The notes beneath the pieces are model-generated. The model had not been told where the DNA came from and ran no database searches. It saw only the letters and a list, made by a program, of their open reading frames with translations. Below, piece after piece: positions 1 through 64,000 of a stretch of DNA of 64,000 nt. The first letter of the stretch is position 1. The number at the start of each line of letters is the position of its first letter. Location of the stretch: assembly GCA_025924315.1 (NCBI GenBank), contig JAICIO010000001.1:124001-188000 (forward strand). The letters are read 5' to 3'. The stretch comes from Phycisphaerae bacterium. GTDB taxonomy: Bacteria; Planctomycetota; Phycisphaerae; Tepidisphaerales; Tepidisphaeraceae. The position numbers and the translations under genes are program-made.

Positions 1-62
1 CGACGCATGCATCTTACCGACAAAGATGCACCGCTTGAAAACCCGTGCTACGATGGCGGCCG

Positions 63-350
63 ATGACCACGATCGGCATGCATTACGAAGTGAAGCCCGG
101 GAAGGAAGAAGAATTCGAGCAGGGCTTCCTCAACGTGCTGAAGCTGCTCAAGACCCTCCCCGGCCACGTCGAATCGCACATGTACGAAGACATCGAATCC
201 AAGGGCAGCTACGTCATCCTCAGCCAGTGGGAATCCAAAGAAGCCTACGCGAAGTTCCTGAACAGCCCCGAGTTCGCCAAAGCCGTCGCTTGGGGCAAAG
301 CCGAAATCCTCCGCTCCCGGCCGCGACACAAGGTCTTCAACGAGGACTGA
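63..350 (+). CDS. ABM-family (antibiotic biosynthesis monooxygenase-like) small protein
   Basis: A 95-residue protein beginning MTTIGMHYEVKPGKEEEFEQ, with a body of the kind 'VILSQWESKEAYAKFLNSPEF'. This is the compact ferredoxin-like fold of the ABM/HmoA-type heme-degrading or quinol monooxygenase superfamily: an N-terminal strand ending in a Glu/Lys-rich helix, then a 'W.s.eay..f..s.ef' helix. The size is typical for a single ABM domain. I prefer the ATG at 63, because the upstream in-frame ATG at 45 would add a short Arg/Trp-rich tail that does not fit the family. No substrate can be deduced. It stands alone, just outside the tRNA-Cys-associated element that starts about 50 bp downstream. 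Confidence 0.7.
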   Translation: MTTIGMHYEVKPGKEEEFEQGFLNVLKLLKTLPGHVESHMYEDIESKGSYVILSQWESKEAYAKFLNSPEFAKAVAWGKAEILRSRPRHKVFNED

Positions 351-399
351 TTCGAACGGTTGAGAAGATTCAGCGTCGCGACTAAACTCTGTCGTCCCT

Positions 400-417
400 G
401 GCCGAGTACCCAAGTGG
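400..417 (+). repeat. attL-like 18-bp direct repeat (orphan 5' piece of tRNA-Cys)
   Basis: The sequence is identical over 18 bp to the first 18 nt of the tRNA-Cys at 2819. After this point it diverges from the tRNA, so no anticodon or T arm follows. It is read as the original chromosomal 5' half left behind when the element integrated. Confidence 0.75.
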
Positions 418-439
418 GGGAAGTGGAATCGTTGAATCA

Positions 440-462
440 CCCAGAAAAGTCTGGGTTTTTTT
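440..462 (+). terminator. Rho-independent terminator
   Basis: Perfect 6-bp stem CCCAGA (440-445) and TCTGGG (450-455) with an AAAG loop, followed directly by seven T residues (456-462). It lies just inside the left end of the element. It would stop transcription entering from the orphan tRNA promoter side before it reaches the Abi-alpha gene. Confidence 0.8.
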
Positions 463-646
463 GCGAAGCGGACCACAGGGTAGACCAACTCAATTCTCTT
501 TCTGAAGTTTGGTCTTATCTGTCGCCATCGACACGAGCCGTCATCGCCGCACTAAGTCAATTGCCGAGAAGAGTCAGATCGGTAACCGTAGAGAATCCAC
601 GTCAGTTTCTAACCGCTACATAAATCTTTTTCGGTAGCATCACCCC
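463..646. other. Non-coding leader inside the element
   Basis: About 180 bp between the terminator and the Abi-alpha start. It is AT-richer than the chromosome, with no convincing ORF or repeat. The promoter of the 647 gene must lie here; I could not pick a clear -35/-10 pair. Confidence 0.4.
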
Positions 647-1495
647 ATGATTCCACCGGAACAGCTTCAGGTATTCGGCGAGTCTCTCAAGAATGCCCGT
701 GAATATCTCGATTTGGTCCTGAAACCGTCACTCACCCAGATCGGCGGAATGCTGGAGGACACGGTTCAACACTGGCGACTGCGAAACAAGGTGAATCTTG
801 TTCTGAAGACGAAGAAGATTCTCGAATCGAAGGGAGTAACACCGAAACAACTGGAGCCGAATATTGTGGTTCCGCTTTTGGACGAAGCAGCCAACACCGA
901 CGACCCAACCCTGTCCGACATGTTCGCCAACCTGATGGCATCGGAACTCGACGCCGATGGAGCCGCCACGCATCCTTCGTTCGCTAAAACACTCGGCCAG
1001 CTTAGCCCGCTCGACGCCAAAGTCTTAGAGATGATCGACGGAAAAGATGAAGCGAACTGGAAGGACCGCCAACAAAAGAAAGCCAACAAACAGGAACTAG
1101 GACCGCAGGGCCAAGAATACGCCTGGGGTGAATACTCGCTCACGATGACTGTGAGGAGCAATCTGAAGGTTACTGCCGACGTGGCCGCACTTAGTATTGA
1201 TAATTTGAGGCGTCTCGGCTTAATCGAGGACTTTGCACTTCCCGAACGGGATTTCGCCGGAGCGATAGAATACGACTTGAAGGTGACCGGTTACGGAATT
1301 CGTTTCCTGCTGGCGGTCAAGCGTGAAACGTATTGGCGAAAACAATTCGAGGGAAGATTTGAAGAGTTCGCTAAGAAGGCCGAGGCGACGACAGAATCGG
1401 ACCCCAAGCCAAGTAAAGCTTGGAAAGAGGGCAGACGAAAGTATCCTCAACCTCGACCGATCCAGCGTGACAAGAACAGAAACGCTCATGACTGA
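647..1495 (+). CDS. Abi-alpha (DUF4393) family protein, candidate phage-defence gene
   Basis: A 282-residue soluble protein. Residues about 75-130 carry the hallmark of the Abi-alpha/DUF4393 family: 'P..VVPLLDEAANTDDPTLSDMFANLMAS' (quoted in part), then 'HPSFAKTLGQLSPLDAKVLEM', matching the family pattern PLLEeAs.eddeeLq.mwAnLLa.a.....hpsf...L.qLsp.eakiL. The N-terminal ~60 residues form amphipathic helices, and the C-terminal third is basic (WKEGRRKYPQPRP). Family members are often found on mobile elements and are named for a putative abortive-infection role, but their biochemistry is not established. Its place on a tRNA-borne element beside an integrase remnant supports a defence or accessory function. 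Start: ATG at 647, without a strong Shine-Dalgarno. Confidence 0.75.
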   Translation: MIPPEQLQVFGESLKNAREYLDLVLKPSLTQIGGMLEDTVQHWRLRNKVNLVLKTKKILESKGVTPKQLEPNIVVPLLDEAANTDDPTLSDMFANLMASELDADGAATHPSFAKTLGQLSPLDAKVLEMIDGKDEANWKDRQQKKANKQELGPQGQEYAWGEYSLTMTVRSNLKVTADVAALSIDNLRRLGLIEDFALPERDFAGAIEYDLKVTGYGIRFLLAVKRETYWRKQFEGRFEEFAKKAEATTESDPKPSKAWKEGRRKYPQPRPIQRDKNRNAHD

Positions 1496-1530
1496 TTCAC
1501 GCCGGGTATTTTGTAGAGCCAGTCGATCTC

Positions 1531-2400
1531 TCACCTTCCCGGCCGACGATTGTACGAGTGAACGTACGTTCCGTCCTTCCGTGTGTACCCATTCACGTGT
1601 TGGGTCTTTCCGCTCCCGTAGTAACCGCCAGAAGGGGCGGGAGTGCTGTAGGCTTGCGGTTGACTTGGTTGACTGTTCGTTAAATCCGGGCGACTGGCGA
1701 GGGCCGCCGTCTGTTGAGCTTGTTGTGTCTGTAGTGCTTGCTGTTGCTGTAGGAGTTGCTGTTGCCTCGCTTGTGCAAGGGCCGTGTCTCTTTGGGTAAT
1801 CGCCTGCTGAATCCGTGCCACTTCAGCAACGTCCGTAGAGACATCGCGTGACGCTTGTAACACGTCCGGATCATCTGCGATTAACCGATCGCGAATCTTG
1901 GTTGTGTCATTCTTGGCGGACATCCAAACTGAACTAGTGGCCGATACGCTGCTCCCGTTCGGATTGGCTCTAGCTTCTTTCACTGCCTTCTCTGCGGACG
2001 CTTCATAGACCATCGCGGAGACAAGCTCAGGATCGTCTTTCACGCGATCGGCGGAACTAGCCTGCAATGTTGCGAGTCTGCTCTTGTCCGCTGTGAGCTT
2101 CGCTTGTGTAGCGGCAAGCTGACTTTCCAGTGTCGGCTGAGTAGCGGCGGTCTGTGCTTGTGCTACCGGCTGTGAGGCGGCAGCTTGCGGCCTCGGTGTC
2201 GCCGATGATGCAGCCGCGGTCTGTGGCGGGGCGGATGAACTGGAGGACGTATCACAAGCGAAGTGCCCCACGGCGATGATGGAAGCGATGAGGCACAACA
2301 GAACCACACCACCCGCACTGCTCCGCCGTGTCCTAGTGAATCTCCGCTGTCGATGGTCGATGAGAAGAATCGACGATTGGACTTCCACGCATTGCGTCAC
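1531..2400 (-). CDS. Coiled-coil membrane-anchored protein of unknown function
   Basis: I do not recognise a named family. A short basic N-terminus is followed by one hydrophobic segment (GGVVLLCLIASIIAVG) ending near a Cys, as in a lipoprotein or single-TM anchor. Next come an Ala/Ser/Gln/Pro-rich stretch, a long helical region with Gln runs (QQQLLQQQQ), and a C-terminal motif GYTRKDGTYVHSYNRRPG. That G-Y-x-R-K-D-G-T-Y-V tail is recurrent in small hypothetical and phage-associated proteins. The frame is open to an ATG at 2499, but 2353-2499 is antisense to conserved integrase sequence. The start is therefore more likely a GTG at 2400 or 2388; this is uncertain. It lies convergent to the Abi-alpha gene inside the element. 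Confidence 0.5.
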   Translation of the reverse strand: MTQCVEVQSSILLIDHRQRRFTRTRRSSAGGVVLLCLIASIIAVGHFACDTSSSSSAPPQTAAASSATPRPQAAASQPVAQAQTAATQPTLESQLAATQAKLTADKSRLATLQASSADRVKDDPELVSAMVYEASAEKAVKEARANPNGSSVSATSSVWMSAKNDTTKIRDRLIADDPDVLQASRDVSTDVAEVARIQQAITQRDTALAQARQQQLLQQQQALQTQQAQQTAALASRPDLTNSQPSQPQAYSTPAPSGGYYGSGKTQHVNGYTRKDGTYVHSYNRRPGR

Positions 2401-2841
2401 ACCTTCCAAACTCAGCTTGACCGCGTACACACGAGCCGAGCAGTCAAGAAGGGTCTTATGCGTCACGCAGCGTCGGACGTAACTGATGGCTATGCTCATG
2501 CGGAACTTCTGAGCATGTTCGCCGCGATCAGTCGTCTGGCTTCTCCGCTAAATCCACCAGAGAAGGTGGTGGAACTGAAGACCGGAACGGATGCTCTCCC
2601 GGTCGGTTCAGGTAGACCAACAGGTAGACCAAAGGTAGACCAACCACCGGCAGAAACTGTCAGTGATACGCAGTCTGACCTTAAAAAAAATCTCATCGCC
2701 TTGTCACCCCTGAGTGACGAGCAAATCGCAGAATCCCTCTGCAAAATGAGTGAAGAGCAAGCGTTGCGAATCTCGCAGTTGATCGCAGCGTCTTCACCGG
2801 ATAATGTTCTTCACTCGCGGCCGAGTACCCAAGTGGACTAA
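2353..2841 (+). pseudogene. Tyrosine recombinase (integrase) C-terminal fragment
   Basis: The frame encodes the last part of a tyrosine-integrase catalytic domain: RLDFHALRHTF (the H-x-x-R box), then LMRHAASDVTDGYAH, where the Tyr is the expected nucleophile, and AAISRL. The first Arg and most of the catalytic core are missing, so the gene is 5'-truncated at about 2350. Upstream of there the frame reads antisense to the opposite-strand gene. A poorly conserved tail of ~110 residues follows, and the stop codon TAA at 2839-2841 lies inside the tRNA-Cys gene. This arrangement fits an integrase adjacent to its att site. An A8 run at about 2683-2690 may be a mutational hot spot. Confidence 0.75.
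2819..2836 (+). repeat. attR-like 18-bp direct repeat (5' end of tRNA-Cys)
   Basis: Second copy of the 18-bp core found at 400-417. Here it is the functional 5' end of the tRNA and also the last coding part of the integrase frame. Confidence 0.75.
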
Positions 2842-2892
2842 GGGAACGGATTGCAAATCCGTGATTCGTCGGTTCGAATCCGACCTCGGCCT
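2819..2892 (+). tRNA. tRNA-Cys (GCA)
   Basis: Full cloverleaf: acceptor GGCCGAG (2819-2825) pairs with CTCGGCC (2885-2891); D stem CCC/GGG; anticodon stem ACGGA/TCCGT around loop TTGCAAA (anticodon GCA); variable loop GATTC; T stem GTCGG/CCGAC around TTCGAAT; discriminator T, as expected for Cys. No CCA is encoded. A T7 run at 2892-2898 begins with the discriminator and could terminate transcription. The 5' end overlaps the integrase remnant, so its promoter must lie in element-derived sequence. Confidence 0.94.
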
Positions 2893-3012
2893 TTTTTTGT
2901 CTCGCCTCGGCACTGCTTACCTCAGCACCGCTTCTAAAAATCGTTCCGTTTTCTTTTTGAAACCTTTCCCATTCTTCTGCGACTATGTTTCATGTCCCGT
3001 TCTGCGCGCGAG

Positions 3013-3150
3013 CGGCCACTATGGAGTGGTCGCCCCGGCCGGCGGGGTTGACTTTGCGGGCCTGCGGAGATACCCCTTGCTCTTCGGTGACGGGCGTCCC
3101 CACAGGGCGGGTAGATAAACCCAGTTGAGGGTCATTCCTTGCGACCACTC
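3013..3150 (+). promoter_or_regulatory. Possible structured leader RNA with two alternative pairings
   Basis: GAGTGGTCGC at 3024-3033 is the exact reverse complement of GCGACCACTC at 3141-3150, which would close a ~125-nt domain just upstream of the ATG at 3166. The same 3025-3032 segment can instead pair locally with CGGCCACT at 3013-3020 (4-nt loop ATGG). The two structures exclude each other. The interior is GC-rich with several short hairpins. It matches no riboswitch or housekeeping RNA I can recognise; it could also be a small RNA or chance pairing in GC-rich DNA. Confidence 0.35.
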
Positions 3151-3165
3151 GCCGTTGATGACTGC

Positions 3166-5226
3166 ATGAGGCGGTGTCTACAGTCGTTGTGCGCACTGAT
3201 CCTCGCGATCGGGGTGCTTGCGCCGCGCGCGTTCGGTCAGCAAATGATGGTTCAGCAGGGAGGGGACGACGAAACGCAGACCAACCAGCCCGGCGGATTC
3301 CAACTTAAAAAAGAAGATCGAAAGATCATCGACGCTTTGTCCGACTTCGAACGTTACCGCGACAAGAAAGCGTGGGACCTTGCGTTTCGATCGATCACCA
3401 CGCTGACCGAAACGCCATCGCGCGGAATGATCCAGGCGAAGGATGGATTCTGGTTCCCGAGCAACGTGCGCATCTTCAAGAGCCTCGTGTCGCTTCCGCC
3501 GGAAGGCCGTGAGGCGTTTCGTGCTTTTAATGATGCCAAGGCGAAGCAGATGTTCGAGCAGGCGAAGGCACCGGAAGCATCAGATGAAATCCCTTCCCTT
3601 CGAAAAATCTACGAACAGTATTTCGTGACGAGCGTCGGCCCACAGGCGGCGGATCGGTTGGGCGACGCGTATTTCGAAACCGGCGATTTCCTCGCGGCCG
3701 AGTCGGTGTGGGCGTCGATCATGTCCAACGCGCCCGACGCCGATCTTTCGCTCGCCAAGCTCTGCGTGAAACGCGCCACAGCGCTTTCGCGCAGCGGGCA
3801 GATCACGCGCCTGCGCGATCTCGCTCAAACGGTTCACGAAAAGTACGGCAGCGAAAAGGTCACCGTCGGCGGAAATGACGTCATCGTCTCCGACTACATC
3901 GACGCGATGATCTCGTCGAGCACGACCAAACCGGTCGATGAAGAAGCACGTGTCGCCGACTTCCGCCTCCCCGACAAAGATGACCCCGCGTGGCAAATGG
4001 AATTCGCGGGCGACGACATCATGGATGCCCTGCGCAACAGCCTCAACAACATGGGCTGGGGCCAGTGGATGAGCAACCTGACGAACTTCATCCCGCCCGC
4101 CACAGTGGATGAGAAGCGCGTCTACGTGAATTTCCTCGGCATCTGCTTCGCCCTCGACGCGAAGACCGGCAAGTTGCTGTGGCGAACGGATAAGTTCACC
4201 GACGTCATCGGCAAAGCGCAGGAGTTCGCGAACTACGGGCTCGACACCGATCGTTATCAGCTCGTCACCGCCGGCGATTATCTGCTCGCGGTGCGTGTGC
4301 CGATCAAACGCGTGAATTATCAGGAGCCGTTCCGGCTTACCTGTTTCGTGAGCGAAACGGGCAAGCAGAAGTGGTCGTCGGAATCGGGATCGCTCAGCTC
4401 GTGGAGTTTCGCGGGCGCGCCGATCATTTCGAATGGCTCGGTGTTGGCGATGGCGCTTCCGCAGAATTCGCGCGATATGAGCCTGCTTTCGATCAAGCTC
4501 GACACGGGACGGCTCGAATGGTCAATGCCGCTGGGCTCGATGCAGGTCGGCAACTCATATCGCGGTGAGCCGCAGATTCCCACGCCGGCTTTGGCCCAGC
4601 GCGGCGAGATGGTTTACGTGCTCACGAATAACTACGCGCTGCTCGCGGTGAACATGCCCGCCAAGCGCGTTGAGTGGGCATTCACGTTCGGCGCTCCGCC
4701 GGTCGTGGGCAACCAGAATTACTACTGGGGCGAACAGGTAAACAAGCCGATCGAATCGCCCGCGGTCGCGACCCTGCGCGGCGGGGATCTTTACATTAAA
4801 GAAACGAACGGCGATGGCGTGTACGACATCGATCTCACCGGACCGACGCTTCGCTGGCGCCGCCCGGCTGACGGAACCGAGCAGATCGCCGCGATCACAC
4901 CGCAGCGGATGCTTTTGCTCGGCGATGAAGCAAGCGCGATCGACATGGCCGGCGATCGCCCGATGCTGTGGAGCTTGCGATTGCCGGCGCTCACAGGCGA
5001 AATGCGACCGATCACGGCTGGTGACAGTTTCTACGCGTTCGTGAGTCGTGGCATTTATCAGATCGATGCAAAGACCGGGAACACCGTGAAAATCTTCCGC
5101 GGAGCCGATCGCGATGCGCTCGGCGGACAGCTGTATGTGCTGAAGGACAAGCTGATCGCGGTCTCGAACCTGAAAGTCACGGCGTATCCGTTGCAAACAA
5201 CATCGAACGCAACCGCGGCGAAGTAA
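3166..5226 (+). CDS. Exported PQQ-like beta-propeller repeat protein
   Basis: About 686 residues. Residues 1-25 form a signal peptide (LQSLCALILAIGVLAPRAFG). The N-terminal ~250 residues are helical and TPR-like (DRLGDAYFETGDFLAAESVW). The C-terminal ~400 residues carry PQQ/BamB-type blades: 'DAKTGKLLWRT', 'ETGKQKWSSESG', 'DTGRLEWSMPLG', 'DAKTGNTVKIF'. Such proteins are periplasmic scaffolds or BamB-like assembly factors; there is no evidence for actual quinone binding. I prefer ATG 3166 to the upstream TTG 3139, because it starts directly at the signal peptide and leaves the palindromic leader untranslated. First gene of a long co-directional envelope block. Confidence 0.8.
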   Translation: MRRCLQSLCALILAIGVLAPRAFGQQMMVQQGGDDETQTNQPGGFQLKKEDRKIIDALSDFERYRDKKAWDLAFRSITTLTETPSRGMIQAKDGFWFPSNVRIFKSLVSLPPEGREAFRAFNDAKAKQMFEQAKAPEASDEIPSLRKIYEQYFVTSVGPQAADRLGDAYFETGDFLAAESVWASIMSNAPDADLSLAKLCVKRATALSRSGQITRLRDLAQTVHEKYGSEKVTVGGNDVIVSDYIDAMISSSTTKPVDEEARVADFRLPDKDDPAWQMEFAGDDIMDALRNSLNNMGWGQWMSNLTNFIPPATVDEKRVYVNFLGICFALDAKTGKLLWRTDKFTDVIGKAQEFANYGLDTDRYQLVTAGDYLLAVRVPIKRVNYQEPFRLTCFVSETGKQKWSSESGSLSSWSFAGAPIISNGSVLAMALPQNSRDMSLLSIKLDTGRLEWSMPLGSMQVGNSYRGEPQIPTPALAQRGEMVYVLTNNYALLAVNMPAKRVEWAFTFGAPPVVGNQNYYWGEQVNKPIESPAVATLRGGDLYIKETNGDGVYDIDLTGPTLRWRRPADGTEQIAAITPQRMLLLGDEASAIDMAGDRPMLWSLRLPALTGEMRPITAGDSFYAFVSRGIYQIDAKTGNTVKIFRGADRDALGGQLYVLKDKLIAVSNLKVTAYPLQTTSNATAAK

Positions 5227-5235
5227 CGAATTGCT

Positions 5236-5305
5236 TGTAGCACGGGCTACCAGCCCGTGCATCTTTCGGATCAACGGAATGCACGGGCTGGTAGCCCGTG
5301 CTACA
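5236..5305. repeat. Paired palindromic repeat (REP/BIME-like), family A
   Basis: Two perfect 27-bp inverted arms (5236-5262 and 5279-5305) separated by 16 bp. Each arm is itself a hairpin: GCACGGGCT-acc-AGCCCGTGC. Hairpins nested in a larger inverted repeat are the build of BIMEs. A degenerate half-copy occurs at 59950-59975. It sits between the PQQ gene stop and the SIMPL gene's Shine-Dalgarno. Confidence 0.9.
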
Positions 5306-5325
5306 GGGTGAAAAGGATCTGCTCC

Positions 5326-6168
5326 ATGTCGAACAGTCAACGGATCCGCGGATTGCTGATCGCAATAGCCGCAATGTTGATCATCGCCGCGCCGCTTCGC
5401 GCCGCCGACACCGACGGCATCACCGTCATCGGCAACGGCGAAGCGAAATCGCGGCCGACGCAAGTCGAGATCAGCGGACTTGTCGCGGGCGATGCCGAGC
5501 TCGCCGCCGATGCGATCGTGAAATATCGCGACGCGAAAAAGCACGCCGTCGATGCGCTCAACAACCTCAAGCTGCCCTCGCTCTCGATCGAATCGGAGGG
5601 ATTCACCGTCAACCAGGCGATCGATCAGAACATGCAGATGCAGATGATGCGCGGCATGAACCCCGGCGCGAACGCGAAAGCCAAGGTCCAGGTGGCTGAG
5701 AAGCTCAAGCTCGTGCTCAAAGGTCTCGACAAGATCGAGAACGAGAAACTAATGGACACGCTGCTGAAGGTGCTGGACACGGCGAAGGATAATGGGCTCG
5801 TGGTCGGGCCTGGCCTGCCGCAGAATTATTACCAGATGCAGATCGCGATGCAGCAGGGCCAGGGTCAGAGCATGATCACGTTCAAGCTGCCCGATCCGAA
5901 AGACCTGCGCGATGCGGCGTATAAAGATGCGATGGATAACGCCAAACTCCGCGCGCAGCGGCTCGCGGATCTTTCTGGCGTGAAACTCGGCAAAATTTTA
6001 TCGATCCGCGAAGGCGTCGTCGGCGCGAGCCCGAACGTCAACATTTCCTACGATCCGTACGGCAACCAGATGCGTGCCCAGGCCGAAGGAAGCGACCTCA
6101 CCAGCCAGATGTTCACCGAAATTCCGATGAAGGTCGCGCTCACCGTGCAGTTCGAAATCGCCAAGTAA
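5326..6168 (+). CDS. SIMPL-domain (DUF541/YggE-like) exported protein
   Basis: 280 residues. A signal peptide (LLIAIAAMLIIAAPLRAAD) is followed by ITVIGNGEAKSRPTQVEISG, the typical start of a SIMPL/DUF541 domain. The domain continues to 'AAYKDAMDNAKLRAQRLADLSGVKLGKILSIREG', of which the A..nAr..A..LA...g..LG.i..i.e core is diagnostic. YggE-type proteins are periplasmic or outer-membrane proteins linked to oxidative-stress tolerance, but their mechanism is unclear. Start ATG 5326, with an AAGGA motif about 10 nt upstream; an in-frame extension upstream would be translated from the palindromic repeat. It is 5 bp ahead of the next gene, so the two are probably co-transcribed. Confidence 0.85.
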   Translation: MSNSQRIRGLLIAIAAMLIIAAPLRAADTDGITVIGNGEAKSRPTQVEISGLVAGDAELAADAIVKYRDAKKHAVDALNNLKLPSLSIESEGFTVNQAIDQNMQMQMMRGMNPGANAKAKVQVAEKLKLVLKGLDKIENEKLMDTLLKVLDTAKDNGLVVGPGLPQNYYQMQIAMQQGQGQSMITFKLPDPKDLRDAAYKDAMDNAKLRAQRLADLSGVKLGKILSIREGVVGASPNVNISYDPYGNQMRAQAEGSDLTSQMFTEIPMKVALTVQFEIAK

Positions 6169-6173
6169 TCGTC

Positions 6174-7226
6174 ATGCGAAAGCACGTTGTCATCATCGTT
6201 CTGATCATCTGCTTCATCGCGCGAAGCGGGACGCACGCGCGCGCCGCGGAAGAATTGCTGCCCAAGTACATCACCCCGCAGACCCAGAAGGCGATCAAGA
6301 ACGGTCTCGATTACCTCGCGAAGAATCAGAGCGACGACGGAAACTGGACGAATGGCCAGGATTGCACCGCCTATCCGGTGACGGTCGCGTCGCTCGCGGG
6401 GATGGCGTTCCTCGCGAATGGCAACACACCGAATCGTGGCCCGTATGCGGACAACGTTCGTCGCGTGGTGAATTATCTCATCACGCAGGGCCGGCCGAAC
6501 GGTTTGATCACCAGTGCATCAGAAGAATCCGGCATGCCGATGCACGGCCACGGGTTCGCGCTCATGTTCATGGCCCAGTGCTACGGCATGGAGACCGACG
6601 AGCGGAATCGCGCCGCGATGAAGAAGATCGTGAATGCGGCGATTGATCTCACCGCCCGCGCGCAGAGCAACTACGGCGGATGGACCTATTCGCCGGGTGG
6701 GGGCGATGAAGGCTCGGTCACGGTTACGCAGATCCAGGGACTTCGCGCCGCACAGAACGCGGGCTTCACCGTGCCGAAGGGAACGATCGAAGAGGCGGTG
6801 AAGTATCTCGAGCGGTGCAAGACACCCGAAGGTGGGATTCAATATTCCCTCGGTTCCGGCGGCGGGCCGCGCATCGCGATTTCGGCTGCCGCAATCGCCA
6901 CGCTTTACAACGCGGGTGATTATGACTCCAAGCTCGCCGACGCGTGTCTCAATTACGTGAAGAAGCAGTTCGACCAGCAGAAGGGCAGCTGGAGCAAGGG
7001 CGGCGGGCACGACTTCTACACACACTTGTACGCGTCGCAGGCCTTCTATCAGGCGGGCGACAAATACTGGGATGATTATTTCCCCGGCGCGCGCGATCAA
7101 CTGCTCAGGATGCAGGCGCACGACGGCAGCTGGCCAGGAGACGGCATCGGGCAGATTTACGGAACGAGCATCGGGCTGATCATCCTGCAGTTGCCATACA
7201 AGTTCTTACCGATTTATCAGCGGTGA
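6174..7226 (+). CDS. Exported prenyltransferase/squalene-oxidase-repeat protein
   Basis: 350 residues: a signal peptide (VVIIVLIICFIARSG, cleavage near ARAAEE) and then alpha-alpha barrel repeats of the squalene-hopene cyclase type ('GLDYLAKNQSDDGNWTNGQ', 'AQSNYGGWTYSPGGGDEGSV', 'MQAHDGSWPGDG'). It lacks an evident DXDD cyclase acid motif and is half the length of a hopene cyclase. It belongs to the planctomycete 'terpene cyclase-like' exported proteins that accompany MoxR/vWA genes, not to enzymes of hopanoid synthesis. Its role is likely protein or glycan binding at the envelope, which is inference. It starts 5 bp after the SIMPL gene. Confidence 0.82.
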   Translation: MRKHVVIIVLIICFIARSGTHARAAEELLPKYITPQTQKAIKNGLDYLAKNQSDDGNWTNGQDCTAYPVTVASLAGMAFLANGNTPNRGPYADNVRRVVNYLITQGRPNGLITSASEESGMPMHGHGFALMFMAQCYGMETDERNRAAMKKIVNAAIDLTARAQSNYGGWTYSPGGGDEGSVTVTQIQGLRAAQNAGFTVPKGTIEEAVKYLERCKTPEGGIQYSLGSGGGPRIAISAAAIATLYNAGDYDSKLADACLNYVKKQFDQQKGSWSKGGGHDFYTHLYASQAFYQAGDKYWDDYFPGARDQLLRMQAHDGSWPGDGIGQIYGTSIGLIILQLPYKFLPIYQR

Positions 7227-7232
7227 TGATCA

Positions 7233-7325
7233 AACCGCCAAGACGCCAAAACGCCAAGGAAGAAAAAGCGAGAAGTCAGCAACTGAAGCAACGGCCGTTC
7301 TTGGCGCCTCGGCGTCTTGGCGGTT
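7233..7325. repeat. Paired inverted repeat, family B ('GCCAAGACGCCAAG' type)
   Basis: 26-bp arms at 7233-7258 and 7300-7325, starting AACCGCCAAGACGCC and differing at three positions. The sequence fills the gap between the squalene-cyclase-like gene and moxR, and ends 19 bp before the GTG start of moxR. Confidence 0.85.
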
Positions 7326-7344
7326 CACGAACAGGGAGAGCAAC

Positions 7345-8400
7345 GTGAGCGCACACAACAACGGACAAGGCGACCTCGAAGGTCTCGCGACGCTGCGCAG
7401 CGCACGCGACCGGATCAAAGAACAGATCGCTGGCACGATCATCGGGCAGGATGACGTCGTCGAACAACTGCTCGTCTCGCTCTTCTCCCGCGGGCACTGC
7501 ATCCTTGAAGGCGTGCCGGGCCTGGCGAAAACGCTGCTCGTGCGGACGCTCGCCAAGTGCCTCTCGCTCGACTTCAACCGCATTCAGTTCACGCCCGATC
7601 TGATGCCCGCGGACATCACCGGCACGGAAGTGCTGTACGAGGATCGCGCCACGCACGAACGCTCATTCAAGTTCGTGCACGGTCCGCTTTTCGCGAACGT
7701 TCTGCTGGCGGACGAAATCAACCGCACGCCGCCGAAGACGCAGGCCGCGCTGCTCGAAGCCATGCAGGAGCGGCAGGTGTCGGCAGGTGGAAAGCGTCAT
7801 GCGCTGCCCGATCCGTTCTTCGTCCTGGCGACGCAGAATCCGATCGAACAGGAAGGGACCTATCCGCTGCCCGAAGCGCAGCTCGACCGTTTCCTCCTGA
7901 AGATCTTCGTCGGATATCCGGATGAGGATGAGGAACAGAAGATCTACCGCATGACGACGACGCACACGCCGGTCGATCCCACGCCGGTGCTGAGCGGGCC
8001 GGAGATGTTACAGCTGCAGGAAACTGTCCGCCGGGTGCCGGTGAGCGATTTCTGCGTGAATTACATCTCGAACCTGGTGCGCTCAACGCGTCATGCCGAT
8101 CCGAAAGCCCCGCAGTTCGTAAAGGACTGGGTGCTGTGGGGCGTCGGCCCCCGCGGCGGACAATCGCTCATCATGGCCGCGCGTGCGCGAGCCGCGCTTG
8201 ACGGCCGGCCCGAAGTCGCGATCGAGGACATTCACGCCATGGCGACGAGCGTGCTGCGCCATCGCCTCGTGCTCAACTACAACGCCGAATCACAAGGCCA
8301 GACGACCGAAACTGTCATCAAGAAGCTGATCGATACCATCCCCGTGCACGCAACCGCCGAGGCAGGCCATGGCCGACTTGAACGCATTCTTAAAGCCTGA
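7345..8400 (+). CDS. moxR: MoxR-family AAA+ ATPase
   Basis: 351 residues. Walker A is GVPGLAKT (about residue 55), Walker B is VLLADEINRTPPKTQ, and sensor 1 is FVLATQNPIEQEGTYPLPEAQLDRF (quoted in part: ATQNPIEQEGTYPLPEAQ), all hallmark MoxR sequences. MoxR ATPases act as chaperones that mature or activate vWA-domain partners, here most likely the DUF58 and vWA proteins encoded next. GTG start at 7345 with AGGGAG just upstream. The 3' end overlaps the DUF58 gene by 32 bp, implying translational coupling. Confidence 0.93.
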   Translation: MSAHNNGQGDLEGLATLRSARDRIKEQIAGTIIGQDDVVEQLLVSLFSRGHCILEGVPGLAKTLLVRTLAKCLSLDFNRIQFTPDLMPADITGTEVLYEDRATHERSFKFVHGPLFANVLLADEINRTPPKTQAALLEAMQERQVSAGGKRHALPDPFFVLATQNPIEQEGTYPLPEAQLDRFLLKIFVGYPDEDEEQKIYRMTTTHTPVDPTPVLSGPEMLQLQETVRRVPVSDFCVNYISNLVRSTRHADPKAPQFVKDWVLWGVGPRGGQSLIMAARARAALDGRPEVAIEDIHAMATSVLRHRLVLNYNAESQGQTTETVIKKLIDTIPVHATAEAGHGRLERILKA

Positions 8401-9298
8401 GATCCTCGCGCGGATCACCAAGCTCGGCTTGCGCGCCCAGCGCGTCGTCGAAGGCACGATCAGCGGACTGCATCGCAGCCCGTTGCACGGCGTCTCGGTC
8501 GAATTCGCCGACTATCGCGAGTATTCCCCTGGAGACGATCTCAAGCGCCTCGACTGGCGCGCCTACGCGAGAAGCAATCGCTTCTACGTGAAGCGCTTCG
8601 AAGAGGAAACGAACCTCCGCGCGACGATCATGCTCGATGCCAGCGCCAGCATGCGTTACGGCCGCGGACCGATGAACAAGTTCAACTACGCGGCGACGTT
8701 GGCGGCATCGCTCGCGGCGCTCTGCGTGAAACAGCGCGACGCCATCGGCATGGCCGTCTTCGACGACGCCGAGCGCATATGGCTTCGTCCGATCGCGACG
8801 AACATGCAGCTCTCGAAGATCATCGATGTGCTCGAGCGCGCTCGCCCCGAGCGCACGACCGAGCTCGGCAGCGTGATGATGAAAGTTGCGGATCAGATCC
8901 ACACGCGCGGCGTGGTGATCATCATCTCCGACCTGCTGTGCGACCTCGACGCGTTTTACGCCTCACTCGGCCGGCTGCAGTTTCAGGGCCACGAGATCAT
9001 CGTGTTTCACGTCCTCGACAAGGACGAGATCGAGTTGCCGTTCAATGACTCGGTGCTGTTTAAAGATATCGAAGGCAACGAAGAACTCTTCGCCGAGCCG
9101 TGGGCATTCAGAAAGGCCTACAAAGCCGCAATGGAAACGTTCATCGGCGAAGTCGCCGAGCGGTGCAGGTTTGCAGGGATCGATCACGTGCTGATGCGGA
9201 CGAGCGATGAATTGGGTGGCGCACTCTCGCACTACCTCCATCACCGCAACCAAGGCGACCGCGGAAGGCGCGCGGGGAAATTGAGTGAACGGAAATGA
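8369..9298 (+). CDS. DUF58 / vWA-like protein, MoxR partner
   Basis: 309 residues with the DUF58 core 'GLHRSPLHGVSVEFADYREYSPGDD' (YSPGDDLKRLDWRAYAR) followed by a vWA-like segment LDASASMRYGRG, i.e. the MIDAS D-x-S-x-S motif. There is no signal peptide; it is probably cytoplasmic and membrane-associated through partners. DUF58 proteins pair with MoxR ATPases almost universally. The ATG start lies within the end of moxR. Confidence 0.92.
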   Translation: MADLNAFLKPEILARITKLGLRAQRVVEGTISGLHRSPLHGVSVEFADYREYSPGDDLKRLDWRAYARSNRFYVKRFEEETNLRATIMLDASASMRYGRGPMNKFNYAATLAASLAALCVKQRDAIGMAVFDDAERIWLRPIATNMQLSKIIDVLERARPERTTELGSVMMKVADQIHTRGVVIIISDLLCDLDAFYASLGRLQFQGHEIIVFHVLDKDEIELPFNDSVLFKDIEGNEELFAEPWAFRKAYKAAMETFIGEVAERCRFAGIDHVLMRTSDELGGALSHYLHHRNQGDRGRRAGKLSERK

Positions 9299-9305
9299 AA
9301 GAAGC

Positions 9306-9413
9306 AAATGCGACCGCGAAGGCGCGAAGAGCGCGAAGAAAACACGCGAAGAAGACACTTTAATTCTTCTTCGCGTCTGCCTTCGCGCTCTTCGCGCCTT
9401 CGCGGTTGCATTT
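9306..9413. repeat. Very long inverted repeat, family C ('CGCGAAGGCGCGAAGAGCG' type)
   Basis: Arms of about 48 bp at 9306-9354 and 9366-9413, identical apart from one substitution and a small indel-containing patch, with an 11-bp spacer. It fills the whole gap between the DUF58 gene (stop 9298) and the BatA gene (start 9438). Confidence 0.9.
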
Positions 9414-9437
9414 CGTTTTGATTTGAATTGACGACTG

Positions 9438-11564
9438 ATGACTTTTCTCGCCGCGCCCATCCTCTTCGGCCTCGTGCTCGCCAGCGTGCCGATCATCATT
9501 CATCTGCTCAATCGCAGACGATTTCAGATCGTCGATTGGGCACCGATGAAGTATCTCAAGCTGACGATCAAGACGAATCGTCGGCGGCTGCGGATCGAGC
9601 AATTGCTGCTGCTGATCCTGCGCACGCTGATGATCATCGTGCTGATCCTCGCCGTCGCGCGACCTGTCTTATCGCACGCGGGCGTCGGTGGATGGCTCGC
9701 GGCGCGAAGTCGCACCGCCCGCGTGATCGTCATCGACGATTCCCTCTCGATGGCGTACCAGCAGGAGACGCGCACCACCTTCGACCTCGCGAAGGACGCG
9801 ACCAGCCAGCTCGTCCGCAACATTGGCACGCAAGACAGCCTCACCGTCTTTACGACTTCCGCTCCGCTCGCGCCGCTTGTTCGGGACGTCCATCTCGAAG
9901 ACGCCAACAAACTTGCGAGCGTGATCAATGGATTGAAAGTAACCGATGCCCACTGCGATTGGTCGCAGGCGCTGAAGCACGCGGATGACGCCGTGAACGC
10001 GGCGCCGTTTCCTTCGAAGGAGGTCGTGATCGTCACCGACTTGCGGCGCTCCGGCTGGAGCGACGAGGTCGCGAAGATCGCCAACAAATGGGCGGGCGCG
10101 AACGTCGCGATGCGCGTGATCGATGTAGGCGTTCGACAGACCACAAACGCGAGTCTGCTCAGCTTCGAACAGGAAGACGCGATCGCGCTACCGGGCGACA
10201 CGATTAGCCTGAAGGCGACGGTTAGCAACGACACGCCGTCGTCAATCAGCGGCGCACAGGCGGTACTCACGATCGCGGGTGAAGCTCGGCCGGTGATTCT
10301 CCCGGACCTTCCGCCGGGAAAGACGACCGAAGTACCGATCAGCATCAACCTGCAGAAGCCCGGCCAGTATCCGCTGCAGCTCAAGATGCCGAATGACGTG
10401 CTGACGCCGGACGATTCGCGCTGGTACTGTCTGAACGTCCGTCCAACGCTCGACGTCGCGATGATCGACGGCGAAATCGGCAATGGACCGTTCGAGAGCG
10501 AGACCGATTTCCTCGGTCTCTCGTTCTCGGTCGGCAAGGAGCCGTGGCACATTCAACGCGTCGCAGATAGCGACTGGCCGAGCACGCGCATCGCGCCATC
10601 GGACGTGATGGTCGTCGCGAACGTCTCGCAGATCCCCGCGAGCCAGCTCGCGAATCTCGAACGGCTTGTGCAGCAGGGGATGGGGCTGATGATCTTCGTC
10701 GGCGATCAGGTGGACATCGACAACTGGAACCAGCGCGTTTTCAAGGACGGGAACGGCCTGCTGCCGGGCAAGCTCGATCGGATCGTCGATGAGCCGGTGA
10801 CGGGGCTCGTGATCGATGAAGTGGCGGCGTCACCGCTCGCTCCGATGGTAAAGCTCGCGCCCGCGGCGCTGGCGCGCATCAAGGCGAAGAAGTACATGAC
10901 CGTGAATGTCACCGCCAAGGCGGAGGGCGTGCGGGTGCTGGCGCACTGGAATGATTCGGACAATCACGCCGCCGTCATCGAAAAGTCAGTGGGCAAGGGC
11001 AAGGTCATTCTCTGGACCGTCACCGCGGACAAGGCCTGGAGCGATTGGCCGATCGATCCGACGTACGTTCTCGCGACGCGTTCGGCCGCGATGGCGATCG
11101 CGCGCGGCGACCGCTCGCAGGACAACGTCACCGCCGGCCAGGCGATCCAGATCCAGCTTCAACCCGGCGACAACGCGCTCGAACCCAAGATCAGCTCGCC
11201 GGATCATGAAGGCATGGAAGCGGTCGAAGTGACCAAGCCACAGGACGCCGGGCCAATCCTCCGTTACACCCGGACGAACTCCGCGGGCCCATACACGCTG
11301 CGGTGGAAAGACAACGTCGGCGCCGAGCAAACGCGGCTCGTCTGCGTCAGCCCCGACAAAGCCGAGAGCGATCTCGAACCGCTGAGCGACGATCAGGTCG
11401 AGAATTTTCTCGGGAACCTGCGCCCGCAGATCATTCATTACTCAGGCAACGAAGGCGCCCTGACCGCTCGCGGACAGGAAATCTGGAAAACGCTCACGAT
11501 CCTGGTTCTCTGCATGACCGCGATCGAAACCGTCTTCGCGGTTTGGGTTGGAAGAGAGAGATGA
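9438..11564 (+). CDS. BatA-type membrane protein with vWA domain
   Basis: 708 residues. The N-terminus FLAAPILFGLVLASVPIIIH and LLNRRRF...DWAPMKYL is the aerotolerance-regulator (BatA) N-terminal domain, with a second TM segment at LLLLILRTLMIIVLILAVARP. A vWA domain follows, with a MIDAS motif in IVIDDSLSMAYQ (D-x-S-x-S), then a CARDB-like beta region and a C-terminal TM helix (LTILVLCMTAIETVFAVWV). Expected topology is inner membrane with a large periplasmic part. It probably works with the MoxR/DUF58 pair upstream and the second vWA protein downstream in an envelope integrity system; this is inference from conserved clusters. Confidence 0.85.
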   Translation: MTFLAAPILFGLVLASVPIIIHLLNRRRFQIVDWAPMKYLKLTIKTNRRRLRIEQLLLLILRTLMIIVLILAVARPVLSHAGVGGWLAARSRTARVIVIDDSLSMAYQQETRTTFDLAKDATSQLVRNIGTQDSLTVFTTSAPLAPLVRDVHLEDANKLASVINGLKVTDAHCDWSQALKHADDAVNAAPFPSKEVVIVTDLRRSGWSDEVAKIANKWAGANVAMRVIDVGVRQTTNASLLSFEQEDAIALPGDTISLKATVSNDTPSSISGAQAVLTIAGEARPVILPDLPPGKTTEVPISINLQKPGQYPLQLKMPNDVLTPDDSRWYCLNVRPTLDVAMIDGEIGNGPFESETDFLGLSFSVGKEPWHIQRVADSDWPSTRIAPSDVMVVANVSQIPASQLANLERLVQQGMGLMIFVGDQVDIDNWNQRVFKDGNGLLPGKLDRIVDEPVTGLVIDEVAASPLAPMVKLAPAALARIKAKKYMTVNVTAKAEGVRVLAHWNDSDNHAAVIEKSVGKGKVILWTVTADKAWSDWPIDPTYVLATRSAAMAIARGDRSQDNVTAGQAIQIQLQPGDNALEPKISSPDHEGMEAVEVTKPQDAGPILRYTRTNSAGPYTLRWKDNVGAEQTRLVCVSPDKAESDLEPLSDDQVENFLGNLRPQIIHYSGNEGALTARGQEIWKTLTILVLCMTAIETVFAVWVGRER

Positions 11565-11567
11565 CGG

Positions 11568-11655
11568 AAATTCGAAATTCGAAACAAAGTCGAATGACGA
11601 ACGACCGAAACGTTTCGAATTTTGAGCATTGGAATTTGTTTCGAATTTCGAGTTT
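11568..11655. repeat. Inverted repeat, family D (AT-rich 'TTCGAAATTCGAAAC' type)
   Basis: Arms at about 11568-11596 and 11627-11655 share AAATTCGAAATTCGAAAC-like sequence in inverted orientation, with a few mismatches. Its low GC contrasts with the neighbouring genes. It lies between the BatA stop (11564) and the ATG at 11673. Confidence 0.8.
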
Positions 11656-11672
11656 CGAATTTCGAGTTTGAA

Positions 11673-14144
11673 ATGCATCGATTGCTACAAATCCTCTTCG
11701 GTGTGAAGCCGGCGCCCTGGACACAGGGCGGTGATTGGCGGCTGGAGTGGCTCGCGCTGCCGAAGCATGAGTGGATGCTTCTGTTGCTGCTGGCCATTCT
11801 CGCGAGCACGTGGGGCGTGCTGTGGCTGTACAAGCGCGAGGGGCGGAACCTGTCGCTGCCGGTGCGCGTGGGGCTGACGTCGCTTCGCATGATCATCCTC
11901 CTCGGCATCGTCGCGATGCTGGTCGAGCCGGTGCTGGTGTTCTCGAAGAAGGAAATGGTGCCGTCGAACCTGCTCGTGCTGACAGATAATTCCGAGAGCA
12001 TGGAGCTGAAGGACGCGTATGTCGATGATGCGCAGGCGAAGAAGTTTGTCTCGGCTTTGAACCTGCCGGGTGGATTGAACGAACTTCGCGATCGGACGCG
12101 CCGATCACTCGCGGAGCATCTGCTGGATACAGGACTGAAGGAGAAGCTCGAAGCAGGTGGTGATCGGGTCGTGAAGGTGCGTGGGTTCACATCCCTACTT
12201 GTGGATGACACGAATTCCTCTGCGAAACCGCAAGCGACTTCGCAGCCCAGTGCAGCAACCCAACCGCTCGCGGTTTCGCAGACCTCTAAGCTTGATCGGA
12301 GCGCGACCGCGATTGGCGCGTCGATTCGACAAGCGATTAGTGAATACCGCGGGCAACCACTTGCAGGAATTCTGCTGATCAGCGATGGGCAATCGAACAC
12401 CGGTGAATTGCCTGTGAAGGCAGCGGAGCTTGCCGCTGGTGAAGGCATTCCGATCGTCGCGCTCGCGTCGGGAACGCCGGAAGGTCCTCGCAACGCGAAG
12501 CTGACGAAGATCGAGGTGTCGCCGGTCGTGTTCGTGCGCGATCCGAATCCGTTGCGGGTAATCATCGAATCGAAGGGTCTTGCGAACAGCCAGGCTACGC
12601 TCGTCGTCGAGAAGCGTCGCGATGGCGGGCCGTGGGAGGAGATTTCGCACCAACCGATCACGCTTCAGGAGGCGGGGCAGGTGCAGACGGTTGGGCTGGA
12701 GTTCAAGGAAGATCGGCCGGCGAAGCTCGAGTTTCGCGCGCGAATCACAGACGTCGGGCCGGAGCTGACGCAGGACGACAATGTCGGCACGGCTGAAGTG
12801 CGTGTAATTCGCCAGAAGATCCGCGTGCTGTTCATCGCGGGTTCGACCTTCCCCGAGGTGGAGTTCATCCGGAACACGCTGTTGCGCGACACAGGTCTCT
12901 CCGCTTCCACCTGGCTTCAGACCGCGGACAACGATTACGTCCAACCCGGCAATCCAAGCATCCGTCGTCTGCCCGCCACACAGGAAGAGCTGAACGATTA
13001 CGACTGCATCGTGATGTACGATCCGGACCCCAGCCTCTGGCCGCAGGAATACAACCAGATGCTGACGGACTTCGTCGCGAAAGCCGGCGGCGGGCTGATC
13101 TACATCGCGGGCGAGCGCATGACCAAGCAGCTCTTCGATCGGCAGGAAGATCCCGCTCTCGGATGGCTCAGCATGCTGCCGGTCGTGAGCGAGCCGGGTC
13201 TTTATCGCACGGAAGTCAGCGTGAAGCTCAGCTCGCGCGAGCCGTGGAAGCTCGACATCACGCCGGAAGGCAAGGCGGACTCGATCTTCCAGTTTTCCGA
13301 CAAACCGGATGAGAACGACCGCATCCTCGCCAGCATGCCCGGGATGTTCTGGCATTATCCGGTCACCCGCGCCAAGCCGGGCGCGACGGTGCTGGCGCGT
13401 CACGGCGATCCGAGAATGCGCAACGAGCACGGCCCGCACGTACTGCTCGCGACGCAGCTCGTTGGGCCGGGGCGAACGTTCTTCGTCGGCTTCGACAGCA
13501 CGTACCGCTGGCGCTATCTCGACGAACAATACTTCGACGGTTTCTGGGCGCGCATGATCGACCGCGCGGGGCGATCGAAACAACTCGGCGGGCGATATCC
13601 GTACACACTCTCGACCGATCGCAGCACTTATAAGCCCGGCAGTCAGGTGACGCTCACCGCTCACTTCGACAATCCAAGCGATCGCGACACAGGACTCGAT
13701 TCGCTGCATGGTGAAGTGGAAGTAGCGGACCAACCGACGATTCCGCTGACGCTTTCTCCGCGGCCGGGCGATCCGAGCACGTTTGATGTCACGTTCCCGG
13801 TGAATAATCCCGGATTGCATTTCGTCCGCGTGTGGACGGGCGATCAGGATCTGAAGCAGGTCGTTCGCGCCGCCACGCTGCAGATGCCCGTCGAGTTGCC
13901 GAATCTCGAATACGAGCACCCCGGCATCGATCTCGTCACGCTGCAAAGCGTCGCGAAGACGGCGCACGGTGGCGTGTTTGATCTGTCGCAGGCGGATCAG
14001 ATTGCGGACGCGTTCAAGATCAAGCGCGTCGCGCGCGTGCTTGAAGATCGGCAGGAGATCTGGAACGCGCCGATTTTGTTTGGAACGGTACTGCTCGCGT
14101 TGTTCTGCGAGTGGGTGCTGAGGAAGCGGTTCAGGCTGGTGTGA
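11673..14144 (+). CDS. Large membrane vWA / glutamine-amidotransferase-like protein
   Basis: 823 residues. Two N-terminal TM helices (WMLLLLLAILASTWGVLWLY; LRMIILLGIVAMLVEPVLVF) come first. A vWA region follows with NLLVLTDNSESMELKDAY (D-x-S-x-S variant D-N-S-E-S) and ILLISDGQSNTGE. Next is a Rossmann-like segment, RVLFIAGSTFPEVEFIRNTL...IVMYDPDPSLWPQ...GGGLIYIAGE, as in the GATase1-like domain of this protein class. A beta-rich region and a last TM helix (ILFGTVLLALFCEWVL) complete it. I start at ATG 11673, because the upstream extension reads through the AT-rich inverted repeat. Residues about 183-203 are encoded by an in-frame palindromic repeat (see the entry at 12219). Confidence 0.82.
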   Translation: MHRLLQILFGVKPAPWTQGGDWRLEWLALPKHEWMLLLLLAILASTWGVLWLYKREGRNLSLPVRVGLTSLRMIILLGIVAMLVEPVLVFSKKEMVPSNLLVLTDNSESMELKDAYVDDAQAKKFVSALNLPGGLNELRDRTRRSLAEHLLDTGLKEKLEAGGDRVVKVRGFTSLLVDDTNSSAKPQATSQPSAATQPLAVSQTSKLDRSATAIGASIRQAISEYRGQPLAGILLISDGQSNTGELPVKAAELAAGEGIPIVALASGTPEGPRNAKLTKIEVSPVVFVRDPNPLRVIIESKGLANSQATLVVEKRRDGGPWEEISHQPITLQEAGQVQTVGLEFKEDRPAKLEFRARITDVGPELTQDDNVGTAEVRVIRQKIRVLFIAGSTFPEVEFIRNTLLRDTGLSASTWLQTADNDYVQPGNPSIRRLPATQEELNDYDCIVMYDPDPSLWPQEYNQMLTDFVAKAGGGLIYIAGERMTKQLFDRQEDPALGWLSMLPVVSEPGLYRTEVSVKLSSREPWKLDITPEGKADSIFQFSDKPDENDRILASMPGMFWHYPVTRAKPGATVLARHGDPRMRNEHGPHVLLATQLVGPGRTFFVGFDSTYRWRYLDEQYFDGFWARMIDRAGRSKQLGGRYPYTLSTDRSTYKPGSQVTLTAHFDNPSDRDTGLDSLHGEVEVADQPTIPLTLSPRPGDPSTFDVTFPVNNPGLHFVRVWTGDQDLKQVVRAATLQMPVELPNLEYEHPGIDLVTLQSVAKTAHGGVFDLSQADQIADAFKIKRVARVLEDRQEIWNAPILFGTVLLALFCEWVLRKRFRLV
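12219..12282. repeat. Palindromic repeat inside coding sequence, family E
   Basis: TCTGCGAAACCGCAAGCG (12219-12236) is the inverted complement, with one mismatch, of 12265-12282. The same sequence with 17-bp perfect arms recurs inside hrpA (27235-27282). Here it encodes the Ser/Ala/Gln/Pro-rich linker 'SAKPQATSQPSAATQPLAVS' of the vWA protein, without breaking the frame. Confidence 0.85.
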
Positions 14145-14154
14145 CGACAATTTG

Positions 14155-14224
14155 TGGCGAGGGCATCTTGCCCTCGCAGCGGCGGCTATAGCCGCATTCG
14201 CGAGGGCGAGACGCCCTCGCCACG
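14155..14224. repeat. Paired palindromic repeat, family F ('GTGGCGAGGGC' type), copy 1
   Basis: GTGGCGAGGGC (14155-14165) pairs with GCCCTCGCCAC (14214-14224). Each half is itself a hairpin (GCGAGGGCA-tct-TGCCCTCGC; GCGAGGGCG-aga-CGCCCTCGC). A third palindrome, GCGGCTATAGCCGC (14183-14196), lies between them. A second copy is at 25087-25157. Confidence 0.9.
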
Positions 14225-14233
14225 GTGTAACGA

Positions 14234-16375
14234 ATGAGCGTTGTTGATCCAACTTCTGTCGACCTTGTCGGCCTGCGGGAGCGGCTGGTCGCGCGGCTCG
14301 AGCGCTTTAAGCAGATCGTGCGCAAACACCTGCTCCTCGAAGGCGCCACGCGCGTGCTCGCGAGCGCGGTGGGTCTGGCGATACTCAGCTACATCGTCGA
14401 TCGCACGCTGCGGTTGAGTTTGCCGGCACGCGTGGTGCTGCTGTTTGGCGGCATCATCTTCATCCTGTGGGAAGCCTGGCGTGAGATTCTCCAACCGCTG
14501 CTCACGCAAATCGATCCCGTAACGCTCGCGCACACGCTCGATCAAGCCTCGAAGCGCGAACCCGCGAAGCAGTCGATAATCCTGGCGCCCCGGGTGGCGA
14601 CGGTCCTGGAATTGCCGCAGTTGCTCAACACACCCGCGCCGCCGTCGAACATGATGGTCGAGCGCGCGGTCGCGAGCGCTTATCAGTCGCTGGAAGGGAT
14701 CAATTTCGACGCGCGCGTCGATGAACGCCGAAAGAAGCTCTGCCAGGCCTCGATCGCGGCGCTGATCGTTATCCCGCTGATCTTGAGCGCGTGCAGCCCG
14801 TGGTCCGTCGGGCTATGGGCGAAACGATGGTTCGGCGGATCGAACCAGCCCTGGCCGCAGAAAACGTATTTGCAGGTGATCGGACTTGGTGGCGATACCA
14901 TGGTCGTTCCGCGCGGTGAGCCGTTTGTGCTGCGCGTTGCCGCGAAGGATGGCAGCCAGGCGCCCGATGTCGTCTCGATGAAGTATCGCGAAGAGGGCGG
15001 TAAGAAGATCACCGTCGCCCTCACCAAATTCGGCACAAACGATTTTCGTTACGACTTTCCGCCGTTGCAGAACGCAGTGCAGGTGAATCTCTCGGGCGGC
15101 GATGACGACATGGATCCGTTCAAGATCGATCCGATCGATCGCCCGAAGATCGCGACGATGGAGTTGGTCTCGCAGCATCCGACCGAACCGCAGCCGACGA
15201 AGCATTCCTTCAGCGGGGAAAATGCGGACCTGTCGTTCCTGCCGAAGACGAATCTCGAGCTCGTCTTCTCCTCGAACGTGCCTGTGCAGAAAGCAAAGGC
15301 AACAAGTTCAACCACGCAGCCTCTGCCCGCGGAGCTTCGGCAGATCGACCCAGAGCACTTCGCGATGAAGTGGACGCATGATTCGCCATTGCAGATGGAA
15401 ATCGAGATGACCGGCACGGGCGCGGGTCTGACTTCGATTCCGACGCCGATCGCGGTCGGACTGAAGAAAGATCAACCACCGCGCGTGAGCCTGCAGTTCA
15501 CCGGCGTGCGGCAACGCATTACGCCGACGGCCCATATTCCGCTGACGGTTCAGGCGCGCGATGACTACGCGGTCGGGACGATGCAACTCGCGAGTCAGGT
15601 CGAGTTGCCCGAAGCCGCAAAGGGCACGACTCAGCCGACAACGCAGCCGATCCAGCTCTTCGCGACGAGCCAGCCGGCGACGCAGACGGATATCCAGGTG
15701 CAGCGCACATTCAATGTCGCGGATCGCTCGCCGGTCGTCGGTTCGCTGCTGTCGATCACCGCCTCGGCTACCGACCTCTGTTATCTCGGGCCGCAAACGA
15801 GCGTCACCCGGCCGATCACCTTCCGCATTGTCGAACCGCAGGAACTTTTCCGCGAAATCCTCGTCCGACAACAAGGCGAGCGCGCCAAATTCAGAAAGGC
15901 GATCGACGATGCGCAGAAGATTAGGGATGCGCTGACGACGATGCCGCCGCCGGACGTCGCCAAGCAGCTGGCGCAACAGCACCGAGCGATTCAGCGCGAG
16001 ACGAACCGCATCTCCGTCAGCCTCGGCCAGACGCTCACCGAAATGAAGCTGAACGAGCTCGGCGGGCCGGAAGCTCACGAGCTGATGGACACCAAGGTCA
16101 TCAAGCCGATGAAAGGCCTGGATGACCTCATGAACCCGCAGCGGGACGCACTGGATAGCCTCGCGAACGACGATCAATCCAAGCTCGCCGATGCGACGAC
16201 GCGGCAGGATCAGATGATCGAGAAGATGAAGGATATTCTGAAGAACATGTCCCAATGGGACAGCTTCGTGGACGTATTGAACCAGCTGAACGAGGTCATT
16301 CGCATCCAGACTCAGGTCCACGACACGACGGAAACCCTGAAAACGAAGCAGACTGAGTCAATTTTCGAGAAATAA
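14234..16375 (+). CDS. DUF4175-like membrane protein of the vWA cluster
   Basis: 713 residues. Two N-terminal hydrophobic segments (VLASAVGLAILSYIVD; VVLLFGGIIFILWEAWREIL) and a third near residue 180 (CQASIAALIVIPLILSACSP) come first. A large Ig-like beta region with Thr/Gln/Pro linkers (TTQPTTQPIQ) follows, then a C-terminal coiled coil of ~180 residues (FREILVRQQGERAKFRKAID...). This layout matches the DUF4175-type proteins found after BatA/vWA genes in planctomycetes. No enzymatic motif is seen. It is probably a periplasmic scaffold anchored in the inner membrane. The start ATG 14234 is 10 bp after the family F palindrome. Confidence 0.7.
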   Translation: MSVVDPTSVDLVGLRERLVARLERFKQIVRKHLLLEGATRVLASAVGLAILSYIVDRTLRLSLPARVVLLFGGIIFILWEAWREILQPLLTQIDPVTLAHTLDQASKREPAKQSIILAPRVATVLELPQLLNTPAPPSNMMVERAVASAYQSLEGINFDARVDERRKKLCQASIAALIVIPLILSACSPWSVGLWAKRWFGGSNQPWPQKTYLQVIGLGGDTMVVPRGEPFVLRVAAKDGSQAPDVVSMKYREEGGKKITVALTKFGTNDFRYDFPPLQNAVQVNLSGGDDDMDPFKIDPIDRPKIATMELVSQHPTEPQPTKHSFSGENADLSFLPKTNLELVFSSNVPVQKAKATSSTTQPLPAELRQIDPEHFAMKWTHDSPLQMEIEMTGTGAGLTSIPTPIAVGLKKDQPPRVSLQFTGVRQRITPTAHIPLTVQARDDYAVGTMQLASQVELPEAAKGTTQPTTQPIQLFATSQPATQTDIQVQRTFNVADRSPVVGSLLSITASATDLCYLGPQTSVTRPITFRIVEPQELFREILVRQQGERAKFRKAIDDAQKIRDALTTMPPPDVAKQLAQQHRAIQRETNRISVSLGQTLTEMKLNELGGPEAHELMDTKVIKPMKGLDDLMNPQRDALDSLANDDQSKLADATTRQDQMIEKMKDILKNMSQWDSFVDVLNQLNEVIRIQTQVHDTTETLKTKQTESIFEK

Positions 16376-16438
16376 CGAATTGGATGGTCGAATATGACAA
16401 GCTATGATGGGCTTCCAATCTCGTACCCGGGGTCGCTC

Positions 16439-17911
16439 ATGAAAACTCGTCTGATGGTCCTGGCGGCGCTGATGTCGTTGCTGGTGTGTGGCTCTGCGCA
16501 TGCGGCGGAGTCAAAACCGGCCAACACGCCCACGACGAAACCCGTTGCGGTTGGAATCGCTTCGACGCAACCCGTCACGCCTGAAGCGCAGCTTGAGTTT
16601 CAGCAGAAGAACGCTCAGGCGCAGATGCAGGAGCTCGAAGAGCGCATGTTCCGCCTCGGCGAGATGCTGCGGCAGACCGAAGCGGGTGATGCGGCCAAGC
16701 TCATCATGGCGTTTCACAAGGCGCGCGAAGAGCTGATCCTCGAAGACATGAAGGACATCATCGATCTGCTCGGCGAGCGGAAAGATCTGTCGCGCGCGAC
16801 GGATGAAGAAAAGAAGGTCATCGTCAAGCTCGAAGAGCTGAAGCGTTTGCTGCTGGCGACGGATCTCGATCTGCAGATGCAGCTGGAGATGTTGAAGAAG
16901 ATCAACGCCGCTCTCGCGAAGATCGACCAGGCGACGAAGGAAGAGACGCGGCAAAAGGGCGAAGCGGGCAAGATGGCCGACCAGCAGAAGAAGAACATGG
17001 CGGTCGAGCCCGGCAAACTGCAGACGGCGAAGACGGATCAGACGGCAAATCAGAAGCTCACCGACAGCGTCAACTCCATCACCAAAGAACTCGGCGAGAT
17101 GGGGACGAAGGCGAGCGATGCGCTGGGATCCGCGAGCAAATCGATGGGGGGCGCCGCCGGAAAACTGGGCAGTGGCAAGCCCGGCGATGCGACGATGGAT
17201 CAAGCGGAGTCGCTGAAGAAGCTCGGCGATGCGAAGGCGAGCCTTGAAGACGCGCGCAAGAAGCTGATGGAAGAGATCGAGAAGCAGGTCCGCAAGCAGG
17301 TGATCGAAAACCTGCAGGAAATGCTCGAGCGCCAGCAGGCGGTGCGTCAGGCGACCGAAAAGCTTTCGCCGAAGCTCGCTTCAGGCGATCGCGAAGCGTC
17401 GATCAATGTGAAGAAGCTCGGCGTGCCCGAGCAGCGGATCGTCGCAATCTGCGATTCAACGATCGAACTCATCGAGCAGACGCAGTTCAGTCAAGTGCTG
17501 CCGATGGCGCTGAAAAATATCCAACGGCGGATGCTCTATGTCACCGCGGACCTCGGCGCCGGCCGCGGCAACGATCAAACCATCGGCGCGGAGAAAGATA
17601 TCGAGCGGGATCTCGCAGACTTGATCGACACGTTCAAGCAGCTGAACCAGAGCAGCAATCAGCCGAGCCAGTGTAAGGGCTGCAAAGGCGACAAGAACAA
17701 GTTGCTCGCGGAATTGAAGGTTCTGCGCATGCTGCAGGTTCGCGTGAACGAAGAAACGAAAGATGCCGACGGCCGGCGCAGTGCCGCGATGAAAGAGCTG
17801 CCGCCGGAGCTGAAGAAGAAGATCGGCACGACCGCGGAGATGCAGTCGCAGGTTGAGGAAGCGACGGAGAAGCTCCACAAGATGACGTGTCCGGATTGCT
17901 TGAGTGAGTAG
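16439..17911 (+). CDS. Exported coiled-coil protein with C-terminal Cys motifs
   Basis: 490 residues. A signal peptide (LMVLAALMSLLVCGSAHAAE) is followed by a TTKP/STQP linker and then almost continuous charged helix, predicted coiled coil (EEKKVIVKLEELKRLLLATD; KKLMEEIEKQVRKQVIENLQ). A Gly/Ser-rich break near residue 230 (GSASKSMGGAAGKLGSGKPG) divides it. Near the C-terminus are CKGCKGDKNK and, at the very end, MTCPDC, i.e. two C-x2-C pairs ~90 residues apart that could bind metal or form disulfides. No family name can be given. I chose ATG 16439 over 16394, because it starts immediately before the signal peptide. Confidence 0.68.
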   Translation: MKTRLMVLAALMSLLVCGSAHAAESKPANTPTTKPVAVGIASTQPVTPEAQLEFQQKNAQAQMQELEERMFRLGEMLRQTEAGDAAKLIMAFHKAREELILEDMKDIIDLLGERKDLSRATDEEKKVIVKLEELKRLLLATDLDLQMQLEMLKKINAALAKIDQATKEETRQKGEAGKMADQQKKNMAVEPGKLQTAKTDQTANQKLTDSVNSITKELGEMGTKASDALGSASKSMGGAAGKLGSGKPGDATMDQAESLKKLGDAKASLEDARKKLMEEIEKQVRKQVIENLQEMLERQQAVRQATEKLSPKLASGDREASINVKKLGVPEQRIVAICDSTIELIEQTQFSQVLPMALKNIQRRMLYVTADLGAGRGNDQTIGAEKDIERDLADLIDTFKQLNQSSNQPSQCKGCKGDKNKLLAELKVLRMLQVRVNEETKDADGRRSAAMKELPPELKKKIGTTAEMQSQVEEATEKLHKMTCPDCLSE

Positions 17912-17940
17912 TTATTGTCGTCGTGAGTGTGAGGTGCCTT

Positions 17941-18633
17941 ATGCGTCATTCTGAGCGAAGCGAAGAATCTCGGGATCGAGCGCGTCTTCCGATTTGGAGA
18001 TGCTTCGCTGCGCTCAGCATGACGGTGGGCGCGATTATTAGTGTCGGCAATGCAGTCCGCGCGGACGACGCTCCCAAGATCCGCGCAGCCGACCTCAGCA
18101 AAACCAATGACATGATCGAAGGCATGATCCGCGCCGCCGTCGCCGGGCGCGATGCGGACCCGCTTCGATTTCTCGCGAGCGACATGAAGAACATTGCCGG
18201 CGATCTCACCGCGACGAAGACCGACAAGCCGGTGCAGGACAAAGAGCAAAAGGTCGTCGATCGGCTCAACCAGCTGATCGCGATGCTCGAGCAGCAAAAG
18301 TCGGGCCTCGGCCGAAGCAGCAGCCGCAATCCAACCAAGCCGCGGGCGGATTCGGTGATCTCGCAGGGGCCCGGCGGGCAGGGGCCGATGATCGACCCGA
18401 AAGCGGGCGACAAGCAGTGGGGCCAGCTTCCGGCGAAGCAGCGCGAGCAGATCCTGCAGAGTAAGACGGATGGTTTTCCGCCGGGCTATGAGGCGATGCT
18501 GCAGAGCTACTACCAGCGCCTCGCGCGCGAGCAGATGGCGGACGAGAAGCCGGCTGCGAATTCCACGACCAGCGCTCCGCCTCCGAGCACGCAGCCCGCG
18601 TCGCAGCCAAAACCGGCGGCGCCAGCGAAGTAA
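17941..18633 (+). CDS. Exported low-complexity protein whose N-terminus is repeat-derived
   Basis: 230 residues from ATG 17941. The first ~28 codons come from a palindromic repeat (17944-18024), giving RHSERSEESRD...RCFAALSMT, the familiar conceptual translation of this dispersed repeat. They run directly into a hydrophobic, Ala-ended signal-peptide-like segment (VGAIISVGNAVRADD). The mature part is charged and helical, with a Pro/Ala/Gln-rich tail (PPPSTQPASQPKPAAPAK). A downstream ATG at 18019 is an alternative start but would leave a signal peptide with no positive n-region. Function unknown; it follows the coiled-coil gene and probably belongs to the same transcription unit. Confidence 0.6.
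   Translation: MRHSERSEESRDRARLPIWRCFAALSMTVGAIISVGNAVRADDAPKIRAADLSKTNDMIEGMIRAAVAGRDADPLRFLASDMKNIAGDLTATKTDKPVQDKEQKVVDRLNQLIAMLEQQKSGLGRSSSRNPTKPRADSVISQGPGGQGPMIDPKAGDKQWGQLPAKQREQILQSKTDGFPPGYEAMLQSYYQRLAREQMADEKPAANSTTSAPPPSTQPASQPKPAAPAK
17944..18024. repeat. Paired inverted repeat, family G ('CATTCTGAGCGAAGCGAAG' type), copy 1
   Basis: 28-bp arms at 17944-17971 and 17997-18024 with three mismatches. The same family occurs at 33655-33735, and a half-copy lies at 43291-43317. Here the repeat covers the start of the 17941 gene. Confidence 0.88.
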
Positions 18634-18654
18634 TACGCGACAAGCGAGCAGACC

Positions 18655-21600
18655 ATGCAGCAACCGATTCCACCTTCGGCCGTGACGAGTGCGTCTACTA
18701 TTTTCGGAACGTATATCTCCAAGCTCGCGCTGACTCTGCTCCTTGTATGCCTGATCTCGCCTTCGCTGCGCGCGCAGAACGCGCCCACGACCGGTCCCAA
18801 CGGCCAGGTCTTCATTCAGCCCGAGAAGGGCGTTCAGCTTCAGCTGAAGCGCCCGTGGGTTCCGCGGCCCGACGTCGCGGGAACCAACGTCCAGCTATAC
18901 GGCGCCGATCTCACCGCGCCGAATCCGATCTTCACTGTGGCCGAGGCGAACAAGCGCTGCTCGTGGCTCTACAACCTCGCCATCCCGATCGATGTGAACA
19001 AGTATCCGATCGCCGTGATGCGCTACCGGGCGAAGAACATCGATGCGAAATCGGTGTACACGCTGCGCGTCGACAGTGGCACCGCCCCCGCGGGTTGCTG
19101 CCGGTTGTTTACCGGCGCCGAAATCGTGAGCGACGGTGAAGTCCACGAGGTGAAGAAAGACCTCCGCGATTTCAAAGTGACGGAGCCTCTCGCGCTCGTT
19201 GGCATCGGCCTGCAATCGGCGAATGATTCGCCCGCGACGCTGGAGCTGATCGGTCTCGATTTCAATGCGCCCGACGACGCACCGGTCGATATCTCGGGCG
19301 ACGATAACGCGATCCACGTCAACGTCGTCGATGAACAGGACAATCCCGTTTCCAAAGCACGTGTTCTCGTCGACGCCGAGCGCCATAACTTCACGCGTTT
19401 TGCGCGCACCGACGATAGCGGCAACACAACCGTCACCCCGCGAAAGAATGAATCCGACACGCACATGCTATCCGTCACCGCCCCGGGGATGACGACGGTC
19501 GAAGTGCAAAAGGCCGAAGCCGGCGACGAGCCTGTGAAGGTGAAGCTCGCACACGCGAAGTTATATGGAGGCGTGGCGAAGTTCGATGATAAGCCGATCG
19601 CCGGCGCGATGGTGCTCGCCGCGGTGAAGGGTGACGCGGCCGAGGGCACGCAGGAGTTGCGAACGTATTCGACGATCACGGATTCGGAAGGCCGCTGGCT
19701 CACGCCGGCGCTGAATGCGGATGTCGAGCAGATCAGCCTGACGATGTCGCGCGCAGAGAATGGCTCCATCACCAAGACCGATCTCGACGCGAACCAAGCA
19801 CAGGCGGCAGCGACGGACGTTCGCCGTGAGCTGATGCAGGCGCGCCTCGCCGCAAACGGTGGACGCATCGTGCGCGTAGCGCCCGCGGGCGGGGCTGTTC
19901 AGATTCAGGTCGCGCCGGGCGGAAAAGCGGTCATTGTCGGCGGAAAGGTTGCCGTGCGCGGTCAGGCAGTTGCCGGCGGCGCGCCAGCGGCCGCGACGAC
20001 CGCGCCGGTCGCCGCGGGCAACGAGTCGACGCTTCCGCCGCCGGGTAAATCCGTGGTCATCCAGCTTGCTCGCCCCTGGGATCCGCGGCCGGATTACGGC
20101 GGTCCCGATGCCGCCGAGATCTATGGCCAGAACACGCGGCAACAGGTGGCCAATGGCAAGGTTCAAAAGTCGATCGTCTTCACCAGCGGACAACCGGGCA
20201 AATCGGTTGTTTTCCTCTATCCGCTTTCGGTCCCGATCGACATCACGAAGTACCCGATCGCCGTCGTCCGCTACCGTGCCAAAAATATCAATCCCAACGA
20301 ACAGTACACGCTGCGCGCCGATTACGGCGAGGGCGGACCGGGACACGTCATCCGCATGTTCGCCGGCGAGGAAATCAAATCCGACGGCGCCGAGCATGAG
20401 CTGAAGAAAGACACGCGCGACAGCAACGTTTCCGATCCGATCAATAGCATCGGTATCGCGCTTCAGTGCAGTCCCGAAGCCGGCCCGGCGACGCTGGAGA
20501 TTCTCGAGATCCGATTCGATGCCCCCGATAACGCCGCTGCCGCGAAGGCTGAAAAGGACGCGCCGATCAAAGTGACGGTGACGGATGCGGACGATCAACC
20601 ACTGGCCGCTGCCCTGGTCGGGCCCGACTACGAGCGCACGAATTTCTCCAGCGTTGGAGTCACTGACGCGAAAGGCGTTGCGACCGTGCATCCGCTGAAG
20701 AATGAGGCCGAAAAGCACAGTCTTTACGTTTTGAAGGAAGGATTCGTTCCGACCGAGGTGACGGATGTTGCGCCCGACGCGGGCGAGATCACGGTGAAGC
20801 TCAACCCCGCGAAGGATTATGGTGGGGTGATCAAAGGCGACGATAACAAACCGCTTGCAGGCGTGATGGTGCTCGCGGCGGCGCATTCGAATCCCGAGCC
20901 CGAGCGTCGCGTCGTCACGGAGTACAGCACGATCACGGATGAGAAGGGCCGATGGCTGGTAAAGGGCCTTCCCGCGGACGCCTCCGCGGTGACAATCGGC
21001 AAAGTACAGCTCAAAGAGGGCGCGCCTGCGCAGGAACAGATTGACTCCGCGCAGGCACTCGACAGCGCGAGCGCAGTCGCGAAATCCCTGATCGCGGACG
21101 ACAACGTGATGCTCGCCGCGGCGAAGGTCGCACCTGTTGCAAACACCGCGCGGCCGACAATGACGAGCGGGCCGGTCGCGAAGGCCAGCGCCGGCGCTCC
21201 CACGACGGCGCCCGCCGTGGCAAGAGTCGCCGGCACGAACGCACCGACCACGCAACCTCTGCCGGCCCCAGAAAAAGCCATCGTGCTGGACATCCATCGC
21301 CCCTGGCTCACCGGCCCGATGTGGGACGGCAACGAACCGCCCAAAGCATATGGCGAAAATCTCGACCTCCTCGAACCGCGCTTCACCGTTGTCGATGCCA
21401 ACGCCAAGAGCTTCTGGCTCTACAAGCCCGGCATGCCGATCGATCTGGCGAAATATCCGATCCTCAAGCTCAAGTATCGCGCGACGAATACGCAGACACA
21501 GGGCGACGGATACGTGCTGCGGCTCGTACAGGGCGACGTGCTGCAGGTGCTCAAATCATCTGAGCTAACCGCGGACGGAAAGGTTCACGAATATACGAAA

Positions 21601-23586
21601 GACCTGCGCGAAGTCGGCGGGCAGCGCAAGCTCACGAACATCGGCTTCTGGGTCAACGCCGGCGAAAAGGGGAATGCGACCTTCGATCTTGTCGGCCTCA
21701 CGTTCGCCGCGCCGGATGACGCCCCAGTCGAGAAGATCGCCGACGACAACGCCGTCACCGTGATCCTCACCTCAGACGGAAAACCAGTCAGCGGCGCGAA
21801 GGTAACCTTGGATGGTGAGCGCGTGAACTACGCGCGCAGCGGCGTGACTGATGCCGAAGGTCGCGTGACGTTCAACTCCCGCGCCGCCGACGACGATCTG
21901 CACATTGTGCACGTCGAAAAGGACGGTCTCTATCCGATCGACCGTCGCATTAACACCAACGCAAGCCTGAACGTTGAGATCGAAATGTTCCCCGGGACGC
22001 GCTACGGCGGGATCGCTCGCGGGGCCGACAACAAGATCCTCGCAAACGCAATGGTGACCGCGACAGGCTCGAACGATCTCGACAATCAAACGCAGATGCC
22101 CGCGCGCTCGACGGTTCTCACCGACAGCCAGGGCCGATGGGTCACGCCGGTTTTGCCGGCGATCGATGGCATGTCGATCAGCATCACCCCGCCGGGCGGA
22201 GGCGATGCGATCGATGTCGATCTCGCCCGCGCGAAAGAGCAGGGCGGCGAGCTGTGGGCTCAGCTTTCCAAGTCGATGGCGCTCGCGTCGAACACTCCGG
22301 CTCAGCCCGAACCAACCCCGCCTGCGAAGGACGAGACGAAGAGCAAGCCCGAAGGTAAAGAGAAGAAAACATCCACCGCCTCCGCGGCGAATATTGATGC
22401 GACGATTTTGAAAGTGGATGAGTCATCAATCGGCGGAAAGATCACGACGATGGACGGCAAACAGCTCACGATCAAAGCCGACAAAGACACCAAGGCAATT
22501 CCCCTCGCCGACGTTCAGGAGATCACGTTGAAGTCGAGCGGTTCGACCAACTCGAGCGACTCGTCCGGCAAGAGCGGGCTTTCGAACGCGCAGCTCGAGC
22601 TGGCGAACAACGATCACTTCAAGGGTTCGATCAAAAAGTGGGAGGAGAAAAAGATCTCCATCGCTCTTGCCGCGGCACCCTCGGTGAAGATCGATGTTCC
22701 CGTCGATCAGGCGCGACAGCTCTGGCTCGGCACATCCGATCAGGTGAAGAAGGCGCAGGCGCTGAATGAAAAGCCCGGCGTCGACGACGTCGCCTTCGTC
22801 GTGAAGGACGATCAGATCATCGCGGTGCGCGGCGTGTCGCTCGGCGTGGAAGGCGACGCGCTCAAGTTCCGCTTCAACGACGAGGAACGCAAGATCGCCG
22901 TCAATCGCCTCGCGGGCGTGACGTTCGGCCGCAGCGAAGACGCGCCCGTCGATCGGGCGTTCCGGCAATCCTTCCACTTCGCCAACGACGATGTCATCTC
23001 CGGCGCGTGGACCGGCCTGACCAAAGATTCCGCGACCGCGACCACCATCTGGGGCGATGCGATGAAGCTGCCGGTGAAGCAGATCGCGAAGATCCGCGCA
23101 TCCAACGGCCGCGTGGTTTATCTCGGCGACCTCAAGCCCACGCAGGTCGAGCAGGTGCCGTACTTCGACCGCATGCTCTCGTACCAGGTCGACAAATCGC
23201 TCAACGGCAAACCGCTGCAGCTGAGCGAGGGCCCCGTCGCAAAAGGCATCGCGGTGCATTCGCGAACGGTGCTGCACTACGACCTCGGCGGAACGTTCGA
23301 CGAATTCCGCACGAAGCTCGGCTTCCAGCAACCCGAAGGCAAGCTCGGCGACGCGGACGTGCGTGTGCTCGGCGATGGCAAGGTCATTTTCGAGAAGAAA
23401 GACGCGAAGGGTGATCAGCCGTCGACGGATGTGAACGTTAAAGTCGGCGGGGTGAAGGAGCTCGTGCTCGAAGTCGACTTCGGCAAGAACCAGGACGTCG
23501 GCGATCGCGTTGTGTGGGGCAACGCCCGGCTCCTTCGCGCGCAGCTTCCGCAACAGACGAACGCTTCGGCCAGCCCGACTCCATGA
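18655..23586 (+). CDS. Giant exported three-module protein with carboxypeptidase-regulatory-like and NPCBM-like domains
   Basis: 1643 residues. After an N-terminal signal segment (LALTLLLVCLISPSLRAQ), a ~400-residue unit is repeated three times, starting near residues 62, 468 and 877. Each unit opens with a beta domain of the form '.Q..RPW.PRPD', then 'W.LY...PID..KYPI...RYRAKN...Y.LR' and 'HE..KD.RD'. A CarboxypepD_reg-like beta-sandwich follows (ALVGPDYERTNFSSVGVTDA; TITDEKGRWLVKGLP). After a Lys/Glu/Ser-rich linker, the last ~300 residues include 'QVDKSLNGKPLQL', 'KGIAVHSRTVLHYDLGG' and 'DVGDRVVWGNARLL', as in NPCBM/glycosyl-hydrolase carbohydrate-binding modules. It is probably a cell-surface glycan-binding protein; this is inference from domains. 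Confidence 0.72.
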   Translation: MQQPIPPSAVTSASTIFGTYISKLALTLLLVCLISPSLRAQNAPTTGPNGQVFIQPEKGVQLQLKRPWVPRPDVAGTNVQLYGADLTAPNPIFTVAEANKRCSWLYNLAIPIDVNKYPIAVMRYRAKNIDAKSVYTLRVDSGTAPAGCCRLFTGAEIVSDGEVHEVKKDLRDFKVTEPLALVGIGLQSANDSPATLELIGLDFNAPDDAPVDISGDDNAIHVNVVDEQDNPVSKARVLVDAERHNFTRFARTDDSGNTTVTPRKNESDTHMLSVTAPGMTTVEVQKAEAGDEPVKVKLAHAKLYGGVAKFDDKPIAGAMVLAAVKGDAAEGTQELRTYSTITDSEGRWLTPALNADVEQISLTMSRAENGSITKTDLDANQAQAAATDVRRELMQARLAANGGRIVRVAPAGGAVQIQVAPGGKAVIVGGKVAVRGQAVAGGAPAAATTAPVAAGNESTLPPPGKSVVIQLARPWDPRPDYGGPDAAEIYGQNTRQQVANGKVQKSIVFTSGQPGKSVVFLYPLSVPIDITKYPIAVVRYRAKNINPNEQYTLRADYGEGGPGHVIRMFAGEEIKSDGAEHELKKDTRDSNVSDPINSIGIALQCSPEAGPATLEILEIRFDAPDNAAAAKAEKDAPIKVTVTDADDQPLAAALVGPDYERTNFSSVGVTDAKGVATVHPLKNEAEKHSLYVLKEGFVPTEVTDVAPDAGEITVKLNPAKDYGGVIKGDDNKPLAGVMVLAAAHSNPEPERRVVTEYSTITDEKGRWLVKGLPADASAVTIGKVQLKEGAPAQEQIDSAQALDSASAVAKSLIADDNVMLAAAKVAPVANTARPTMTSGPVAKASAGAPTTAPAVARVAGTNAPTTQPLPAPEKAIVLDIHRPWLTGPMWDGNEPPKAYGENLDLLEPRFTVVDANAKSFWLYKPGMPIDLAKYPILKLKYRATNTQTQGDGYVLRLVQGDVLQVLKSSELTADGKVHEYTKDLREVGGQRKLTNIGFWVNAGEKGNATFDLVGLTFAAPDDAPVEKIADDNAVTVILTSDGKPVSGAKVTLDGERVNYARSGVTDAEGRVTFNSRAADDDLHIVHVEKDGLYPIDRRINTNASLNVEIEMFPGTRYGGIARGADNKILANAMVTATGSNDLDNQTQMPARSTVLTDSQGRWVTPVLPAIDGMSISITPPGGGDAIDVDLARAKEQGGELWAQLSKSMALASNTPAQPEPTPPAKDETKSKPEGKEKKTSTASAANIDATILKVDESSIGGKITTMDGKQLTIKADKDTKAIPLADVQEITLKSSGSTNSSDSSGKSGLSNAQLELANNDHFKGSIKKWEEKKISIALAAAPSVKIDVPVDQARQLWLGTSDQVKKAQALNEKPGVDDVAFVVKDDQIIAVRGVSLGVEGDALKFRFNDEERKIAVNRLAGVTFGRSEDAPVDRAFRQSFHFANDDVISGAWTGLTKDSATATTIWGDAMKLPVKQIAKIRASNGRVVYLGDLKPTQVEQVPYFDRMLSYQVDKSLNGKPLQLSEGPVAKGIAVHSRTVLHYDLGGTFDEFRTKLGFQQPEGKLGDADVRVLGDGKVIFEKKDAKGDQPSTDVNVKVGGVKELVLEVDFGKNQDVGDRVVWGNARLLRAQLPQQTNASASPTP

Positions 23587-23600
23587 CAGTCGAGAACATT

Positions 23601-23677
23601 GTAGGGTCCGCTTCAGCGGACCGGTTATTTCTTCGATGCAGCACAACGAGTAACCAGTCCGCTCAAGCGGCCCCTAC
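23601..23677. repeat. Paired palindromic repeat, family H ('GGTCCGCTTCAGCGGACC' type)
   Basis: 27-bp arms at 23601-23627 and 23651-23677 with three mismatches. The left arm contains the hairpin GGTCCGCT-tc-AGCGGACC. It occupies the gap between the giant protein and the next gene. Confidence 0.85.
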
Positions 23678-23708
23678 GAAAGCCTACGAACGCGAATGAA
23701 GGTTTCGT

Positions 23709-25076
23709 ATGATTTTCAAAACGCTCGTCATCCTCTTCCTCTTGCCGCTCGTCGGCTTAGCGGGAAGTCTTAATGCGCAAACAACCAAGCCGTCTTCCTC
23801 TCCCAGCGGAGAGTATGAAGTCCAGGAATGGGCGATCTTCATCGCCGATCCGAATCAGCCGCGCGCCAACGCCGTGAGCCTCTTCAAATCGACGCTTCCG
23901 GAAGATGCCAACAGCCGACGCGTGACGGATGAAGACGCGGACCAGAAGAATCCCTGTCCGGTCGGCTTGATTCGATTCGTCGGTGAGCCCCAAGACGTGG
24001 ACAAGACCATGGTGGACGTGTTGCTTACGACTAGCGGCGGCGAATTCATCGGCCGCTGGCCCAAGGCGAAAGTGCAGCCGAATCGCCTGCTGTGGGACAA
24101 CCTCTCGATCACGACCGATCCGAGCAACGCGCCGAAGATCGGCGAGAAGCACTGGTTCAATCAACTTCGCGCGGGCGGCGGTTTCTATCTCGCCAAGGAC
24201 CGCACGGCCGAGCGATTTCTTCTCTACGACATCGAGTTCAATTACCAGGTGCCGGTGAAGGTGAACGGCAGCACCGACGCGGGCGTGGATCTCGCGAACG
24301 TCAGTGCATCGCCGCTTTATGATCTGACAGTTTACAAGCCGCAGGGATCGACGTGGAAGGTCGGCACGATCGACCGGATCAAAGCCGCGGAAGGCGCGAA
24401 GAAGCCGCCGGGAACCATCGCGAAAAGCGGTGCGACCAGCGCGTCTCGCCCAACAACCGAGTCCGCATTCGAATCCACGACAAAACCTTCACCCGCGACA
24501 AAACCTTCACCCGCGACAAAACCTTCACCCGCGACCAAGTCTGTTGTGAGGAGCGCCGGAAGTTCAAGCAAGCCGACCTCAGCACCAACGACTTCCGTCG
24601 CCGCGCAGATCACCTACGATCCTGCGGTCGCAAAGAGCGCCACGGAAGCCGTCGATGGCTGGAAGGCCAAGCTCACCGCCGCCGGGCTCGCCTCAACCGA
24701 CTTCAACGTCATCACGCAGATCCTCGCGAAGTATGCGCTCGATCCGAAGCGCCTCACGATCGTCTATCGCATGGACCCAGCGGAAATGGATCGCATCGCG
24801 CCGCTCGAAATCGTTCCCCAACCGAAGAAGATTACGCGTGTCGGCCTCATGATCGTCCGCAACATCGATCCCGCGATCATGCAGGAGATCGATCAGCTCA
24901 TCGTGCAACTCGGAAGTGACGAGTGGTCTCAGCGCGAATCCGCCGAAAAACGCCTGAAAGAACTAGGTCTCGCCGCGAAGCCGAAACTCGAACAGGCGGT
25001 GAAGAATAAGGACCTCGAAGTCGCCTACCGCGCCGAGCGTCTCATGCAGGCGTTCGCGAAACCACCGGGGCAGTAG
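23709..25076 (+). CDS. Exported protein of unknown function with HEAT-like tail
   Basis: 455 residues. A signal peptide (LVILFLLPLVGLAGSLNAQ) is followed by a ~200-residue beta-rich domain (YEVQEWAIFIADPNQPRANA...). A Ser/Thr/Pro linker contains three perfect copies of the hexapeptide TKPSPA. A C-terminal helical part resembles a HEAT/Armadillo unit (DEWSQRESAEKRLKELGLAA; LEVAYRAERLMQ). I cannot name a family for the N-domain; comparable proteins are common in planctomycete secretomes. It is the last gene of the co-directional envelope block. Confidence 0.65.
   Translation: MIFKTLVILFLLPLVGLAGSLNAQTTKPSSSPSGEYEVQEWAIFIADPNQPRANAVSLFKSTLPEDANSRRVTDEDADQKNPCPVGLIRFVGEPQDVDKTMVDVLLTTSGGEFIGRWPKAKVQPNRLLWDNLSITTDPSNAPKIGEKHWFNQLRAGGGFYLAKDRTAERFLLYDIEFNYQVPVKVNGSTDAGVDLANVSASPLYDLTVYKPQGSTWKVGTIDRIKAAEGAKKPPGTIAKSGATSASRPTTESAFESTTKPSPATKPSPATKPSPATKSVVRSAGSSSKPTSAPTTSVAAQITYDPAVAKSATEAVDGWKAKLTAAGLASTDFNVITQILAKYALDPKRLTIVYRMDPAEMDRIAPLEIVPQPKKITRVGLMIVRNIDPAIMQEIDQLIVQLGSDEWSQRESAEKRLKELGLAAKPKLEQAVKNKDLEVAYRAERLMQAFAKPPGQ
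24481..24534 (+). repeat. 18-bp tandem repeat (3 perfect copies) in coding sequence
   Basis: The unit CAAAACCTTCACCCGCGA is repeated three times without change. It encodes the TKPSPA hexapeptide linker of the 23709 protein. Perfect identity suggests recent slippage or expansion. Confidence 0.95.
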
Positions 25077-25086
25077 TTGATGACTG

Positions 25087-25157
25087 GTGGCGAGGGCATC
25101 TTGCCCTCGCAATTGCGGCTTGAGCCGCGGGCGACGAGGGCGAGACGCCCTCGCCAC
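25087..25157. repeat. Paired palindromic repeat, family F, copy 2 (between convergent genes)
   Basis: GTGGCGAGGGC at 25087-25097 pairs with GCCCTCGCCAC at 25147-25157. The outer arms are almost identical to those at 14155-14224, and a different central palindrome (GCGGCTTGAGCCGC, 25116-25129) replaces the one in copy 1. It exactly fills the space between two convergent stop codons (25076 and 25161), so it may serve as a bidirectional terminator. Confidence 0.9.
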
Positions 25158-25160
25158 AAA

Positions 25161-28100
25161 TCATTTTCGCACTTTATCCCACAGCCGCTCCAGTCGCTGA
25201 AGCGAGACCGGTACCGACGTCTTCAGCTCCTGCGCGAAAAGCGACACGCGCAGTTCCTCCAGCATCCATCGATATTGCTCGAGCGCCGGATCGACGATGT
25301 TCGCCTTCTGATGCTTCTCCAGCCGCTCATAGTATTGCTTCGATAGCTCACCCAACGTCTTCATCGCCGCCTCGTCTCGCGACAGCCCCGCGTTCGCGAG
25401 CTTCTGCAATCGCACCTTTGTCCCGTCAATGAATCGCGGCAAATGCTTCAGCCACTGCGGCGGAGTTGCACTGATGAAACCGGGGTAAGCGAGGTTCGAA
25501 AGCTGCGCGCGAATATCGACGGCCGCGTTGTGCCACGTCGGCGGAAGCTTCGCGCTGAGCTGTTTCTCCACCTCGTGCAGGTTGGCGAGCGTTTGATACA
25601 CAATTTCCGAAATCTCGTTCTGCGCCTCACTCAGATGCCGCCACTCGGAATTGGCCAGCTCGATGAACGCCTCGCGCGTGCGAATCACGCGCTTTTCGCC
25701 GAAGAACGCACGATCCGCGACGGCGTTCAACAGATCCTCCTTCAATTCGTCGCAGCTTCCACGCGTCGACCACCAGAGGCACATCTGCTGGATGTTCGGA
25801 ATTGATCGCGACAGCTGCAAAAACTCGCGCTTCAGCTGCAGCATGAATAGCCGCTTCAGCCCGGCGCGCATCTCCTTCTCCGCGGCCGCGGGTGAGTCGA
25901 GCAGCCGCAGCCCGACCTTATCCTCTTGATCGACGATCGCGGGGTAACCGTATAGCGTCATCCCATGCCGGCGGATCTCGACCCGATCGGGCAAATCGCC
26001 GAAATCCCAGCTCGTCATTCCGTCGATCGTGAACTCCATCTCGGGCGAAAGCGCGAACTTGTCGCTCGCCGCCACGCCGACTTGTTCGCGCAGGTCTCGT
26101 AAATCGCGCCCGATCGCGGCCGTTTTCCCGAACTCGTCCACAACCGCGAAGTTCATCTTCAGATACTCCGGCATCGCGGAGAGATCGAACGAACTCGGCG
26201 GAATCGTTACGCCCGCGCGCTTGCCAAGCCATTGCGCCAACGACTGCTGAAGCGATCCAATGCGGAACGGCATGCCGCGCGCCGCCTCGCTCGCGGTCTC
26301 CGCCATCGGCATGAAATTCACGCGCAGCGGCTTCGGCAGCGAGCGGATCATCGTGTGCACTTTTTCTTCGAGCAGCCCAGGCACGATCCACTCGAACGGC
26401 TCGGGTGGAATCTGATTCACCGCCGTGAGCGGCACGCGCACCGTCACGCCGTCCATCGGCCCGCCGGGATCGAGGTGGTATTCCAGCGGCAGCGTCATCT
26501 CATTCACGATGATGTGATCGGGAAAAAGATCCTGCGTGATCGTAACCGCCGGATGCAGCATCAGATCCTCGATCTTCATCATCAGCAGATCCGAATCTTT
26601 CTGCTCCGCCTCCTTTCGCCAGGCCTCAAAGAGCGGTCCGCTGTAAACCTTCGCCGGCACACGCGCGTCGTAGAAGTCGTACAACACCTTCGCATCCACC
26701 AGCAGATCGCGGCGGCGCTGCTTTGCTTCCATCTCGCGAACCTGTTCGACGAGCCGGTGATTGTGCTTGAAGAATCGCGCGTTGGTGTTGAACTCGCCTT
26801 CGATCAACCCGCGGTGGATGAGCATTTCGCGCGACGCCAGCGGATCGATCGGCCCGTAATGGACGAGCCGCCGCGCGATGATCGGCAGCCCGTAAAGCGA
26901 CACGCGCTCATACGCCATCACGCGCCCGGTCTTTGCCTGCCAATGCGGATCGGAATAGCTGCGGTTCACCAGATGCGACGCAAGTCGCTCGATCCATTCC
27001 GGCTGAATGCGTGCAACGGTTCGCGCATAAAGCCGCGTCGTCTCCACCAGCTCTGCGGCGACGATCCACGCGGGCTTTTGATGGAACAGTCCCGAACCGG
27101 GAAAGATGTACAGCTTCATGTTGCGCGCGCCGGTGTACTCGTGCGCGTCGGTCTTCATCGCGATGTTGCCGAGCAGGCCCGTCAGTAGCGCGCGATGGAT
27201 CTGATCATATTTCGGATGACGCGTCTCCGACTTCGCTTGCGGTTTCGCAGATGCAGCCGTGTTCCTCTGCGAAACCGCAAGCGGCTGTGCCACATGCTTC
27301 TTCGCAGACACCAGCCCATTCTCCGCCATTATCTGATGCACCTGCTGGTGAACGTCATGCCACTCACGCATCCGCACGAACGACAGGAAATTTGTCTTCG
27401 CCAGTTTCCGCATCTGGTTCTTCGAGAGCTTTTCCTGCTGCCCATGCCAGAAATCCCACAACTTCAGATACGAAAGAAAATCAGACTGATCGTCGCGGAA
27501 CTTTTCGTGGGCGATGTCGGCTTGCGGGGCTTTTTCGTGCGGACGCTCGCGCGGATCCTGGATCGAAAGGGCAGACGCGATGATCAGCATCTCGTCGATG
27601 CAGTTCTCGCGATCGCCCGCGAGGATCATCCGGCCGATGCGCGGATCAATCGGCAACTTCGCGAGCAGCCGGCCGATGTCCGTCAGCTCGTTGTTCTCGT
27701 TGATCGCGCCGAGTTCGTGCAGCGTCTGATAGCCGTCCTTGATCAGCCGATAATCCGGCGGCTCGACGAACGGGAAGCTCTGCACCTCGCCCAGTCGCAG
27801 CGCCTTCATCTGCAGAATGACGCTCGCGAGGTTCGTGCGGAGAATCTCCGGCTCCATGAACTTCGCCCGGCGCACGAAGTCATCTTCCGAATACAGCCGG
27901 ATGCAAACGCCCGGCCCGACGCGCCCGCAGCGGCCGGCGCGCTGATTCGCGCTCGCCTGCGAAATCTCCTCGATCGGCAATCGCTGCACTTTCGTGCGCG
28001 GCGCGTATCGGCTGATGCGCGCAAAACCCGGATCGATCACATATCGAATCCCCGGCACCGTGAGCGACGTCTCCGCGACGTTCGTCGCGAGCACGATTCG

Positions 28101-29120
28101 CGGTTTGCCGTGCGGATGAAAGACCTTCATTTGCTCTTCGGCACTCAGGCGCGCGTAGAGCGGCAGGATCTCCACCCCCGGTGGATGGTGCTTGCGCAGC
28201 GCCTCGCTCATCTCGCGAATTTCACGCTCGCCGGACAGGAAGATCAGCGTGTCGCCCGAGCCTTCTCGCCACAGCTCATCCACGGCACCCAGGATCGCAT
28301 CATCCAGCTCCGCATCTTCTTCGTCCGCATCGTCCGAACGCAGCGGCCGATAGCGCACCTCAACCGGATACGTCCGGCCCGACACCTCGATGATCGGAGC
28401 CTTCCAGAAGTGATCGCTAAATCGCTGCGGATCGATGGTCGCCGAAGTAATGATCAGCTTCAGATCGCGGCGCTTAGGGAGAAGCTGCTTGAGATAGCCG
28501 AGAAGGAAGTCAATGTTCAGGCTGCGCTCGTGCGCTTCGTCGATGATGATTGTGTCGTAATGATTGAGAAAGCGATCATGCTGCGTCTCCGCCAGCAGGA
28601 TGCCGTCGGTCATGAGCTTGATGTACGTATCCTCGCTCAGCTTGTCGCTAAACCGGACCTTGTAGCCAACCGCATGCCCCAATGGCGAATCAAGCTCCTG
28701 CGCAATCCGCATCGCCACGCTTCGCGCCGCGATCCGGCGCGGCTGCGTGTGGCCGATCATGCCCGCGACGCCCCGTCCAAGCTCCAGGCAGATCTTCGGC
28801 AACTGCGTCGTTTTTCCCGACCCGGTCTCGCCGCAGAGGACCACGACTTGGTTCGCTGCGATTGCTTGCGCGATCTCGTCGCGCTTTTCGACGACCGGCA
28901 GCTCAGCAGGATATTTCGGCGCAGGCAGGTTCTTTTGTCGGTGATCGAACAACTTTTGCGATCGCTCGATATCCGCGGCGACTTTGCGCAGCGTTTGTTC
29001 AACGGACGCACCCTCGCGCGCGGCGTCTTCGATCTCGCGCAACCGCCGGCGCAAGCGATGCCGATCGCGGATCATGCAGCGCTCGAGCGCGCTCGAAAAT
29101 GTTTCCAGCTCGATAGGCAC
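25161..29120 (-). CDS. hrpA: ATP-dependent DEAH-box RNA helicase HrpA
   Basis: 1319 residues, close to the ~1300 of Escherichia coli HrpA. Motif I is GETGSGKTTQ (residues 97-106), motif II is IIIDEAHERS, motif III is ITSATI, and motif VI is QRAGRCGRVGPG. The long HrpA-specific C-terminal region (DUF3418-like, e.g. PEMEFTIDGMTSWDFGDLP and FMLQLKREFLQLSRSIPNIQ) is complete. HrpA acts on mRNA and ribosome-associated RNA as a 3'-5' helicase. Unusually, residues about 608-630 (PLAVSQ...SAKPQA) are encoded by a palindromic repeat inserted just before 'IHRALLTGLLGNIA'. The gene is terminated by the family F palindrome. Confidence 0.95.
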   Translation of the reverse strand: MPIELETFSSALERCMIRDRHRLRRRLREIEDAAREGASVEQTLRKVAADIERSQKLFDHRQKNLPAPKYPAELPVVEKRDEIAQAIAANQVVVLCGETGSGKTTQLPKICLELGRGVAGMIGHTQPRRIAARSVAMRIAQELDSPLGHAVGYKVRFSDKLSEDTYIKLMTDGILLAETQHDRFLNHYDTIIIDEAHERSLNIDFLLGYLKQLLPKRRDLKLIITSATIDPQRFSDHFWKAPIIEVSGRTYPVEVRYRPLRSDDADEEDAELDDAILGAVDELWREGSGDTLIFLSGEREIREMSEALRKHHPPGVEILPLYARLSAEEQMKVFHPHGKPRIVLATNVAETSLTVPGIRYVIDPGFARISRYAPRTKVQRLPIEEISQASANQRAGRCGRVGPGVCIRLYSEDDFVRRAKFMEPEILRTNLASVILQMKALRLGEVQSFPFVEPPDYRLIKDGYQTLHELGAINENNELTDIGRLLAKLPIDPRIGRMILAGDRENCIDEMLIIASALSIQDPRERPHEKAPQADIAHEKFRDDQSDFLSYLKLWDFWHGQQEKLSKNQMRKLAKTNFLSFVRMREWHDVHQQVHQIMAENGLVSAKKHVAQPLAVSQRNTAASAKPQAKSETRHPKYDQIHRALLTGLLGNIAMKTDAHEYTGARNMKLYIFPGSGLFHQKPAWIVAAELVETTRLYARTVARIQPEWIERLASHLVNRSYSDPHWQAKTGRVMAYERVSLYGLPIIARRLVHYGPIDPLASREMLIHRGLIEGEFNTNARFFKHNHRLVEQVREMEAKQRRRDLLVDAKVLYDFYDARVPAKVYSGPLFEAWRKEAEQKDSDLLMMKIEDLMLHPAVTITQDLFPDHIIVNEMTLPLEYHLDPGGPMDGVTVRVPLTAVNQIPPEPFEWIVPGLLEEKVHTMIRSLPKPLRVNFMPMAETASEAARGMPFRIGSLQQSLAQWLGKRAGVTIPPSSFDLSAMPEYLKMNFAVVDEFGKTAAIGRDLRDLREQVGVAASDKFALSPEMEFTIDGMTSWDFGDLPDRVEIRRHGMTLYGYPAIVDQEDKVGLRLLDSPAAAEKEMRAGLKRLFMLQLKREFLQLSRSIPNIQQMCLWWSTRGSCDELKEDLLNAVADRAFFGEKRVIRTREAFIELANSEWRHLSEAQNEISEIVYQTLANLHEVEKQLSAKLPPTWHNAAVDIRAQLSNLAYPGFISATPPQWLKHLPRFIDGTKVRLQKLANAGLSRDEAAMKTLGELSKQYYERLEKHQKANIVDPALEQYRWMLEELRVSLFAQELKTSVPVSLQRLERLWDKVRK
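27235..27282. repeat. Palindromic repeat inside hrpA, family E
   Basis: Perfect 17-bp arms: 27235-27251 is the reverse complement of 27266-27282 (TCTGCGAAACCGCAAGC). Next to it, 27280-27296 reads GCGGCTGTGCCACATGC, identical to 17 bp at the end of the repeat upstream of mnmG (30109-30125). The insertion is therefore a mosaic of two repeat families. It keeps the hrpA reading frame open. Confidence 0.88.
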
Positions 29121-29139
29121 GGGACGAAATGATAGGCGC

Positions 29140-29799
29140 TTAGACGTCGCGCAGCAGCAGCTTTAGGTCATTGGGAGTATGTGCTGAATAGTGCGGCTGC
29201 AGCGCACGAATCTTGTCCGCGTAGACGGGATGCCACCCCGCCCAGATCGTTCGCATCCCCGCCGCTTTACCCGCACCGATGTCCGCGGGCGAATCGCCGA
29301 TGAACACGCACTCGCGCGGCGAGATTCCAATTTCACCCGCGACCAGCAGCGGGCCTTGCGGATCGGGTTTCGGCTTCGTCGTCTCGTCGCCTGTGACAAC
29401 GCTCCTGAAAAGATCGGTCCAGCCCAGCTCCCCAAGCGTAATATCAGCCGTATCGCGCCCTTTGCCGGTCATGATTCCCATCGGCACTCCGCGAGAGTTC
29501 AGCGCGTTCAACAGATCCGAGATCCCCTCGAAAATCGTGCACATCTCTGAATGCCGTGCTCGATACTCCTCAAGAAAGACGCGCTTCGCGTTCTCAAAAT
29601 GCTCCGCCTTCAGCTCCTTGCGCAGCATGGCGACTTCGGTCAGTCCAAACCGGGCGATCACTTCCGCATTGCTATACGTGCGTCCCATTGGCTCGCGGCA
29701 GGCGACGTTCCATGCGTGAATGACGAGGCCAAACGAATCGACGAGTGTGCCATCGAGGTCGAAAATAATTCCCTTCGGTGCAGGGTCAATCGGCTGCAT
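29140..29799 (-). CDS. HAD-superfamily phosphatase, phosphoglycolate phosphatase-like
   Basis: 219 residues from the ATG at 29799. HAD motif I is GIIFDLDGTLVDSF (D-x-D nucleophile), motif II is MGIMTGKGR, motif III is TKPKPDP and motif IV is VFIGDSPADIGAGKAAG. A helical C1 cap lies between motifs I and II, as in Gph/PpaX-type enzymes. The substrate is undetermined; phosphoglycolate or a small phosphomonoester is likely. The open frame continues 76 codons further upstream, but that part is His/Arg-rich, lacks homology-like character and overlaps the divergent gene at 29845. It lies 19 bp after the hrpA start on the same strand. Confidence 0.86.
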   Translation of the reverse strand: MQPIDPAPKGIIFDLDGTLVDSFGLVIHAWNVACREPMGRTYSNAEVIARFGLTEVAMLRKELKAEHFENAKRVFLEEYRARHSEMCTIFEGISDLLNALNSRGVPMGIMTGKGRDTADITLGELGWTDLFRSVVTGDETTKPKPDPQGPLLVAGEIGISPRECVFIGDSPADIGAGKAAGMRTIWAGWHPVYADKIRALQPHYSAHTPNDLKLLLRDV

Positions 29800-29844
29800 G
29801 CACGCATCGTACTCATGCAGGTTGATTTGCCTACAATTGCGCCC

Positions 29845-30042
29845 ATGGATCGCTGGCTCGCACGACTTTCGTTCAGCTTCTTCATCATCGCCGCAGTGCT
29901 GGTATGGGAGATTTACAAGTCGATGATCGGCGAGCGCGGGCCGGTGCCGCAGTGGCGGATCGCGCTGTACATGATCGCGACGGTGATGTGCATTGCCCTG
30001 GGTGCGATGGGTGTGCGAGCGCGGCATCGATCCAACTTGTAA
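29845..30042 (+). CDS. Small two-TM membrane protein
   Basis: 65 residues with two hydrophobic segments (FSFFIIAAVLVWEIY and IALYMIATVMCIALGAMGV) joined by a short charged loop. Start ATG 29845. It is divergent from the HAD gene, with 45 bp between the starts, and upstream of the palindrome that precedes mnmG. No family is recognised. Confidence 0.6.
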   Translation: MDRWLARLSFSFFIIAAVLVWEIYKSMIGERGPVPQWRIALYMIATVMCIALGAMGVRARHRSNL

Positions 30043-30055
30043 TTTGTACTAAGCT

Positions 30056-30122
30056 ATGTGGCACAGCCGCCCTCGGCTGTGCTTTCTCAACCCGAGCACA
30101 GCCGAGGGCGGCTGTGCCACAT
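30056..30122. repeat. Paired palindromic repeat, family I ('GCACAGCCG-ccct-CGGCTGTGC')
   Basis: Perfect 28-bp arms at 30056-30083 and 30095-30122 with an 11-bp spacer. Each arm is also a local hairpin (GCACAGCCG-ccct-CGGCTGTGC). It ends 6 bp before the mnmG ATG, so it would be present in the mnmG leader transcript. Its outer 17 bp recur in hrpA at 27280-27296. Confidence 0.92.
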
Positions 30123-30128
30123 GCGGTT

Positions 30129-31958
30129 ATGCGAAACAAATACGACATCATCGTGATCGGCGGTGGACACGCGGGCGCCGAAGCGGCGTGGGCCGCGTCG
30201 CGCCTGGGCGCTTCGACTGCGCTCGTCACACTTGATCCGACGCGCATTGGGCAGATGTCGTGCAATCCTGCCATCGGTGGGCTGGCGAAGGGCCAGATGG
30301 TTCGCGAGATCGATGCCCTCGGCGGATTGATGGGCATTGCGACCGACAACACTGGCATTCAATTTCGCATGCTCAACCGCTCGAAAGGGCCGGCAGTGTG
30401 GGGGCCGCGAGCGCAGGCGGACAAATACAAATATGCGGTTGAGGTTCAGCGACTTCTTTCAACCTGCCCGAATCTCGACATTCTCAACGGCGAGGTTTCC
30501 GAGATCCTCACCGATGATTCGAAGGCGGTTCGTGGCGTGACGCTTGCGAACGGTGCCCGAATCGGTTGCCGGGCAATCATCGTCACGACAGGCACCTTTC
30601 TCCGCGCGCTAATGCACACCGGCGAGAAGAAGACCGAAGGCGGTCGCGTCGGGGAAGGGGCCGCGAGAGGGCTTTCCGGATGTCTCGCGAAACTTGGCCT
30701 GGAGCTCGGCCGCCTCAAGACTGGCACGCCGCCGCGCATCAAAAAGGAATCGATCGATTTCTCAAAGTTCGACGAACAACTGGGCGATGATGAGCCGGCG
30801 CCGTTCTCGCATCTGAACGAATACCAGCCCAGGAAGAATTGGGCGCCGCCGCTGCAGCAGGTGTCGTGCTGGATCGGGGCGACGAATCAAACCATTCACG
30901 ACATCATCCGCGCGAACCTGCATCGCGCGCCGATGTACAGCGGGCAGATCCAGTCGACCGGCCCGCGGTATTGTCCGAGCATCGAGGACAAGGTCGTTCG
31001 CTTCGCCGATAAGCCGAGCCATCACATCTTCCTCGAGCCGGAAGGGCTCGACACGAACGAGATTTACTGCAACGGGATTTCGACGTCGCTGCCCGCGGAC
31101 GTGCAGGAGCAGATGATTCGGCTCGTTCCTGGCCTGGAGCGCGCGGAAATCCTGCGCTACGGCTATGCGGTCGAATACGACATGGTCTGGCCGACGCAGA
31201 TTCGCTCGACGCTGGAGACGAAAGCGATTCGCGGATTGTTTCTTGCCGGGCAGATCAATGGGACGAGTGGATACGAAGAAGCCGCGGCGCAGGGATTGAT
31301 CGCAGGAGTGAATGCCACGCGCGATCTTCGCGAAGACTCAAGCGACTTCGTGCTTGGTCGCGATGAGGCGTACATGGGCGTACTCGTCGATGATCTGGTG
31401 ACGAAACCGCCGACGGAACCTTATCGCATGTTCACAAGCCGTGCGGAGCATCGGCTTCATTTGCGAAACGACAATGCGGACGAACGGCTGACGCCGATTG
31501 GTCGCGAGATTGGGCTCGTGGACGATTCGCGGTGGGCGCAGTTTGAGAATCGTCGTCAGCAGATCGAGGACGGAATCGCTCTGTTGCGCGCGACGCGCGT
31601 TGAAGGCGTCACAGCGAGTGATTGGCTGCGCCGGTCCGAGAGCGACTGGACGAAGCTCGCGGAGAAGCTGCCCGAAGCGCGCGCGGTCGAACCGAGCATT
31701 GCACGGCTCATCGAAGTCCGCGTGAAGTATGAGGGATATATCGCGCGGCAGGATCGGCAAATCGAAAAGTTCGCGAAGATGGAGAGCAAACTCATCCCCG
31801 CGTCGATCGATTACGCAACAGTCGTCGGCCTTCGCAACGAGGCGAAGCAGAAGCTGTCCACGTTCACACCCCGATCGCTCGGACAAGCCCTGCGCATCAG
31901 CGGGATCACACCGGCGGACATCACGCTCATCGCGATTCATCTCGACAAGAAGCGATAA
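30129..31958 (+). CDS. mnmG: tRNA uridine 5-carboxymethylaminomethyl modification enzyme MnmG (GidA)
   Basis: 609 residues (family ~620-630). The FAD-binding motif is IIVIGGGHAGAEAA at the N-terminus, followed by the GidA signatures GPAVWGPRAQADK, 'GTPPRI', PRYCPSIEDK and LFLAGQINGTSGYEEAAAQG. The C-terminal helical domain that contacts MnmE is present (EVRVKYEGYIARQ). With MnmE it adds the carboxymethylaminomethyl group at wobble U34. Start ATG 30129; the open frame extends upstream only because the palindromic repeat lacks stops. No mnmE or rsmG is found nearby. Confidence 0.97.
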   Translation: MRNKYDIIVIGGGHAGAEAAWAASRLGASTALVTLDPTRIGQMSCNPAIGGLAKGQMVREIDALGGLMGIATDNTGIQFRMLNRSKGPAVWGPRAQADKYKYAVEVQRLLSTCPNLDILNGEVSEILTDDSKAVRGVTLANGARIGCRAIIVTTGTFLRALMHTGEKKTEGGRVGEGAARGLSGCLAKLGLELGRLKTGTPPRIKKESIDFSKFDEQLGDDEPAPFSHLNEYQPRKNWAPPLQQVSCWIGATNQTIHDIIRANLHRAPMYSGQIQSTGPRYCPSIEDKVVRFADKPSHHIFLEPEGLDTNEIYCNGISTSLPADVQEQMIRLVPGLERAEILRYGYAVEYDMVWPTQIRSTLETKAIRGLFLAGQINGTSGYEEAAAQGLIAGVNATRDLREDSSDFVLGRDEAYMGVLVDDLVTKPPTEPYRMFTSRAEHRLHLRNDNADERLTPIGREIGLVDDSRWAQFENRRQQIEDGIALLRATRVEGVTASDWLRRSESDWTKLAEKLPEARAVEPSIARLIEVRVKYEGYIARQDRQIEKFAKMESKLIPASIDYATVVGLRNEAKQKLSTFTPRSLGQALRISGITPADITLIAIHLDKKR

Positions 31959-31962
31959 TCGG

Positions 31963-32027
31963 TTAGCCGCGAGCTTGCTCGCGGTTGTTTACGATCGGGA
32001 AAGAGACGCGAGCAAGCTCGCGGCTAA
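31963..32027. repeat. Paired palindromic repeat, family J ('CCGCGAGC-tt-GCTCGCGG')
   Basis: Perfect 21-bp arms at 31963-31983 and 32007-32027. Each arm forms its own hairpin (CGCGAGC-tt-GCTCGCG). It lies between the convergent mnmG stop (31958) and the stop of the minus-strand gene at 32030, again in a terminator position. A degenerate relative is at 43922-44019. Confidence 0.9.
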
Positions 32028-32029
32028 AG

Positions 32030-32542
32030 TCACTCCAAATGCGATTCGCGCAGAGCGACCGGCGGTTGGAACAGCTCGGTGAGCATGAACTGCTGTCGCA
32101 ACGTTGTCGGCTTGAGCCAGCGATTGAGCGCGGCGGCGGTTGCAGTGCGGGCTACTGGGCGCTGTACGGCTCGCGCCAGCGCGGGAGACGATTCCGCCAG
32201 CGCCATTGTGACCGGTTCTTCCTGACGGGCCACAACGGGCTGAGCGACTCGCTTTGGGATCGGCGGCGGACGACGCGCGGGCTGTTGCTTGACCGATGGT
32301 GGCATCACGCGGCCGCGCTTCACCGCCCGCGGACGAGCTTGGGCAATCGCCGGGAGCTGGATGTTTTGTCGGACGGCGCGCAGCTGCGCCTGCTCCTGCT
32401 GGATCTTGCGCTTGTCAGCCGACTTCTTCATGGACGACGCGATCGAACTGAAGAGCCAGATGATGACGAAGATCGCGATGAAGAGGCCTTTGGGAAGGCT
32501 GTCATCTGACGCCGCGAGAATGTAATTGGCGAGTGGATGCAT
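32030..32542 (-). CDS. Single-TM basic protein of unknown function
   Basis: 170 residues. The N-terminus has a TM helix (GLFIAIFVIIWLFSSIASS) followed by a cytoplasmic-type basic region (KKSADKRKIQQEQAQLRA), then a Pro/Arg/Gln-rich disordered stretch (ARPRAVKRGRVMPPSVKQQ) and a short helical end (LNRWLKPTTLRQQFMLTELF). Not a recognised family. It is the last gene of the nfeD-floA run (40 bp after floA) and may be co-expressed with it. Confidence 0.6.
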   Translation of the reverse strand: MHPLANYILAASDDSLPKGLFIAIFVIIWLFSSIASSMKKSADKRKIQQEQAQLRAVRQNIQLPAIAQARPRAVKRGRVMPPSVKQQPARRPPPIPKRVAQPVVARQEEPVTMALAESSPALARAVQRPVARTATAAALNRWLKPTTLRQQFMLTELFQPPVALRESHLE

Positions 32543-32582
32543 TCAATGCGCTCGTTAAGGAACGCTTAGCGAATCAATCGTC

Positions 32583-33599
32583 TTAGGACTTTGCAGCGTC
32601 CCCGGGACGCGCGATGGCTTCGCGCATGCTGGTGTCGGCTTGCACGTTGCGCAGCTTGTAATAGTCCATGACGCCGAGGTTTCCGCTTCGAAATGCCTCC
32701 GCCATCGCGCGGGGAATTTCGGCTTCAGCCAGCACGACGGCGGCGCGGTTTTCGGCCTGTTTCGCGATGTTTTCCTGCTCGTGGGCAACCGCCATCGCGC
32801 GGCGTTGTTCGGCTTCCGCCTGGAAGCGTCGCTTATCGGATTCGGCGCGGTCGGCGGCGAGCTTGGCGCCGATGTTTTCGCCGACTTTGATCTCGGCGAT
32901 GTCAATCGAGAGGATCTCGAAGGCGGTGTTGGCGTCGAGACCTTTGCTCAGAACGGCCTTGGAGATCGAGTCGGGGTTCTTCAGAACGTGCTTGTAGTCC
33001 TCGGCCGAGCCGATCGCGTTCACGATGCCTTCGCCGACACGCGCGACGACCGTTTCTTCCGTTGCACCACCGACGAGCGTCTTGATGTTCGTTCGCACCG
33101 TCACGCGCGCCTTCACCTTCAACTCAATTCCGTCCTGCGCCTGGCCGTCGATCGTGGTCTGGCCCATTGCCTGGTTTGGGACGTCGATCACCTTCGGGTT
33201 CACGCTTTCCTGCACCGCCCCAAAGATGTCGCGACCGGCGAGGTCGATGGCGGTTGCAGTTTTCCAGGGCAGTTCAATGTTCGCTTTGTTGGCGGCGATC
33301 ATCGCGTTGATCACGCGCGGCACGTCACCGCCGGCAAGCAGGTGGCTTTCCATCTCCGCCTGGCTGATCTGCAAACCCGCGCGCGTCGCCTGAATGCGCG
33401 AGTTGACGATGGTTACTGCGTTGACCTTTCGCAGGCGCATGCCGATCAGCTCGAACAGGCTGACGCGCGCGCCGCTGGTGTAAGCGCGAACGTATAAGCC
33501 GAGGAACTGCGCGATCACGATGAAGATGACGAGCACGATGAAGAGGGCGAAGATCACAAAGCCCAACACCGTATTGCTCATCTCAGCGAGAATGTTCAT
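32583..33599 (-). CDS. floA: Flotillin-like protein FloA
   Basis: 338 residues. One N-terminal hydrophobic segment ([21 protein letters not shown]) and then the FloA/YqfA sequence: [13 protein letters not shown], '[13 protein letters not shown]', [20 protein letters not shown], '[18 protein letters not shown]' and [20 protein letters not shown], with an Ala/Glu-rich coiled coil at the C-terminal side. Flotillins organise membrane microdomains and act as scaffolds for membrane proteins. It follows two nfeD-family genes, the classical yqeZ-yqfA (nfeD-floA) operon order. Confidence 0.95.
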
Positions 33600-33654
33600 A
33601 ACGTTGTCCCTTTAATGCGCCCCATGCGCGAAAAGACGGTTGCGTCGCCTGGAT

Positions 33655-33735
33655 TGTCATCCTGAGCGAAGCGAAGGATCTCGATATCGTGAGTCGCTTT
33701 CGATCCCGAGATCCTTCGCTTCGCTCAGGGTGACA
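33655..33735. repeat. Paired inverted repeat, family G, copy 2
   Basis: 29-bp arms at 33655-33683 and 33707-33735 with one mismatch (CATCCTGAGCGAAGCGAAGG in one orientation, its complement in the other). It lies between nfeD and floA inside the operon. Confidence 0.92.
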
Positions 33736-33760
33736 GGCCACGGTTTCCTTTGAGAGATCA

Positions 33761-34231
33761 TCACACCAGTGCCCGTACGATCGCGCGGTTCGGTTCTACG
33801 CGGACGATCTGCACGCGTTGACCGGGCGAAATCGGGCCGAGTTCGGAGCTGGCTTCAGCGCGATGCGGGCCGAATTCGCATTCGCCGGCCGGGCGAAGCG
33901 CCGTCACCGCGATGCCGACGGCACCGCTTACAACGGGCAGCTGCTGCGCGACCGAGTTCACTGTTGGCAACACCATGCGTCGACCAATCGGCGTCTTCGG
34001 GTAGACATTCAGTGCGACCGTGATCGCGACGGGCGTCGCCGCAAGCGTCGCGAGCATCAGCGTCAGCCCGAGCCATTGATTCATCGAGAAACCGATACCG
34101 ACCGCTGTCCCGATCGATATGACGCCGAGCAAGCCAAGGATTCCCTGCGTCGGCAGAAAGAGCTCGCCGACGAGGAGCAATGCCCCCGCGGCGAAGAGAA
34201 TCAACGTGAGAATGCCCGGTGAGATGGCCAT
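33761..34231 (-). CDS. NfeD-family membrane protein (short form)
   Basis: 156 residues. Two or three TM helices (ILTLILFAAGALLLVGELFL; ILGLLGVISIGTAVGIGF; GLTLMLATLAATPVAITVAL) are followed by a small OB-fold NfeD domain (VGIAVTALRPAGECEFG; ISPGQRVQIVRVEPNRAIVR). It works with flotillin at membrane microdomains. It starts 3 bp after the long NfeD/protease gene, so it is clearly co-transcribed with it. Confidence 0.88.
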   Translation of the reverse strand: MAISPGILTLILFAAGALLLVGELFLPTQGILGLLGVISIGTAVGIGFSMNQWLGLTLMLATLAATPVAITVALNVYPKTPIGRRMVLPTVNSVAQQLPVVSGAVGIAVTALRPAGECEFGPHRAEASSELGPISPGQRVQIVRVEPNRAIVRALV

Positions 34232-34234
34232 CGT

Positions 34235-35755
34235 TTATGCAAGCGGCCGAACCACAACATACCCGCGACGCGCTTCGCGGACGACAACGTTCGTGTTGGC
34301 GGGGACGAAGCCCGTGTCGCTCACGACGCTGGTGATGCGCGAATCGCCAAGCTGTTGATCCGTGAACGACGCGCTTCCGCCAGGGCGAAGGTCCGTCACC
34401 GCGGTGCCGACGGCGCCGATTTCGGGCCAGCTGATCTCGGTCGCCGGCGCGGACGCGGTACCAACGCTCGTCCCGCCGCTCGTTGCAGTCAGCACGAGTC
34501 GATTGAAATAGGGAATCTTCGGCAGATAACGCTGCAGCCAGATCGAAAGCAGCAGCGACGAAATCAACCCGCCGGTGACGATCAGAATCCCGTGCTGAAG
34601 CGCCTGCCACGTGCCGCTGAGCTTCGGCAGCGCGCCGGGCAGAGTGCCGGGCTCTTTGCCGACAAAGGTCATGATCAATCCGCCGATGATGAGCAGCAGG
34701 CCGACCGCGCCGGAGACGAGGTGGCCCGGGAAAACAAAGATCTCAAACGCGAGTAAGGCCAGGCCAAGGAAAATCGCGACGATTTCGTACCACTGCGCGT
34801 AACCCGTGAGCAGCGGGACGCCGAAGAGCAATCCACCACTGATCAGCGCAACCGCTTCGGCGGCGCCGTGTCCGGGCGCGGCAAGCGCAAGCTTGAGGCT
34901 CATGATAAAGATGACGATCAACACCGCGCGGGCGGCACCAGTTCCGAGCATCTCGACGAATTCCTCACCCACGCCCGCGGAAAAGGTGTCGATAATATTT
35001 AAGCCCCGCGCTTGAGCGAATGCTTCAGGAGAAGAATACACACCTTTCGCCAGGCCGATCTTCTGCGCGATGTCCGCGTGGACTGTGAGCAGATCCGCTT
35101 GACCATCGAGCGGATCAGGCACGCCGGCGACGGGCGTCCAACCTTCGTCCTTCAACTTTGCAAATTCAGCCTGATCGACGAACTTCTTCTTACCATCGGG
35201 CGACTGCACGTAATGCACGACGCGGTCGACCGCGACCATCGCCTCGGCTACGAGCGGGTCGTATCCATTTCGCGTCGCGGAGTCACGAAACTCGGCGAGG
35301 ATGGGGCTTTCCTGTTTCGCGCGCTCTGCCGGCGGAAGCGACTCGAGCGTACCGTCGCTCTGGAAGACGATCGGAGCGCAGTCGCCGATGACTGAGCTGT
35401 TCTGCATCACCAGCTCATCGCACGCGAGTGCGATCATCGCGCCGGCGGAGATCGCTTTTTCATCGACGAACGCGATGGTGTGAAGATCATTCTGCCGCTT
35501 GATGAATCGCGACATGTCGAGCGCGGAGGTGACGAGCCCACCGTAGGTGTCGATCTGAAGGATGACCGTGTGCGCGCCAGCCGCTCGCGCTTCGGCGAAG
35601 CGACGCTCGAGCGAGCGCTGGCTGAAGTCGTCAATCGGGCCTTTGAGCAAAACGATCGCGGCAGACGGCGAGGGAGTTGTCGTAGGTTGTGCGCGAAGCG
35701 GCGAAGCGAGCAAGCCCGCAATGAGCCCCAGAGCGATGAATCCCCACACTTTCAT
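34235..35755 (-). CDS. NfeD1-type membrane protein with ClpP-class serine protease domain
   Basis: 506 residues. Signal peptide, then a ClpP/SppA-like (STOPP, 1510-N type) domain: AIVLLKGPIDDFSQRSLERR, TVILQIDTYGGLVTSALDM, and KAISAGAMIALACDELVM. Ser103 in A-I-S-A-G is the expected nucleophile; the partner Lys is not pinpointed. Four to five TM helices follow near residues 290-400, then a C-terminal OB-fold NfeD domain (IGAVGTAVTDLRPGGSASF). Archaeal homologues cleave stomatin C-termini, so the downstream FloA is a plausible partner (family inference). Confidence 0.9.
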   Translation of the reverse strand: MKVWGFIALGLIAGLLASPLRAQPTTTPSPSAAIVLLKGPIDDFSQRSLERRFAEARAAGAHTVILQIDTYGGLVTSALDMSRFIKRQNDLHTIAFVDEKAISAGAMIALACDELVMQNSSVIGDCAPIVFQSDGTLESLPPAERAKQESPILAEFRDSATRNGYDPLVAEAMVAVDRVVHYVQSPDGKKKFVDQAEFAKLKDEGWTPVAGVPDPLDGQADLLTVHADIAQKIGLAKGVYSSPEAFAQARGLNIIDTFSAGVGEEFVEMLGTGAARAVLIVIFIMSLKLALAAPGHGAAEAVALISGGLLFGVPLLTGYAQWYEIVAIFLGLALLAFEIFVFPGHLVSGAVGLLLIIGGLIMTFVGKEPGTLPGALPKLSGTWQALQHGILIVTGGLISSLLLSIWLQRYLPKIPYFNRLVLTATSGGTSVGTASAPATEISWPEIGAVGTAVTDLRPGGSASFTDQQLGDSRITSVVSDTGFVPANTNVVVREARRGYVVVRPLA

Positions 35756-35792
35756 GATTCAATTCTAATCGACCGGCGTTCGAAAGTGATGA

Positions 35793-38312
35793 TTATAACG
35801 AAAGAAGATCTTTTGAACCTGCCGGCAGGGGTGATGGTTCGAGTTCCGGCTCGGCCGACAGGGCGTGCGCGTCCCAAAACGCCTCAAATGTCTGCTGCAG
35901 CGAAAACCGCGACATCCGCTGGCTCGCCATCCGGCTCATTCGGGCCCGCCGGCTCGCATCATTGAGCAAGTTTTCGATCGCGGAGGCCCAAGTCGCAGGA
36001 TCCATCGATGGAATAACGAGGCCAGTATGCCCATCGTCCACGATTTCCTTGGGTCCGCCTTCATTCCCCACGATCGCGGGCAATCCGCTCGCCTGCGCTT
36101 CCATCACCGCTTGCCCCAGCGTATCGGTCCGCGATGGGAACACGAATAGATCAGCGCTGGCGTAGACCGTGCTCAGTTCATCACCTTGCAGATTGCCGAG
36201 GAAATGAATCGGACGCTCACCGACCGATTGCTTGAGGCGCGGCACCTGCGGTCCATCTCCCGCGACCACGAGTGCGATATCGTTGCGGCGACTGCAGAGG
36301 TGTTTGAAGCAGTCGATGAGCAATTCCATGTTCTTTTCGACGCTGACACGACCGCTGTAGAGGAGTCGGAATGGCTCCGTCACGCCAAGTGCCTGCCAGC
36401 AACTCTCATCCCGGAAGCGCGGATTGAATCGTTCAAGGTTGATCCCCGGTGGGATCAATTGAATTCGGCTATCGGGGATGCCAAGGTCGCCAATCTGGAA
36501 TCGGTACGACGCGCTGCGCGAGAAGACAACGGCGGCCTGATCGTAAAACCATTTCAGATACGTGATCGTGCCGTTGGTTACGCGGTGATCGCCGCAGAGA
36601 TGGTTCGCGTACGCGGGGAAATCCGTGTGATATGTCGCGAGCATCGGCACGCGAAGCATTTTCGAGACCAGCCAGCCGCAGAGGCCCATCGGCCCCGGCG
36701 TGCTGACGTGGACGGCATCGAACTGCTGGCGATCGGCCCACTCGAGGATCTCAAGCACGGGTGGGAGATTCAGGCGCAATTGCTCATAAAACGGAAATGG
36801 CCGCGAGAGGAGCGGGCGAAAATTCTTGCGGGTGAGATTGTCGGACGATTGTTCGACGTCGCTGCAGGTGTGAATGGTGAGCCGCCGATTCGCGCGCATC
36901 GCCTGCTCGCCCATGTCGTGAATGAATCGTGTGACGCCGTTGATCTCGTCGAAGGTGTCTGTGAACAGACCGACGTGCATCTTCTGGCCATCGTGGAGAT
37001 GCCGCTGGCCGGTGATTTGCCGCAGGAGATGCCGTTCCTTGTTCTGATGAAACACCGTGAAGTAATACGGCAGCAGCACAAACTGCTGCGCCAGCGCCGC
37101 CCCGATCGAATCGAATAGACCGACGAAGCTTGCCCGATCGATCGACTGATCGATCGACTCCGCGATGCCCTCAATGACGTCGCGATTGATTTTTGAGACG
37201 AAGTCGAACATCCGCTCGTGCTCACCCAGCGGCGGAAGGCCGCGCTCGGCGATTTTGTATAGCTCCGGATCTTCCGTGATTCGCTTGCGGGCGGATTCGA
37301 GGAAGAGTCTCTTGATGATGCCCGAGCCGTCATCCTTCTTCTTCGCGCGAAATGGCCGCGTTACTTTTGACGACAGCTTTTTCAGCTTGTGTTTGAGCGC
37401 GTATTTCGCGAGTTCCTTTTTGCCAGGTGCCGGGCGCTCGCCGGCGAGCGTTTGCAGCAGGGCGGTCGCGAGATTGGGCTTCGCATCGGGCGAAAGAATG
37501 TGGCGGCTGTAATACCTCACCGCGACGCTGTAGAAAGTGTGGGCGAGTTTGGCGCTGGAGCCGGCCTCTCCGCCCGGTTTGCATTGGCCGTCGCGCAAAG
37601 CCTGCAAAAGCTGCTCGGTCGTCGTGACGTTCTCCGCGAATTCGGTCCAGGTTCGGCCGACATTCAACAAACCGTGATCGTCACTCCCCGCGGTGCGCGA
37701 TTTGATCCATGGCTCATGCCATCGTGGAAGCAAACCGTGCGTTTCCGATAATCGTTGGATTTCCTGCCGCGTCAGCCGCTCGAGCACCGGCTCGAATGCC
37801 TCTCGATGCAGCGGACTGTGCGCACCGTTCAGACATTCGAATCCTTTGAACAGCAGCAGCAATCGCTCGAGATGCCAGCGCTCGAGCTTGTCATTCTGTC
37901 GATAAATCGGATGCGCCACCGCGTGCGCAATTCGCTGCCGCTCGATGTACTCTGCGACCTCGTAGATACTCTTTGCGCGCTGCTGAAGCTCTGAATGCTG
38001 TGATGAATCAATCCCCCACACGAGCACGTGCATCTTGCACTGATCTTCGGGAAACCAGCAGGTGAGCTCTTCGCCGACGAGCACATCTTCGCGCGCCGCG
38101 ATCGTCAGCGCTCCATCGATCGTGTCATGGTCGGTGAGCGTGACGAAATCCATCCCGCGGCTTTTCGCCTGCGCGTAGACCTCGGTTGGGTGGCTGTAAC
38201 TTTCGGGGCAACGGATCGCGTTGAGGACCGCTTCGGACGTTTTGTTGCTCGCGTCGCTGTGGCAGTGAAGGTCGACGCGCTTCAGACGCGAGTGGGTCGG
38301 GGACGAAAACAT
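35793..38312 (-). CDS. Fusion of PHP phosphoesterase domain and GT4 glycosyltransferase
   Basis: 839 residues. The N-terminal ~290 residues form a PHP metal-dependent phosphoesterase: VDLHCHSDASNKTSE, FVTLTDHDTIDGA, GEELTCWFPEDQCKMHVLV and AVAHPIYRQNDK carry the metal-binding His/Asp set. A helical linker follows to about residue 440. The C-terminal ~395 residues are a GT-B family 4 glycosyltransferase: MHVGLFTDTFDEINGVTRF, HVSTPGPMGLCGW, RLLYSGRVSVEKNMELLIDC and the E-x7-E region VMEAQASGLPAIVGNEGGPK. Both domains look catalytically intact. It resembles enzymes of glycolipid or mannoside synthesis. The combination may couple sugar transfer with hydrolysis of a phosphate group; this is inference. 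Confidence 0.86.
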   Translation of the reverse strand: MFSSPTHSRLKRVDLHCHSDASNKTSEAVLNAIRCPESYSHPTEVYAQAKSRGMDFVTLTDHDTIDGALTIAAREDVLVGEELTCWFPEDQCKMHVLVWGIDSSQHSELQQRAKSIYEVAEYIERQRIAHAVAHPIYRQNDKLERWHLERLLLLFKGFECLNGAHSPLHREAFEPVLERLTRQEIQRLSETHGLLPRWHEPWIKSRTAGSDDHGLLNVGRTWTEFAENVTTTEQLLQALRDGQCKPGGEAGSSAKLAHTFYSVAVRYYSRHILSPDAKPNLATALLQTLAGERPAPGKKELAKYALKHKLKKLSSKVTRPFRAKKKDDGSGIIKRLFLESARKRITEDPELYKIAERGLPPLGEHERMFDFVSKINRDVIEGIAESIDQSIDRASFVGLFDSIGAALAQQFVLLPYYFTVFHQNKERHLLRQITGQRHLHDGQKMHVGLFTDTFDEINGVTRFIHDMGEQAMRANRRLTIHTCSDVEQSSDNLTRKNFRPLLSRPFPFYEQLRLNLPPVLEILEWADRQQFDAVHVSTPGPMGLCGWLVSKMLRVPMLATYHTDFPAYANHLCGDHRVTNGTITYLKWFYDQAAVVFSRSASYRFQIGDLGIPDSRIQLIPPGINLERFNPRFRDESCWQALGVTEPFRLLYSGRVSVEKNMELLIDCFKHLCSRRNDIALVVAGDGPQVPRLKQSVGERPIHFLGNLQGDELSTVYASADLFVFPSRTDTLGQAVMEAQASGLPAIVGNEGGPKEIVDDGHTGLVIPSMDPATWASAIENLLNDASRRARMSRMASQRMSRFSLQQTFEAFWDAHALSAEPELEPSPLPAGSKDLLSL

Positions 38313-38331
38313 TCACTACGATTGTACCGAA

Positions 38332-39348
38332 CTATTGTGAGCAGCGAATGAGCGATTCAAGTGATTTCATCGCCGCGCCGGAGTCGATCGATTCTGTGGC
38401 AAGCTCCATGCCTTCGGGCAAATCACCGGCTTTCTCCGCGACGACGAGGGCGGCGCCGGCATTCAATATGCTGATATCGCGCAGCGGACTTTTCTCGCCG
38501 CGCAGCACGCGAAGCATCGCATCCGCGGCTTCATCGACCGTGCTCACTTGCAAATCCGAAAGGCGCGCGTAATCGAGCCCGAGCGATTTCGGATCGAGCG
38601 ACCAGGTCTTCACGTGGCCGTCACGCAGTTCGCTGACGCGCGTTGGGCCGAGCGTCGAAATCTCATCGAGGCCGTCGTTGGCGTGCACGACCCACGCGCG
38701 CTCACTTCCCAGTTCACGAAGAACCGTCGCGAGGCGATCGGTCAGCTCCGGCGCGAAAACGCCGAGCACCTGATGCTTCGCGCGGGCGGGGTTCGTGAGC
38801 GGTCCGAGGAGGTTGAAAATCGTCGGAATCGCCAGCGCCGATCGCGCCGACGCCACGAACTTCATCGCCGGGTGATAACTCCGCGCGAAGACGAAACACA
38901 TATTCGCTTCATCGAGACACTCCCTCGCCTTTTGCGGGACGAGATCGATCTTCACGCCGAGCTTTTCGAGCACGTCGGCAGATCCCACGCGTCCACTCGC
39001 GGAGCGGTTGCCGTGCTTCACGACTTTCACGCCCGCGCCTGCGACGATCAGCGCCGCCGCCGTCGAGATATTGAACGTCTCACGCACATCCCCGCCGGTG
39101 CCGCACGTGTCGAGCACGACACCTTTCGGATCGCATCCGACGGCAATCGCCTTGTCGCGCATCACGCTTGCCGCGCCGACAAGCTCCTCCACCGTCGACC
39201 CTTTCGCGGCCAGACCCACGAGCAACCCGCCAATCTCCGCGTCGCTCGCCTTCCCCGACATGATGTGCAAAAACGCCTCGCGCGCTTCATCACGCGTGAG
39301 GTCTTCGCGTCGGCAGAGTTTCAACAATGTTTCACGGACGGGAGTCAT
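38332..39348 (-). CDS. trpD: Anthranilate phosphoribosyltransferase
   Basis: 338 residues. It has the TrpD/class III phosphoribosyltransferase motifs LDTCGTGGDVRETFNISTAA (PRPP site), VVKHGNRSASGRVGSADVLE and 'NLLGPLTNPARAKHQVLGVF'. It catalyses transfer of phosphoribose to anthranilate in tryptophan synthesis. No other trp gene is in the window. Its ATG overlaps the stop of the upstream PIN-domain gene (ATGA, 39345-39348), so it is translationally coupled to a toxin-antitoxin pair. Confidence 0.96.
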   Translation of the reverse strand: MTPVRETLLKLCRREDLTRDEAREAFLHIMSGKASDAEIGGLLVGLAAKGSTVEELVGAASVMRDKAIAVGCDPKGVVLDTCGTGGDVRETFNISTAAALIVAGAGVKVVKHGNRSASGRVGSADVLEKLGVKIDLVPQKARECLDEANMCFVFARSYHPAMKFVASARSALAIPTIFNLLGPLTNPARAKHQVLGVFAPELTDRLATVLRELGSERAWVVHANDGLDEISTLGPTRVSELRDGHVKTWSLDPKSLGLDYARLSDLQVSTVDEAADAMLRVLRGEKSPLRDISILNAGAALVVAEKAGDLPEGMELATESIDSGAAMKSLESLIRCSQ

Positions 39349-39752
39349 GAAATTCCCAGCAGTACCGAAAATCCGGCCTGTTCAAAATGGTGGTCGGTGC
39401 TGAGCGCTTCGGTGATCGCGTGCTCCTGCATGACCACGAAGGAGATGCAATCGGTTAACGACCAATCTTTATCGCTGCGGCTGCGAAACAATGTGATGCC
39501 CGCTTCGAATAAACGTTCGTCGACGTGGACGATTTGCGCGGACTGGGCAGCTCGAAGTCGATGGACTGTCTCTAGAAAAAGTGCGCGGTTGCTGCTGTGA
39601 GAAAGGTGATTGCCAAGCTCTCCAACAACAGCGGATGTCGTCAAGATCGCGTGGCCGTAAGTTTTCGTTCGTTCAACGGCTGCCCGATGCGCGACGTCCT
39701 GGGGATTCACCAGCGCTAAGAAATAGGAAGTGTCAGCGAAGCAGCGATTCAT
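39345..39752 (-). CDS. PIN-domain ribonuclease toxin, VapC-type
   Basis: 135 residues. The PIN fold's acidic residues are visible: CFADTSYFLALVNP (first Asp), TSAVVGELGNHLSH (Glu), DKDWSLTDCISFVVMQE (Asp pair) and ALSTDHHFEQAGF (last Asp). VapC toxins cleave tRNA or rRNA and are held by a cognate antitoxin, here the upstream gene whose stop overlaps this start by 4 bp. Confidence 0.88.
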   Translation of the reverse strand: MNRCFADTSYFLALVNPQDVAHRAAVERTKTYGHAILTTSAVVGELGNHLSHSSNRALFLETVHRLRAAQSAQIVHVDERLFEAGITLFRSRSDKDWSLTDCISFVVMQEHAITEALSTDHHFEQAGFSVLLGIS

Positions 39753-39976
39753 TTCTTAGGCGTGCCGTACAGGTAATGATCATGATTGATCGAGGCATCG
39801 CTTGGCAGCCCTTTCGCGCGACCCGCAAGCGCAAGCAATGATTGAGCCAATTCCGAAGGCTCAGCAGGTTTCGCAGGCGGTTCGACGGGCGCGACAGTCA
39901 CCTCAGTACCCTCGGGTAATTCGAAGGGCTCACTGATAACGATCACGCCGGCCTTCACTTTTCCGCGATAGGTCAT
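39749..39976 (-). CDS. Antitoxin partner of the PIN-domain toxin (DUF104-like)
   Basis: 75 residues from ATG 39976. The N-terminus TYRGKVKAGVIVISEPFELP and EGTEVTVAPVEP resembles the short beta-strand DNA-binding N-domain of DUF104/AbrB-like antitoxins (k.G.v.nGvivl...lpeGt.V.V). A Pro-rich linker follows, then a toxin-binding-like helix LAQSLLALAGRAKGLPSDAS. An upstream in-frame ATG (40015) adds a basic tail without family support. Confidence 0.75.
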   Translation of the reverse strand: MTYRGKVKAGVIVISEPFELPEGTEVTVAPVEPPAKPAEPSELAQSLLALAGRAKGLPSDASINHDHYLYGTPKK

Positions 39977-40028
39977 GCTGTAATCATATCGGCGGATTCG
40001 ATGATCGTCGAACAACTTGTGTGGAGGG

Positions 40029-41198
40029 TCATTCCAACACCGTCACACCCGCAGCAGCCGTGGTCGGGAAGATCATCGGCTTCTTTTGCCACTTCTTTTC
40101 GTATTCACTCATGAGGTGCGATGTGAGCGCTTCGACCGCGCGCGGCTGGGCGAGGGCGACGATGCATCCGCCGAAGCCTCCGCCGGTCATTCGCGCGCCG
40201 TACACGCCTTTTATCTTCATCGATTCCTCCACGAGGAAATCGAGCTCCGGCACGCTCACTTCATAATCATCGCGAAGCGAGTTGTGGCTCTGCACCATCA
40301 GCTGGCCGACTTGTTCGTACTGGTTTTTGCCCAGCAACTGGGCGGCTTCGGTCGTGCGGCGATTTTCGGTCACGACGTGGCGACAGCGGCGATAAATCAC
40401 CTCGTCCAGCTTATCCTTCGCCGCCTCCACCTGCTTCACCGACACATCGCGCAAGGCCTTGATGTTCGGGTTTTCCTTCTTGAAGAACTCGACGCCTTCT
40501 TCGCATTGCTTGCGGCGTACTGCATATTCACTGCTGCTCAATTCGTGCTTCACCATGCTGTTCACGATGACGACGCGCAGCTCGCGCTCGTCGAGCTCGA
40601 CGAACTGCTTTGACAAATCGCGGCAGTCGAGCAGCATCGCGCAGTTCGGTTTGGCGGATGCGACGATCATCTGATCCATGATGCCGACCGGAACACCGGC
40701 GTATTCGTGCTCGGCCCGCTGGCAGATCAGCGCGATGCGATTCGGCTCCATCTTCAGGCCCGCGAGCGTGAGGAAGCATTGCGCCGTCGCCACTTCGATC
40801 GCCGCGCTGCTCGACAATCCGCCGCCGACGGGCAACGTGCTCGTGATGATCGCGTCCATCCCCGGCAGCGGAATTCCCGCAGCGATCAGCTCTGCCGCGA
40901 CGCCTTTGCTGTAGTTCGCCCACTTCGGCTCGCCGCGCGGGATCGGCTTATCGATCTGAAAGGTGGCGATCTGTCCCGGGAAAACGCTCGATGCGAAACG
41001 CACGCTGCTGTCGTCACGCGTGCGGCAGGCGATGAGCACGTGCGGCTCGATGGCCATCGGAAATACGAAACCGTCGTTGTAATCGGTGTGCTCCCCGATG
41101 AGGTTCACGCGCCCCGGCGCGCGGATGACATGAATCTTTCCGCCCTCGCCGAAGGTCTGCGCGAACTGCTGTTTCAGTTCCGTAATTCCCGAGTTCAT
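40029..41198 (-). CDS. galK: Galactokinase
   Basis: 389 residues. GHMP-kinase motifs: PGRVNLIGEHTDYNDGFVFP (galactokinase signature), LPVGGGLSSSAAIEVATAQ (ATP loop) and GARMTGGGFGGCIVALAQ (motif 3). It phosphorylates galactose at C1 in the Leloir pathway. No galT/galE partner is in the window. It is divergent from tmk. Confidence 0.97.
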   Translation of the reverse strand: MNSGITELKQQFAQTFGEGGKIHVIRAPGRVNLIGEHTDYNDGFVFPMAIEPHVLIACRTRDDSSVRFASSVFPGQIATFQIDKPIPRGEPKWANYSKGVAAELIAAGIPLPGMDAIITSTLPVGGGLSSSAAIEVATAQCFLTLAGLKMEPNRIALICQRAEHEYAGVPVGIMDQMIVASAKPNCAMLLDCRDLSKQFVELDERELRVVIVNSMVKHELSSSEYAVRRKQCEEGVEFFKKENPNIKALRDVSVKQVEAAKDKLDEVIYRRCRHVVTENRRTTEAAQLLGKNQYEQVGQLMVQSHNSLRDDYEVSVPELDFLVEESMKIKGVYGARMTGGGFGGCIVALAQPRAVEALTSHLMSEYEKKWQKKPMIFPTTAAAGVTVLE

Positions 41199-41247
41199 TG
41201 CCGCGAATGTAAGAGTGACCGCATCTGGCGGTCAAGCAGAGGAATTC

Positions 41248-41264
41248 ACGGGTTGGAAACCCGT
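41248..41264. repeat. Short single palindrome (half-copy of a paired repeat)
   Basis: ACGGGTT-gga-AACCCGT lies in the galK-tmk divergent region. It has the same plan as single arms of families A and I but no inverted partner. Confidence 0.6.
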
Positions 41265-41314
41265 CCTACGGCGCGCAGCGGGGCGGGTTTCAGGAACCTC
41301 GCGAAGCTTGTACG

Positions 41315-41989
41315 ATGGCAGATGACGAGATGAGCAACTTACGCGGCAAATTTATCGTGCTCGACGGCGGAGAGGGATGCGGCAAGAGCACGCAGATGGC
41401 GCTGCTGGCAGAACGACTTGCATCGCAGGGTCTTGAAGCGATCCGCGTGCACGATCCCGGGGCGACGCCCATCGGCGAAAAAGTCCGCGCGATTCTCTTA
41501 AATCCCGAAAACAGTGAAATGTCCATGCGCTGCGAGATGCTCCTCTACATGTCCGCCCGCTCGCAGCTCATGTTCGAAACAATTCTGCCGGCGCTGAAAG
41601 ACGGCAAAGTCGTGATCTGCGACCGTTTCGTCTCGAGCACGCTCGCATATCAGCTCGGCGGCGATGGCCTGACCGCAAATGAAATCCGCACGGTAGCGGA
41701 GATCGCGATCAAACAGCGCTGGCCGGACGTGACGATCATCCTCGACATGCCGATCGAAGCGAGCTTCGAGCGCGTGCGGCCGAAGTTTTCGCTTTTCCCC
41801 GACGACCCGGAAGCCGGCGTCGTCAAAGACCGCATCGAACAGCGCCCGCGCGAGTATCACGAGCAGGTTCGGCAAAACTACCTCGCCCAGGCGAAGGCGT
41901 ATCCGGATCGATACAAGGTGATCCAGGCGGATCGGTCGCAGCAAGAAGTTCACGAGGCCATTTGGCGAACCGTGAACGCCCTGAAGTAA
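41315..41989 (+). CDS. tmk: Thymidylate kinase
   Basis: 224 residues. P-loop FIVLDGGEGCGKSTQMALLA, the DPGATPIGE motif equivalent to the D-R-x/DPGGT segment of Tmk, ICDRFVSSTLAYQ, and a lid region with RVRPKFSLFPDD...DRIEQR. It converts dTMP to dTDP. An alternative start at ATG 41330 is equally plausible. As in many bacteria, it precedes holB by a short distance, here separated by ~2.2 kb of small genes and one TPR gene. Confidence 0.95.
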   Translation: MADDEMSNLRGKFIVLDGGEGCGKSTQMALLAERLASQGLEAIRVHDPGATPIGEKVRAILLNPENSEMSMRCEMLLYMSARSQLMFETILPALKDGKVVICDRFVSSTLAYQLGGDGLTANEIRTVAEIAIKQRWPDVTIILDMPIEASFERVRPKFSLFPDDPEAGVVKDRIEQRPREYHEQVRQNYLAQAKAYPDRYKVIQADRSQQEVHEAIWRTVNALK

Positions 41990-42071
41990 CACGAGTATTT
42001 AACCCTTTCAGTTTGTGTCCGCTCAGAGAATGGCAGATGCACGCGTTGAGCACCCCTGCTACGTTGGCGAG

Positions 42072-42230
42072 ATGTCCGAATCGAACCTGCCCGAGGATCG
42101 ATCGCCCGCGCCGCTGTCCGACGACGCCCGAGTCAGCCGCCTCTGGGTAATCGCGTTTCTTGTCGTCACCATTCCATTGAGTTTTGGTTTGCTCGGTTTG
42201 GTGATCTGGACGTTCTTCAAGGCGATTTAA
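42072..42230 (+). CDS. Small single-TM protein
   Basis: 52 residues: an acidic N-terminus (SESNLPEDRSPAPLSDDARV) and one TM helix (LWVIAFLVVTIPLSFGLLGLVIW). ATG 42072. Its 3' end overlaps the convergent TPR gene by 14 bp. No family. Confidence 0.55.
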   Translation: MSESNLPEDRSPAPLSDDARVSRLWVIAFLVVTIPLSFGLLGLVIWTFFKAI

Positions 42231-43290
42231 CGGGCCGGGTAGACGCGGTGTAGCGCCGTTTCACCTCTTCAAACTTCTCCAAGTAAATCGGATCAATGGC
42301 GCGATCGTGCCGCTCCGCATCCAGCTGGACCGCCAGCTGCAGGTGTTCAAGACCCAGTTTGAGAAACCCGTCGTCGGACAACACGCTGCCGACGAAGAAA
42401 TGCGCTCGCGGATTCTTCGGATCGAGAGTCAGCGCGGCGCGCAGATTCCGGAGCGCATGCGCTTTTTTCTTCAATTTCAACTGAACCATCGCAAGCGACG
42501 TGAGCGCTTCCACGTTCTTCGGCTGAAGATAAACCGCGTTGCTGAATGCGAGTTCAGCCTTATCGAACGCACCCATATTCCACAGAATTGCGCCCGAGCT
42601 CATGTAGACCGGGAAATAGGTTGAGTCGAGTGAATTGACGATTTGCAGCTCTTTGGCCACTTCCGCGTAGAGCGATTTCGCCTCTTCATTCTTCTTCGCG
42701 AGTTCCAATTGGCGGCCCTGGTAATAGAGCATCACGGCGAGGTAGTTGTGCGCGAGGATCGATCGCTCGTTGAGCGTAATTGCGTGACGGTAACTTTGGA
42801 TCGCTTCCTCCACCTCGCCGCGGGCTTCGTAGATGCGGCCCATTCGAAGCCAGGACGCATCGCTCTCCGGTTCGAGATCGAGCGCCTGCTGCATGCTCGC
42901 CAGCGCCAGTTCGCTGTAGCCGCGGTCCAACTCCATCGCGGCCTGCTCGGAATAAAACACGCCCGAAGCGGGCCAGTAACGGAGGGCGACCGATATGTCC
43001 GCCATCGCTCGCTCGTACTCTCCCGATCGAGCCTCGCAGCGTCCGAGCAGGACGAGGGCGAGCGGATCGTTGCCGCGAATCGCAAGCACCTCGTGGAACA
43101 ATTGCTCTGCTCCCGGATCGTCCGCGGGATCTTTCTGCATGAGCTTCAACCCGCGCTGGTCGAGCGAGTAAATCCTGAAGTCATCCCACACGTTGCCCGG
43201 TGAATAGGTCCAACCTGGCGTGGCGTGTGCAAATCCAGTGGCGAGGAGAAGAATTGTAAGCGAGATCCGGCGAACGAAAGCCCCCGACAT
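42217..43290 (-). CDS. Exported TPR-repeat protein
   Basis: 357 residues from ATG 43290. Signal peptide (RRISLTILLLATGFAHA), then at least seven TPR-like helical hairpins (DPLALVLLGRCEARSGEYER; DASWLRMGRIYEARGEVEEA; VEALTSLAMVQLKLKKKAHA; NPRAHFFVGSVLSDDGFLKL). It is likely a periplasmic or secreted interaction scaffold. The longer frame to 43338 (VILSKAEDL...) is translated from a half-copy of the family G repeat, so I reject it as the start. Confidence 0.8.
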   Translation of the reverse strand: MSGAFVRRISLTILLLATGFAHATPGWTYSPGNVWDDFRIYSLDQRGLKLMQKDPADDPGAEQLFHEVLAIRGNDPLALVLLGRCEARSGEYERAMADISVALRYWPASGVFYSEQAAMELDRGYSELALASMQQALDLEPESDASWLRMGRIYEARGEVEEAIQSYRHAITLNERSILAHNYLAVMLYYQGRQLELAKKNEEAKSLYAEVAKELQIVNSLDSTYFPVYMSSGAILWNMGAFDKAELAFSNAVYLQPKNVEALTSLAMVQLKLKKKAHALRNLRAALTLDPKNPRAHFFVGSVLSDDGFLKLGLEHLQLAVQLDAERHDRAIDPIYLEKFEEVKRRYTASTRPVKSP

Positions 43291-43317
43291 GAGATCCTCC
43301 GCTTTGCTCAGAATAAC
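43291..43317. repeat. Half-copy of family G repeat upstream of the TPR gene
   Basis: GAGATCCTCCGCTTTGCTCA and the following AATAAC match one arm of the repeats at 17944 and 33655. No second arm is found nearby. It abuts the TPR start codon. Confidence 0.75.
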
Positions 43318-43683
43318 GAAGTGCACTTCGGAGTACAAAAGTTAGAAGAAATCACACTTTGTCGCGGATTTTTCAGAGTGGCGGCGGTATAGCAATGCAA
43401 GCGATCGCGCTTGGTCAGCGTGACTGGCCCCGGCGTTTTCGCTGACAAAACAACACACGTTGTCACCGAAAGGTGACGACGCCGCGGGAGGAGGGGATTT
43501 CGATGTTCCACGCGTGTTCCACAGGAGCTCACCGCTCCATTTTGGTTGACAAGAGTTGACGGAGGTTGACCTACGTTTACCGCTGTTGACCAAAACGAGA
43601 AAATTCAAAACGAAGCCAAACTGGTTCGGCGGAAGATGGGCAACCCTTGGCGTGGTGCGGGGCATCGGCGATGATGGGTGCGG
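43318..43683. other. 366-bp intergenic region between divergent genes
   Basis: It holds a hairpin GTCACC-gaaa-GGTGAC (43462-43477), two GTTCCAC words 11 bp apart (43505 and 43516) and the phased GTTGAC array at 43545-43590. Open frames here on either strand have Arg/Ser-rich, non-protein-like composition and are not supported. Confidence 0.6.
43545..43590. repeat. Helically phased GTTGAC array
   Basis: GTTGAC occurs at 43545, 43555, 43565 and 43585, with GTTTAC at 43575. The five hexamers are spaced exactly 10 bp apart, and the 4-bp gaps differ from one another. It lies ~95 bp upstream of the small gene at 43684 and ~255 bp upstream of the divergent TPR gene. It could be a multi-site operator or a dispersed repeat. 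Confidence 0.7.
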
Positions 43684-43917
43684 ATGGCGAAAACGAACCC
43701 ACCGACGCCGCTTGGGCCGCTGGATTATCGGCGACCGGATCTGGGCGATCCGACCGCGCCGGCGCCCGTGCAAACGCGGCGGAGGCGGTTTCGGATCTTC
43801 ATCTGGTTGCGGCTGATCTACCTCGTCGTGATGGCGGGAGCCTTGATCTTTGTGATTCATTATTTGCTGAATTACTTCAACATGATCGATCAGCTCAGTC
43901 GACCGGGAGGGCACTGA
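43684..43917 (+). CDS. Small single-TM protein
   Basis: 77 residues: a Pro-rich cytoplasmic N-terminus (KTNPPTPLGPLDYRRPDLGD), a basic patch (TRRRRFRIF) and one TM helix (LRLIYLVVMAGALIFVIHYLL). ATG 43684. Positive-inside topology is clear. No family is recognised. Confidence 0.6.
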   Translation: MAKTNPPTPLGPLDYRRPDLGDPTAPAPVQTRRRRFRIFIWLRLIYLVVMAGALIFVIHYLLNYFNMIDQLSRPGGH

Positions 43918-43921
43918 TCTT

Positions 43922-44019
43922 CGTGTAGCGGGACTTCGGCGAGCTCCGTCGAGTCGCGAGCTTGCTCGCCGTGGTTTGCCGATCGGAGAAAAATGGCGCG
44001 CAAGCTCGCCGGCTACACG
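43922..44019. repeat. Degenerate paired repeat related to family J
   Basis: The outer ends CGTGTAGC and GCTACACG are inverted, and GCGAGCTTGCTCGCC with its near-complement GCGCGCAAGCTCGCC lie between them. The inner words match the family J hairpin at 31963. The arms have drifted. Confidence 0.6.
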
Positions 44020-44105
44020 CAAAAGTTCTTACGCGTAGAATCATGATCCACGGCATTTGCAAACTTAATTATCGCGCCGTGCCACGGACCCCCCGCGAGG
44101 TGCCG

Positions 44106-44213
44106 ATGCTCGATCCGGTGCTCAAGCGGCATTTACTCGCGATGGTGACGACGCTGCTCGCGGCGGTCGGAATGGGAATGATCTCGTACGCGATGCTCGA
44201 AGGGATTTTGTAA
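44106..44213 (+). CDS. Very small single-TM protein (tentative)
   Basis: 35 residues, MLDPVLKRHLLAMVTTLLAA and then a short hydrophobic end (GMGMISYAMLEGIL): one TM helix with a short basic lead. It ends 9 bp before holB. The frame is open upstream, but that sequence reads through the repeat at 43922-44019. The call is tentative given the size. Confidence 0.4.
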   Translation: MLDPVLKRHLLAMVTTLLAAVGMGMISYAMLEGIL

Positions 44214-44222
44214 AACGAACCC

Positions 44223-45266
44223 ATGCTTCAGCTTTCGGATATTTTCGGACAGGATGCGGCGATCGATTGGATCCGCAAGGCGCTGGCGGCGGATCATCTG
44301 CCGCATGGATTGATCTTCGCGGGACCGGTCGGGGTTGGAAAAGCGACGACCGCTCAAGCGCTCGGCGCGCTCTTCCTTTGCGAAAATCCTAAACACAACA
44401 AATGGTGCGGGCAGTGCGACAGCTGCCGCGTCATGGCGGCGGGGAACCATCCGGACTTTCACGTCATTACGAAAGAGCTGATCCGCTATCACGACAAAAC
44501 CGGTAAGAGCAAAGGCATTGATCTGTCGATCCATGTCGTGCGACCGGAGCTGATCGAGCCCGCGGGTCGCAAGGCGAACATGGGCCGAGGCAAGGTGTTC
44601 GTCGTCGAACAGGCGGACCTGATGAATCCACAGGCGCAGAATGCGCTGCTGAAAACGCTCGAAGAGCCGGCGGGGCGGACGCTGATCATTCTCCTGACCG
44701 ATCAGCCGAACGCGCTCCTGCAGACCATTCGCAGCCGGTCTCAGGTCGTTCGATTTGCAGCGCTGGATGACGAGCTTGTGAAGAGCGAGCTGCAAAAGCG
44801 CGGGCTGAATAAGTCGCAGGCGACGAGCGCCGCCAAGTACGCGGAGGGATCGCTCGGCGTCGCGCTCAAGTGGCACAACGAAGGCGTGATCGACGCGGCC
44901 AATGAGCTCGTCGATCAACTGAGCGCGATCCAATCCGGCAAGCCCGCGACAGAGTTGCCCGCGTGGTTCAAAAAGGCCGCCGACGCCTATGCGGAGAAGC
45001 AGCTCGAGCATGATGAGCTCGCGAGCAAGGACCAGGCGACGCGCGAAGGGCTGGGCCTCTATCTTCGCATCGCGTCGCAGTTTTTCCGGGAACGATTGGG
45101 GGATGAGAATGATTCGGAAGAGCTGGAGCGACGATGCGCCGCCATTGATGCGATCGTCCGGGCGGAGAATTATCTGGACGCAAATGTGAACATTCCGCTG
45201 ATCTTTCAGCAACTTGCGATCGCACTGGAAATGGGCTTTTCCCCTGCAGCCTCAAACCGCGCCTGA
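44223..45266 (+). CDS. holB: DNA polymerase III delta' subunit (clamp loader)
   Basis: 347 residues. The clamp-loader AAA+ start is SDIFGQDAAIDWIRKALAA; P-loop GPVGVGKATTAQAL; zinc-module Cys in WCGQCDSCRVM; VVEQADLMNPQAQNALLKTL, EEPAGRTLIILLTDQPNALL and QTIRSRSQVVRF (the S-R-C/S sensor region). The P-loop has Ala after GK instead of Ser/Thr, common in delta' subunits that do not hydrolyse ATP. DnaX is the closest alternative, but the length and degenerate P-loop favour delta'. Confidence 0.88.
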   Translation: MLQLSDIFGQDAAIDWIRKALAADHLPHGLIFAGPVGVGKATTAQALGALFLCENPKHNKWCGQCDSCRVMAAGNHPDFHVITKELIRYHDKTGKSKGIDLSIHVVRPELIEPAGRKANMGRGKVFVVEQADLMNPQAQNALLKTLEEPAGRTLIILLTDQPNALLQTIRSRSQVVRFAALDDELVKSELQKRGLNKSQATSAAKYAEGSLGVALKWHNEGVIDAANELVDQLSAIQSGKPATELPAWFKKAADAYAEKQLEHDELASKDQATREGLGLYLRIASQFFRERLGDENDSEELERRCAAIDAIVRAENYLDANVNIPLIFQQLAIALEMGFSPAASNRA

Positions 45267-45281
45267 CACCTCTCACGCAGT

Positions 45282-45301
45282 GGGGTCACTTCAGTGACCC
45301 C
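45282..45301. terminator. Hairpin downstream of holB (terminator or single REP-like palindrome)
   Basis: GGGGTCACTTCAGTGACCCC is a 9-bp perfect stem with a 2-nt loop. No T run follows, so termination is not certain. The plan ('..CTTCAG..') resembles the arms of family H. Confidence 0.55.
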
Positions 45302-45330
45302 GGGAAATCTCCGATGAAGAGTACGACTTC

Positions 45331-45429
45331 CCGATGCCACGAACGCGTCGCGGGTGGCGTGTTACCGGTACACGAATGGGGCGGGCGACCGGCAACCCGC
45401 GCAACTCCGCGACGCGTTCGGGGCATCGG
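45331..45429. repeat. Long inverted repeat, family K, next to holB
   Basis: 23-bp arms at 45331-45353 and 45407-45429 (CCGATGCC-N-CGAACGCGTCGCGG) with a single mismatch. An ATTTTT run follows the right arm, so it could terminate holB transcription. The inner loop holds a weaker ACCGGT-type pairing. Confidence 0.85.
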
Positions 45430-45449
45430 GATTTTTCGTTTGCCCTTCC

Positions 45450-45755
45450 TCACGACAGCAAGTCGTCTGTTTCCATTTCATCGATCTCATGAAGCTGCCT
45501 TCGACTCATTAGTCGCGCCACGGCGCCGATTGCCGAGAAGAGCGCCATGAGGGCGAAGAATCCGATGCCCATCCACCGCGGGCGCGGATCGCGATCGCGA
45601 GGCCATGGCGACATCACGTCGGCCGCGACGAGAGCGTTGGTCACGGCATACGCCGCGAGGTAACTCAGGATCAGCGCCGCGCCGATCAGGAGCGAAACGA
45701 CGGTCGCGGTCTTAGGCCGCGGAGGTTCGAACATTTCCACTTCGGGTACATCCAT
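45450..45755 (-). CDS. Small two-TM membrane protein
   Basis: 101 residues: an N-terminal acidic/Pro stretch (DVPEVEMFEPPRPK), TM helices TATVVSLLIGAALILSYLAA and GIGFFALMALFSAIGAVARL, and an acidic end (EIDEMETDDLLS). ATG 45755 is preserved after a GGGGAA motif, which favours it over the ATG at 45770. No family is recognised. Confidence 0.6.
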   Translation of the reverse strand: MDVPEVEMFEPPRPKTATVVSLLIGAALILSYLAAYAVTNALVAADVMSPWPRDRDPRPRWMGIGFFALMALFSAIGAVARLMSRRQLHEIDEMETDDLLS

Positions 45756-45822
45756 ACGAATTCCCCGCATGCCATGCGGGTCTCGTAATAGGACGTACGA
45801 TACGTTGGCGAGACAGGCAAAA

Positions 45823-46911
45823 TTACCCGTTTTTCAGCCCTTGCAGGTGGGTTGCAATCTTCAAATGGGGCCTTGGGAGGGGGTATTCATGCAGTCGGTC
45901 GAGTGAGACCCATACGTGCGGAGTTGTGAGCGAATGCGACCTGCCGTCGCGCGTCTCGGCGAGATAAACGGAAAAGTCATACCGCCGGTGTGTGAGGCCG
46001 TGCTGCAGGTTGGCAAGATGCGACGGCGCCGACGCGCGAATCGAAAATAGCGAGCGAATCGTTTTCGCGGTTACAGGCGCCTCGCCGCTTTCGCGCGTAA
46101 GAAACTGCCACATGCCCGCCCATCGACCGGTCTCCGGTCGCTGCTCAAGGAGAAACTCGTTGCCGCGACGAATGCAGAAGGTCCATCGCTTTTCGAGGGG
46201 CGTTTCGATGCGCTTTCTCGGCGGGGGAACCTTGTCCTGCAAACCAGCCGAGAATGCTTCGCAATGTTTCCGCACTGGGCAAATGAGGCACTGCGGGTTG
46301 CGTGGCGTGCAGACGGTCGCGCCGAGTTCCATGAGCGCGGAGTTGAAGTCTCCGATCTGTTTCTTCGGCAGGATTTCTTCCGCCCGTTCCCACAGCTTCG
46401 CGTTCGTCTCGCGATCGCGCGGGTCAGAGCGAATCTTGTCGATTCGGCAGAGAACCCGCGCGACATTCCCATCGAGAATCGGAGAGCGACTTTCGAAGGC
46501 GATCGATGCAATCGCGCCGGCCGAATACCGACCCACGCCGGGGAGTTTGAGTAAGTGATCGACTTCATCCGGCAACTGCCCGGCGAAGTCTTTCAGAACC
46601 ATCTGCGCGGCGGCCCTCAGGTTTTTCGCACGCGAATAATAGCCCAATCCTTGCCACAGCCTCAGTACCTCCTGCAGCTCGGCCTTGGCGAGGTCGTGCA
46701 CCGTAGGAAAACGGGCGATAAAACGCCGGAAATATGGGATGACCGTCGCCACCTGCGTCTGCTGGAGCATCGTCTCGCTGACCAGCACATGATAGGGATT
46801 GAGGCGGTCGGTCGCACGTGGTTTCAGTGGCAGGCGCCACGGTAAATCGCGCCGATGTTGCGCGTACCACGCCAACAGTCTCTTCTGAAATTCTCGCGCT
46901 GACAAAAGCAT
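45823..46911 (-). CDS. mutY: A/G-specific adenine DNA glycosylase
   Basis: 362 residues. The HhH-GPD domain has SETMLQQTQVATVIPYFRRF (catalytic Glu), LLKLPGVGRYSAGAIASIAF (helix-hairpin-helix) and 'PILDGNVARVLCRI' (catalytic Asp). The [4Fe-4S] cluster motif C-x6-C-x2-C-x5-C is intact in CTPRNPQCLICPVRKHC. The C-terminal NUDIX-like domain that recognises 8-oxoG is present (EFLLEQRPETGRWAGMWQF). It removes adenine mispaired with 8-oxoguanine. Confidence 0.96.
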   Translation of the reverse strand: MLLSAREFQKRLLAWYAQHRRDLPWRLPLKPRATDRLNPYHVLVSETMLQQTQVATVIPYFRRFIARFPTVHDLAKAELQEVLRLWQGLGYYSRAKNLRAAAQMVLKDFAGQLPDEVDHLLKLPGVGRYSAGAIASIAFESRSPILDGNVARVLCRIDKIRSDPRDRETNAKLWERAEEILPKKQIGDFNSALMELGATVCTPRNPQCLICPVRKHCEAFSAGLQDKVPPPRKRIETPLEKRWTFCIRRGNEFLLEQRPETGRWAGMWQFLTRESGEAPVTAKTIRSLFSIRASAPSHLANLQHGLTHRRYDFSVYLAETRDGRSHSLTTPHVWVSLDRLHEYPLPRPHLKIATHLQGLKNG

Positions 46912-47084
46912 GAAAAGAATTTTATTCTCTGCCTTGCATCATCACCAATCGGTGCGAAAATGGGCTTGTGGGTGTTGGGGTTTCCTGAGACGGATCTCTG
47001 GAAAGTTTGGCGGTCGCGCAACGCGATCGTAACAGTGTTGGATGTTCCGCTCTCGGTCGGTTGGATGATGCATGGAGGTCGCGC

Positions 47085-47312
47085 ATGAGACAGCCCACGG
47101 TCGATGATTTTGTCCGCCTCACACAAGCCATTCCAGAGCTCGGGCTTCCGCGGGATGAAGTCGGTGTCGTCCGCAGCACATGGTTCGCACCGAACCTCGC
47201 GTACGAAGTCGAGTTTCACATAAAGGGCGCCGAGCACCAGACGCGGGCGCTTCTTCTGGCCAATCAGCTTCAGGTCGAAGAAGGTCCGCTGCTTCATGAA
47301 GAAGCGGTGTGA
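47085..47312 (+). CDS. DUF4926-like small protein
   Basis: 75 residues: MRQPTVDDFVRLTQAIPELG, then LPRDEVGVVRSTWFAPNLAY and EVEF. This matches the DUF4926 pattern (dvV.L..diPe.gL..GdvGtVv......yEVEF). Start ATG 47085 is supported by GGAGG six nt upstream. Members are often encoded beside short toxin-antitoxin-like genes; none is seen here. Function unknown. Confidence 0.7.
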   Translation: MRQPTVDDFVRLTQAIPELGLPRDEVGVVRSTWFAPNLAYEVEFHIKGAEHQTRALLLANQLQVEEGPLLHEEAV

Positions 47313-47395
47313 GTCGAGACTACTCATCACACGAGCAAGCTTAGTTCGCTGAATCACGTTTAACGATCCATCGCACGTGATCGTAGAAGGTTCAT

Positions 47396-48988
47396 TCAAA
47401 ATCCAACCGCCTGACCATCCTTCCGAGAATCGGACGCGCCGAGATATCCGTCATCCAGCCGATAGATGAACTGGCCGCCGCCGAAGTCTGTGAAATCTCG
47501 CAGTTCGATCTCGTGAGCCATCGCCTGCAGCTTCTGCACAACGTCCTCGCGCGTTCCCTGTTCAAGGAAAACTTTTTTCGCGCCCGCCACCCGCCACCGC
47601 GGCGCGTCACACGCGGCCTGAGGATTCTGGTGATAATCGATGAGCCGCACCATCATCTGCACGTGTCCCTGCGCCTGCATCGCGCCGCCCATCACACCGA
47701 AGCTCATCACGGCTTTTCCGTCGCGCATGAGGAAGCCGGGAATGATCGTGTGGAAGGGTCGTTTCCGCGGGCCGACTTCGTTCGGGTGACCGCGCTCGAG
47801 TACAAAGCCATGCCCGCGGTTCTGCAGACTGATGCCCGTGCCGGGGACGACGATCCCGCTGCCGAAGCCGGCGTAGCTGGATTGAATGAGCGAGACCATG
47901 CGACCGTCCGCATCGGCGGTGGTGAGATAAACCGTTCCGCCGCGTTTGATGTCGCCGGGATCGGGTGCGCTGGCGCGAGTTGGATCGATGAGCCGTGCTC
48001 GCGCCTGGAGATAATCGTCGTTGAGAAGGTCATTCGTCTCGATCTTCGCGTGCGACGGATCCGAGACGTGCCGATGCACATCCGCGAAGGCGAGCTTCAT
48101 CGCCTCGATCTGCAGGTGCAGACTGTCGGCGGAATCGACGGGCGCCTCGTTCATGGGAAGGTGCTGTAGCATTCCGAGGGCCATCAGCGCCCCGATTCCC
48201 TGACCGTTCGGCGGGATCTCGTGCAACTGATATCCGCGATAGTCGATGCAGATCGTCTCCACCCACTCCGCCTCGTGCGATGCAAGATCATCGAGCGTCA
48301 TGAGACCGTCGCCCCGCTCGGCGTGCGCGACGATCTGCTTCGCGAGATCCCCGCGATAGAACGATTCACCGATCGAATCCGCGATCGCTCCGAGCGTTTC
48401 TCCGTGACCTGGGCTCCGAAAAAGTTCGCCCGTCATCGGCGCTCGCCCGTTGACCGTGAAGCCCGCGGCGAAATCCGGATATTCGCGAAACGTTTCGACG
48501 GCTGATTGCCACGACTTCGCGGTGATGGGCGGGACGAGAAAGCCTTCCCGCGCGTATCGAATCGTCGGCTGGAGCAACTCGTGAAAGGGTAGCTTCCCGA
48601 ATTTCTTCGAAAGCTCGACCCACCCCGAGACCGCGCCCGGCACGGTCACGGCGTGCCACCCGCGCATCGGCATCGCCTCGAACTGATCGAAAAACTCCCG
48701 CGTCCAGGCGGCCGGCGACCGACCTGATGCGTTCAGCCCATGCAGCTTCGATCCATCCCACACGATCGCAAACAGATCGCTGCCGATGCCGTTGTTGTTC
48801 GGCTCGACAACGGTCAACGCCGCCGCACAGGCAATCGCTGCGTCAATCGCATTCCCGCCCGCGCGCAACATTTCCAGTCCCGCCTGCGCCGCCAGCGGCT
48901 GCGACGTCGCTACCACATTTTTCGCCAGCACCGGCATGCGCTGCGAGCGATAGGGAAAGGTCCAGTCAAATGCGATCGATTGTCTCAT
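47396..48988 (-). CDS. ggt: Gamma-glutamyltransferase family protein
   Basis: 530 residues. Ntn-hydrolase Ggt signatures: ATSQPLAAQAGLEMLRAGGN and AIDAAIACAAALTVVEPNNN (substrate side), YRGYQLHEIPPNGQGIGALM, then the autocleavage region GGTVYLTTADADGRMVSLIQ, where Thr-Thr should be the new N-terminal nucleophile, and FHTIIPGFLMRDGKAVMSFG. No signal peptide is evident, so it may be cytoplasmic. Substrates could be glutathione or other gamma-glutamyl compounds. It is divergent from rhaB, with 42 bp between starts. M18 (48937) is an alternative start. Confidence 0.9.
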   Translation of the reverse strand: MRQSIAFDWTFPYRSQRMPVLAKNVVATSQPLAAQAGLEMLRAGGNAIDAAIACAAALTVVEPNNNGIGSDLFAIVWDGSKLHGLNASGRSPAAWTREFFDQFEAMPMRGWHAVTVPGAVSGWVELSKKFGKLPFHELLQPTIRYAREGFLVPPITAKSWQSAVETFREYPDFAAGFTVNGRAPMTGELFRSPGHGETLGAIADSIGESFYRGDLAKQIVAHAERGDGLMTLDDLASHEAEWVETICIDYRGYQLHEIPPNGQGIGALMALGMLQHLPMNEAPVDSADSLHLQIEAMKLAFADVHRHVSDPSHAKIETNDLLNDDYLQARARLIDPTRASAPDPGDIKRGGTVYLTTADADGRMVSLIQSSYAGFGSGIVVPGTGISLQNRGHGFVLERGHPNEVGPRKRPFHTIIPGFLMRDGKAVMSFGVMGGAMQAQGHVQMMVRLIDYHQNPQAACDAPRWRVAGAKKVFLEQGTREDVVQKLQAMAHEIELRDFTDFGGGQFIYRLDDGYLGASDSRKDGQAVGF

Positions 48989-49030
48989 CGCCTGGCGATG
49001 CTACCATACGCCCGCACAAGCGGAGAGGTT

Positions 49031-50503
49031 ATGTCGGACCAGCATTTCGTTGCATTTGATCTTGGAGCGGAGAGCGGGCGCTCGGTTGTCGGGACGTTAT
49101 CGAACGGAAAACTATCGCTCGCAGAGACGCATCGGTTTCTCAACCCGACGGGCCGGATCAACGGCCATCTTCACTGGAATCTTCTTTTGCAGTGGGAAGA
49201 ATTGAAGATTGGTTTGCGCAAAAGTGCGAAGGGACATTCGATTGATGGCATTGGTGTCGACACGTGGGGCGTTGATTTCGGCTTCGTCGGACCCTCGGGC
49301 GAAATCCTCGGTTTCCCGTTCAACTATCGCGACGCGCGAACCGACGGCGTGATGGACGCGACATTCAAGCGTGTCAGCAAGCAGGAGATCTTCGAAGCGA
49401 CCGGCATTCAATTCATGCAGCTGAATTCGCTATACCAGCTGATCGCGACGCAGCGAGATAACCCCGCGCTGTTGAGCTGCGCGAAGACGCTGCTCTTCAT
49501 CCCGGACCTGTTCAACTATCTCTTCACCGGCGTGAAGAAAAGCGAATTCTCGATCGCGACGACGAGCCAGATGTTCGATCCGCGGAAGAACGCATGGGCA
49601 ATCGACATGCTGAAGAAGCTCGGATTGCCAACGAACATTCTGCCGGAGGTTGTGCCGACGGGCACGGTGCTCGGTTCGCTGCGGGATGACGTCGCGAGCG
49701 AATGTGGCGTCGCGAAGATTCCGGTGATCGCTCCCGGCGGCCACGATACCGCGAGCGCGGTTGTGGCCGTTCCTGCGTCGGGTGACGACTGGTGTTACAT
49801 CAGCTCGGGGACATGGTCGTTGATGGGTGTTGAGCTCGACCGGCCGCTGATCAATGAGAAGGCGCTCGAATACAACTACACGAACGAAGGCGGGATGGGC
49901 GGGACGATTCGATTTCTGAAGAACATCATGGGGCTATGGCTCGTGCAGGAATGCCGCCGGCAGCTCGAGAAGGAAGGACAGGTCTTCGACTACACGCAGC
50001 TCACAAAGATGGCGAGCGACGCGAAGCCCTTCACCGCGATCATCAATCCCGATCACGCGCCATTCCTCTCGCCCGGCGAAATGCCAAACAAAATCGGGGA
50101 GTTTTGTCGGAAGACGAAGCAGCCGGCGCCGAGCTCCGTTGGCGAAACGGTTCGAACGTGCCTCGAAAGTCTCGCGCTCACCTATCGCCGCACGCTCGAA
50201 GGGATGCAGGACGTGCTCGGGCGGAAGATGAAGGTCATTCACGTCGTCGGTGGCGGATCGCGCAATGAGCTGCTGAACCAGATGACCGCCGACGCGTGCG
50301 GAATTCCCGTGATTGCTGGCCCGGTCGAAGCGACGGCGGCGGGGAACATTCTCGTGCAGGCGATGACACTCGACTCAATCAAGTCGCTCGCCGATGCAAG
50401 AGAAGTCGTGCGGCGAAGCTTCGATGTGAAACGCTACGATCCGCGCGACACGAAACCGTGGGACGCGGCGTATGCGAAATACCAGCAACTCGTGAATGCA
50501 TGA
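49031..50503 (+). CDS. rhaB: Rhamnulokinase
   Basis: 490 residues of the FGGY kinase family: FVAFDLGAESGRSVVGTLSN (phosphate 1 motif), 'GIGVDTWGVDFGFVGPSGEI', 'SGTWSLMGVELDRPLINEKA' and HVVGGGSRNELLNQMTADAC (adenosine motif). The E-S-G-R-S and GTWSLMG elements are typical of RhaB. It phosphorylates L-rhamnulose. ATG 49031 has GAGAGG six nt upstream. The stop overlaps the next gene's start (ATGA), so they form an operon. The isomerase and aldolase are not in the window. Confidence 0.92.
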   Translation: MSDQHFVAFDLGAESGRSVVGTLSNGKLSLAETHRFLNPTGRINGHLHWNLLLQWEELKIGLRKSAKGHSIDGIGVDTWGVDFGFVGPSGEILGFPFNYRDARTDGVMDATFKRVSKQEIFEATGIQFMQLNSLYQLIATQRDNPALLSCAKTLLFIPDLFNYLFTGVKKSEFSIATTSQMFDPRKNAWAIDMLKKLGLPTNILPEVVPTGTVLGSLRDDVASECGVAKIPVIAPGGHDTASAVVAVPASGDDWCYISSGTWSLMGVELDRPLINEKALEYNYTNEGGMGGTIRFLKNIMGLWLVQECRRQLEKEGQVFDYTQLTKMASDAKPFTAIINPDHAPFLSPGEMPNKIGEFCRKTKQPAPSSVGETVRTCLESLALTYRRTLEGMQDVLGRKMKVIHVVGGGSRNELLNQMTADACGIPVIAGPVEATAAGNILVQAMTLDSIKSLADAREVVRRSFDVKRYDPRDTKPWDAAYAKYQQLVNA

Positions 50504-51477
50504 TCATCGATTGTCACGTCCACATCTGCGCGATGTCGCCCGCCCGCGGGGGTATGTCGCCGAAGCTGCTCAACAGCTTGCCGTTTCGCTTCATGCGCTG
50601 GCGGCTCGGAATGAAGGGGACGGACGAGCAGACCGAGCGCGATCTCGAAGCGAAGCTCGCCGAAACAATCAACGAAACCACTAAGCTCGACGCCGCGGTT
50701 GTACTTGCGTTCGATGCCGTTCACGATCGCGAAGGCCGACTCGATCAAGCGAACACTCACCTCTATGTCAAGAATGATTATGTGATCGAGTTGTCTCAGC
50801 GGAATCCAAAGATGCGGTTCGGAGCTTCCGTGCATCCGTATCGTAAGGACGCAGTCGCGGAGCTTGAGCGATGCGTCGCGGCGGGGGCGGTGCTGCTGAA
50901 ATGGTTACCCATCACGCAGAACTTCAATCCCGCCGATCCGATGTGCATCCCGTTTTACGAGGCGCTGGCGCATCACAATCTGACGTTGCTTTGTCACACC
51001 GGCGGAGAGCAATCGCTTCCGCAGCTCGATAAATCGACGGCCGATCCGATGCTGCTCAAGCCCGCGCTCGATCGAGGCGTGCGCGTGATCATGGCTCATT
51101 GCGGAACGCGATCCACACCGTGGGAGCAGGATTACCTGACGCAGTTCATGCAACTGGCGCAGGATTACGAGCACTGTTACGGCGATACCTCGGCGTTATG
51201 CCTTCCCGCGAGATCGCACGCCTTCGGCCCAATCCTGCAAAACAAAATCGTTCGCGAAAAGCTCGTCCACGGCAGCGACTGGCCGATCATCGCAATTCCC
51301 CCCGCGAGCAAGATCGGTTGGAACAACGCATGGGACCTCATGCACGAGCGCAACTGGATGAAGCGCGACGTGATGATCAAAGAGCGACTGGGTATTGATG
51401 ATGCCTATTGGAACCGCGCGGGACGAGTGCTTCGGCTCGCTTCTTCCGGCTCACCCAGCGCCGATGTTAGCCATTGA
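50500..51477 (+). CDS. Amidohydrolase-2 family metal-dependent hydrolase
   Basis: 325 residues: N-terminal IIDCHVHICAM (H-x-H metal pair), central LTLLCHTGGEQ and VIMAHCGTRS (metal/His residues), and KLVHGSDWPIIAIPPAS near the end (catalytic Asp). This is a TIM-barrel of the amidohydro_2 type (decarboxylases, lactonases). ATGA overlap with rhaB implies co-expression and hints at a carbohydrate-derived lactone or acid as substrate, which is not proven. Confidence 0.83.
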   Translation: MIIDCHVHICAMSPARGGMSPKLLNSLPFRFMRWRLGMKGTDEQTERDLEAKLAETINETTKLDAAVVLAFDAVHDREGRLDQANTHLYVKNDYVIELSQRNPKMRFGASVHPYRKDAVAELERCVAAGAVLLKWLPITQNFNPADPMCIPFYEALAHHNLTLLCHTGGEQSLPQLDKSTADPMLLKPALDRGVRVIMAHCGTRSTPWEQDYLTQFMQLAQDYEHCYGDTSALCLPARSHAFGPILQNKIVREKLVHGSDWPIIAIPPASKIGWNNAWDLMHERNWMKRDVMIKERLGIDDAYWNRAGRVLRLASSGSPSADVSH

Positions 51478-51538
51478 GAATTGTTGATGGGATTTGCCCT
51501 CGGTTGACGCATACTACCCGTGGCGGGAGGTGCGCTCG

Positions 51539-52324
51539 ATGGATGAGGGTACCGACGGGGATCGAACGGCGACGGCTACTCGGCTGATGAATGAGGCGGC
51601 GGCCGGCAACGAGCGCGCGTCCGCGGAACTGTTGCCGCTGGTTTATGACCAATTGCGCCGGCTCGCGCGCCGCAAGGTGCGAGACGAGCGCGCAGGGCAG
51701 ACGCTGCAAGCGACAGCGTTGGTCCACGAAGCATATCTGCGTTTGGTCGGGCCGCGAGGCGACAAGAAGTGGGACGGGCGGGGACACTTCTTCGCCGCCG
51801 CTGCCGAAGCGATGCGGCGAATTCTCATCGATAACGCGCGACGTCGCGATCGTCTCAAACGCGGTGGGGGCGCGCGGACGACGCGCCTCGACGAAATGCA
51901 GATCACCATCAAAGTCCCCGCCGACGATTTGCTCGCGCTCGATGAAGCGCTGACAAACCTCACTCAGAAGCACCCTGACAAGGCGGAGCTCGTGAAGCTG
52001 CGCTACTTTGCCGGACTGTACGTCATCGGCAGCCTCGATACGCAGGCGGTGATCCGCACAAACGCTGGCGGAAGCTGGTCCACGAGTGACGACTACGCGG
52101 GCGCCGCGGGCACGTCGCTGGCGTACAACGCGTTTACAGTCGACTCCAATGGCAACCTCTACGCCGGGGGGAACGACACGTACAGCGGCGCGCCCCCGAC
52201 GTTCGTCCGCTCCATGTCCGCTCCGGCGCCCGCATCGACTTCAACCGCTACGAGCCTCTTCTCTCAGACGCCGATCGTGTCTCAGACAAACCCGGATCTC
52301 ATAAAAGATGTGATGGGGAGTTGA
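51539..52324 (+). CDS. Chimeric gene: ECF sigma factor lacking region 4 fused to propeller C-terminus
   Basis: 261 residues. Up to the codon ending at 52018 it is a planctomycete-type ECF sigma factor (LLPLVYDQLRRLARRKVRDE; ATALVHEAYLRLVGP; HFFAAAAEAMRRILIDNARR; LVKLRYFAGL). It stops exactly where the sigma-4 helix-turn-helix should begin. From 52019 the frame is homologous to the last ~100 residues of the exported propeller protein at 56308 (IRTNAGGSWS.SDDYAG.AGT; YNAFTVDS.G.LYAGG; PPTFVRSM). It has a GGAGG motif 8 nt before ATG 51539, so it may still be translated. Without region 4 it should not recognise -35 sites. Best read as a deletion scar in a duplicated sigma-kinase-propeller cluster. 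Confidence 0.85.
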   Translation: MDEGTDGDRTATATRLMNEAAAGNERASAELLPLVYDQLRRLARRKVRDERAGQTLQATALVHEAYLRLVGPRGDKKWDGRGHFFAAAAEAMRRILIDNARRRDRLKRGGGARTTRLDEMQITIKVPADDLLALDEALTNLTQKHPDKAELVKLRYFAGLYVIGSLDTQAVIRTNAGGSWSTSDDYAGAAGTSLAYNAFTVDSNGNLYAGGNDTYSGAPPTFVRSMSAPAPASTSTATSLFSQTPIVSQTNPDLIKDVMGS

Positions 52325-52627
52325 TACGCGGCGGACTTCTTATTTTCGGAGCGCGAGCAAAAAGGGCCGGCTATGAAAGCCGGCCCTTTCGCTTGGCGTT
52401 ATGAGCAGCTCCCAGGTTAAAGCAAAGGCCGTCGCGCTTTCGATCGCCTCCGTGACGGCGCCGTTGCGTGGACTCCAGGACCGCACCTTGCCTTCTGGTG
52501 ATAAACCGAAAAAAGGGTTGCGCAGCGTCGATCGTCGCGTAAGATACGCTGCCTCGGAAGCCGGAGATCGTGAAATTGAGCCGATCTCACTCCCGATGGC
52601 GCATTTCTTCGCGGGGCGGTCGAAATC
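52325..52627. other. 303-bp gap between the chimera and the intact sigma gene
   Basis: It contains the palindromic terminator at 52361-52389. The remaining ~240 bp must hold the promoter of the sigma-kinase operon. No clear consensus promoter or repeat is seen, and no Shine-Dalgarno precedes the ATG at 52628. Confidence 0.5.
52361..52389. terminator. Terminator after the chimeric gene (paralogous copy of the one at 57636)
   Basis: AAAGGGCCGGCT (52361-52372) and AGCCGGCCCTTT (52378-52389) form a 12-bp perfect stem with a 5-nt loop. The A-rich left and T-rich right flanks allow function in both directions. The stem is identical to that following the intact propeller gene. Confidence 0.88.
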
Positions 52628-53239
52628 ATGCAGAATCCATCCATCGAAGACGCGGACGCGCGCTGCGCTGCCGTCACGCAACTGCTGAACCAGGCGAAAG
52701 CCGGCGATCGGCAGGCGGCGGGGGATCTCCTTCCGCTCGTCTATGACGAGCTGCGGGCGCTGGCGGCCAAGAAGATGCGGCAGGAGCGCGGCGATCACAC
52801 GCTGCAGGCGACGGCGCTTGTGCACGAGGCATATTTGCGCGTGCTCGGCGGCGCCGACGCCGCGCGCTGGGATGGCCGCTGGCACTTCTTCGCCGCCGCC
52901 GCGCAGGCTATGCGACGCATCCTCGTCGAAAACGCGCGGCAGCGTGGTCGACTCAAACGCGGCGGAGGTGGCGAACGGCTCAACCTCGACGACGTCAATG
53001 TCACCGTCGACCAGCCGCCGGATCATTTGCTTGCGCTCGACGAAGCATTAATCGAATTCGCCCAGAAGCATCCCGCCGAGGCCCGGCTCGTCCAGCTGCG
53101 CTATTTCGCCGGCCTCACGCGCGACCAAGCCGCCGAGGCGCTGGGCATCTCTCCCGCCACTGCCAGTCGAGATTGGGCTTTCGCCCGTGCCTGGCTTTAC
53201 AAGCGCATCACCGAAACGGAGCGGTCGGATGAAGGATGA
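52628..53239 (+). CDS. ECF-type RNA polymerase sigma factor (planctomycete subfamily)
   Basis: 203 residues, complete. Region 2: LLPLVYDELRALAAKKMRQE and ATALVHEAYLRVLGGADAAR; linker: WHFFAAAAQAMRRILVENAR; region 4: RLVQLRYFAGLTRDQAAEAL with 'GISPATASRDWAFARAWLY' as the helix-turn-helix. It belongs to the ECF subfamily that travels with Ser/Thr kinases in planctomycetes and acidobacteria; no anti-sigma gene is adjacent. The kinase gene starts 11 bp before this stop, so the two are translationally coupled, consistent with kinase-controlled sigma activity (known for related ECFs; here inference). Confidence 0.93.
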   Translation: MQNPSIEDADARCAAVTQLLNQAKAGDRQAAGDLLPLVYDELRALAAKKMRQERGDHTLQATALVHEAYLRVLGGADAARWDGRWHFFAAAAQAMRRILVENARQRGRLKRGGGGERLNLDDVNVTVDQPPDHLLALDEALIEFAQKHPAEARLVQLRYFAGLTRDQAAEALGISPATASRDWAFARAWLYKRITETERSDEG

Positions 53240-56198
53240 GAAGGCCATCTTCACAGAAGCCATCGCGATCGCGAACGCCGTCGAGCGCCGAGCCTTCCTG
53301 AACCGCGCGTGTGGTGACGACGCTGAACTGCGCGCACACGTCCAATCGCTGATCGACGCGCACGAGCGCGCTGGCACATTTCTCGAAGCCCCGCCCGCTG
53401 GATTGCAAAACGCACAAACCCATTCGGCAGTCGACCTCGCCGGCACGACCATCGGCCACTACAAACTCCTCGAGCGCATCGGCGAAGGCGGAATGGGCGT
53501 GGTTTACATGGCCGAGCAGATGCGCCCCGTCAAGCGCCGCGTCGCGCTGAAGATCATCAAGCCCGGCCTCGATACGAAACAGGTCATCGCCCGCTTTGAA
53601 GCGGAGCGCCAGGCGCTGGCGATGATGGATCACCCCAACATCGCCAAAGTCTTCGAAGCCGGCACGACCGAAACCGGGCATCCCTATTTTGTGATGGAAC
53701 TCGTCCGCGGGATTCCAATCACCGATTACTGCGATCAGCATCAGCTCACCCCGCGACAGCGCCTCGAACTATTTCTTCCTGTATGCCAGGCCGTTCAGCA
53801 CGCGCATCAGAAGGGGATCATCCACCGCGATCTGAAGCCCAACAACGTGCTGGTGACGCTCGGGGATAACGATAAGCCCGTCCCCAAGGTGATCGACTTC
53901 GGCATCGCCAAAGCCACCGGCGAGCAGCGTCTGACCGACCGGACGCTCTTCACCGAGTTCCGGCAGCTCATCGGCACGCCGCTCTACATGAGCCCCGAGC
54001 AGGCCGAGATGAGCCAACTCACCGATGTCGACACACGAAGTGACGTCTATAGCCTCGGTGTGCTGCTGTACGAGCTTCTCACTGGTACAACTCCATTCGA
54101 CAAGCAGCGCCTCGCCAAGGCCGCTTACGACGAAGTCCGCCGCATCATCCGCGAAGAGGAGCCGCCGCGGCCAAGCACGAGACTGAGCACGATGGGCGAC
54201 GTGCTCACTACCGTCTCCGCGCAGCGCCAAACCGATCCGAAGAAGCTCAGCCAGACGGTCCGCGGCGAGCTGGACTGGATCGTCATGAAGGCGCTGGAGA
54301 AGGAGCGTTCGCGGCGATACGAGACCGCGATCGGCCTTGCGCACGATGTCGGACGATATCTCGCCGACCAGCCGGTCGAGGCCTGCCCGCCATCACGGAT
54401 GTATCGATTGAGGAAATTTGCCCGCCGGAATAGGCCCCTGCTAGCGACGGTGGCCGTCATCGCCATCGTGCTGATCGTCGCCACCGTATTCAGTTCCTGG
54501 CAAGCGGTGCGCGCCACCCGCGCGCGCATCGAGGCCGGTCGCGAGGCGGATAAGCAGAAGGCGATCAATGATTTCCTGCAGGACATGCTCCAGTCCGCCA
54601 ATCCGTATGCCACCAGCTTAAGCGAGCCGTACAAGGGGAAGGACGTGACGGTGCTTCAGGCGATTGGTGGCGCCGTTCGCAGGATCGACGAGGGAGCGCT
54701 AAAGGATCGACCCGAAATAGAGGCGGCTGTGCGCGACACCATCGGCGAGACTTATTCCAGCCTGGGGGAACGAATACTCGCGCAAGCACAACAACGCGAG
54801 GCGCTGCGGCTCGCTCGGCAGGTCTATGGGCCCGAGCATCCTGTCGTAGCGCAGGACATGCTCGACCTCGGACATACTCTTTTTTTGGTCGGCGGCCGAG
54901 CGGAAGCCGGGCCACTCCTGCGGCAAGGGCTGGCGATGCAGCGCAAGTTTCTCGACGAGAAGGACCCGCGATTGGTTGAGAGTCTTCGTCGCTTCTGCCA
55001 GTTGTTGCTCAGCGAAGATGCCGACGCTGAGGCCGAAAAAGTCGCGCGTGAGATCATTCGTATCGATCCGCGGGCAACCTCGGCATTGGTTGAGGTACTG
55101 GCACAACAGCACCGATGTGCGGAGGCTGAGTCGGTTTACCGCCAACTGCTGACCTCCACCGAACAGGAGAACGGAGCGGATCACGTACGCACTCGCCAAA
55201 CACTGATGGGCCTTGCGCAGGTGCTGGACGCGGAAGATAAGCTTCCGGAAGCGGAAGCGATGTATCGCCGGGGACTGGAACTATCGCAGCGGCTGCGGTT
55301 CACGGACGATCCCACATATATCTGTATGGAATTAAACCTGGGGGACGTGCTGAGAGAGCAGGGGAAGATTGATGACGCGAACGTACATTACCGTCGCGGG
55401 TTGAAATGTGCCGTCACGCATCCCTCCAGGCAACACCTACCTATTCGACTCGCCGAGATTCTGCGCGCGCAGGGTCTAGCGACCGAAGCCGATGCCGCCC
55501 TGCGCCACCTCATTGCGACTTTTACCGAAGCAATTCGCGCCGAGCCCAAGATAACGCAATTGTGGATTGGTCGCGCGATGTGCTACAGGGCGCTTGCGGA
55601 GTACACAGAAGCCGTAGCGGATTGCACAAAGGCGGTAGAGTTAGAGCCAGGCGACTGGGCAACATGGAGCCATCGGGCCAGCGTTTATGCCCTTTCCGGC
55701 CATCCGGAGTTGGCCGAGGCTGATATCGCCAAAGCCATGGAGCACGCAGATCAGAACGCTGTGGCGTACAACGATCTGGCATGGATCATGGCGGCGGAGC
55801 CGTCACTCTTCGCGAGAAATCCGAAGTTGGCCATGGAGCTTGCGGAGCGATCCTCCTCGCTTGCGCCAAACAGCGGGAGCCATTGGAATACACTTGGACT
55901 TGCGCTCTACCGCGCGGGGGATTACGTCAAGGCAATTGATGCGCTGACGCGCTCGCTTCAGCTTCAGAAAGGCGACGACTTCAGTTGGGACGCCTTCTTT
56001 CTCGCCATGGCCCGCTGGCGCTTGGGCCATAAGGACGAAGCCCGAAATTGGTACAGCCAAGCCGTGCAATGGATGGACAAGCACGAGCCGGGGAAAGCGG
56101 AATTGACTCGCTTCCGCGACGAGGCCTCACAGCTTCTGCAGCTTCCTCTTTCTGCAACCACTCCCACCACGATCAGCGCCCCAGCATCGCGGCCCTAG
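53229..56198 (+). CDS. Transmembrane Ser/Thr protein kinase with C-terminal TPRs
   Basis: 989 residues from ATG 53229. Kinase domain about residues 78-370: 'ERIGEGGMGVVYMAEQM' (Gly loop), VALKIIKPG (Lys), IIHRDLKPNNVLV (catalytic loop), KVIDFGIAKA (DFG), GTPLYMSPEQAE (activation segment) and RSDVYSLGVLLYELLTGTTP. One TM helix, LLATVAVIAIVLIVATVFSS (about residue 415), separates it from a ~550-residue outer region with many TPR hairpins (AYNDLAWIMAAEP; TQLWIGRAMCYRALAEYTEA). The N-terminal ~75 residues form a helical segment seen in sigma-linked kinases. It is likely a sensor kinase acting on the upstream sigma factor. Confidence 0.95.
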   Translation: MKDEKAIFTEAIAIANAVERRAFLNRACGDDAELRAHVQSLIDAHERAGTFLEAPPAGLQNAQTHSAVDLAGTTIGHYKLLERIGEGGMGVVYMAEQMRPVKRRVALKIIKPGLDTKQVIARFEAERQALAMMDHPNIAKVFEAGTTETGHPYFVMELVRGIPITDYCDQHQLTPRQRLELFLPVCQAVQHAHQKGIIHRDLKPNNVLVTLGDNDKPVPKVIDFGIAKATGEQRLTDRTLFTEFRQLIGTPLYMSPEQAEMSQLTDVDTRSDVYSLGVLLYELLTGTTPFDKQRLAKAAYDEVRRIIREEEPPRPSTRLSTMGDVLTTVSAQRQTDPKKLSQTVRGELDWIVMKALEKERSRRYETAIGLAHDVGRYLADQPVEACPPSRMYRLRKFARRNRPLLATVAVIAIVLIVATVFSSWQAVRATRARIEAGREADKQKAINDFLQDMLQSANPYATSLSEPYKGKDVTVLQAIGGAVRRIDEGALKDRPEIEAAVRDTIGETYSSLGERILAQAQQREALRLARQVYGPEHPVVAQDMLDLGHTLFLVGGRAEAGPLLRQGLAMQRKFLDEKDPRLVESLRRFCQLLLSEDADAEAEKVAREIIRIDPRATSALVEVLAQQHRCAEAESVYRQLLTSTEQENGADHVRTRQTLMGLAQVLDAEDKLPEAEAMYRRGLELSQRLRFTDDPTYICMELNLGDVLREQGKIDDANVHYRRGLKCAVTHPSRQHLPIRLAEILRAQGLATEADAALRHLIATFTEAIRAEPKITQLWIGRAMCYRALAEYTEAVADCTKAVELEPGDWATWSHRASVYALSGHPELAEADIAKAMEHADQNAVAYNDLAWIMAAEPSLFARNPKLAMELAERSSSLAPNSGSHWNTLGLALYRAGDYVKAIDALTRSLQLQKGDDFSWDAFFLAMARWRLGHKDEARNWYSQAVQWMDKHEPGKAELTRFRDEASQLLQLPLSATTPTTISAPASRP

Positions 56199-56307
56199 CG
56201 CATCCGCACAAATCCTGCCCTTCCGCTGAACGTCTTTCGATAATTTCTTTGAGTCCAAACGCTCGCCGACGGCGCATTCACTGTGGGCTAACTCAAAGGA
56301 GCATCAC

Positions 56308-57603
56308 ATGAACTCGTCTGTCGCTAAGGCGCGCCGATCCCGCTCATTCCTACTTGTCGAAACGCTGGAGGGTCGCCGTCTTATGTCAGGTTGGACGACC
56401 GTTGATACCGACGCGAACAGCTACGAGCTCACGGGCATGGCCGCCGACAAGGCCGGCAGCGTCTATGCCGTTGGTGCGGACAACAGCAACAACGCCAACC
56501 TGCGGCAAGAGAGCGGCGGTGTGTGGAGCACCGCGCTGACGATCGCAGATGGCGGAGTGACGGAATTCAACTCGGTCGCCACCGATTCGGCTGGCGATGT
56601 ATTCATCGCCGGCAGCGTGCAGGGTAATACCAGCGGCATCGCAACGATCTGGGAACGGCATTCCGGACAGAGCGGGTTGATTGTCGTCGATAGCCTTGCC
56701 AGTGCGGAGTACAAAAGCATCACCACCGATGCCGCAGGCGATGTGTTTGCCACTGGCACGCAGACGATTACAACAACGTCGCGCGGCAAGGCCACTACGA
56801 CGCAATATGGCATCGTCAGGAAGCTGACGGCTGCTAACGGCAGTTTCGTCGCCAGCACCAGTTCGCTCGGTACGTCGGTTGCCCTCACCGACATCACCGT
56901 GATCGTCACTGGCACTGCGACGGGCGCATACGCTGTCGGCACTTCCAGTTCGAACTACTGGAACGTCTTCAAGAGCAGCAATGGCGGTGGAAGCTGGTCG
57001 CTCGTGGACCAATTCCGCTACGATCCGGGCTACGGCTCAAGCGCCTGCGCCGTTACGGGCGACGCCGCAGGCAACATTTACGTCGGCGGACTTGGTCAAA
57101 CAGCAGTCGCCACAGGTTATTCCCGCACCGGCAAACCCATCTACGCCACGCGAAACCATTGGATTGTGCGCAAGAGCTTCGGCGGCAATAGCGGTTCGTG
57201 GTCTGTCAATGATGATTATCTTCCGTCCGGCGATAGTGAGGCTTCCCCTTTGGCGATGGGGGCGGATCTCGGCGGGTCCATCTACGTTGTCGGCTATGCC
57301 GGCACTAGCCTCAACGCCACGCACGCAATCATTCGTACCAATGCTGGAGGAAGCTGGTCCCCGACCAGCGACGACTACGCCGGTCCGGCCGGCACCGCAT
57401 TCGCGTACAACGCATTCACGGTGGATTCAACGGGCACCCTATATGCGGGCGGCGATGATATGGCCAACGCGGTTCCTCCTACCTTCGTGCGGTCGATGCC
57501 CGGCGCAGCCCCGGCAACCATTTTGACGAGCAGTCCGTTCTCTCAAACGGCGATCGCGCTTAATGCGACCTCCAATCTGGTGGCGGATGTGATCGGAAAC
57601 TGA
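56308..57603 (+). CDS. Exported beta-propeller-like protein with LEPR-XLL-like N-terminus
   Basis: 431 residues. Residues ~15-28 read LLVETLEGRRLMSG, close to the planctomycete LEPR-XLL export/anchor signature (LE.R.lLs). The body is made of short SBBP/propeller-type repeats (GMAADKAGSVYAVGADNSN; SVATDSAGDVFIAGSVQG; SITTDAAGDVFATGTQ; FTVDSTGTLYAGGDD). There are no enzymatic residues. It follows the kinase by 110 bp and is probably the effector or surface partner of the sigma-kinase pair. Its C-terminal ~100 residues recur in the chimeric gene at 51539. Confidence 0.75.
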   Translation: MNSSVAKARRSRSFLLVETLEGRRLMSGWTTVDTDANSYELTGMAADKAGSVYAVGADNSNNANLRQESGGVWSTALTIADGGVTEFNSVATDSAGDVFIAGSVQGNTSGIATIWERHSGQSGLIVVDSLASAEYKSITTDAAGDVFATGTQTITTTSRGKATTTQYGIVRKLTAANGSFVASTSSLGTSVALTDITVIVTGTATGAYAVGTSSSNYWNVFKSSNGGGSWSLVDQFRYDPGYGSSACAVTGDAAGNIYVGGLGQTAVATGYSRTGKPIYATRNHWIVRKSFGGNSGSWSVNDDYLPSGDSEASPLAMGADLGGSIYVVGYAGTSLNATHAIIRTNAGGSWSPTSDDYAGPAGTAFAYNAFTVDSTGTLYAGGDDMANAVPPTFVRSMPGAAPATILTSSPFSQTAIALNATSNLVADVIGN

Positions 57604-57635
57604 ACAATGATCATTTGTCTAATGGGAGACGCAAA

Positions 57636-57664
57636 AAAGGGCCGGCTATGGCAGCCGGCCCTTT
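57636..57664. terminator. Bidirectional terminator between propeller gene and response regulator
   Basis: AAAGGGCCGGCT (57636-57647) and AGCCGGCCCTTT (57653-57664) with a 5-nt loop. The A6 run on the left reads as T6 on the minus strand, making a strong terminator for the response-regulator gene and a weaker one for the propeller gene. Confidence 0.9.
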
Positions 57665-57687
57665 CTGTCTCAATTTGCCTTCGAAGC

Positions 57688-58275
57688 TTAGTACACGACC
57701 GCGGTCGCGTCTTCGATCGCTTCGATGACCTGGCGGACGTGGAACGGCTTGCGGAGATATCCGTCGAAGCCGCCGGTGCCGAGCAAGCCCTTGCTCTCGT
57801 CTTCGGTCATCTTGCCGCTCATGGCGATGACCTTGGTCAGTTGAAGGTCGGCATTGCTTTTCACCTGGCGTGCCACTTCACGACCGTCGATGTCGCGCAG
57901 GTGCATGTCGAGCAGGATGACGTGCGGACGGAACTTCTCGGCCGTCACACCCGCGGCGAAGCCACCCTTGGCGACTTCGACTTCGTACTTCGCCTCGTCC
58001 TCGAGAATCTTCTCGAGCACTTCGACGATGTCCTGCTCGTCGTCCACGATCATGACCCGCGTGCAGCCGGTCATCAGACCATTGAGCGGCATGCCGTGCT
58101 GCTTCATGAAGCGGATAAGCTGATTGAGGGGGATACGACGATCCTTGCTGCCTGGAATGCGATAGCCGTGCAGCGCGCCGGAGTCGAACCACTTGCTGAC
58201 CGTGCGCGGCGCGACGTTGCAGATCTTGGCAACTTCGCCCGTCGTGAGAACGTCTTTAACTTTCGTAGCGCTCAT
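57688..58275 (-). CDS. Response regulator with N-terminal excisionase/MerR-type HTH and C-terminal receiver
   Basis: 195 residues from ATG 58275. Residues ~8-60 form a Xis/MerR-like winged HTH (DVLTTGEVAKICNVAPRTVS, KWFDSGALHGYRIPGSKDRR). Residues ~72-190 form a receiver domain: VMIVDDEQDIVEVLEKIL, phosphoacceptor Asp123 in ILLDMHLRDIDG, the Ser of IAMSGK and the Lys of YLRKPF. The DNA-binding domain is in front of the receiver, the reverse of OmpR/NarL regulators. No sensor kinase is adjacent. It is divergent from the glycosyltransferase at 58521. The first of two close ATGs (58281) is an alternative start. Confidence 0.9.
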   Translation of the reverse strand: MSATKVKDVLTTGEVAKICNVAPRTVSKWFDSGALHGYRIPGSKDRRIPLNQLIRFMKQHGMPLNGLMTGCTRVMIVDDEQDIVEVLEKILEDEAKYEVEVAKGGFAAGVTAEKFRPHVILLDMHLRDIDGREVARQVKSNADLQLTKVIAMSGKMTEDESKGLLGTGGFDGYLRKPFHVRQVIEAIEDATAVVY

Positions 58276-58520
58276 GTGCATTTCTCCCGACAACAGCCGG
58301 CGTGCCGTTGACAACACTTATATCGACTCGCCGAGTAACTGCTTTAGAACGTGTGCGCAGTTTTTGCCGCACGGTCGGGAACTACTGTAGTACGCATTCT
58401 TATCGGTCTGATGTGACGCCCGAGGCCGTATTGATCGCTGATTTGCCCCGCAATTGCAAGCTTTAATCCGATAATCAGCCGCGTCGAAAACTGCTTTCGG
58501 CGCGGTTATCATGCCGCCCC

Positions 58521-59897
58521 ATGCATGTCATGTACGTTCATCAGAACTTCCCGGCCCAGTTTGGCCACATCGCGCACCATCTTGTCGACAAGCTGAAGTG
58601 GCGCTGCACGTTCGTCAGTGAAACGCCCGGCGGAACGGTCGGTGGAATCGAGAAGATTCAATACAAAACTCTCGGCGGCGCGACTAAGCAAAACCACTTC
58701 TGCTCGCGAACATTTGAGAACACGATCTGGCATTGCGACGGCGTCTACCGCGCCCTCAAGGCTCGACCGGACATTAAACCGGATCTCATCATCGGCCACA
58801 GTGGATTCGGCAGCACGCTCTTCCTCCGCGAATTGTATCCAGACGTGCCGGTCATCAACTTCTTTGAGTACTACTACATCCCGCACGACCCCGACAGCGA
58901 CATGGATTTCCGCAAGGATCTCGGCTGGCAGATCCCGGAGATGAAGTATCTCCGCTCGCGCTGCCGGAACTCGATGATCCTGCTCGATCTGCAGAACTGC
59001 CAGATCGGCTACACACCGACGAACTTTCAGCGATCGAAATTCCCCACCGAGTACGAAGCAAAGATCCGCGTGATCTTCGACGGCGTCGACCGAGAGGTAT
59101 ACCACGGCTATGACGAGACGTTGCGTGCGCCCGTTGGTCAGCGCAAGACTCGAAGGTTTAACAACGTCGATATTGGACCCGACACACGCCTCATCACGTA
59201 CGTCAGCCGCGGATTTGAAAGTATGCGCGGCTTCGACATCTTCATGCGCAGCGCCAAGCTGATCTATGAGCAGTATCCGGATGTGAAGTTCCTCGTGATC
59301 GGCACGGATCGCATCGCTTACGGCGGCGACGAGACGTACCTCGAAGGCAAGTCGTTCAAAGATTGGGTGCTGTCGCGCGACAACTACGACATGTCGAAGT
59401 TCGCGTTCCTCGGCCGGCTCAATCCGCCCGAGCTCGGCCGCGTGCTCGCATCGTCCGATCTGCACATGTACCTCACCGTTCCGTTCGTTTTGAGCTGGAG
59501 CATGATGGATGCGATGAGCTGTGGCGCAGTCGTGCTCGGGTCAGCGACATCACCCGTGAAAGAGATGATCCGCGATGGTGAGAACGGCCTGCTGGCTGAC
59601 TTCTTCAATCCGGAAGAATTCGCGGCGAAGGCGTTGCCGGTGTTGAAAGACCCGGATGCCTTCCGCCCGCTCGGTCGCGCCGCGGAGCACATGATCCGCG
59701 AGCAGTACAGCCTCGACGCCGTCTTACCGAAAATGCTCGCGCTCTACGAGGAAGCGAAGAACACGCCGATCAATCAGCCGATGCCCGACCCCGCCATGAA
59801 GGCGCCGGATGCGCCGGTGGTGGTTCAACCGACGCGCACCATTCCCGGCGTCGTGACCGCGGTCCGACCGAAGGGCAAATCACCGTTTCGTGGATGA
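58521..59897 (+). CDS. GT4-family glycosyltransferase
   Basis: 458 residues. The N-domain starts HVMYVHQNFPAQFGHIAHHL and has HFCSRTFENTIWHCDGVYRA and DLIIGHSGFGSTLFLRELYP. The C-domain carries ITYVSRGFESMRGFDIFMRS, KFAFLGRLNPPELGRVLASS and the acidic E-x7-E-like region SPVKEMIRDGENGLLADFFN. This is a GT-B fold retaining transferase of the GT4 type, probably for exopolysaccharide or cell-envelope glycan; the acceptor is unknown. The Pro-rich C-terminal 50 residues (PAMKAPDAPVVVQPT) look disordered. Confidence 0.88.
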   Translation: MHVMYVHQNFPAQFGHIAHHLVDKLKWRCTFVSETPGGTVGGIEKIQYKTLGGATKQNHFCSRTFENTIWHCDGVYRALKARPDIKPDLIIGHSGFGSTLFLRELYPDVPVINFFEYYYIPHDPDSDMDFRKDLGWQIPEMKYLRSRCRNSMILLDLQNCQIGYTPTNFQRSKFPTEYEAKIRVIFDGVDREVYHGYDETLRAPVGQRKTRRFNNVDIGPDTRLITYVSRGFESMRGFDIFMRSAKLIYEQYPDVKFLVIGTDRIAYGGDETYLEGKSFKDWVLSRDNYDMSKFAFLGRLNPPELGRVLASSDLHMYLTVPFVLSWSMMDAMSCGAVVLGSATSPVKEMIRDGENGLLADFFNPEEFAAKALPVLKDPDAFRPLGRAAEHMIREQYSLDAVLPKMLALYEEAKNTPINQPMPDPAMKAPDAPVVVQPTRTIPGVVTAVRPKGKSPFRG

Positions 59898-59949
59898 GCG
59901 GCCCGGAAGAAGTGCAATCGTGACACGGCTTTTCTAAGCCATGCATTCC

Positions 59950-59975
59950 CCGCACGAGCTGGAAAGCCCGTGCCA
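59950..59975. repeat. Degenerate half-copy of family A palindrome
   Basis: GCACGAGCTGGAAAGCCCGTGC corresponds to one arm (GCACGGGCTNNNAGCCCGTGC) of the repeat at 5236-5305, with substitutions (quoted here as a pattern). It lies between the convergent glycosyltransferase and ketosynthase genes. Confidence 0.65.
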
Positions 59976-60002
59976 CCAGCACAGCTTTTTTCCCCAAAAT
60001 TC

Positions 60003-61286
60003 CTACGCAAATCGCTTCACGATAATCGTGTCGTTCTGCCCGCCAAAGCCAAAGCTGTTGCTCATCGCGACGTCCACCTTCGCCGCACGCGCCTTGTTCG
60101 GCACGTAATCGAGGTCGCACTCGGGGTCTTTGTTTTCAAGGTTCATCGTCGGTGGAAGCATGTTGTCTCGGATCGCGAGCACGCAAGTGATGAACTCGAC
60201 CGCACCCGCGGCCGCGATCAGGTGACCCATCATGCTCTTGATTGAGCTGACCGGCACATTCTTGGCGTCATCGCCGAAGACCGCCTTGATCGCGCCGGTT
60301 TCGTTGCCGTCGTTCTCGCGGGTGCCGGTGCCGTGCGCGTTAATGTAATTGATGTCCTTCGGCGTGAGTTTCGCGTCGTCAAGCGCTTCCCGCATCGCGA
60401 CGATCGCGCCGGAGCCTTCAGGATGCTGATCGGTAATGCGAAACGCGTCGGCCGTCGAGCCGTAACCAACCACCTCCGCCAGGATCTTCGCGCCGCGCTT
60501 TTGCGCGTGCTCGAGCGTTTCGAGGATCACCATCCCCGCGCCTTCGCCGAGCACAAATCCGCCGCGCGCGTTATCGAACGGACGGCTCGCGCGCGGGGGA
60601 TTCTCGTTCGCCGTCGACAGGGCGGTCAGACGATTGAATCCCGTCACGCCGAATGGATGGATCATCGAATGCGCGCCGCCGCCGATCATCACGTCCGCAT
60701 CGCCGCGGCGCAAAATCTCGGTCGCTTCGCCAATCGCCTGGGTGGATGCGGCGCACGCGGTGAGACAGTTCAGTGCCGGGCCCTGCGCGCCCGTCAGCAG
60801 CGCCAGGTGCGACAGCGGCATATTCGGCTCCTGCTCGACCTCGCGGGTGACGTTCATCATCTCCAGCGCGATCTGAGCCCACTTCACCGTGTCGTTGTCG
60901 TTCGCGTCCACTTTCCACGACGAGAGGGCGGCCGTCGTGTAGGCGTCAAAATCGAGCGAGCCTTCACCACTCCCCAGATAAATGCCGACGCGATCGAGAT
61001 CGAGCTTGCTGCTGTCGAGGCCCGCCATCTTCCAAGCTTGGGCGCACGCCGCGAGCGCGAACTGCGTGTTGCGGCCGGCCATCTTGTGCGCTTCATACTC
61101 GTCGATGTGCTTCGCGAGGTCGAAGTTCTTGATCTCCGCGCTGATCTTGGTGGGAAACGTCTCGGCGTCGAAGATCGTCGTGCGCGCGATCCCCGATTCG
61201 CCCGCGAGCAGGCGCTTCCACACTTCGTCGATGGTGTGACCCATCGGCGTGATCCAACCAATTCCGGTGATGACGACTCGATTCAT
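60003..61286 (-). CDS. Beta-ketoacyl-ACP synthase (KAS II/FabF-like)
   Basis: 427 residues. N-terminus RVVITGIGWITPMGHTIDEV. The catalytic triad is intact: Cys178 in CLTACAAST, His318 in INAHGTGTREND and His355 in SIKSMMGHLIAAAG. The C-terminal NSFGFGGQNDTIIV is typical of FabF. It should condense malonyl-ACP with an acyl primer. It is the last gene of the minus-strand operon and the likely active partner of the ketosynthase at 61517, which has an altered triad. Confidence 0.93.
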   Translation of the reverse strand: MNRVVITGIGWITPMGHTIDEVWKRLLAGESGIARTTIFDAETFPTKISAEIKNFDLAKHIDEYEAHKMAGRNTQFALAACAQAWKMAGLDSSKLDLDRVGIYLGSGEGSLDFDAYTTAALSSWKVDANDNDTVKWAQIALEMMNVTREVEQEPNMPLSHLALLTGAQGPALNCLTACAASTQAIGEATEILRRGDADVMIGGGAHSMIHPFGVTGFNRLTALSTANENPPRASRPFDNARGGFVLGEGAGMVILETLEHAQKRGAKILAEVVGYGSTADAFRITDQHPEGSGAIVAMREALDDAKLTPKDINYINAHGTGTRENDGNETGAIKAVFGDDAKNVPVSSIKSMMGHLIAAAGAVEFITCVLAIRDNMLPPTMNLENKDPECDLDYVPNKARAAKVDVAMSNSFGFGGQNDTIIVKRFA

Positions 61287-61313
61287 GACTCAGTCAACTT
61301 CCATAAGAGCGAT

Positions 61314-61520
61314 TCAATTCGCGAGTGCCCAGTAACCAAGCGAGATAATCCCGCCGACGATCAGAGCGATGAACGGTTTGATGTAGATAATGTGCGGGGG
61401 CGTGTTTTTCGCGTACCAATAGTACGCCCCCGCAACGACCAAAAGCAGAAGGCCAAGAAATCCCGGCCACTGCGCGAAAAGCTTTTCCGTCCCCGTCGGC
61501 TTGTAATCCTGTCCCTTCAT
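61314..61520 (-). CDS. Small two-TM protein between two ketosynthase genes
   Basis: 68 residues: LFAQWPGFLGLLLLVVAGAY and 'IKPFIALIVGGIISLGYWAL' are TM helices. It overlaps the upstream ketosynthase stop by 4 bp and ends 28 bp before the next one, so it is an integral part of the operon. It may tether the synthase complex to the membrane; this is inference. Confidence 0.75.
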   Translation of the reverse strand: MKGQDYKPTGTEKLFAQWPGFLGLLLLVVAGAYYWYAKNTPPHIIYIKPFIALIVGGIISLGYWALAN

Positions 61521-62821
61521 GCGCCCACCTTTTTGAAAACCAGGGCCGCGTTCTGGCCGCCGAGACTGTAGACGCTGCTGACGGCGATGTTCACCGGCAG
61601 CTCGCGCGCTTCCCGTTTGATATTCAGTTTCCCGCCGTCGATCACATGATTCGTATTGATCGCGCCGGGAACTTTTCCTGTGTTCACCGCGAGCAGCGCG
61701 GCCGCGGCATCGACGCCGGAGCCCGCGGCGAGATTGCCGGTCTGCGCTTTGATCGGCGAAAGGGCGATTCGCTCGAGGTCGGCGCCGAGCGCGTTCTTCA
61801 GGCCATGCAACTCCGCGCGATCGTGGGAAGGAATGCCGAGCCCATGCGGCACCAGGACGTCGACATCCTTCGGAGAAACTTTCGCATCCTTCAGCGCGTT
61901 CTCGACCGCCTTGCCATAACTATGACCCGTCGGCGAAGGCTCAGTCACCTTGTACGTATCCTGTGACGCCGCGAAGCCGACGAGCTCGGCGTAGATCTTT
62001 GCCCCTCGGTTCTTCGCGTGCTCGTACTCTTCGAGAATGAACAACCCGCCGCCTTCGCCCGCGACGGTGCCGTCTGCCGACGCGTCGAACGGTTTCACCG
62101 CTTTGTCCGGAGAATCGTTTTGCGTTTCGGTCAGCTTCTTGAGCAGCGTCTGACGGACAATCCCCATCGGGTTGATTTTCGATTCCGCGCCGCCACAGAT
62201 CGCGAGGTCCGCCTTACCGCGCTGAATCGTCCGGAACGCTTCACCAATCGCGAGATGTGACGATGCATCGGCGCAGGTAATCGTGTTGCTCGGGCCCATC
62301 AGGCCATGAATGATCGTCACGTGGCACGCGAGCATGTTCGGCAGGTATTTGAGCAACCACAAAGGCGTGAGTTGCCCCATCCCTTCGGTTCCCCACTTGC
62401 GCAGGTCGAGCTTGTTCTCTGCTCGAGCTGCATGCATGGCGCTCGTGAGCTCGGCGAGTTCGGCGCTGATTAAACCGGCGCCGATGTTGCAGCCGAAACG
62501 CGTCTCTTTGATTTCCGGCGTATCGGTATAAGCCTTCGACTTCAGGCCCGCGTCTTTGAATGCATCGTCGGCAGCGATCACCGCGAGCTCAATGTCGCGG
62601 GCCATCACCTTCGTCGCCTTGCGATAGCTCTTGGGGACATAGTCGCCGATCTTGTACTCAGGCACTTCCCCCGCGAGTTGGCAGGGGAATCCGCCCGGAT
62701 TGAATTGCGTGGTGCGATGAATGCCGACTTGGCCGGCGAGTAGCTTCTCCCAGAACGTCTTCGTGCCGATGCCAATCGGCGAGATGATGCCAATGCCTGT
62801 AATGACGACGCGTTTGCTCAT
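61517..62821 (-). CDS. Ketosynthase-like protein with Cys-His-Asn triad
   Basis: 434 residues. KAS fold: RVVITGIGIISPIGIGTKTF at the start, Cys183 in NTITCADASSHLAIGEAF, His326 in VLVPHGLGIPSHD and Lys358 in SPIKAQTGNLAAGSGVDAA. At the position of the second catalytic His of KAS I/II (G-H after K-x-x-x-G) there is Asn363. The C-terminal YSLGGQNAALVF is retained. It may be a decarboxylation-altered condensing enzyme or a chain-length-factor-like partner of the intact ketosynthase at 60003. Two adjacent, divergent ketosynthases suggest a heterodimer. It starts 62 bp after the dehydratase-like gene. Confidence 0.87.
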   Translation of the reverse strand: MSKRVVITGIGIISPIGIGTKTFWEKLLAGQVGIHRTTQFNPGGFPCQLAGEVPEYKIGDYVPKSYRKATKVMARDIELAVIAADDAFKDAGLKSKAYTDTPEIKETRFGCNIGAGLISAELAELTSAMHAARAENKLDLRKWGTEGMGQLTPLWLLKYLPNMLACHVTIIHGLMGPSNTITCADASSHLAIGEAFRTIQRGKADLAICGGAESKINPMGIVRQTLLKKLTETQNDSPDKAVKPFDASADGTVAGEGGGLFILEEYEHAKNRGAKIYAELVGFAASQDTYKVTEPSPTGHSYGKAVENALKDAKVSPKDVDVLVPHGLGIPSHDRAELHGLKNALGADLERIALSPIKAQTGNLAAGSGVDAAAALLAVNTGKVPGAINTNHVIDGGKLNIKREARELPVNIAVSSVYSLGGQNAALVFKKVGA

Positions 62822-62841
62822 GTGACTCGTGCTCGCAACCT

Positions 62842-62875
62842 GTTACCTGTTTTCAAACAACGAGGAACAAGTAAC
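62842..62875. repeat. Short inverted repeat upstream of the ketosynthase gene
   Basis: GTTACCTGTT (62842-62851) pairs with AACAAGTAAC (62866-62875) with one mismatch. It lies in the 62-bp gap inside the operon and may be a remnant of another dispersed palindrome. Confidence 0.45.
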
Positions 62876-62883
62876 GAGCAACA

Positions 62884-63366
62884 TCATAGAGTGATGGACG
62901 ACGAGAGGCGATAGGTCTTGAGCAATTCCGTGAACTGCTCGGTGAACACGAAGTTGTGCTCGGGGAACTCGATGCCCGCCATGTTTTGATCGATGTGGCT
63001 GAACATCAATTCAATCTCGGCGACGAGATCGGTGCCGACGTTGACCGTGCCGGAGATCGACGCGCCCTGTTCGTTCAACTGCTCGATCTTCGCATTGAAA
63101 ATGATCGTCTCGCCGGGGCGCACGAGGCGATGAAACGTCGCCTTTCCGATCTTCGCGAGAATGACTTTCTCTTCGAAGTTGCGCGCCTCACCAACGAGAA
63201 TGCCCGCGGTCTGCGCCATGCCTTCGACGATCAGGCTGTGCGGCACGATCGGAAAGGCGGGATAAAGATCGTGCAGATGCTCTTCCGCGAGCGAGACGTT
63301 TTTGATCGCGGTCGCGCTCGTGCGGGGGGTGAACTCGGTGAACTTGTCGATCCAGATCCAACGCAT
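62884..63366 (-). CDS. Hotdog-fold dehydratase-like protein (FabZ family) with altered active site
   Basis: 160 residues. Residues 32-52 (HDLYPAFPIVPHSLIVEGMA) align to the FabZ active-site block H-F-P-G-x-P-x-M-P-G-V-L-x-x-E. Glu48 corresponds to the catalytic Glu, but the catalytic His position holds Leu34 (His32 is two residues earlier). The downstream strand GETIIFNAKIEQLNEQGASI is typical of hotdog proteins. It may be a thioesterase-like or binding protein, or use His32 instead. It starts 3 bp after the ACP gene. Confidence 0.8.
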   Translation of the reverse strand: MRWIWIDKFTEFTPRTSATAIKNVSLAEEHLHDLYPAFPIVPHSLIVEGMAQTAGILVGEARNFEEKVILAKIGKATFHRLVRPGETIIFNAKIEQLNEQGASISGTVNVGTDLVAEIELMFSHIDQNMAGIEFPEHNFVFTEQFTELLKTYRLSSSITL

Positions 63367-63369
63367 TGA

Positions 63370-63762
63370 TCAGGCAGCCGGTGCGTTCAGCTTGCTTTCG
63401 ACGTACTTCGTGATCATGTCAACCGTGAACAGCTTCGACATGTTGTCCAGCTTCGGGTCTTTTTCGAGCACGGTGAAATCCGAGAAGGGCATGCGCTTCT
63501 TGAGTTCTGCGAGTCCGGCGGGTGTGAAGACACCGTTCTGTACGATGTTCGGATCGTTCGCCAGCCCCTCGGGCATCATTTCGCCCTTCGGGATCTTGAT
63601 GCCGAATGCTTTTTCGAGCCGGAACATGATGTCGAGGAAGTCGATGCTTTCGGCGCCGAGGTCGTCGCGAATCACCGCGTTCGGCGTCACTTCCTCTTCG
63701 TCGACACCGAGCGCGTCGACCAGCACCGCCTGCACCTTCTTGTAGATCTCATCTCTCGTCAT
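63370..63762 (-). CDS. Acyl carrier protein, extended form
   Basis: 130 residues. Canonical ACP start (TRDEIYKKVQAVLVDALGVD) and phosphopantetheine site DDLGAESIDFLDIMFRLE, with Ser39 as the attachment residue. Instead of ending near residue 78, the helix 3 region is expanded by ~45 residues (PEGLANDPNIVQNGVFTPAG; FSDFTVLEKDPKLDNMSKLF) before the final helix VDMITKYVESKL. Enlarged ACPs of this type are found in planctomycete secondary FAS-like operons. It starts 3 bp after the upstream dehydratase-like gene. Confidence 0.92.
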   Translation of the reverse strand: MTRDEIYKKVQAVLVDALGVDEEEVTPNAVIRDDLGAESIDFLDIMFRLEKAFGIKIPKGEMMPEGLANDPNIVQNGVFTPAGLAELKKRMPFSDFTVLEKDPKLDNMSKLFTVDMITKYVESKLNAPAA

Positions 63763-63765
63763 GAT

Positions 63766-64000
63766 TCAAATCCTCGTAGTCTTCCCGTGTTCCAGCAAGC
63801 TCCATCTTGATCTATTGTGCTGGCTCAGCTTCTCGTCGATCGAAGCATATTCCGTTTGTTTCTCGCCAAGGTTGAAGTAGGCGAGCTCAATCCGAGCGGA
63901 GAGCGCCTGCTTCTCGCCGACGTTTCCCGATGCCTTGAACGTCGCGCCCGTTTCCGTCGGCTTGAAGTACTCGACTTCGACGCGGAGCGAGTTGCCCGGC
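63766..64000 (-). CDS. FabZ/hotdog dehydratase-like protein, C-terminal part (gene runs off the window)
   Basis: The last 77 codons of a minus-strand gene, ending in TGA at 63766-63768. The visible residues include NSLRVEVEYFKPTETGATFK, ASGNVGEKQALSARIELAYF and 'LGEKQTEYASIDEKLSQHN', the final strands of a hotdog 3-hydroxyacyl-ACP dehydratase (compare GETIIFNAKIEQL in the 62884 protein). The active-site helix lies beyond the window edge. It is the first visible gene of the FAS-like operon. Confidence 0.72.
   Translation of the reverse strand, partial: PGNSLRVEVEYFKPTETGATFKASGNVGEKQALSARIELAYFNLGEKQTEYASIDEKLSQHNRSRWSLLEHGKTTRI

Follow-up and report, generated by a model that had tools for sequence, protein, structure and literature searches.

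A REPIN-like inverted repeat family with a copy read in frame in a membrane protein gene of a Phycisphaerae bacterium

The inverted repeat at positions 12219-12282 of the window (the whole 64,000-nucleotide stretch analyzed, positions 124001-188000 of contig C1 in the 6.57 Mb, 262-contig draft genome G000 of a Phycisphaerae bacterium) is read in frame within a gene for a membrane protein. With a probability of about 0.8, this repeat is one member of a genome-specific, REPIN-like family of inverted repeats, here called family A, which spread by copying, and it is tolerated in a linker of its host protein. The finding adds a further case to a known phenomenon, namely the translation of inserted DNA as part of a protein that tolerates it. 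In a bacterium that has received little study, it offers a full count of how palindromic mobile repeats become coding: the event is rare, it occurs in tolerant linkers, and the frame used is the one with a mild peptide and not the one with the fewest stops.

The element consists of two inverted 18-nt arms with one mismatch between them. The left arm of this type II element, TCTGCGAAACCGCAAGCG (12219-12236, plus strand), codes for SAKPQA, the inner spacer (12237-12264, plus strand) for TSQPSAATQ and the start of PLAVSQ, and the right arm, the inverted copy with one mismatch (12265-12282, minus strand), for LAVSQ. The 823-codon host gene (11673-14144, plus strand) reads through both arms in frame, and the resulting peptide, SAKPQA-TSQPSAATQ-PLAVSQ, begins and ends with the words given in the initial annotation. 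The host had been named there as a vWA membrane protein. The membrane protein of 823 aa matched no Pfam or NCBIfam family at E 0.001, and the label is based on a DNSES stretch that is putatively MIDAS-like; the gene is referred to here as vWA-like. Upstream of it, an intergenic stretch (11565-11660) is made of repeated TTCGAATTTCGAG words. The sole close ortholog available, with 66% identity, is found in the relative G016 and reads LLSD-STTQPTTQPGGV-DRSTTAIG, without CGCAAGCG. At the same place the window protein reads LLVDDTNS-SAKPQATSQPSAATQPLAVSQ-TSKLDRSATAIG, and the Thr/Gln/Pro core of this linker is bracketed by the two arms. As the short STTQPTTQPGGV linker is already present in the G016 ortholog, the repeat appears to have lengthened a pre-existing linker. 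The copy would have entered this Thr/Gln/Pro linker, lengthening it by roughly 15-20 residues, and may have survived because the frame was kept and the linker became merely longer.

A second in-frame copy, a type I element with the inverted arms in opposite order, is located in hrpA (25161-29120, minus strand), encoding the 1319-aa ATP-dependent RNA helicase HrpA, the identity of which is firm (NCBIfam TIGR01967, 1706 bits). Two perfect arms (27234-27251 and 27266-27283) make up the ends of this copy, and positions 27234-27283 code for PLAVSQRNTAASAKPQA on the minus strand. The peptide PLAVSQ-RNTAA-SAKPQA contains the same words in the same frame as in the vWA-like gene, in agreement with the initial annotation. 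Between the aligned blocks, 32 residues are present in the window HrpA compared to 6 in E. coli HrpA, and the insert is absent from the HrpA of two relatives, G021 and G011. Both the vWA-like and the HrpA copy lie within length-variable stretches flanked by conserved blocks. HrpA of G010 is found in two halves with about 3.6 kb of other sequence between them, at the junction of the repeat (G010:C97:53000-61500, L242). The halves of G016 HrpA are on different contigs, with other sequence past the break, which falls in the same linker (L243, L244). The junction therefore seems to tolerate even separation of the two halves.

A 17-mer search with up to 3 mismatches found four arms in the window, those of the vWA-like and HrpA pairs and none else, compared to a mean of 0.71 and a maximum of 3 in 100 shuffled windows. 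Genome-wide, the exact 16-nt family A arm, GATCTGCGAAACCGCAAGCG, was found 126 times (52 followed by A and 74 by another base) and its reversed control was not found. A chance match was rejected on these counts. At up to one mismatch the number of arms was 169. The final census was based on exact arms, tighter spacing and DNA fetched around all 126 arms, which group into 93 elements. Of these, 59 are type I pairs, 14 are type II pairs and 20 are single arms. Together, the inverted pairs, which have narrow spacing, number 73 of the 93. An earlier element set, with arms at up to 2 mismatches and looser pairing, was used for the stop test and the table of stop-codon distances; it mispaired two coding singles (C17:66754 and C3:63596) and included two in-gene arms (C3:44595 and C88:3907) that are probably not family A. 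The elements are about 50-64 bp long. In the type I consensus the loop between the arms reads GATC...ACGCGT...GATC. Type II is the kind found in the vWA-like gene, and the spacers of its other copies are variable in sequence and similar in length. The type I consensus folds as a long hairpin (z -10.4), as does the vWA-like copy (z -4.6), and the four pairs folded span this range, z -4.6 to -10.4. A REP unit would by itself form a stem-loop of 20-40 bp; a single family A arm folds weakly to TGCG/CGCA (-3.5 kcal/mol), and 8 of 200 shuffles folded equally well.

Exact arms were present in two of 60 relatives, nine in G010 and five in G021, and no relative of the same genus was found among these 60 genomes. 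Five of the loci in relatives were read (three in G021 and two in G010): four had no open frame longer than 122 codons at the arm, and at one G010 locus the frame was 215 codons. A scan of named genomes with a 20-nt arm, in which the window genome was possibly excluded, gave six single matches on six contigs and no family. Among the papers listed for REPs in Planctomycetota and for in-frame REPs, none was recognized as covering family A, which is not proof of absence.

Family A is mainly intergenic. According to gene calls made with a simple codon-usage script, and not with a published program, 77 of the 93 elements are intergenic and 16 are in genes; 85.3% of the 728 kb of DNA sampled is coding. 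Intergenic location was observed for 55 of 59 type I pairs, 13 of 14 type II pairs and 9 of 20 singles, and singles were in genes more often than pairs (11/20 vs 5/73, Fisher 7e-6). The intergenic pairs of the earlier set concentrate 2-30 nt past stop codons, and 34 of 60 are faced by a stop codon within 30 nt. The neighboring genes are convergent for 7 of 13 type II pairs, compared to 78 of 424 background gaps of at least 60 nt, and divergent for 14 of 47 intergenic type I pairs. The initial annotation had proposed that the repeat may act as a source of disordered linkers; since 77 of 93 elements are intergenic, the repeat is not mainly such a source. The in-frame occurrence of one repeat in unrelated genes, seen there in two cases, was found to extend to the 16 coding elements, and the possibility that the two window copies were the only coding ones was rejected. 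The coding copies are hosted by Mfd, HrpA, the vWA-like protein, TsaD, GltX, PurB, putative PutA-like and BioA-like proteins (named from sequence), a Ser/Thr kinase and others.

All three family A pairs on contig C1 (Mfd, vWA-like and HrpA) are in genes, compared to 2 of 70 pairs elsewhere. A foreign origin of C1 was considered and rejected, as its tetranucleotide profile agrees with those of C2, C3, C5 and C7 (mean correlations 0.987-0.991). Other repeats of the genome are also present on C1. On contig C20, a type I element (21445-21495, L143) joins an upstream gene and hisG into one frame of 533 codons, and the two genes are kept apart by stops in G010, G011 and G016.

The repeat had also been suggested to possess a stop-free frame. 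The six-frame test proposed along with this was performed on the earlier element set. Type I elements (n=51) had 4.92 open frames of 6 compared to 4.59 in dinucleotide shuffles (sd 0.11), and type II elements (n=12) had 5.33 compared to 4.62 (sd 0.24). None of 200 shuffles reached the observed value for either type, and at least one of the six frames was open in every element and every shuffle. The excess of open frames over shuffles was thus confirmed, but the frame used by most coding copies proved to be the least open one. The AKPQA frame of the forward arm was open in 60 of 102 readings and the other two frames in 95 and 96 of 102; for type II the numbers were 20 of 24 for AKPQA and 22 of 24 for each of the others. 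AKPQA is the least open frame because the consensus loop TTGATCTGCG puts a TGA in it, and at this position the type I coding copies read GCA (Mfd), GCA (HrpA) and TCC (C176). The AKPQA/LAVSQ frame is used by 11 of the 16 coding elements (binomial against 1/3, P 0.004). A pooled count of all sister families over about 0.8 Mb agreed with this: of the in-gene arms, 9 of 10 forward ones were read as AKxQA and 5 of 9 reverse ones as LAVS, although the two arms of a pair are not independent observations. A stop-free frame was rejected as the cause of the coding copies, since these mostly use the frame that is most often broken by stops. Tolerance of the peptide appears to explain the frame choice better than a lack of stops, and among insertions lacking the loop TGA, selection may have favored the AKPQA/LAVSQ frame as one giving a hydrophilic peptide that is tolerated.

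Several single arms are present in genes with no change in length. The single arm in TsaD showed no net length change against 4 of 4 aligned relatives; a gap of 2 residues was seen at the arm against the solved structure 6n9a, so that length neutrality is limited to these four relatives and does not hold for all homologs. PurB was length-neutral against 4 of 4 relatives and the two solved structures shown, and GltX against 3 of 3 relatives. The PutA-like protein was length-neutral against G016 (64% identity), the sole informative alignment, three of its four alignments being gapped and of little use (two overlapping G004 loci with 41% identity and G010 with 46%). In addition to the family A arm (SAKPQA), the PutA-like gene (C193 201-3104, L220) contains a second in-frame palindrome-like stretch, GEAPAEP...RQEPRPP. 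Partial likeness to the arm is already present in relatives for PurB and GltX, for instance as GGTTTC in G016 PurB and CTTGC...TTCGC..ATC in G010 GltX. Net gains were observed for the singles in C173 (6 residues against G016) and at C3:55982 (14 residues against G010). The coding copies in the BioA-like gene (C214), C17 and C22 fall within variable regions and were counted neither way, and those in C91, C176 and at C3:63596 were without an aligned relative. At least four coding singles are thus without net insertion against a relative, and plain insertion is no explanation for them. They could have arisen by insertion plus a deletion of exactly the same length, by gene conversion, or by drift towards the arm. 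Drift with a drive predicts near-matches, and these were not in excess: coding matches numbered 7, 1 and 2 at 0, 1 and 2 mismatches (control means 0, 0 and 0.3) and were in the control range beyond. As a tentative suggestion, single arms might also overwrite 18-20 nt of conserved genes (TsaD, PurB, GltX, PutA) at already similar places, leaving the length unchanged. If true, this would mean a spread of REPs by conversion or template switching as a route separate from transposition, and it could partly account for the mostly coding location of singles and the mostly intergenic location of pairs. The length-neutral single arms present a testable puzzle on the spread of such repeats.

The same singles could be taken as a sign that the arm is a recognition sequence, built up at its sites through mutation and biased exchange, as are the DUS/USS uptake sequences. 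The higher coding share of singles and the stop codons facing 34 of 60 intergenic pairs within 30 nt would fit, and uptake sequences, as described in parts of PMC2346458, likewise show a coding-frame orientation bias and inverted intergenic pairs. Family A differs from DUS/USS in having no near-match tail in coding DNA, a low copy number (126 in 6.57 Mb) and a long conserved pair structure, with most copies paired and loops conserved outside the arm, all of which make such an origin unlikely. Somewhat better placed, although still doubtful, is the explanation that the pairs are mainly RNA elements of gene 3' ends, either terminators or mRNA stabilizers, kept for this function, with the coding copies as by-products. 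It is consistent with the strong hairpins, the clustering 2-30 nt past stop codons and the enrichment of type II pairs between convergent genes. However, the type I pairs between divergent genes do not fit, no T-run followed the hairpin among the sequences listed, and coding copies cannot serve in this way without mRNA truncation. A position past the stop codon is moreover usual for REPs according to parts of PMC3733652.

A third explanation would make the repeat a source of coding sequence, kept readable by selection as a supply of disordered linkers. The 16 coding copies, the frame bias and the open-frame excess over shuffles could be cited for it, as could a post hoc contrast with the abundant sister repeats R1 and R2 (listed sequence with TAG and TTA), of which none of 44 copies lay in a gene, compared to 6 of 11 family A elements on the same contigs. 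This explanation is highly improbable, as only 5 of 73 pairs are in genes, the coding copies favor the least open frame, and a benefit was shown for no peptide. Tolerated copies of a REPIN-like family are therefore the preferred reading. Family A would have spread by copying, probably through a REP-associated tyrosine transposase (RAYT) acting in trans, and most copies would have settled just outside genes.

As outlined in parts of PMC3116915, PMC2817692 and PMC8266576, REP/REPIN systems with a RAYT are characterized by high copy number, inverted doublets with a variable spacer, and a mostly extragenic location near gene 3' ends, and family A shares these features. REPs occur in about 100 copies or more, compared to the 126 exact arms (169 with up to one mismatch) found here, and 77 of 93 elements are extragenic. 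The inverted REP pair forming a hairpin, which defines a REPIN, corresponds to the 73 paired elements. Several families and a RAYT-like gene flanked by REPs (of sister family B) are also present in this genome. Family A differs in having no RAYT of its own found flanked by the same repeat, and in its two doublet arrangements, whose inner sequences differ. By inspection, no constant GTAG or CGTC tag was seen in the arm GATCTGCGAAACCGCAAGCG or the listed flanks, which places family A outside the two REP superfamilies of PMC3733652. In the parts of that work by Di Nocera and others concerned with intragenic REPs (Opitutus terrae, Rickettsia conorii and other species), REPs are mostly near gene 3' ends, and in-frame copies are already reported in DNA repair, RNA helicase and tRNA synthetase genes, similar to those found here. 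Their dimers encode 20-30 aa and are suggested there to sit in linkers or loops, again as in family A. The present case differs in repeat family and host, in the measurement of frame bias against stop content, and in single arms without net insertion. The palindromic elements of Rickettsia (RPE), for which parts of PMC2229807 give the background together with Correia elements, are likewise in frame within conserved proteins, as are 16 of 93 family A elements. RPE are 105-146 bp long, whereas family A elements are 50-64 bp and mostly intergenic.

The arms of the sister families B (GCTAAGCCGCAAGCGGC), C (GCGAAATCGCAAGCG) and D (GCGAAGACGCAAGCGACT) share CGCAAGCG with family A. A RAYT-like gene on contig C169 (8472-9118) has family B arms on either side and one inside. 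RAYT- or IS200-like Y1 genes on C56, C5 and C130 are each bracketed by inverted copies of their own palindrome, and the C20 Y1 gene has related palindrome copies on either side. For NCBIfam REP_Tyr_transpos, C20 was just above the cut-off (80.6 vs 80 bits) and C169 (48/80) and C5 were below it. Palindrome-transposase pairs are plentiful in this genome and family A is sister to one of them, that of family B, on which basis a RAYT is probably the mover of family A. None of the ten Y1 matches in the genome was flanked by family A arms, and no RAYT for family A was found among them. Family B arms in genes in the AKPQA frame were observed at C1:20342, C3:44556, C7:26693 and C1:44979, one of which forms the C-terminus of its gene. 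The commonest palindrome of the sample, TAGGGTCCGCTTCAGCGGACCGGTTATT (with a TGCGC variant), flanks an IS200-type gene on C56 in inverted orientation (29187-29216 and 29898-29929), and 0 of 44 core copies of this palindrome and its variant were in genes on five big contigs. On C124 (13071-15809, L135), a 913-codon frame, putatively a DinG-like helicase as named from sequence, contains an IS200-like Y1 domain in the middle of the gene with no stop. The Y1 domain is preceded by the peptide RDTGFQPV, presumably a common peptide of planctomycete repeats.

Follow-up and report, generated by a model that had tools for sequence, protein, structure and literature searches.

The question raised by this locus is how a single open reading frame comes to begin as an ECF sigma factor and to end as the tail of a beta-propeller protein, next to an intact triad of sigma factor, kinase and propeller. 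The original prediction was that the frame at 51539-52324 of the window (the whole 64,000-nucleotide stretch of Phycisphaerae bacterium DNA analysed here) arose by duplication of a sigma-kinase-propeller module and a subsequent in-frame deletion in one copy. With a probability of about 0.62, we favor the reading that this is a real in-frame deletion chimera within such a duplicated module, and that it is at present a young, effectively dead relic.

According to this reading, a segment running from the sigma gene through the Ser/Thr kinase, the propeller and the terminator to the 3' end of a response-regulator gene would have been duplicated in tandem long ago, and both copies of the module would then have been under purifying selection. 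The upstream copy would comparatively recently have lost about 4.2 kb by illegitimate deletion, namely region 4 of its sigma gene, the kinase in its entirety and all but the last quarter of the propeller, the reading frames being joined by chance. What remained would encode a non-exported protein made of sigma region 2 and part of a propeller, unable by itself to read a -35 element and able to bind core only if another kinase phosphorylates its conserved Thr (in QATA). The relic may possibly still be transcribed and translated.

Architecture of the chimera and its junction

The open reading frame encodes 261 residues, and a Shine-Dalgarno-like sequence (GGGAGGT, 51524-51530, plus strand) can be read before its ATG. 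Its sigma part (51539-52018, plus strand) comprises ECF sigma region 2 and the linker, up to the LRYFAGL that opens region 4. Pfam Sigma70_ECF (PF07638) matches residues 13-162 over profile positions 4-154 of 185 (E 3.8e-48), and the NCBIfam model TIGR02999 matches over positions 3-152 of 183 with 169 bits against a cut-off of 126; by these matches above cut-off, sigma region 2 is present. No Sigma70_r4 match was found in the chimera, whose profile match ends earlier, while the intact paralogue at 52628 has one. The junction at 52018 is the end of the YFAGL codon (chimera codon 160), in frame and at a domain boundary. The 101 residues that follow it (52019-52324, plus strand, including the stop codon) align to residues 326-431, the C-terminus, of the 431-residue propeller protein encoded at 56308-57603, with identity at 65 of 100 aligned residues. 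With the Pfam match, this tail identity and the codon end at 52018, the predicted succession of an ECF sigma factor up to YFAGL and a propeller tail is confirmed. At the DNA level, identity to the intact triad is 70% in the sigma part of the chimera (E 2.5e-44) and 66% in its tail and terminator (E 2.9e-18).

The codons that match the chimera junction are separated by 4,166 bases (about 4.17 kb) in the intact triad, in agreement with the claim that an intervening kinase is gone and that some 4 kb were deleted. Region 4 of the sigma factor, the kinase and all but the last quarter of the propeller are absent from the chimera. Since its tail amounts to only about one quarter of the propeller, with neither the N-terminal export region nor the full blade set, the description of the product as a fusion to an exported propeller had to be given up; what the sigma part is joined to is a propeller tail, and export of the product is not expected. 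A structural model of the chimera carried no usable information (pLDDT 38), a sequence search of solved structures with its sigma part returned no match, and a promoter scan of the region did not find a sigma-70-like site.

A frame of this kind might also be produced by the assembly itself, if the draft, which is probably metagenome-derived, had joined distant pieces or skipped a kinase. The assembly is a draft of 262 contigs with a contamination estimate of 4.6%, sigma-kinase genes are multi-copy, and the related genome G032 has one contig that stops within a sigma gene and another that stops within the propeller. However, the contig that holds the junction in its interior is 189 kb long, and the frame is kept; within the window no word longer than 12 bases is shared around the junction, and neither side has a near-identical copy in the genome (the best is 80% over 97 bases). 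What commonly produces chimeric joins is thus not seen, which speaks against the assembly collapse raised along with the prediction and makes an assembly error very unlikely. As for the route of the deletion, recombination between homologous repeats was considered and set aside, as no supporting shared word was found at the junction, as far as the surviving sequence shows.

The intact triad and the shared 3' ends

The gene next after the chimera is the intact paralogous ECF sigma factor of the triad (52628-53239, plus strand), which has both region 2 and region 4 and covers Pfam profile positions 3-182 of 185. It is followed by a Hanks-type Ser/Thr kinase with TPR repeats, recognized by domain matches (53229-56198, plus strand), which is the gene missing from the upstream copy. 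The last bases of the sigma gene and the start of the kinase gene overlap at 53229-53239 (GGATGAAGGATGAG), which suggests translational coupling of the two in the intact triad. The third gene (56308-57603, plus strand) encodes a protein with an N-terminal LEGRRLMS motif (a weak Planc_extracel match) that is a beta-propeller by its predicted fold; the model is of moderate confidence (mean pLDDT 63, pTM 0.70) and matches beta-propellers, among them those of CylK, of the PLL lectins and of the PknD extracellular domain. On the opposite strand lies an intact response regulator with HTH_17 and receiver domains (57688-58317, minus strand).

Terminator-like hairpins stand behind both the chimera (52361-52389, plus strand) and the intact triad (57636-57664, plus strand), and the same stem, AAAGGGCCGGC...GCCGGCCCTTT, is found at both. 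The pattern AAAGGGCCGGCN{3,9}GCCGGCCCTTT occurs at exactly two sites in the 6.57-Mb genome, one behind the chimera and one behind the intact propeller, so that this sharing with the neighbor is unique in the genome; for a slightly shorter form of the pattern the chance expectation in the window is 0. The identity of the two stems had been noticed beforehand, and it is borne out. Further downstream, at 52428-52460 (minus strand), we find a probable remnant of a response-regulator 3' end, which reads EAIESATA in antisense against EAIEDATA and is collinear with 57701-57735, within the intact regulator gene whose 3' end is its likely source. The alignment score of this remnant is 35, against 22.4 +/- 3.5 for shuffles (11 of 2000 shuffles reach 35), and its offset from the terminator is nearly equal to that in the intact copy. 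Taken together, the terminator pair and the remnant argue that the segment common to both copies probably extends beyond the genes, and such collinear sharing outside genes is to be expected in a tandem segmental duplicate. The chimera resembles known products of tandem duplication and internal deletion in its gene order and strand, in its shared ends and in the loss of the middle; it departs from them in that the joint is in frame, at a domain boundary, and shows no detectable breakpoint homology as judged from the paralogue.

The hairpins themselves differ at only 2 of 29 bases, in flanking DNA that is approximately 66% identical. This near-identity would be accounted for by selection on the stem or by local gene conversion.

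Ancestry of the two halves

Judged from its kin genomes, the organism is probably one of the Tepidisphaeraceae (Phycisphaerae). The propeller family is of very restricted distribution. Whole-protein searches find it in 2 of 61 related genomes and in 2 of the 26 genomes of the family, a tail-profile search of 397 genomes of the class gave strong matches in the organism's own genome and in G032 only, and a GTDB-wide scan returned one locus, contig JAICTV010000269.1 of G032, a Phycisphaerae MAG. In the 6.57-Mb genome under study the family occupies two adjacent places, the sole other match being marginal (E 0.017). For the propeller end, duplication and deletion are thus well supported. Related genomes had been proposed as the place to look for two tandem triads, and no relative with an ancestral double triad was found; G032, the only other genome with the propeller, has contigs broken at the relevant points. 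Its propeller contig (C209, the contig named above) is broken inside the propeller and a separate contig (C273), which may lie elsewhere in that genome, ends inside a sigma gene, and as such G032 cannot decide the ancestry. With the sigma fragment on C273, the chimera has 68% identity and the triad sigma factor 71%.

The sigma half (160 residues) is 62% identical to the triad sigma factor, and 66, 65 and 63% identical to the paralogues on contigs C60, C132 and C98, respectively. These five sequences and the C273 fragment form one clade (support 99/97). The best tree does not unite the chimera with the triad sigma factor; a tree constrained to do so is worse by 5.6 log-likelihood units (p-AU 0.12, on a short and near-saturated alignment), and the AU test does not reject the grouping. 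Given the short alignment and the heavily diverged synonymous sites (dS 1.26), this branching presents no contradiction to the duplication. It is nevertheless conceivable, albeit unlikely, that the sigma half came from another sigma-kinase lineage situated beside a duplicated propeller, that a deletion fused these neighbors, and that the triad was never duplicated as a unit. The triad sigma factor not being the closest to the sigma half (62% against 63-66%), the failure of the best tree to recover the grouping, and the regions upstream of the two sigma genes, in which similarity was not above that of shuffles, would all be in keeping with such an origin. Weighed against this are the order and strand of the parts, which are those of the triad, the collinearity of the terminator and response-regulator remnant, and the inability of a near-saturated alignment of 160 residues to resolve the branching or to reject the pair.

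The sigma-kinase pairing is otherwise regular in this genome, with intact paralogous sigma genes adjoining a Hanks-type kinase on C60, C98, C132, C4 and C59 and at 67 kb on C1, and the absence of a kinase behind the chimera, where the next gene is the paralogous sigma factor at 52628, is therefore abnormal. Strongly matching sigma genes in the 26 genomes of the family end at profile positions 181-184, the exceptions being the chimera (154), a frameshifted copy on C164 and one gene that runs off the end of its contig. Returning to the duplication and in-frame deletion that we favor, the restricted propeller family, the unique terminator pair, the probable remnant and the regular sigma-kinase pairing all speak for the predicted history; that the adjacent triad itself is the other copy is less clear, as the sigma halves are not grouped in the tree, though the AU test leaves the pair standing.

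Several other observations were made on the sigma paralogues. The C164 copy (G000:C164:1813-2230; locus L036, about 1768-2360) is a second sigma relic in the same genome, with a frameshift in a run of C; its homology stops near the start of region 4, no kinase comes after it, and the next gene encodes an exported HAF/DUF3466-type protein. Two such sigma genes without region 4 and kinase are therefore present in this genome. Repeat proteins of the DUF7453, ankyrin and propeller types follow sigma-kinase pairs (C98 L032 2985-4724, C60 L030 2549-3331 and, on C1, window 56308-57603), and the module may in general be one of sigma, kinase and effector with an exchangeable third gene. Several sigma paralogues carry the motif CGCATTT approximately 18-50 bases ahead of their start codons (window 52599-52627, L036, L031, L030 and L085); CGATGGCGCATTTC is identical upstream of the triad and C164 sigma genes, and the chimera has CGCATAC. 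CGCATTT is possibly a candidate promoter or leader element.

Age, putative phosphorylation and possible function of the fusion

The sole lesion in the chimera is the truncation of both parent genes. As regards pseudogene signs, its frame is open, uninterrupted by stop codons or frameshifts, and conserved residues have not been lost. Of the 26 sigma positions with at least 90% conservation among its relatives, the chimera keeps every one, which many of the intact relatives do not. A relative-rate test on the tail with G032 as outgroup counted 6 unique changes in the chimera and 5 in the intact copy (p = 0.76). The proposed dN/dS check on the sigma part returned a low value (0.24, with dS 1.26), but this spans the time before the fusion and says nothing certain on the time after it; the value for the tail (0.07, with a saturated dS of about 2.9) likewise includes pre-fusion time. 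Rough scaling by synonymous divergence, weakened by saturation, limits any fully unconstrained period to at most about 5-10% of the time since the duplication, as an order of magnitude only. The prediction was right that the duplication is old; the fusion, however, with no decay, equal rates and this bound, is young relative to the duplication or else constrained, and since no second genome carries it, the two are inseparable.

Region 2.2 of the chimera reads QATA in place of the charged DAED. Intact relatives of its sigma part are also without DAED and keep the Thr, which aligns with the phosphorylated Thr of STTA (PMC8999054). In EcfP, STTA stands in place of DAED and the protein is intrinsically inactive until its second Thr is phosphorylated by the neighboring kinase, which enables core binding (PMC8999054, PMC8103513); the review among these sources adds that ECF groups other than ECF43 may behave differently. 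By analogy with EcfP, the chimera would probably bind core RNA polymerase only after phosphorylation by the kinase of another locus, such as that at 53229. Recognition of a -35 element by the chimera alone is excluded on established grounds, as region 4 is gone. The suggestion that the product could act as a competitor for RNA polymerase is weakened accordingly, QATA implying phosphorylation-dependent core binding and the kinase in cis being gone.

Among characterized systems, the STPK-linked ECF sigma factors (EcfP/EcfK of ECF43; in planctomycetes, for instance, ECF59, ECF61 and ECF62) have the sigma gene directly before a Hanks-type kinase, like the intact paralogues here, and an uncharged, Thr-bearing region 2.2 motif (STTA in EcfP, QATA here; PMC8999054, PMC8103513). 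Unlike them, the chimera is without region 4 and its own kinase. Region 2 and the linker match the TIGR02999/PF07638 family well, although, unlike in the family, the match ends at 152 of 183. RsoA, of the split SigO-RsoA pair of Bacillus subtilis, is similarly a sigma2 domain without sigma4 (PMC8103513), but the chimera is of the ECF family, looks like a deletion product and not a member of a conserved pair, and has no known sigma4-only partner.

Rather improbably, the fusion might instead be maintained as a regulator, a region-2-only sigma factor whose QATA Thr is phosphorylated in trans by the neighboring kinase and which, by occupying the RNA polymerase clamp helices or titrating the kinase, damps the sigma factor of the next triad. 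The frame is intact, with a start codon and a Shine-Dalgarno-like sequence, neither the putative phospho-Thr nor any of the 26 conserved residues of region 2 is changed, the terminator is retained with an identical stem, and an intact paralogous kinase adjoins. The same features are, however, equally expected from a recent deletion; the fusion is not conserved in any other genome searched, the quarter-propeller tail has no confident fold of its own in a low-confidence model, and core binding should be weak with neither region 4 nor DAED. A more elaborate form of this proposal, to which we give very little credence, is that of a naturally evolved dominant-negative or decoy sigma factor, in which a phosphorylatable region-2 fragment capped by the propeller tail still reads the signal of the neighboring kinase and tunes the intact sigma factor of the next triad.

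As it stands, the chimera that we ascribe to a recent deletion is mainly a relic, the relative youth of which may be inferred from the absence of decay. If its product is made and kept, it would offer a testable case of a decoy sigma factor arising from a single deletion. If our reading of its origin is correct, the locus provides a clean example of the turnover of sigma-kinase-effector modules in planctomycetes, in which duplication is followed by the loss of the kinase and sigma region 4 from one copy.
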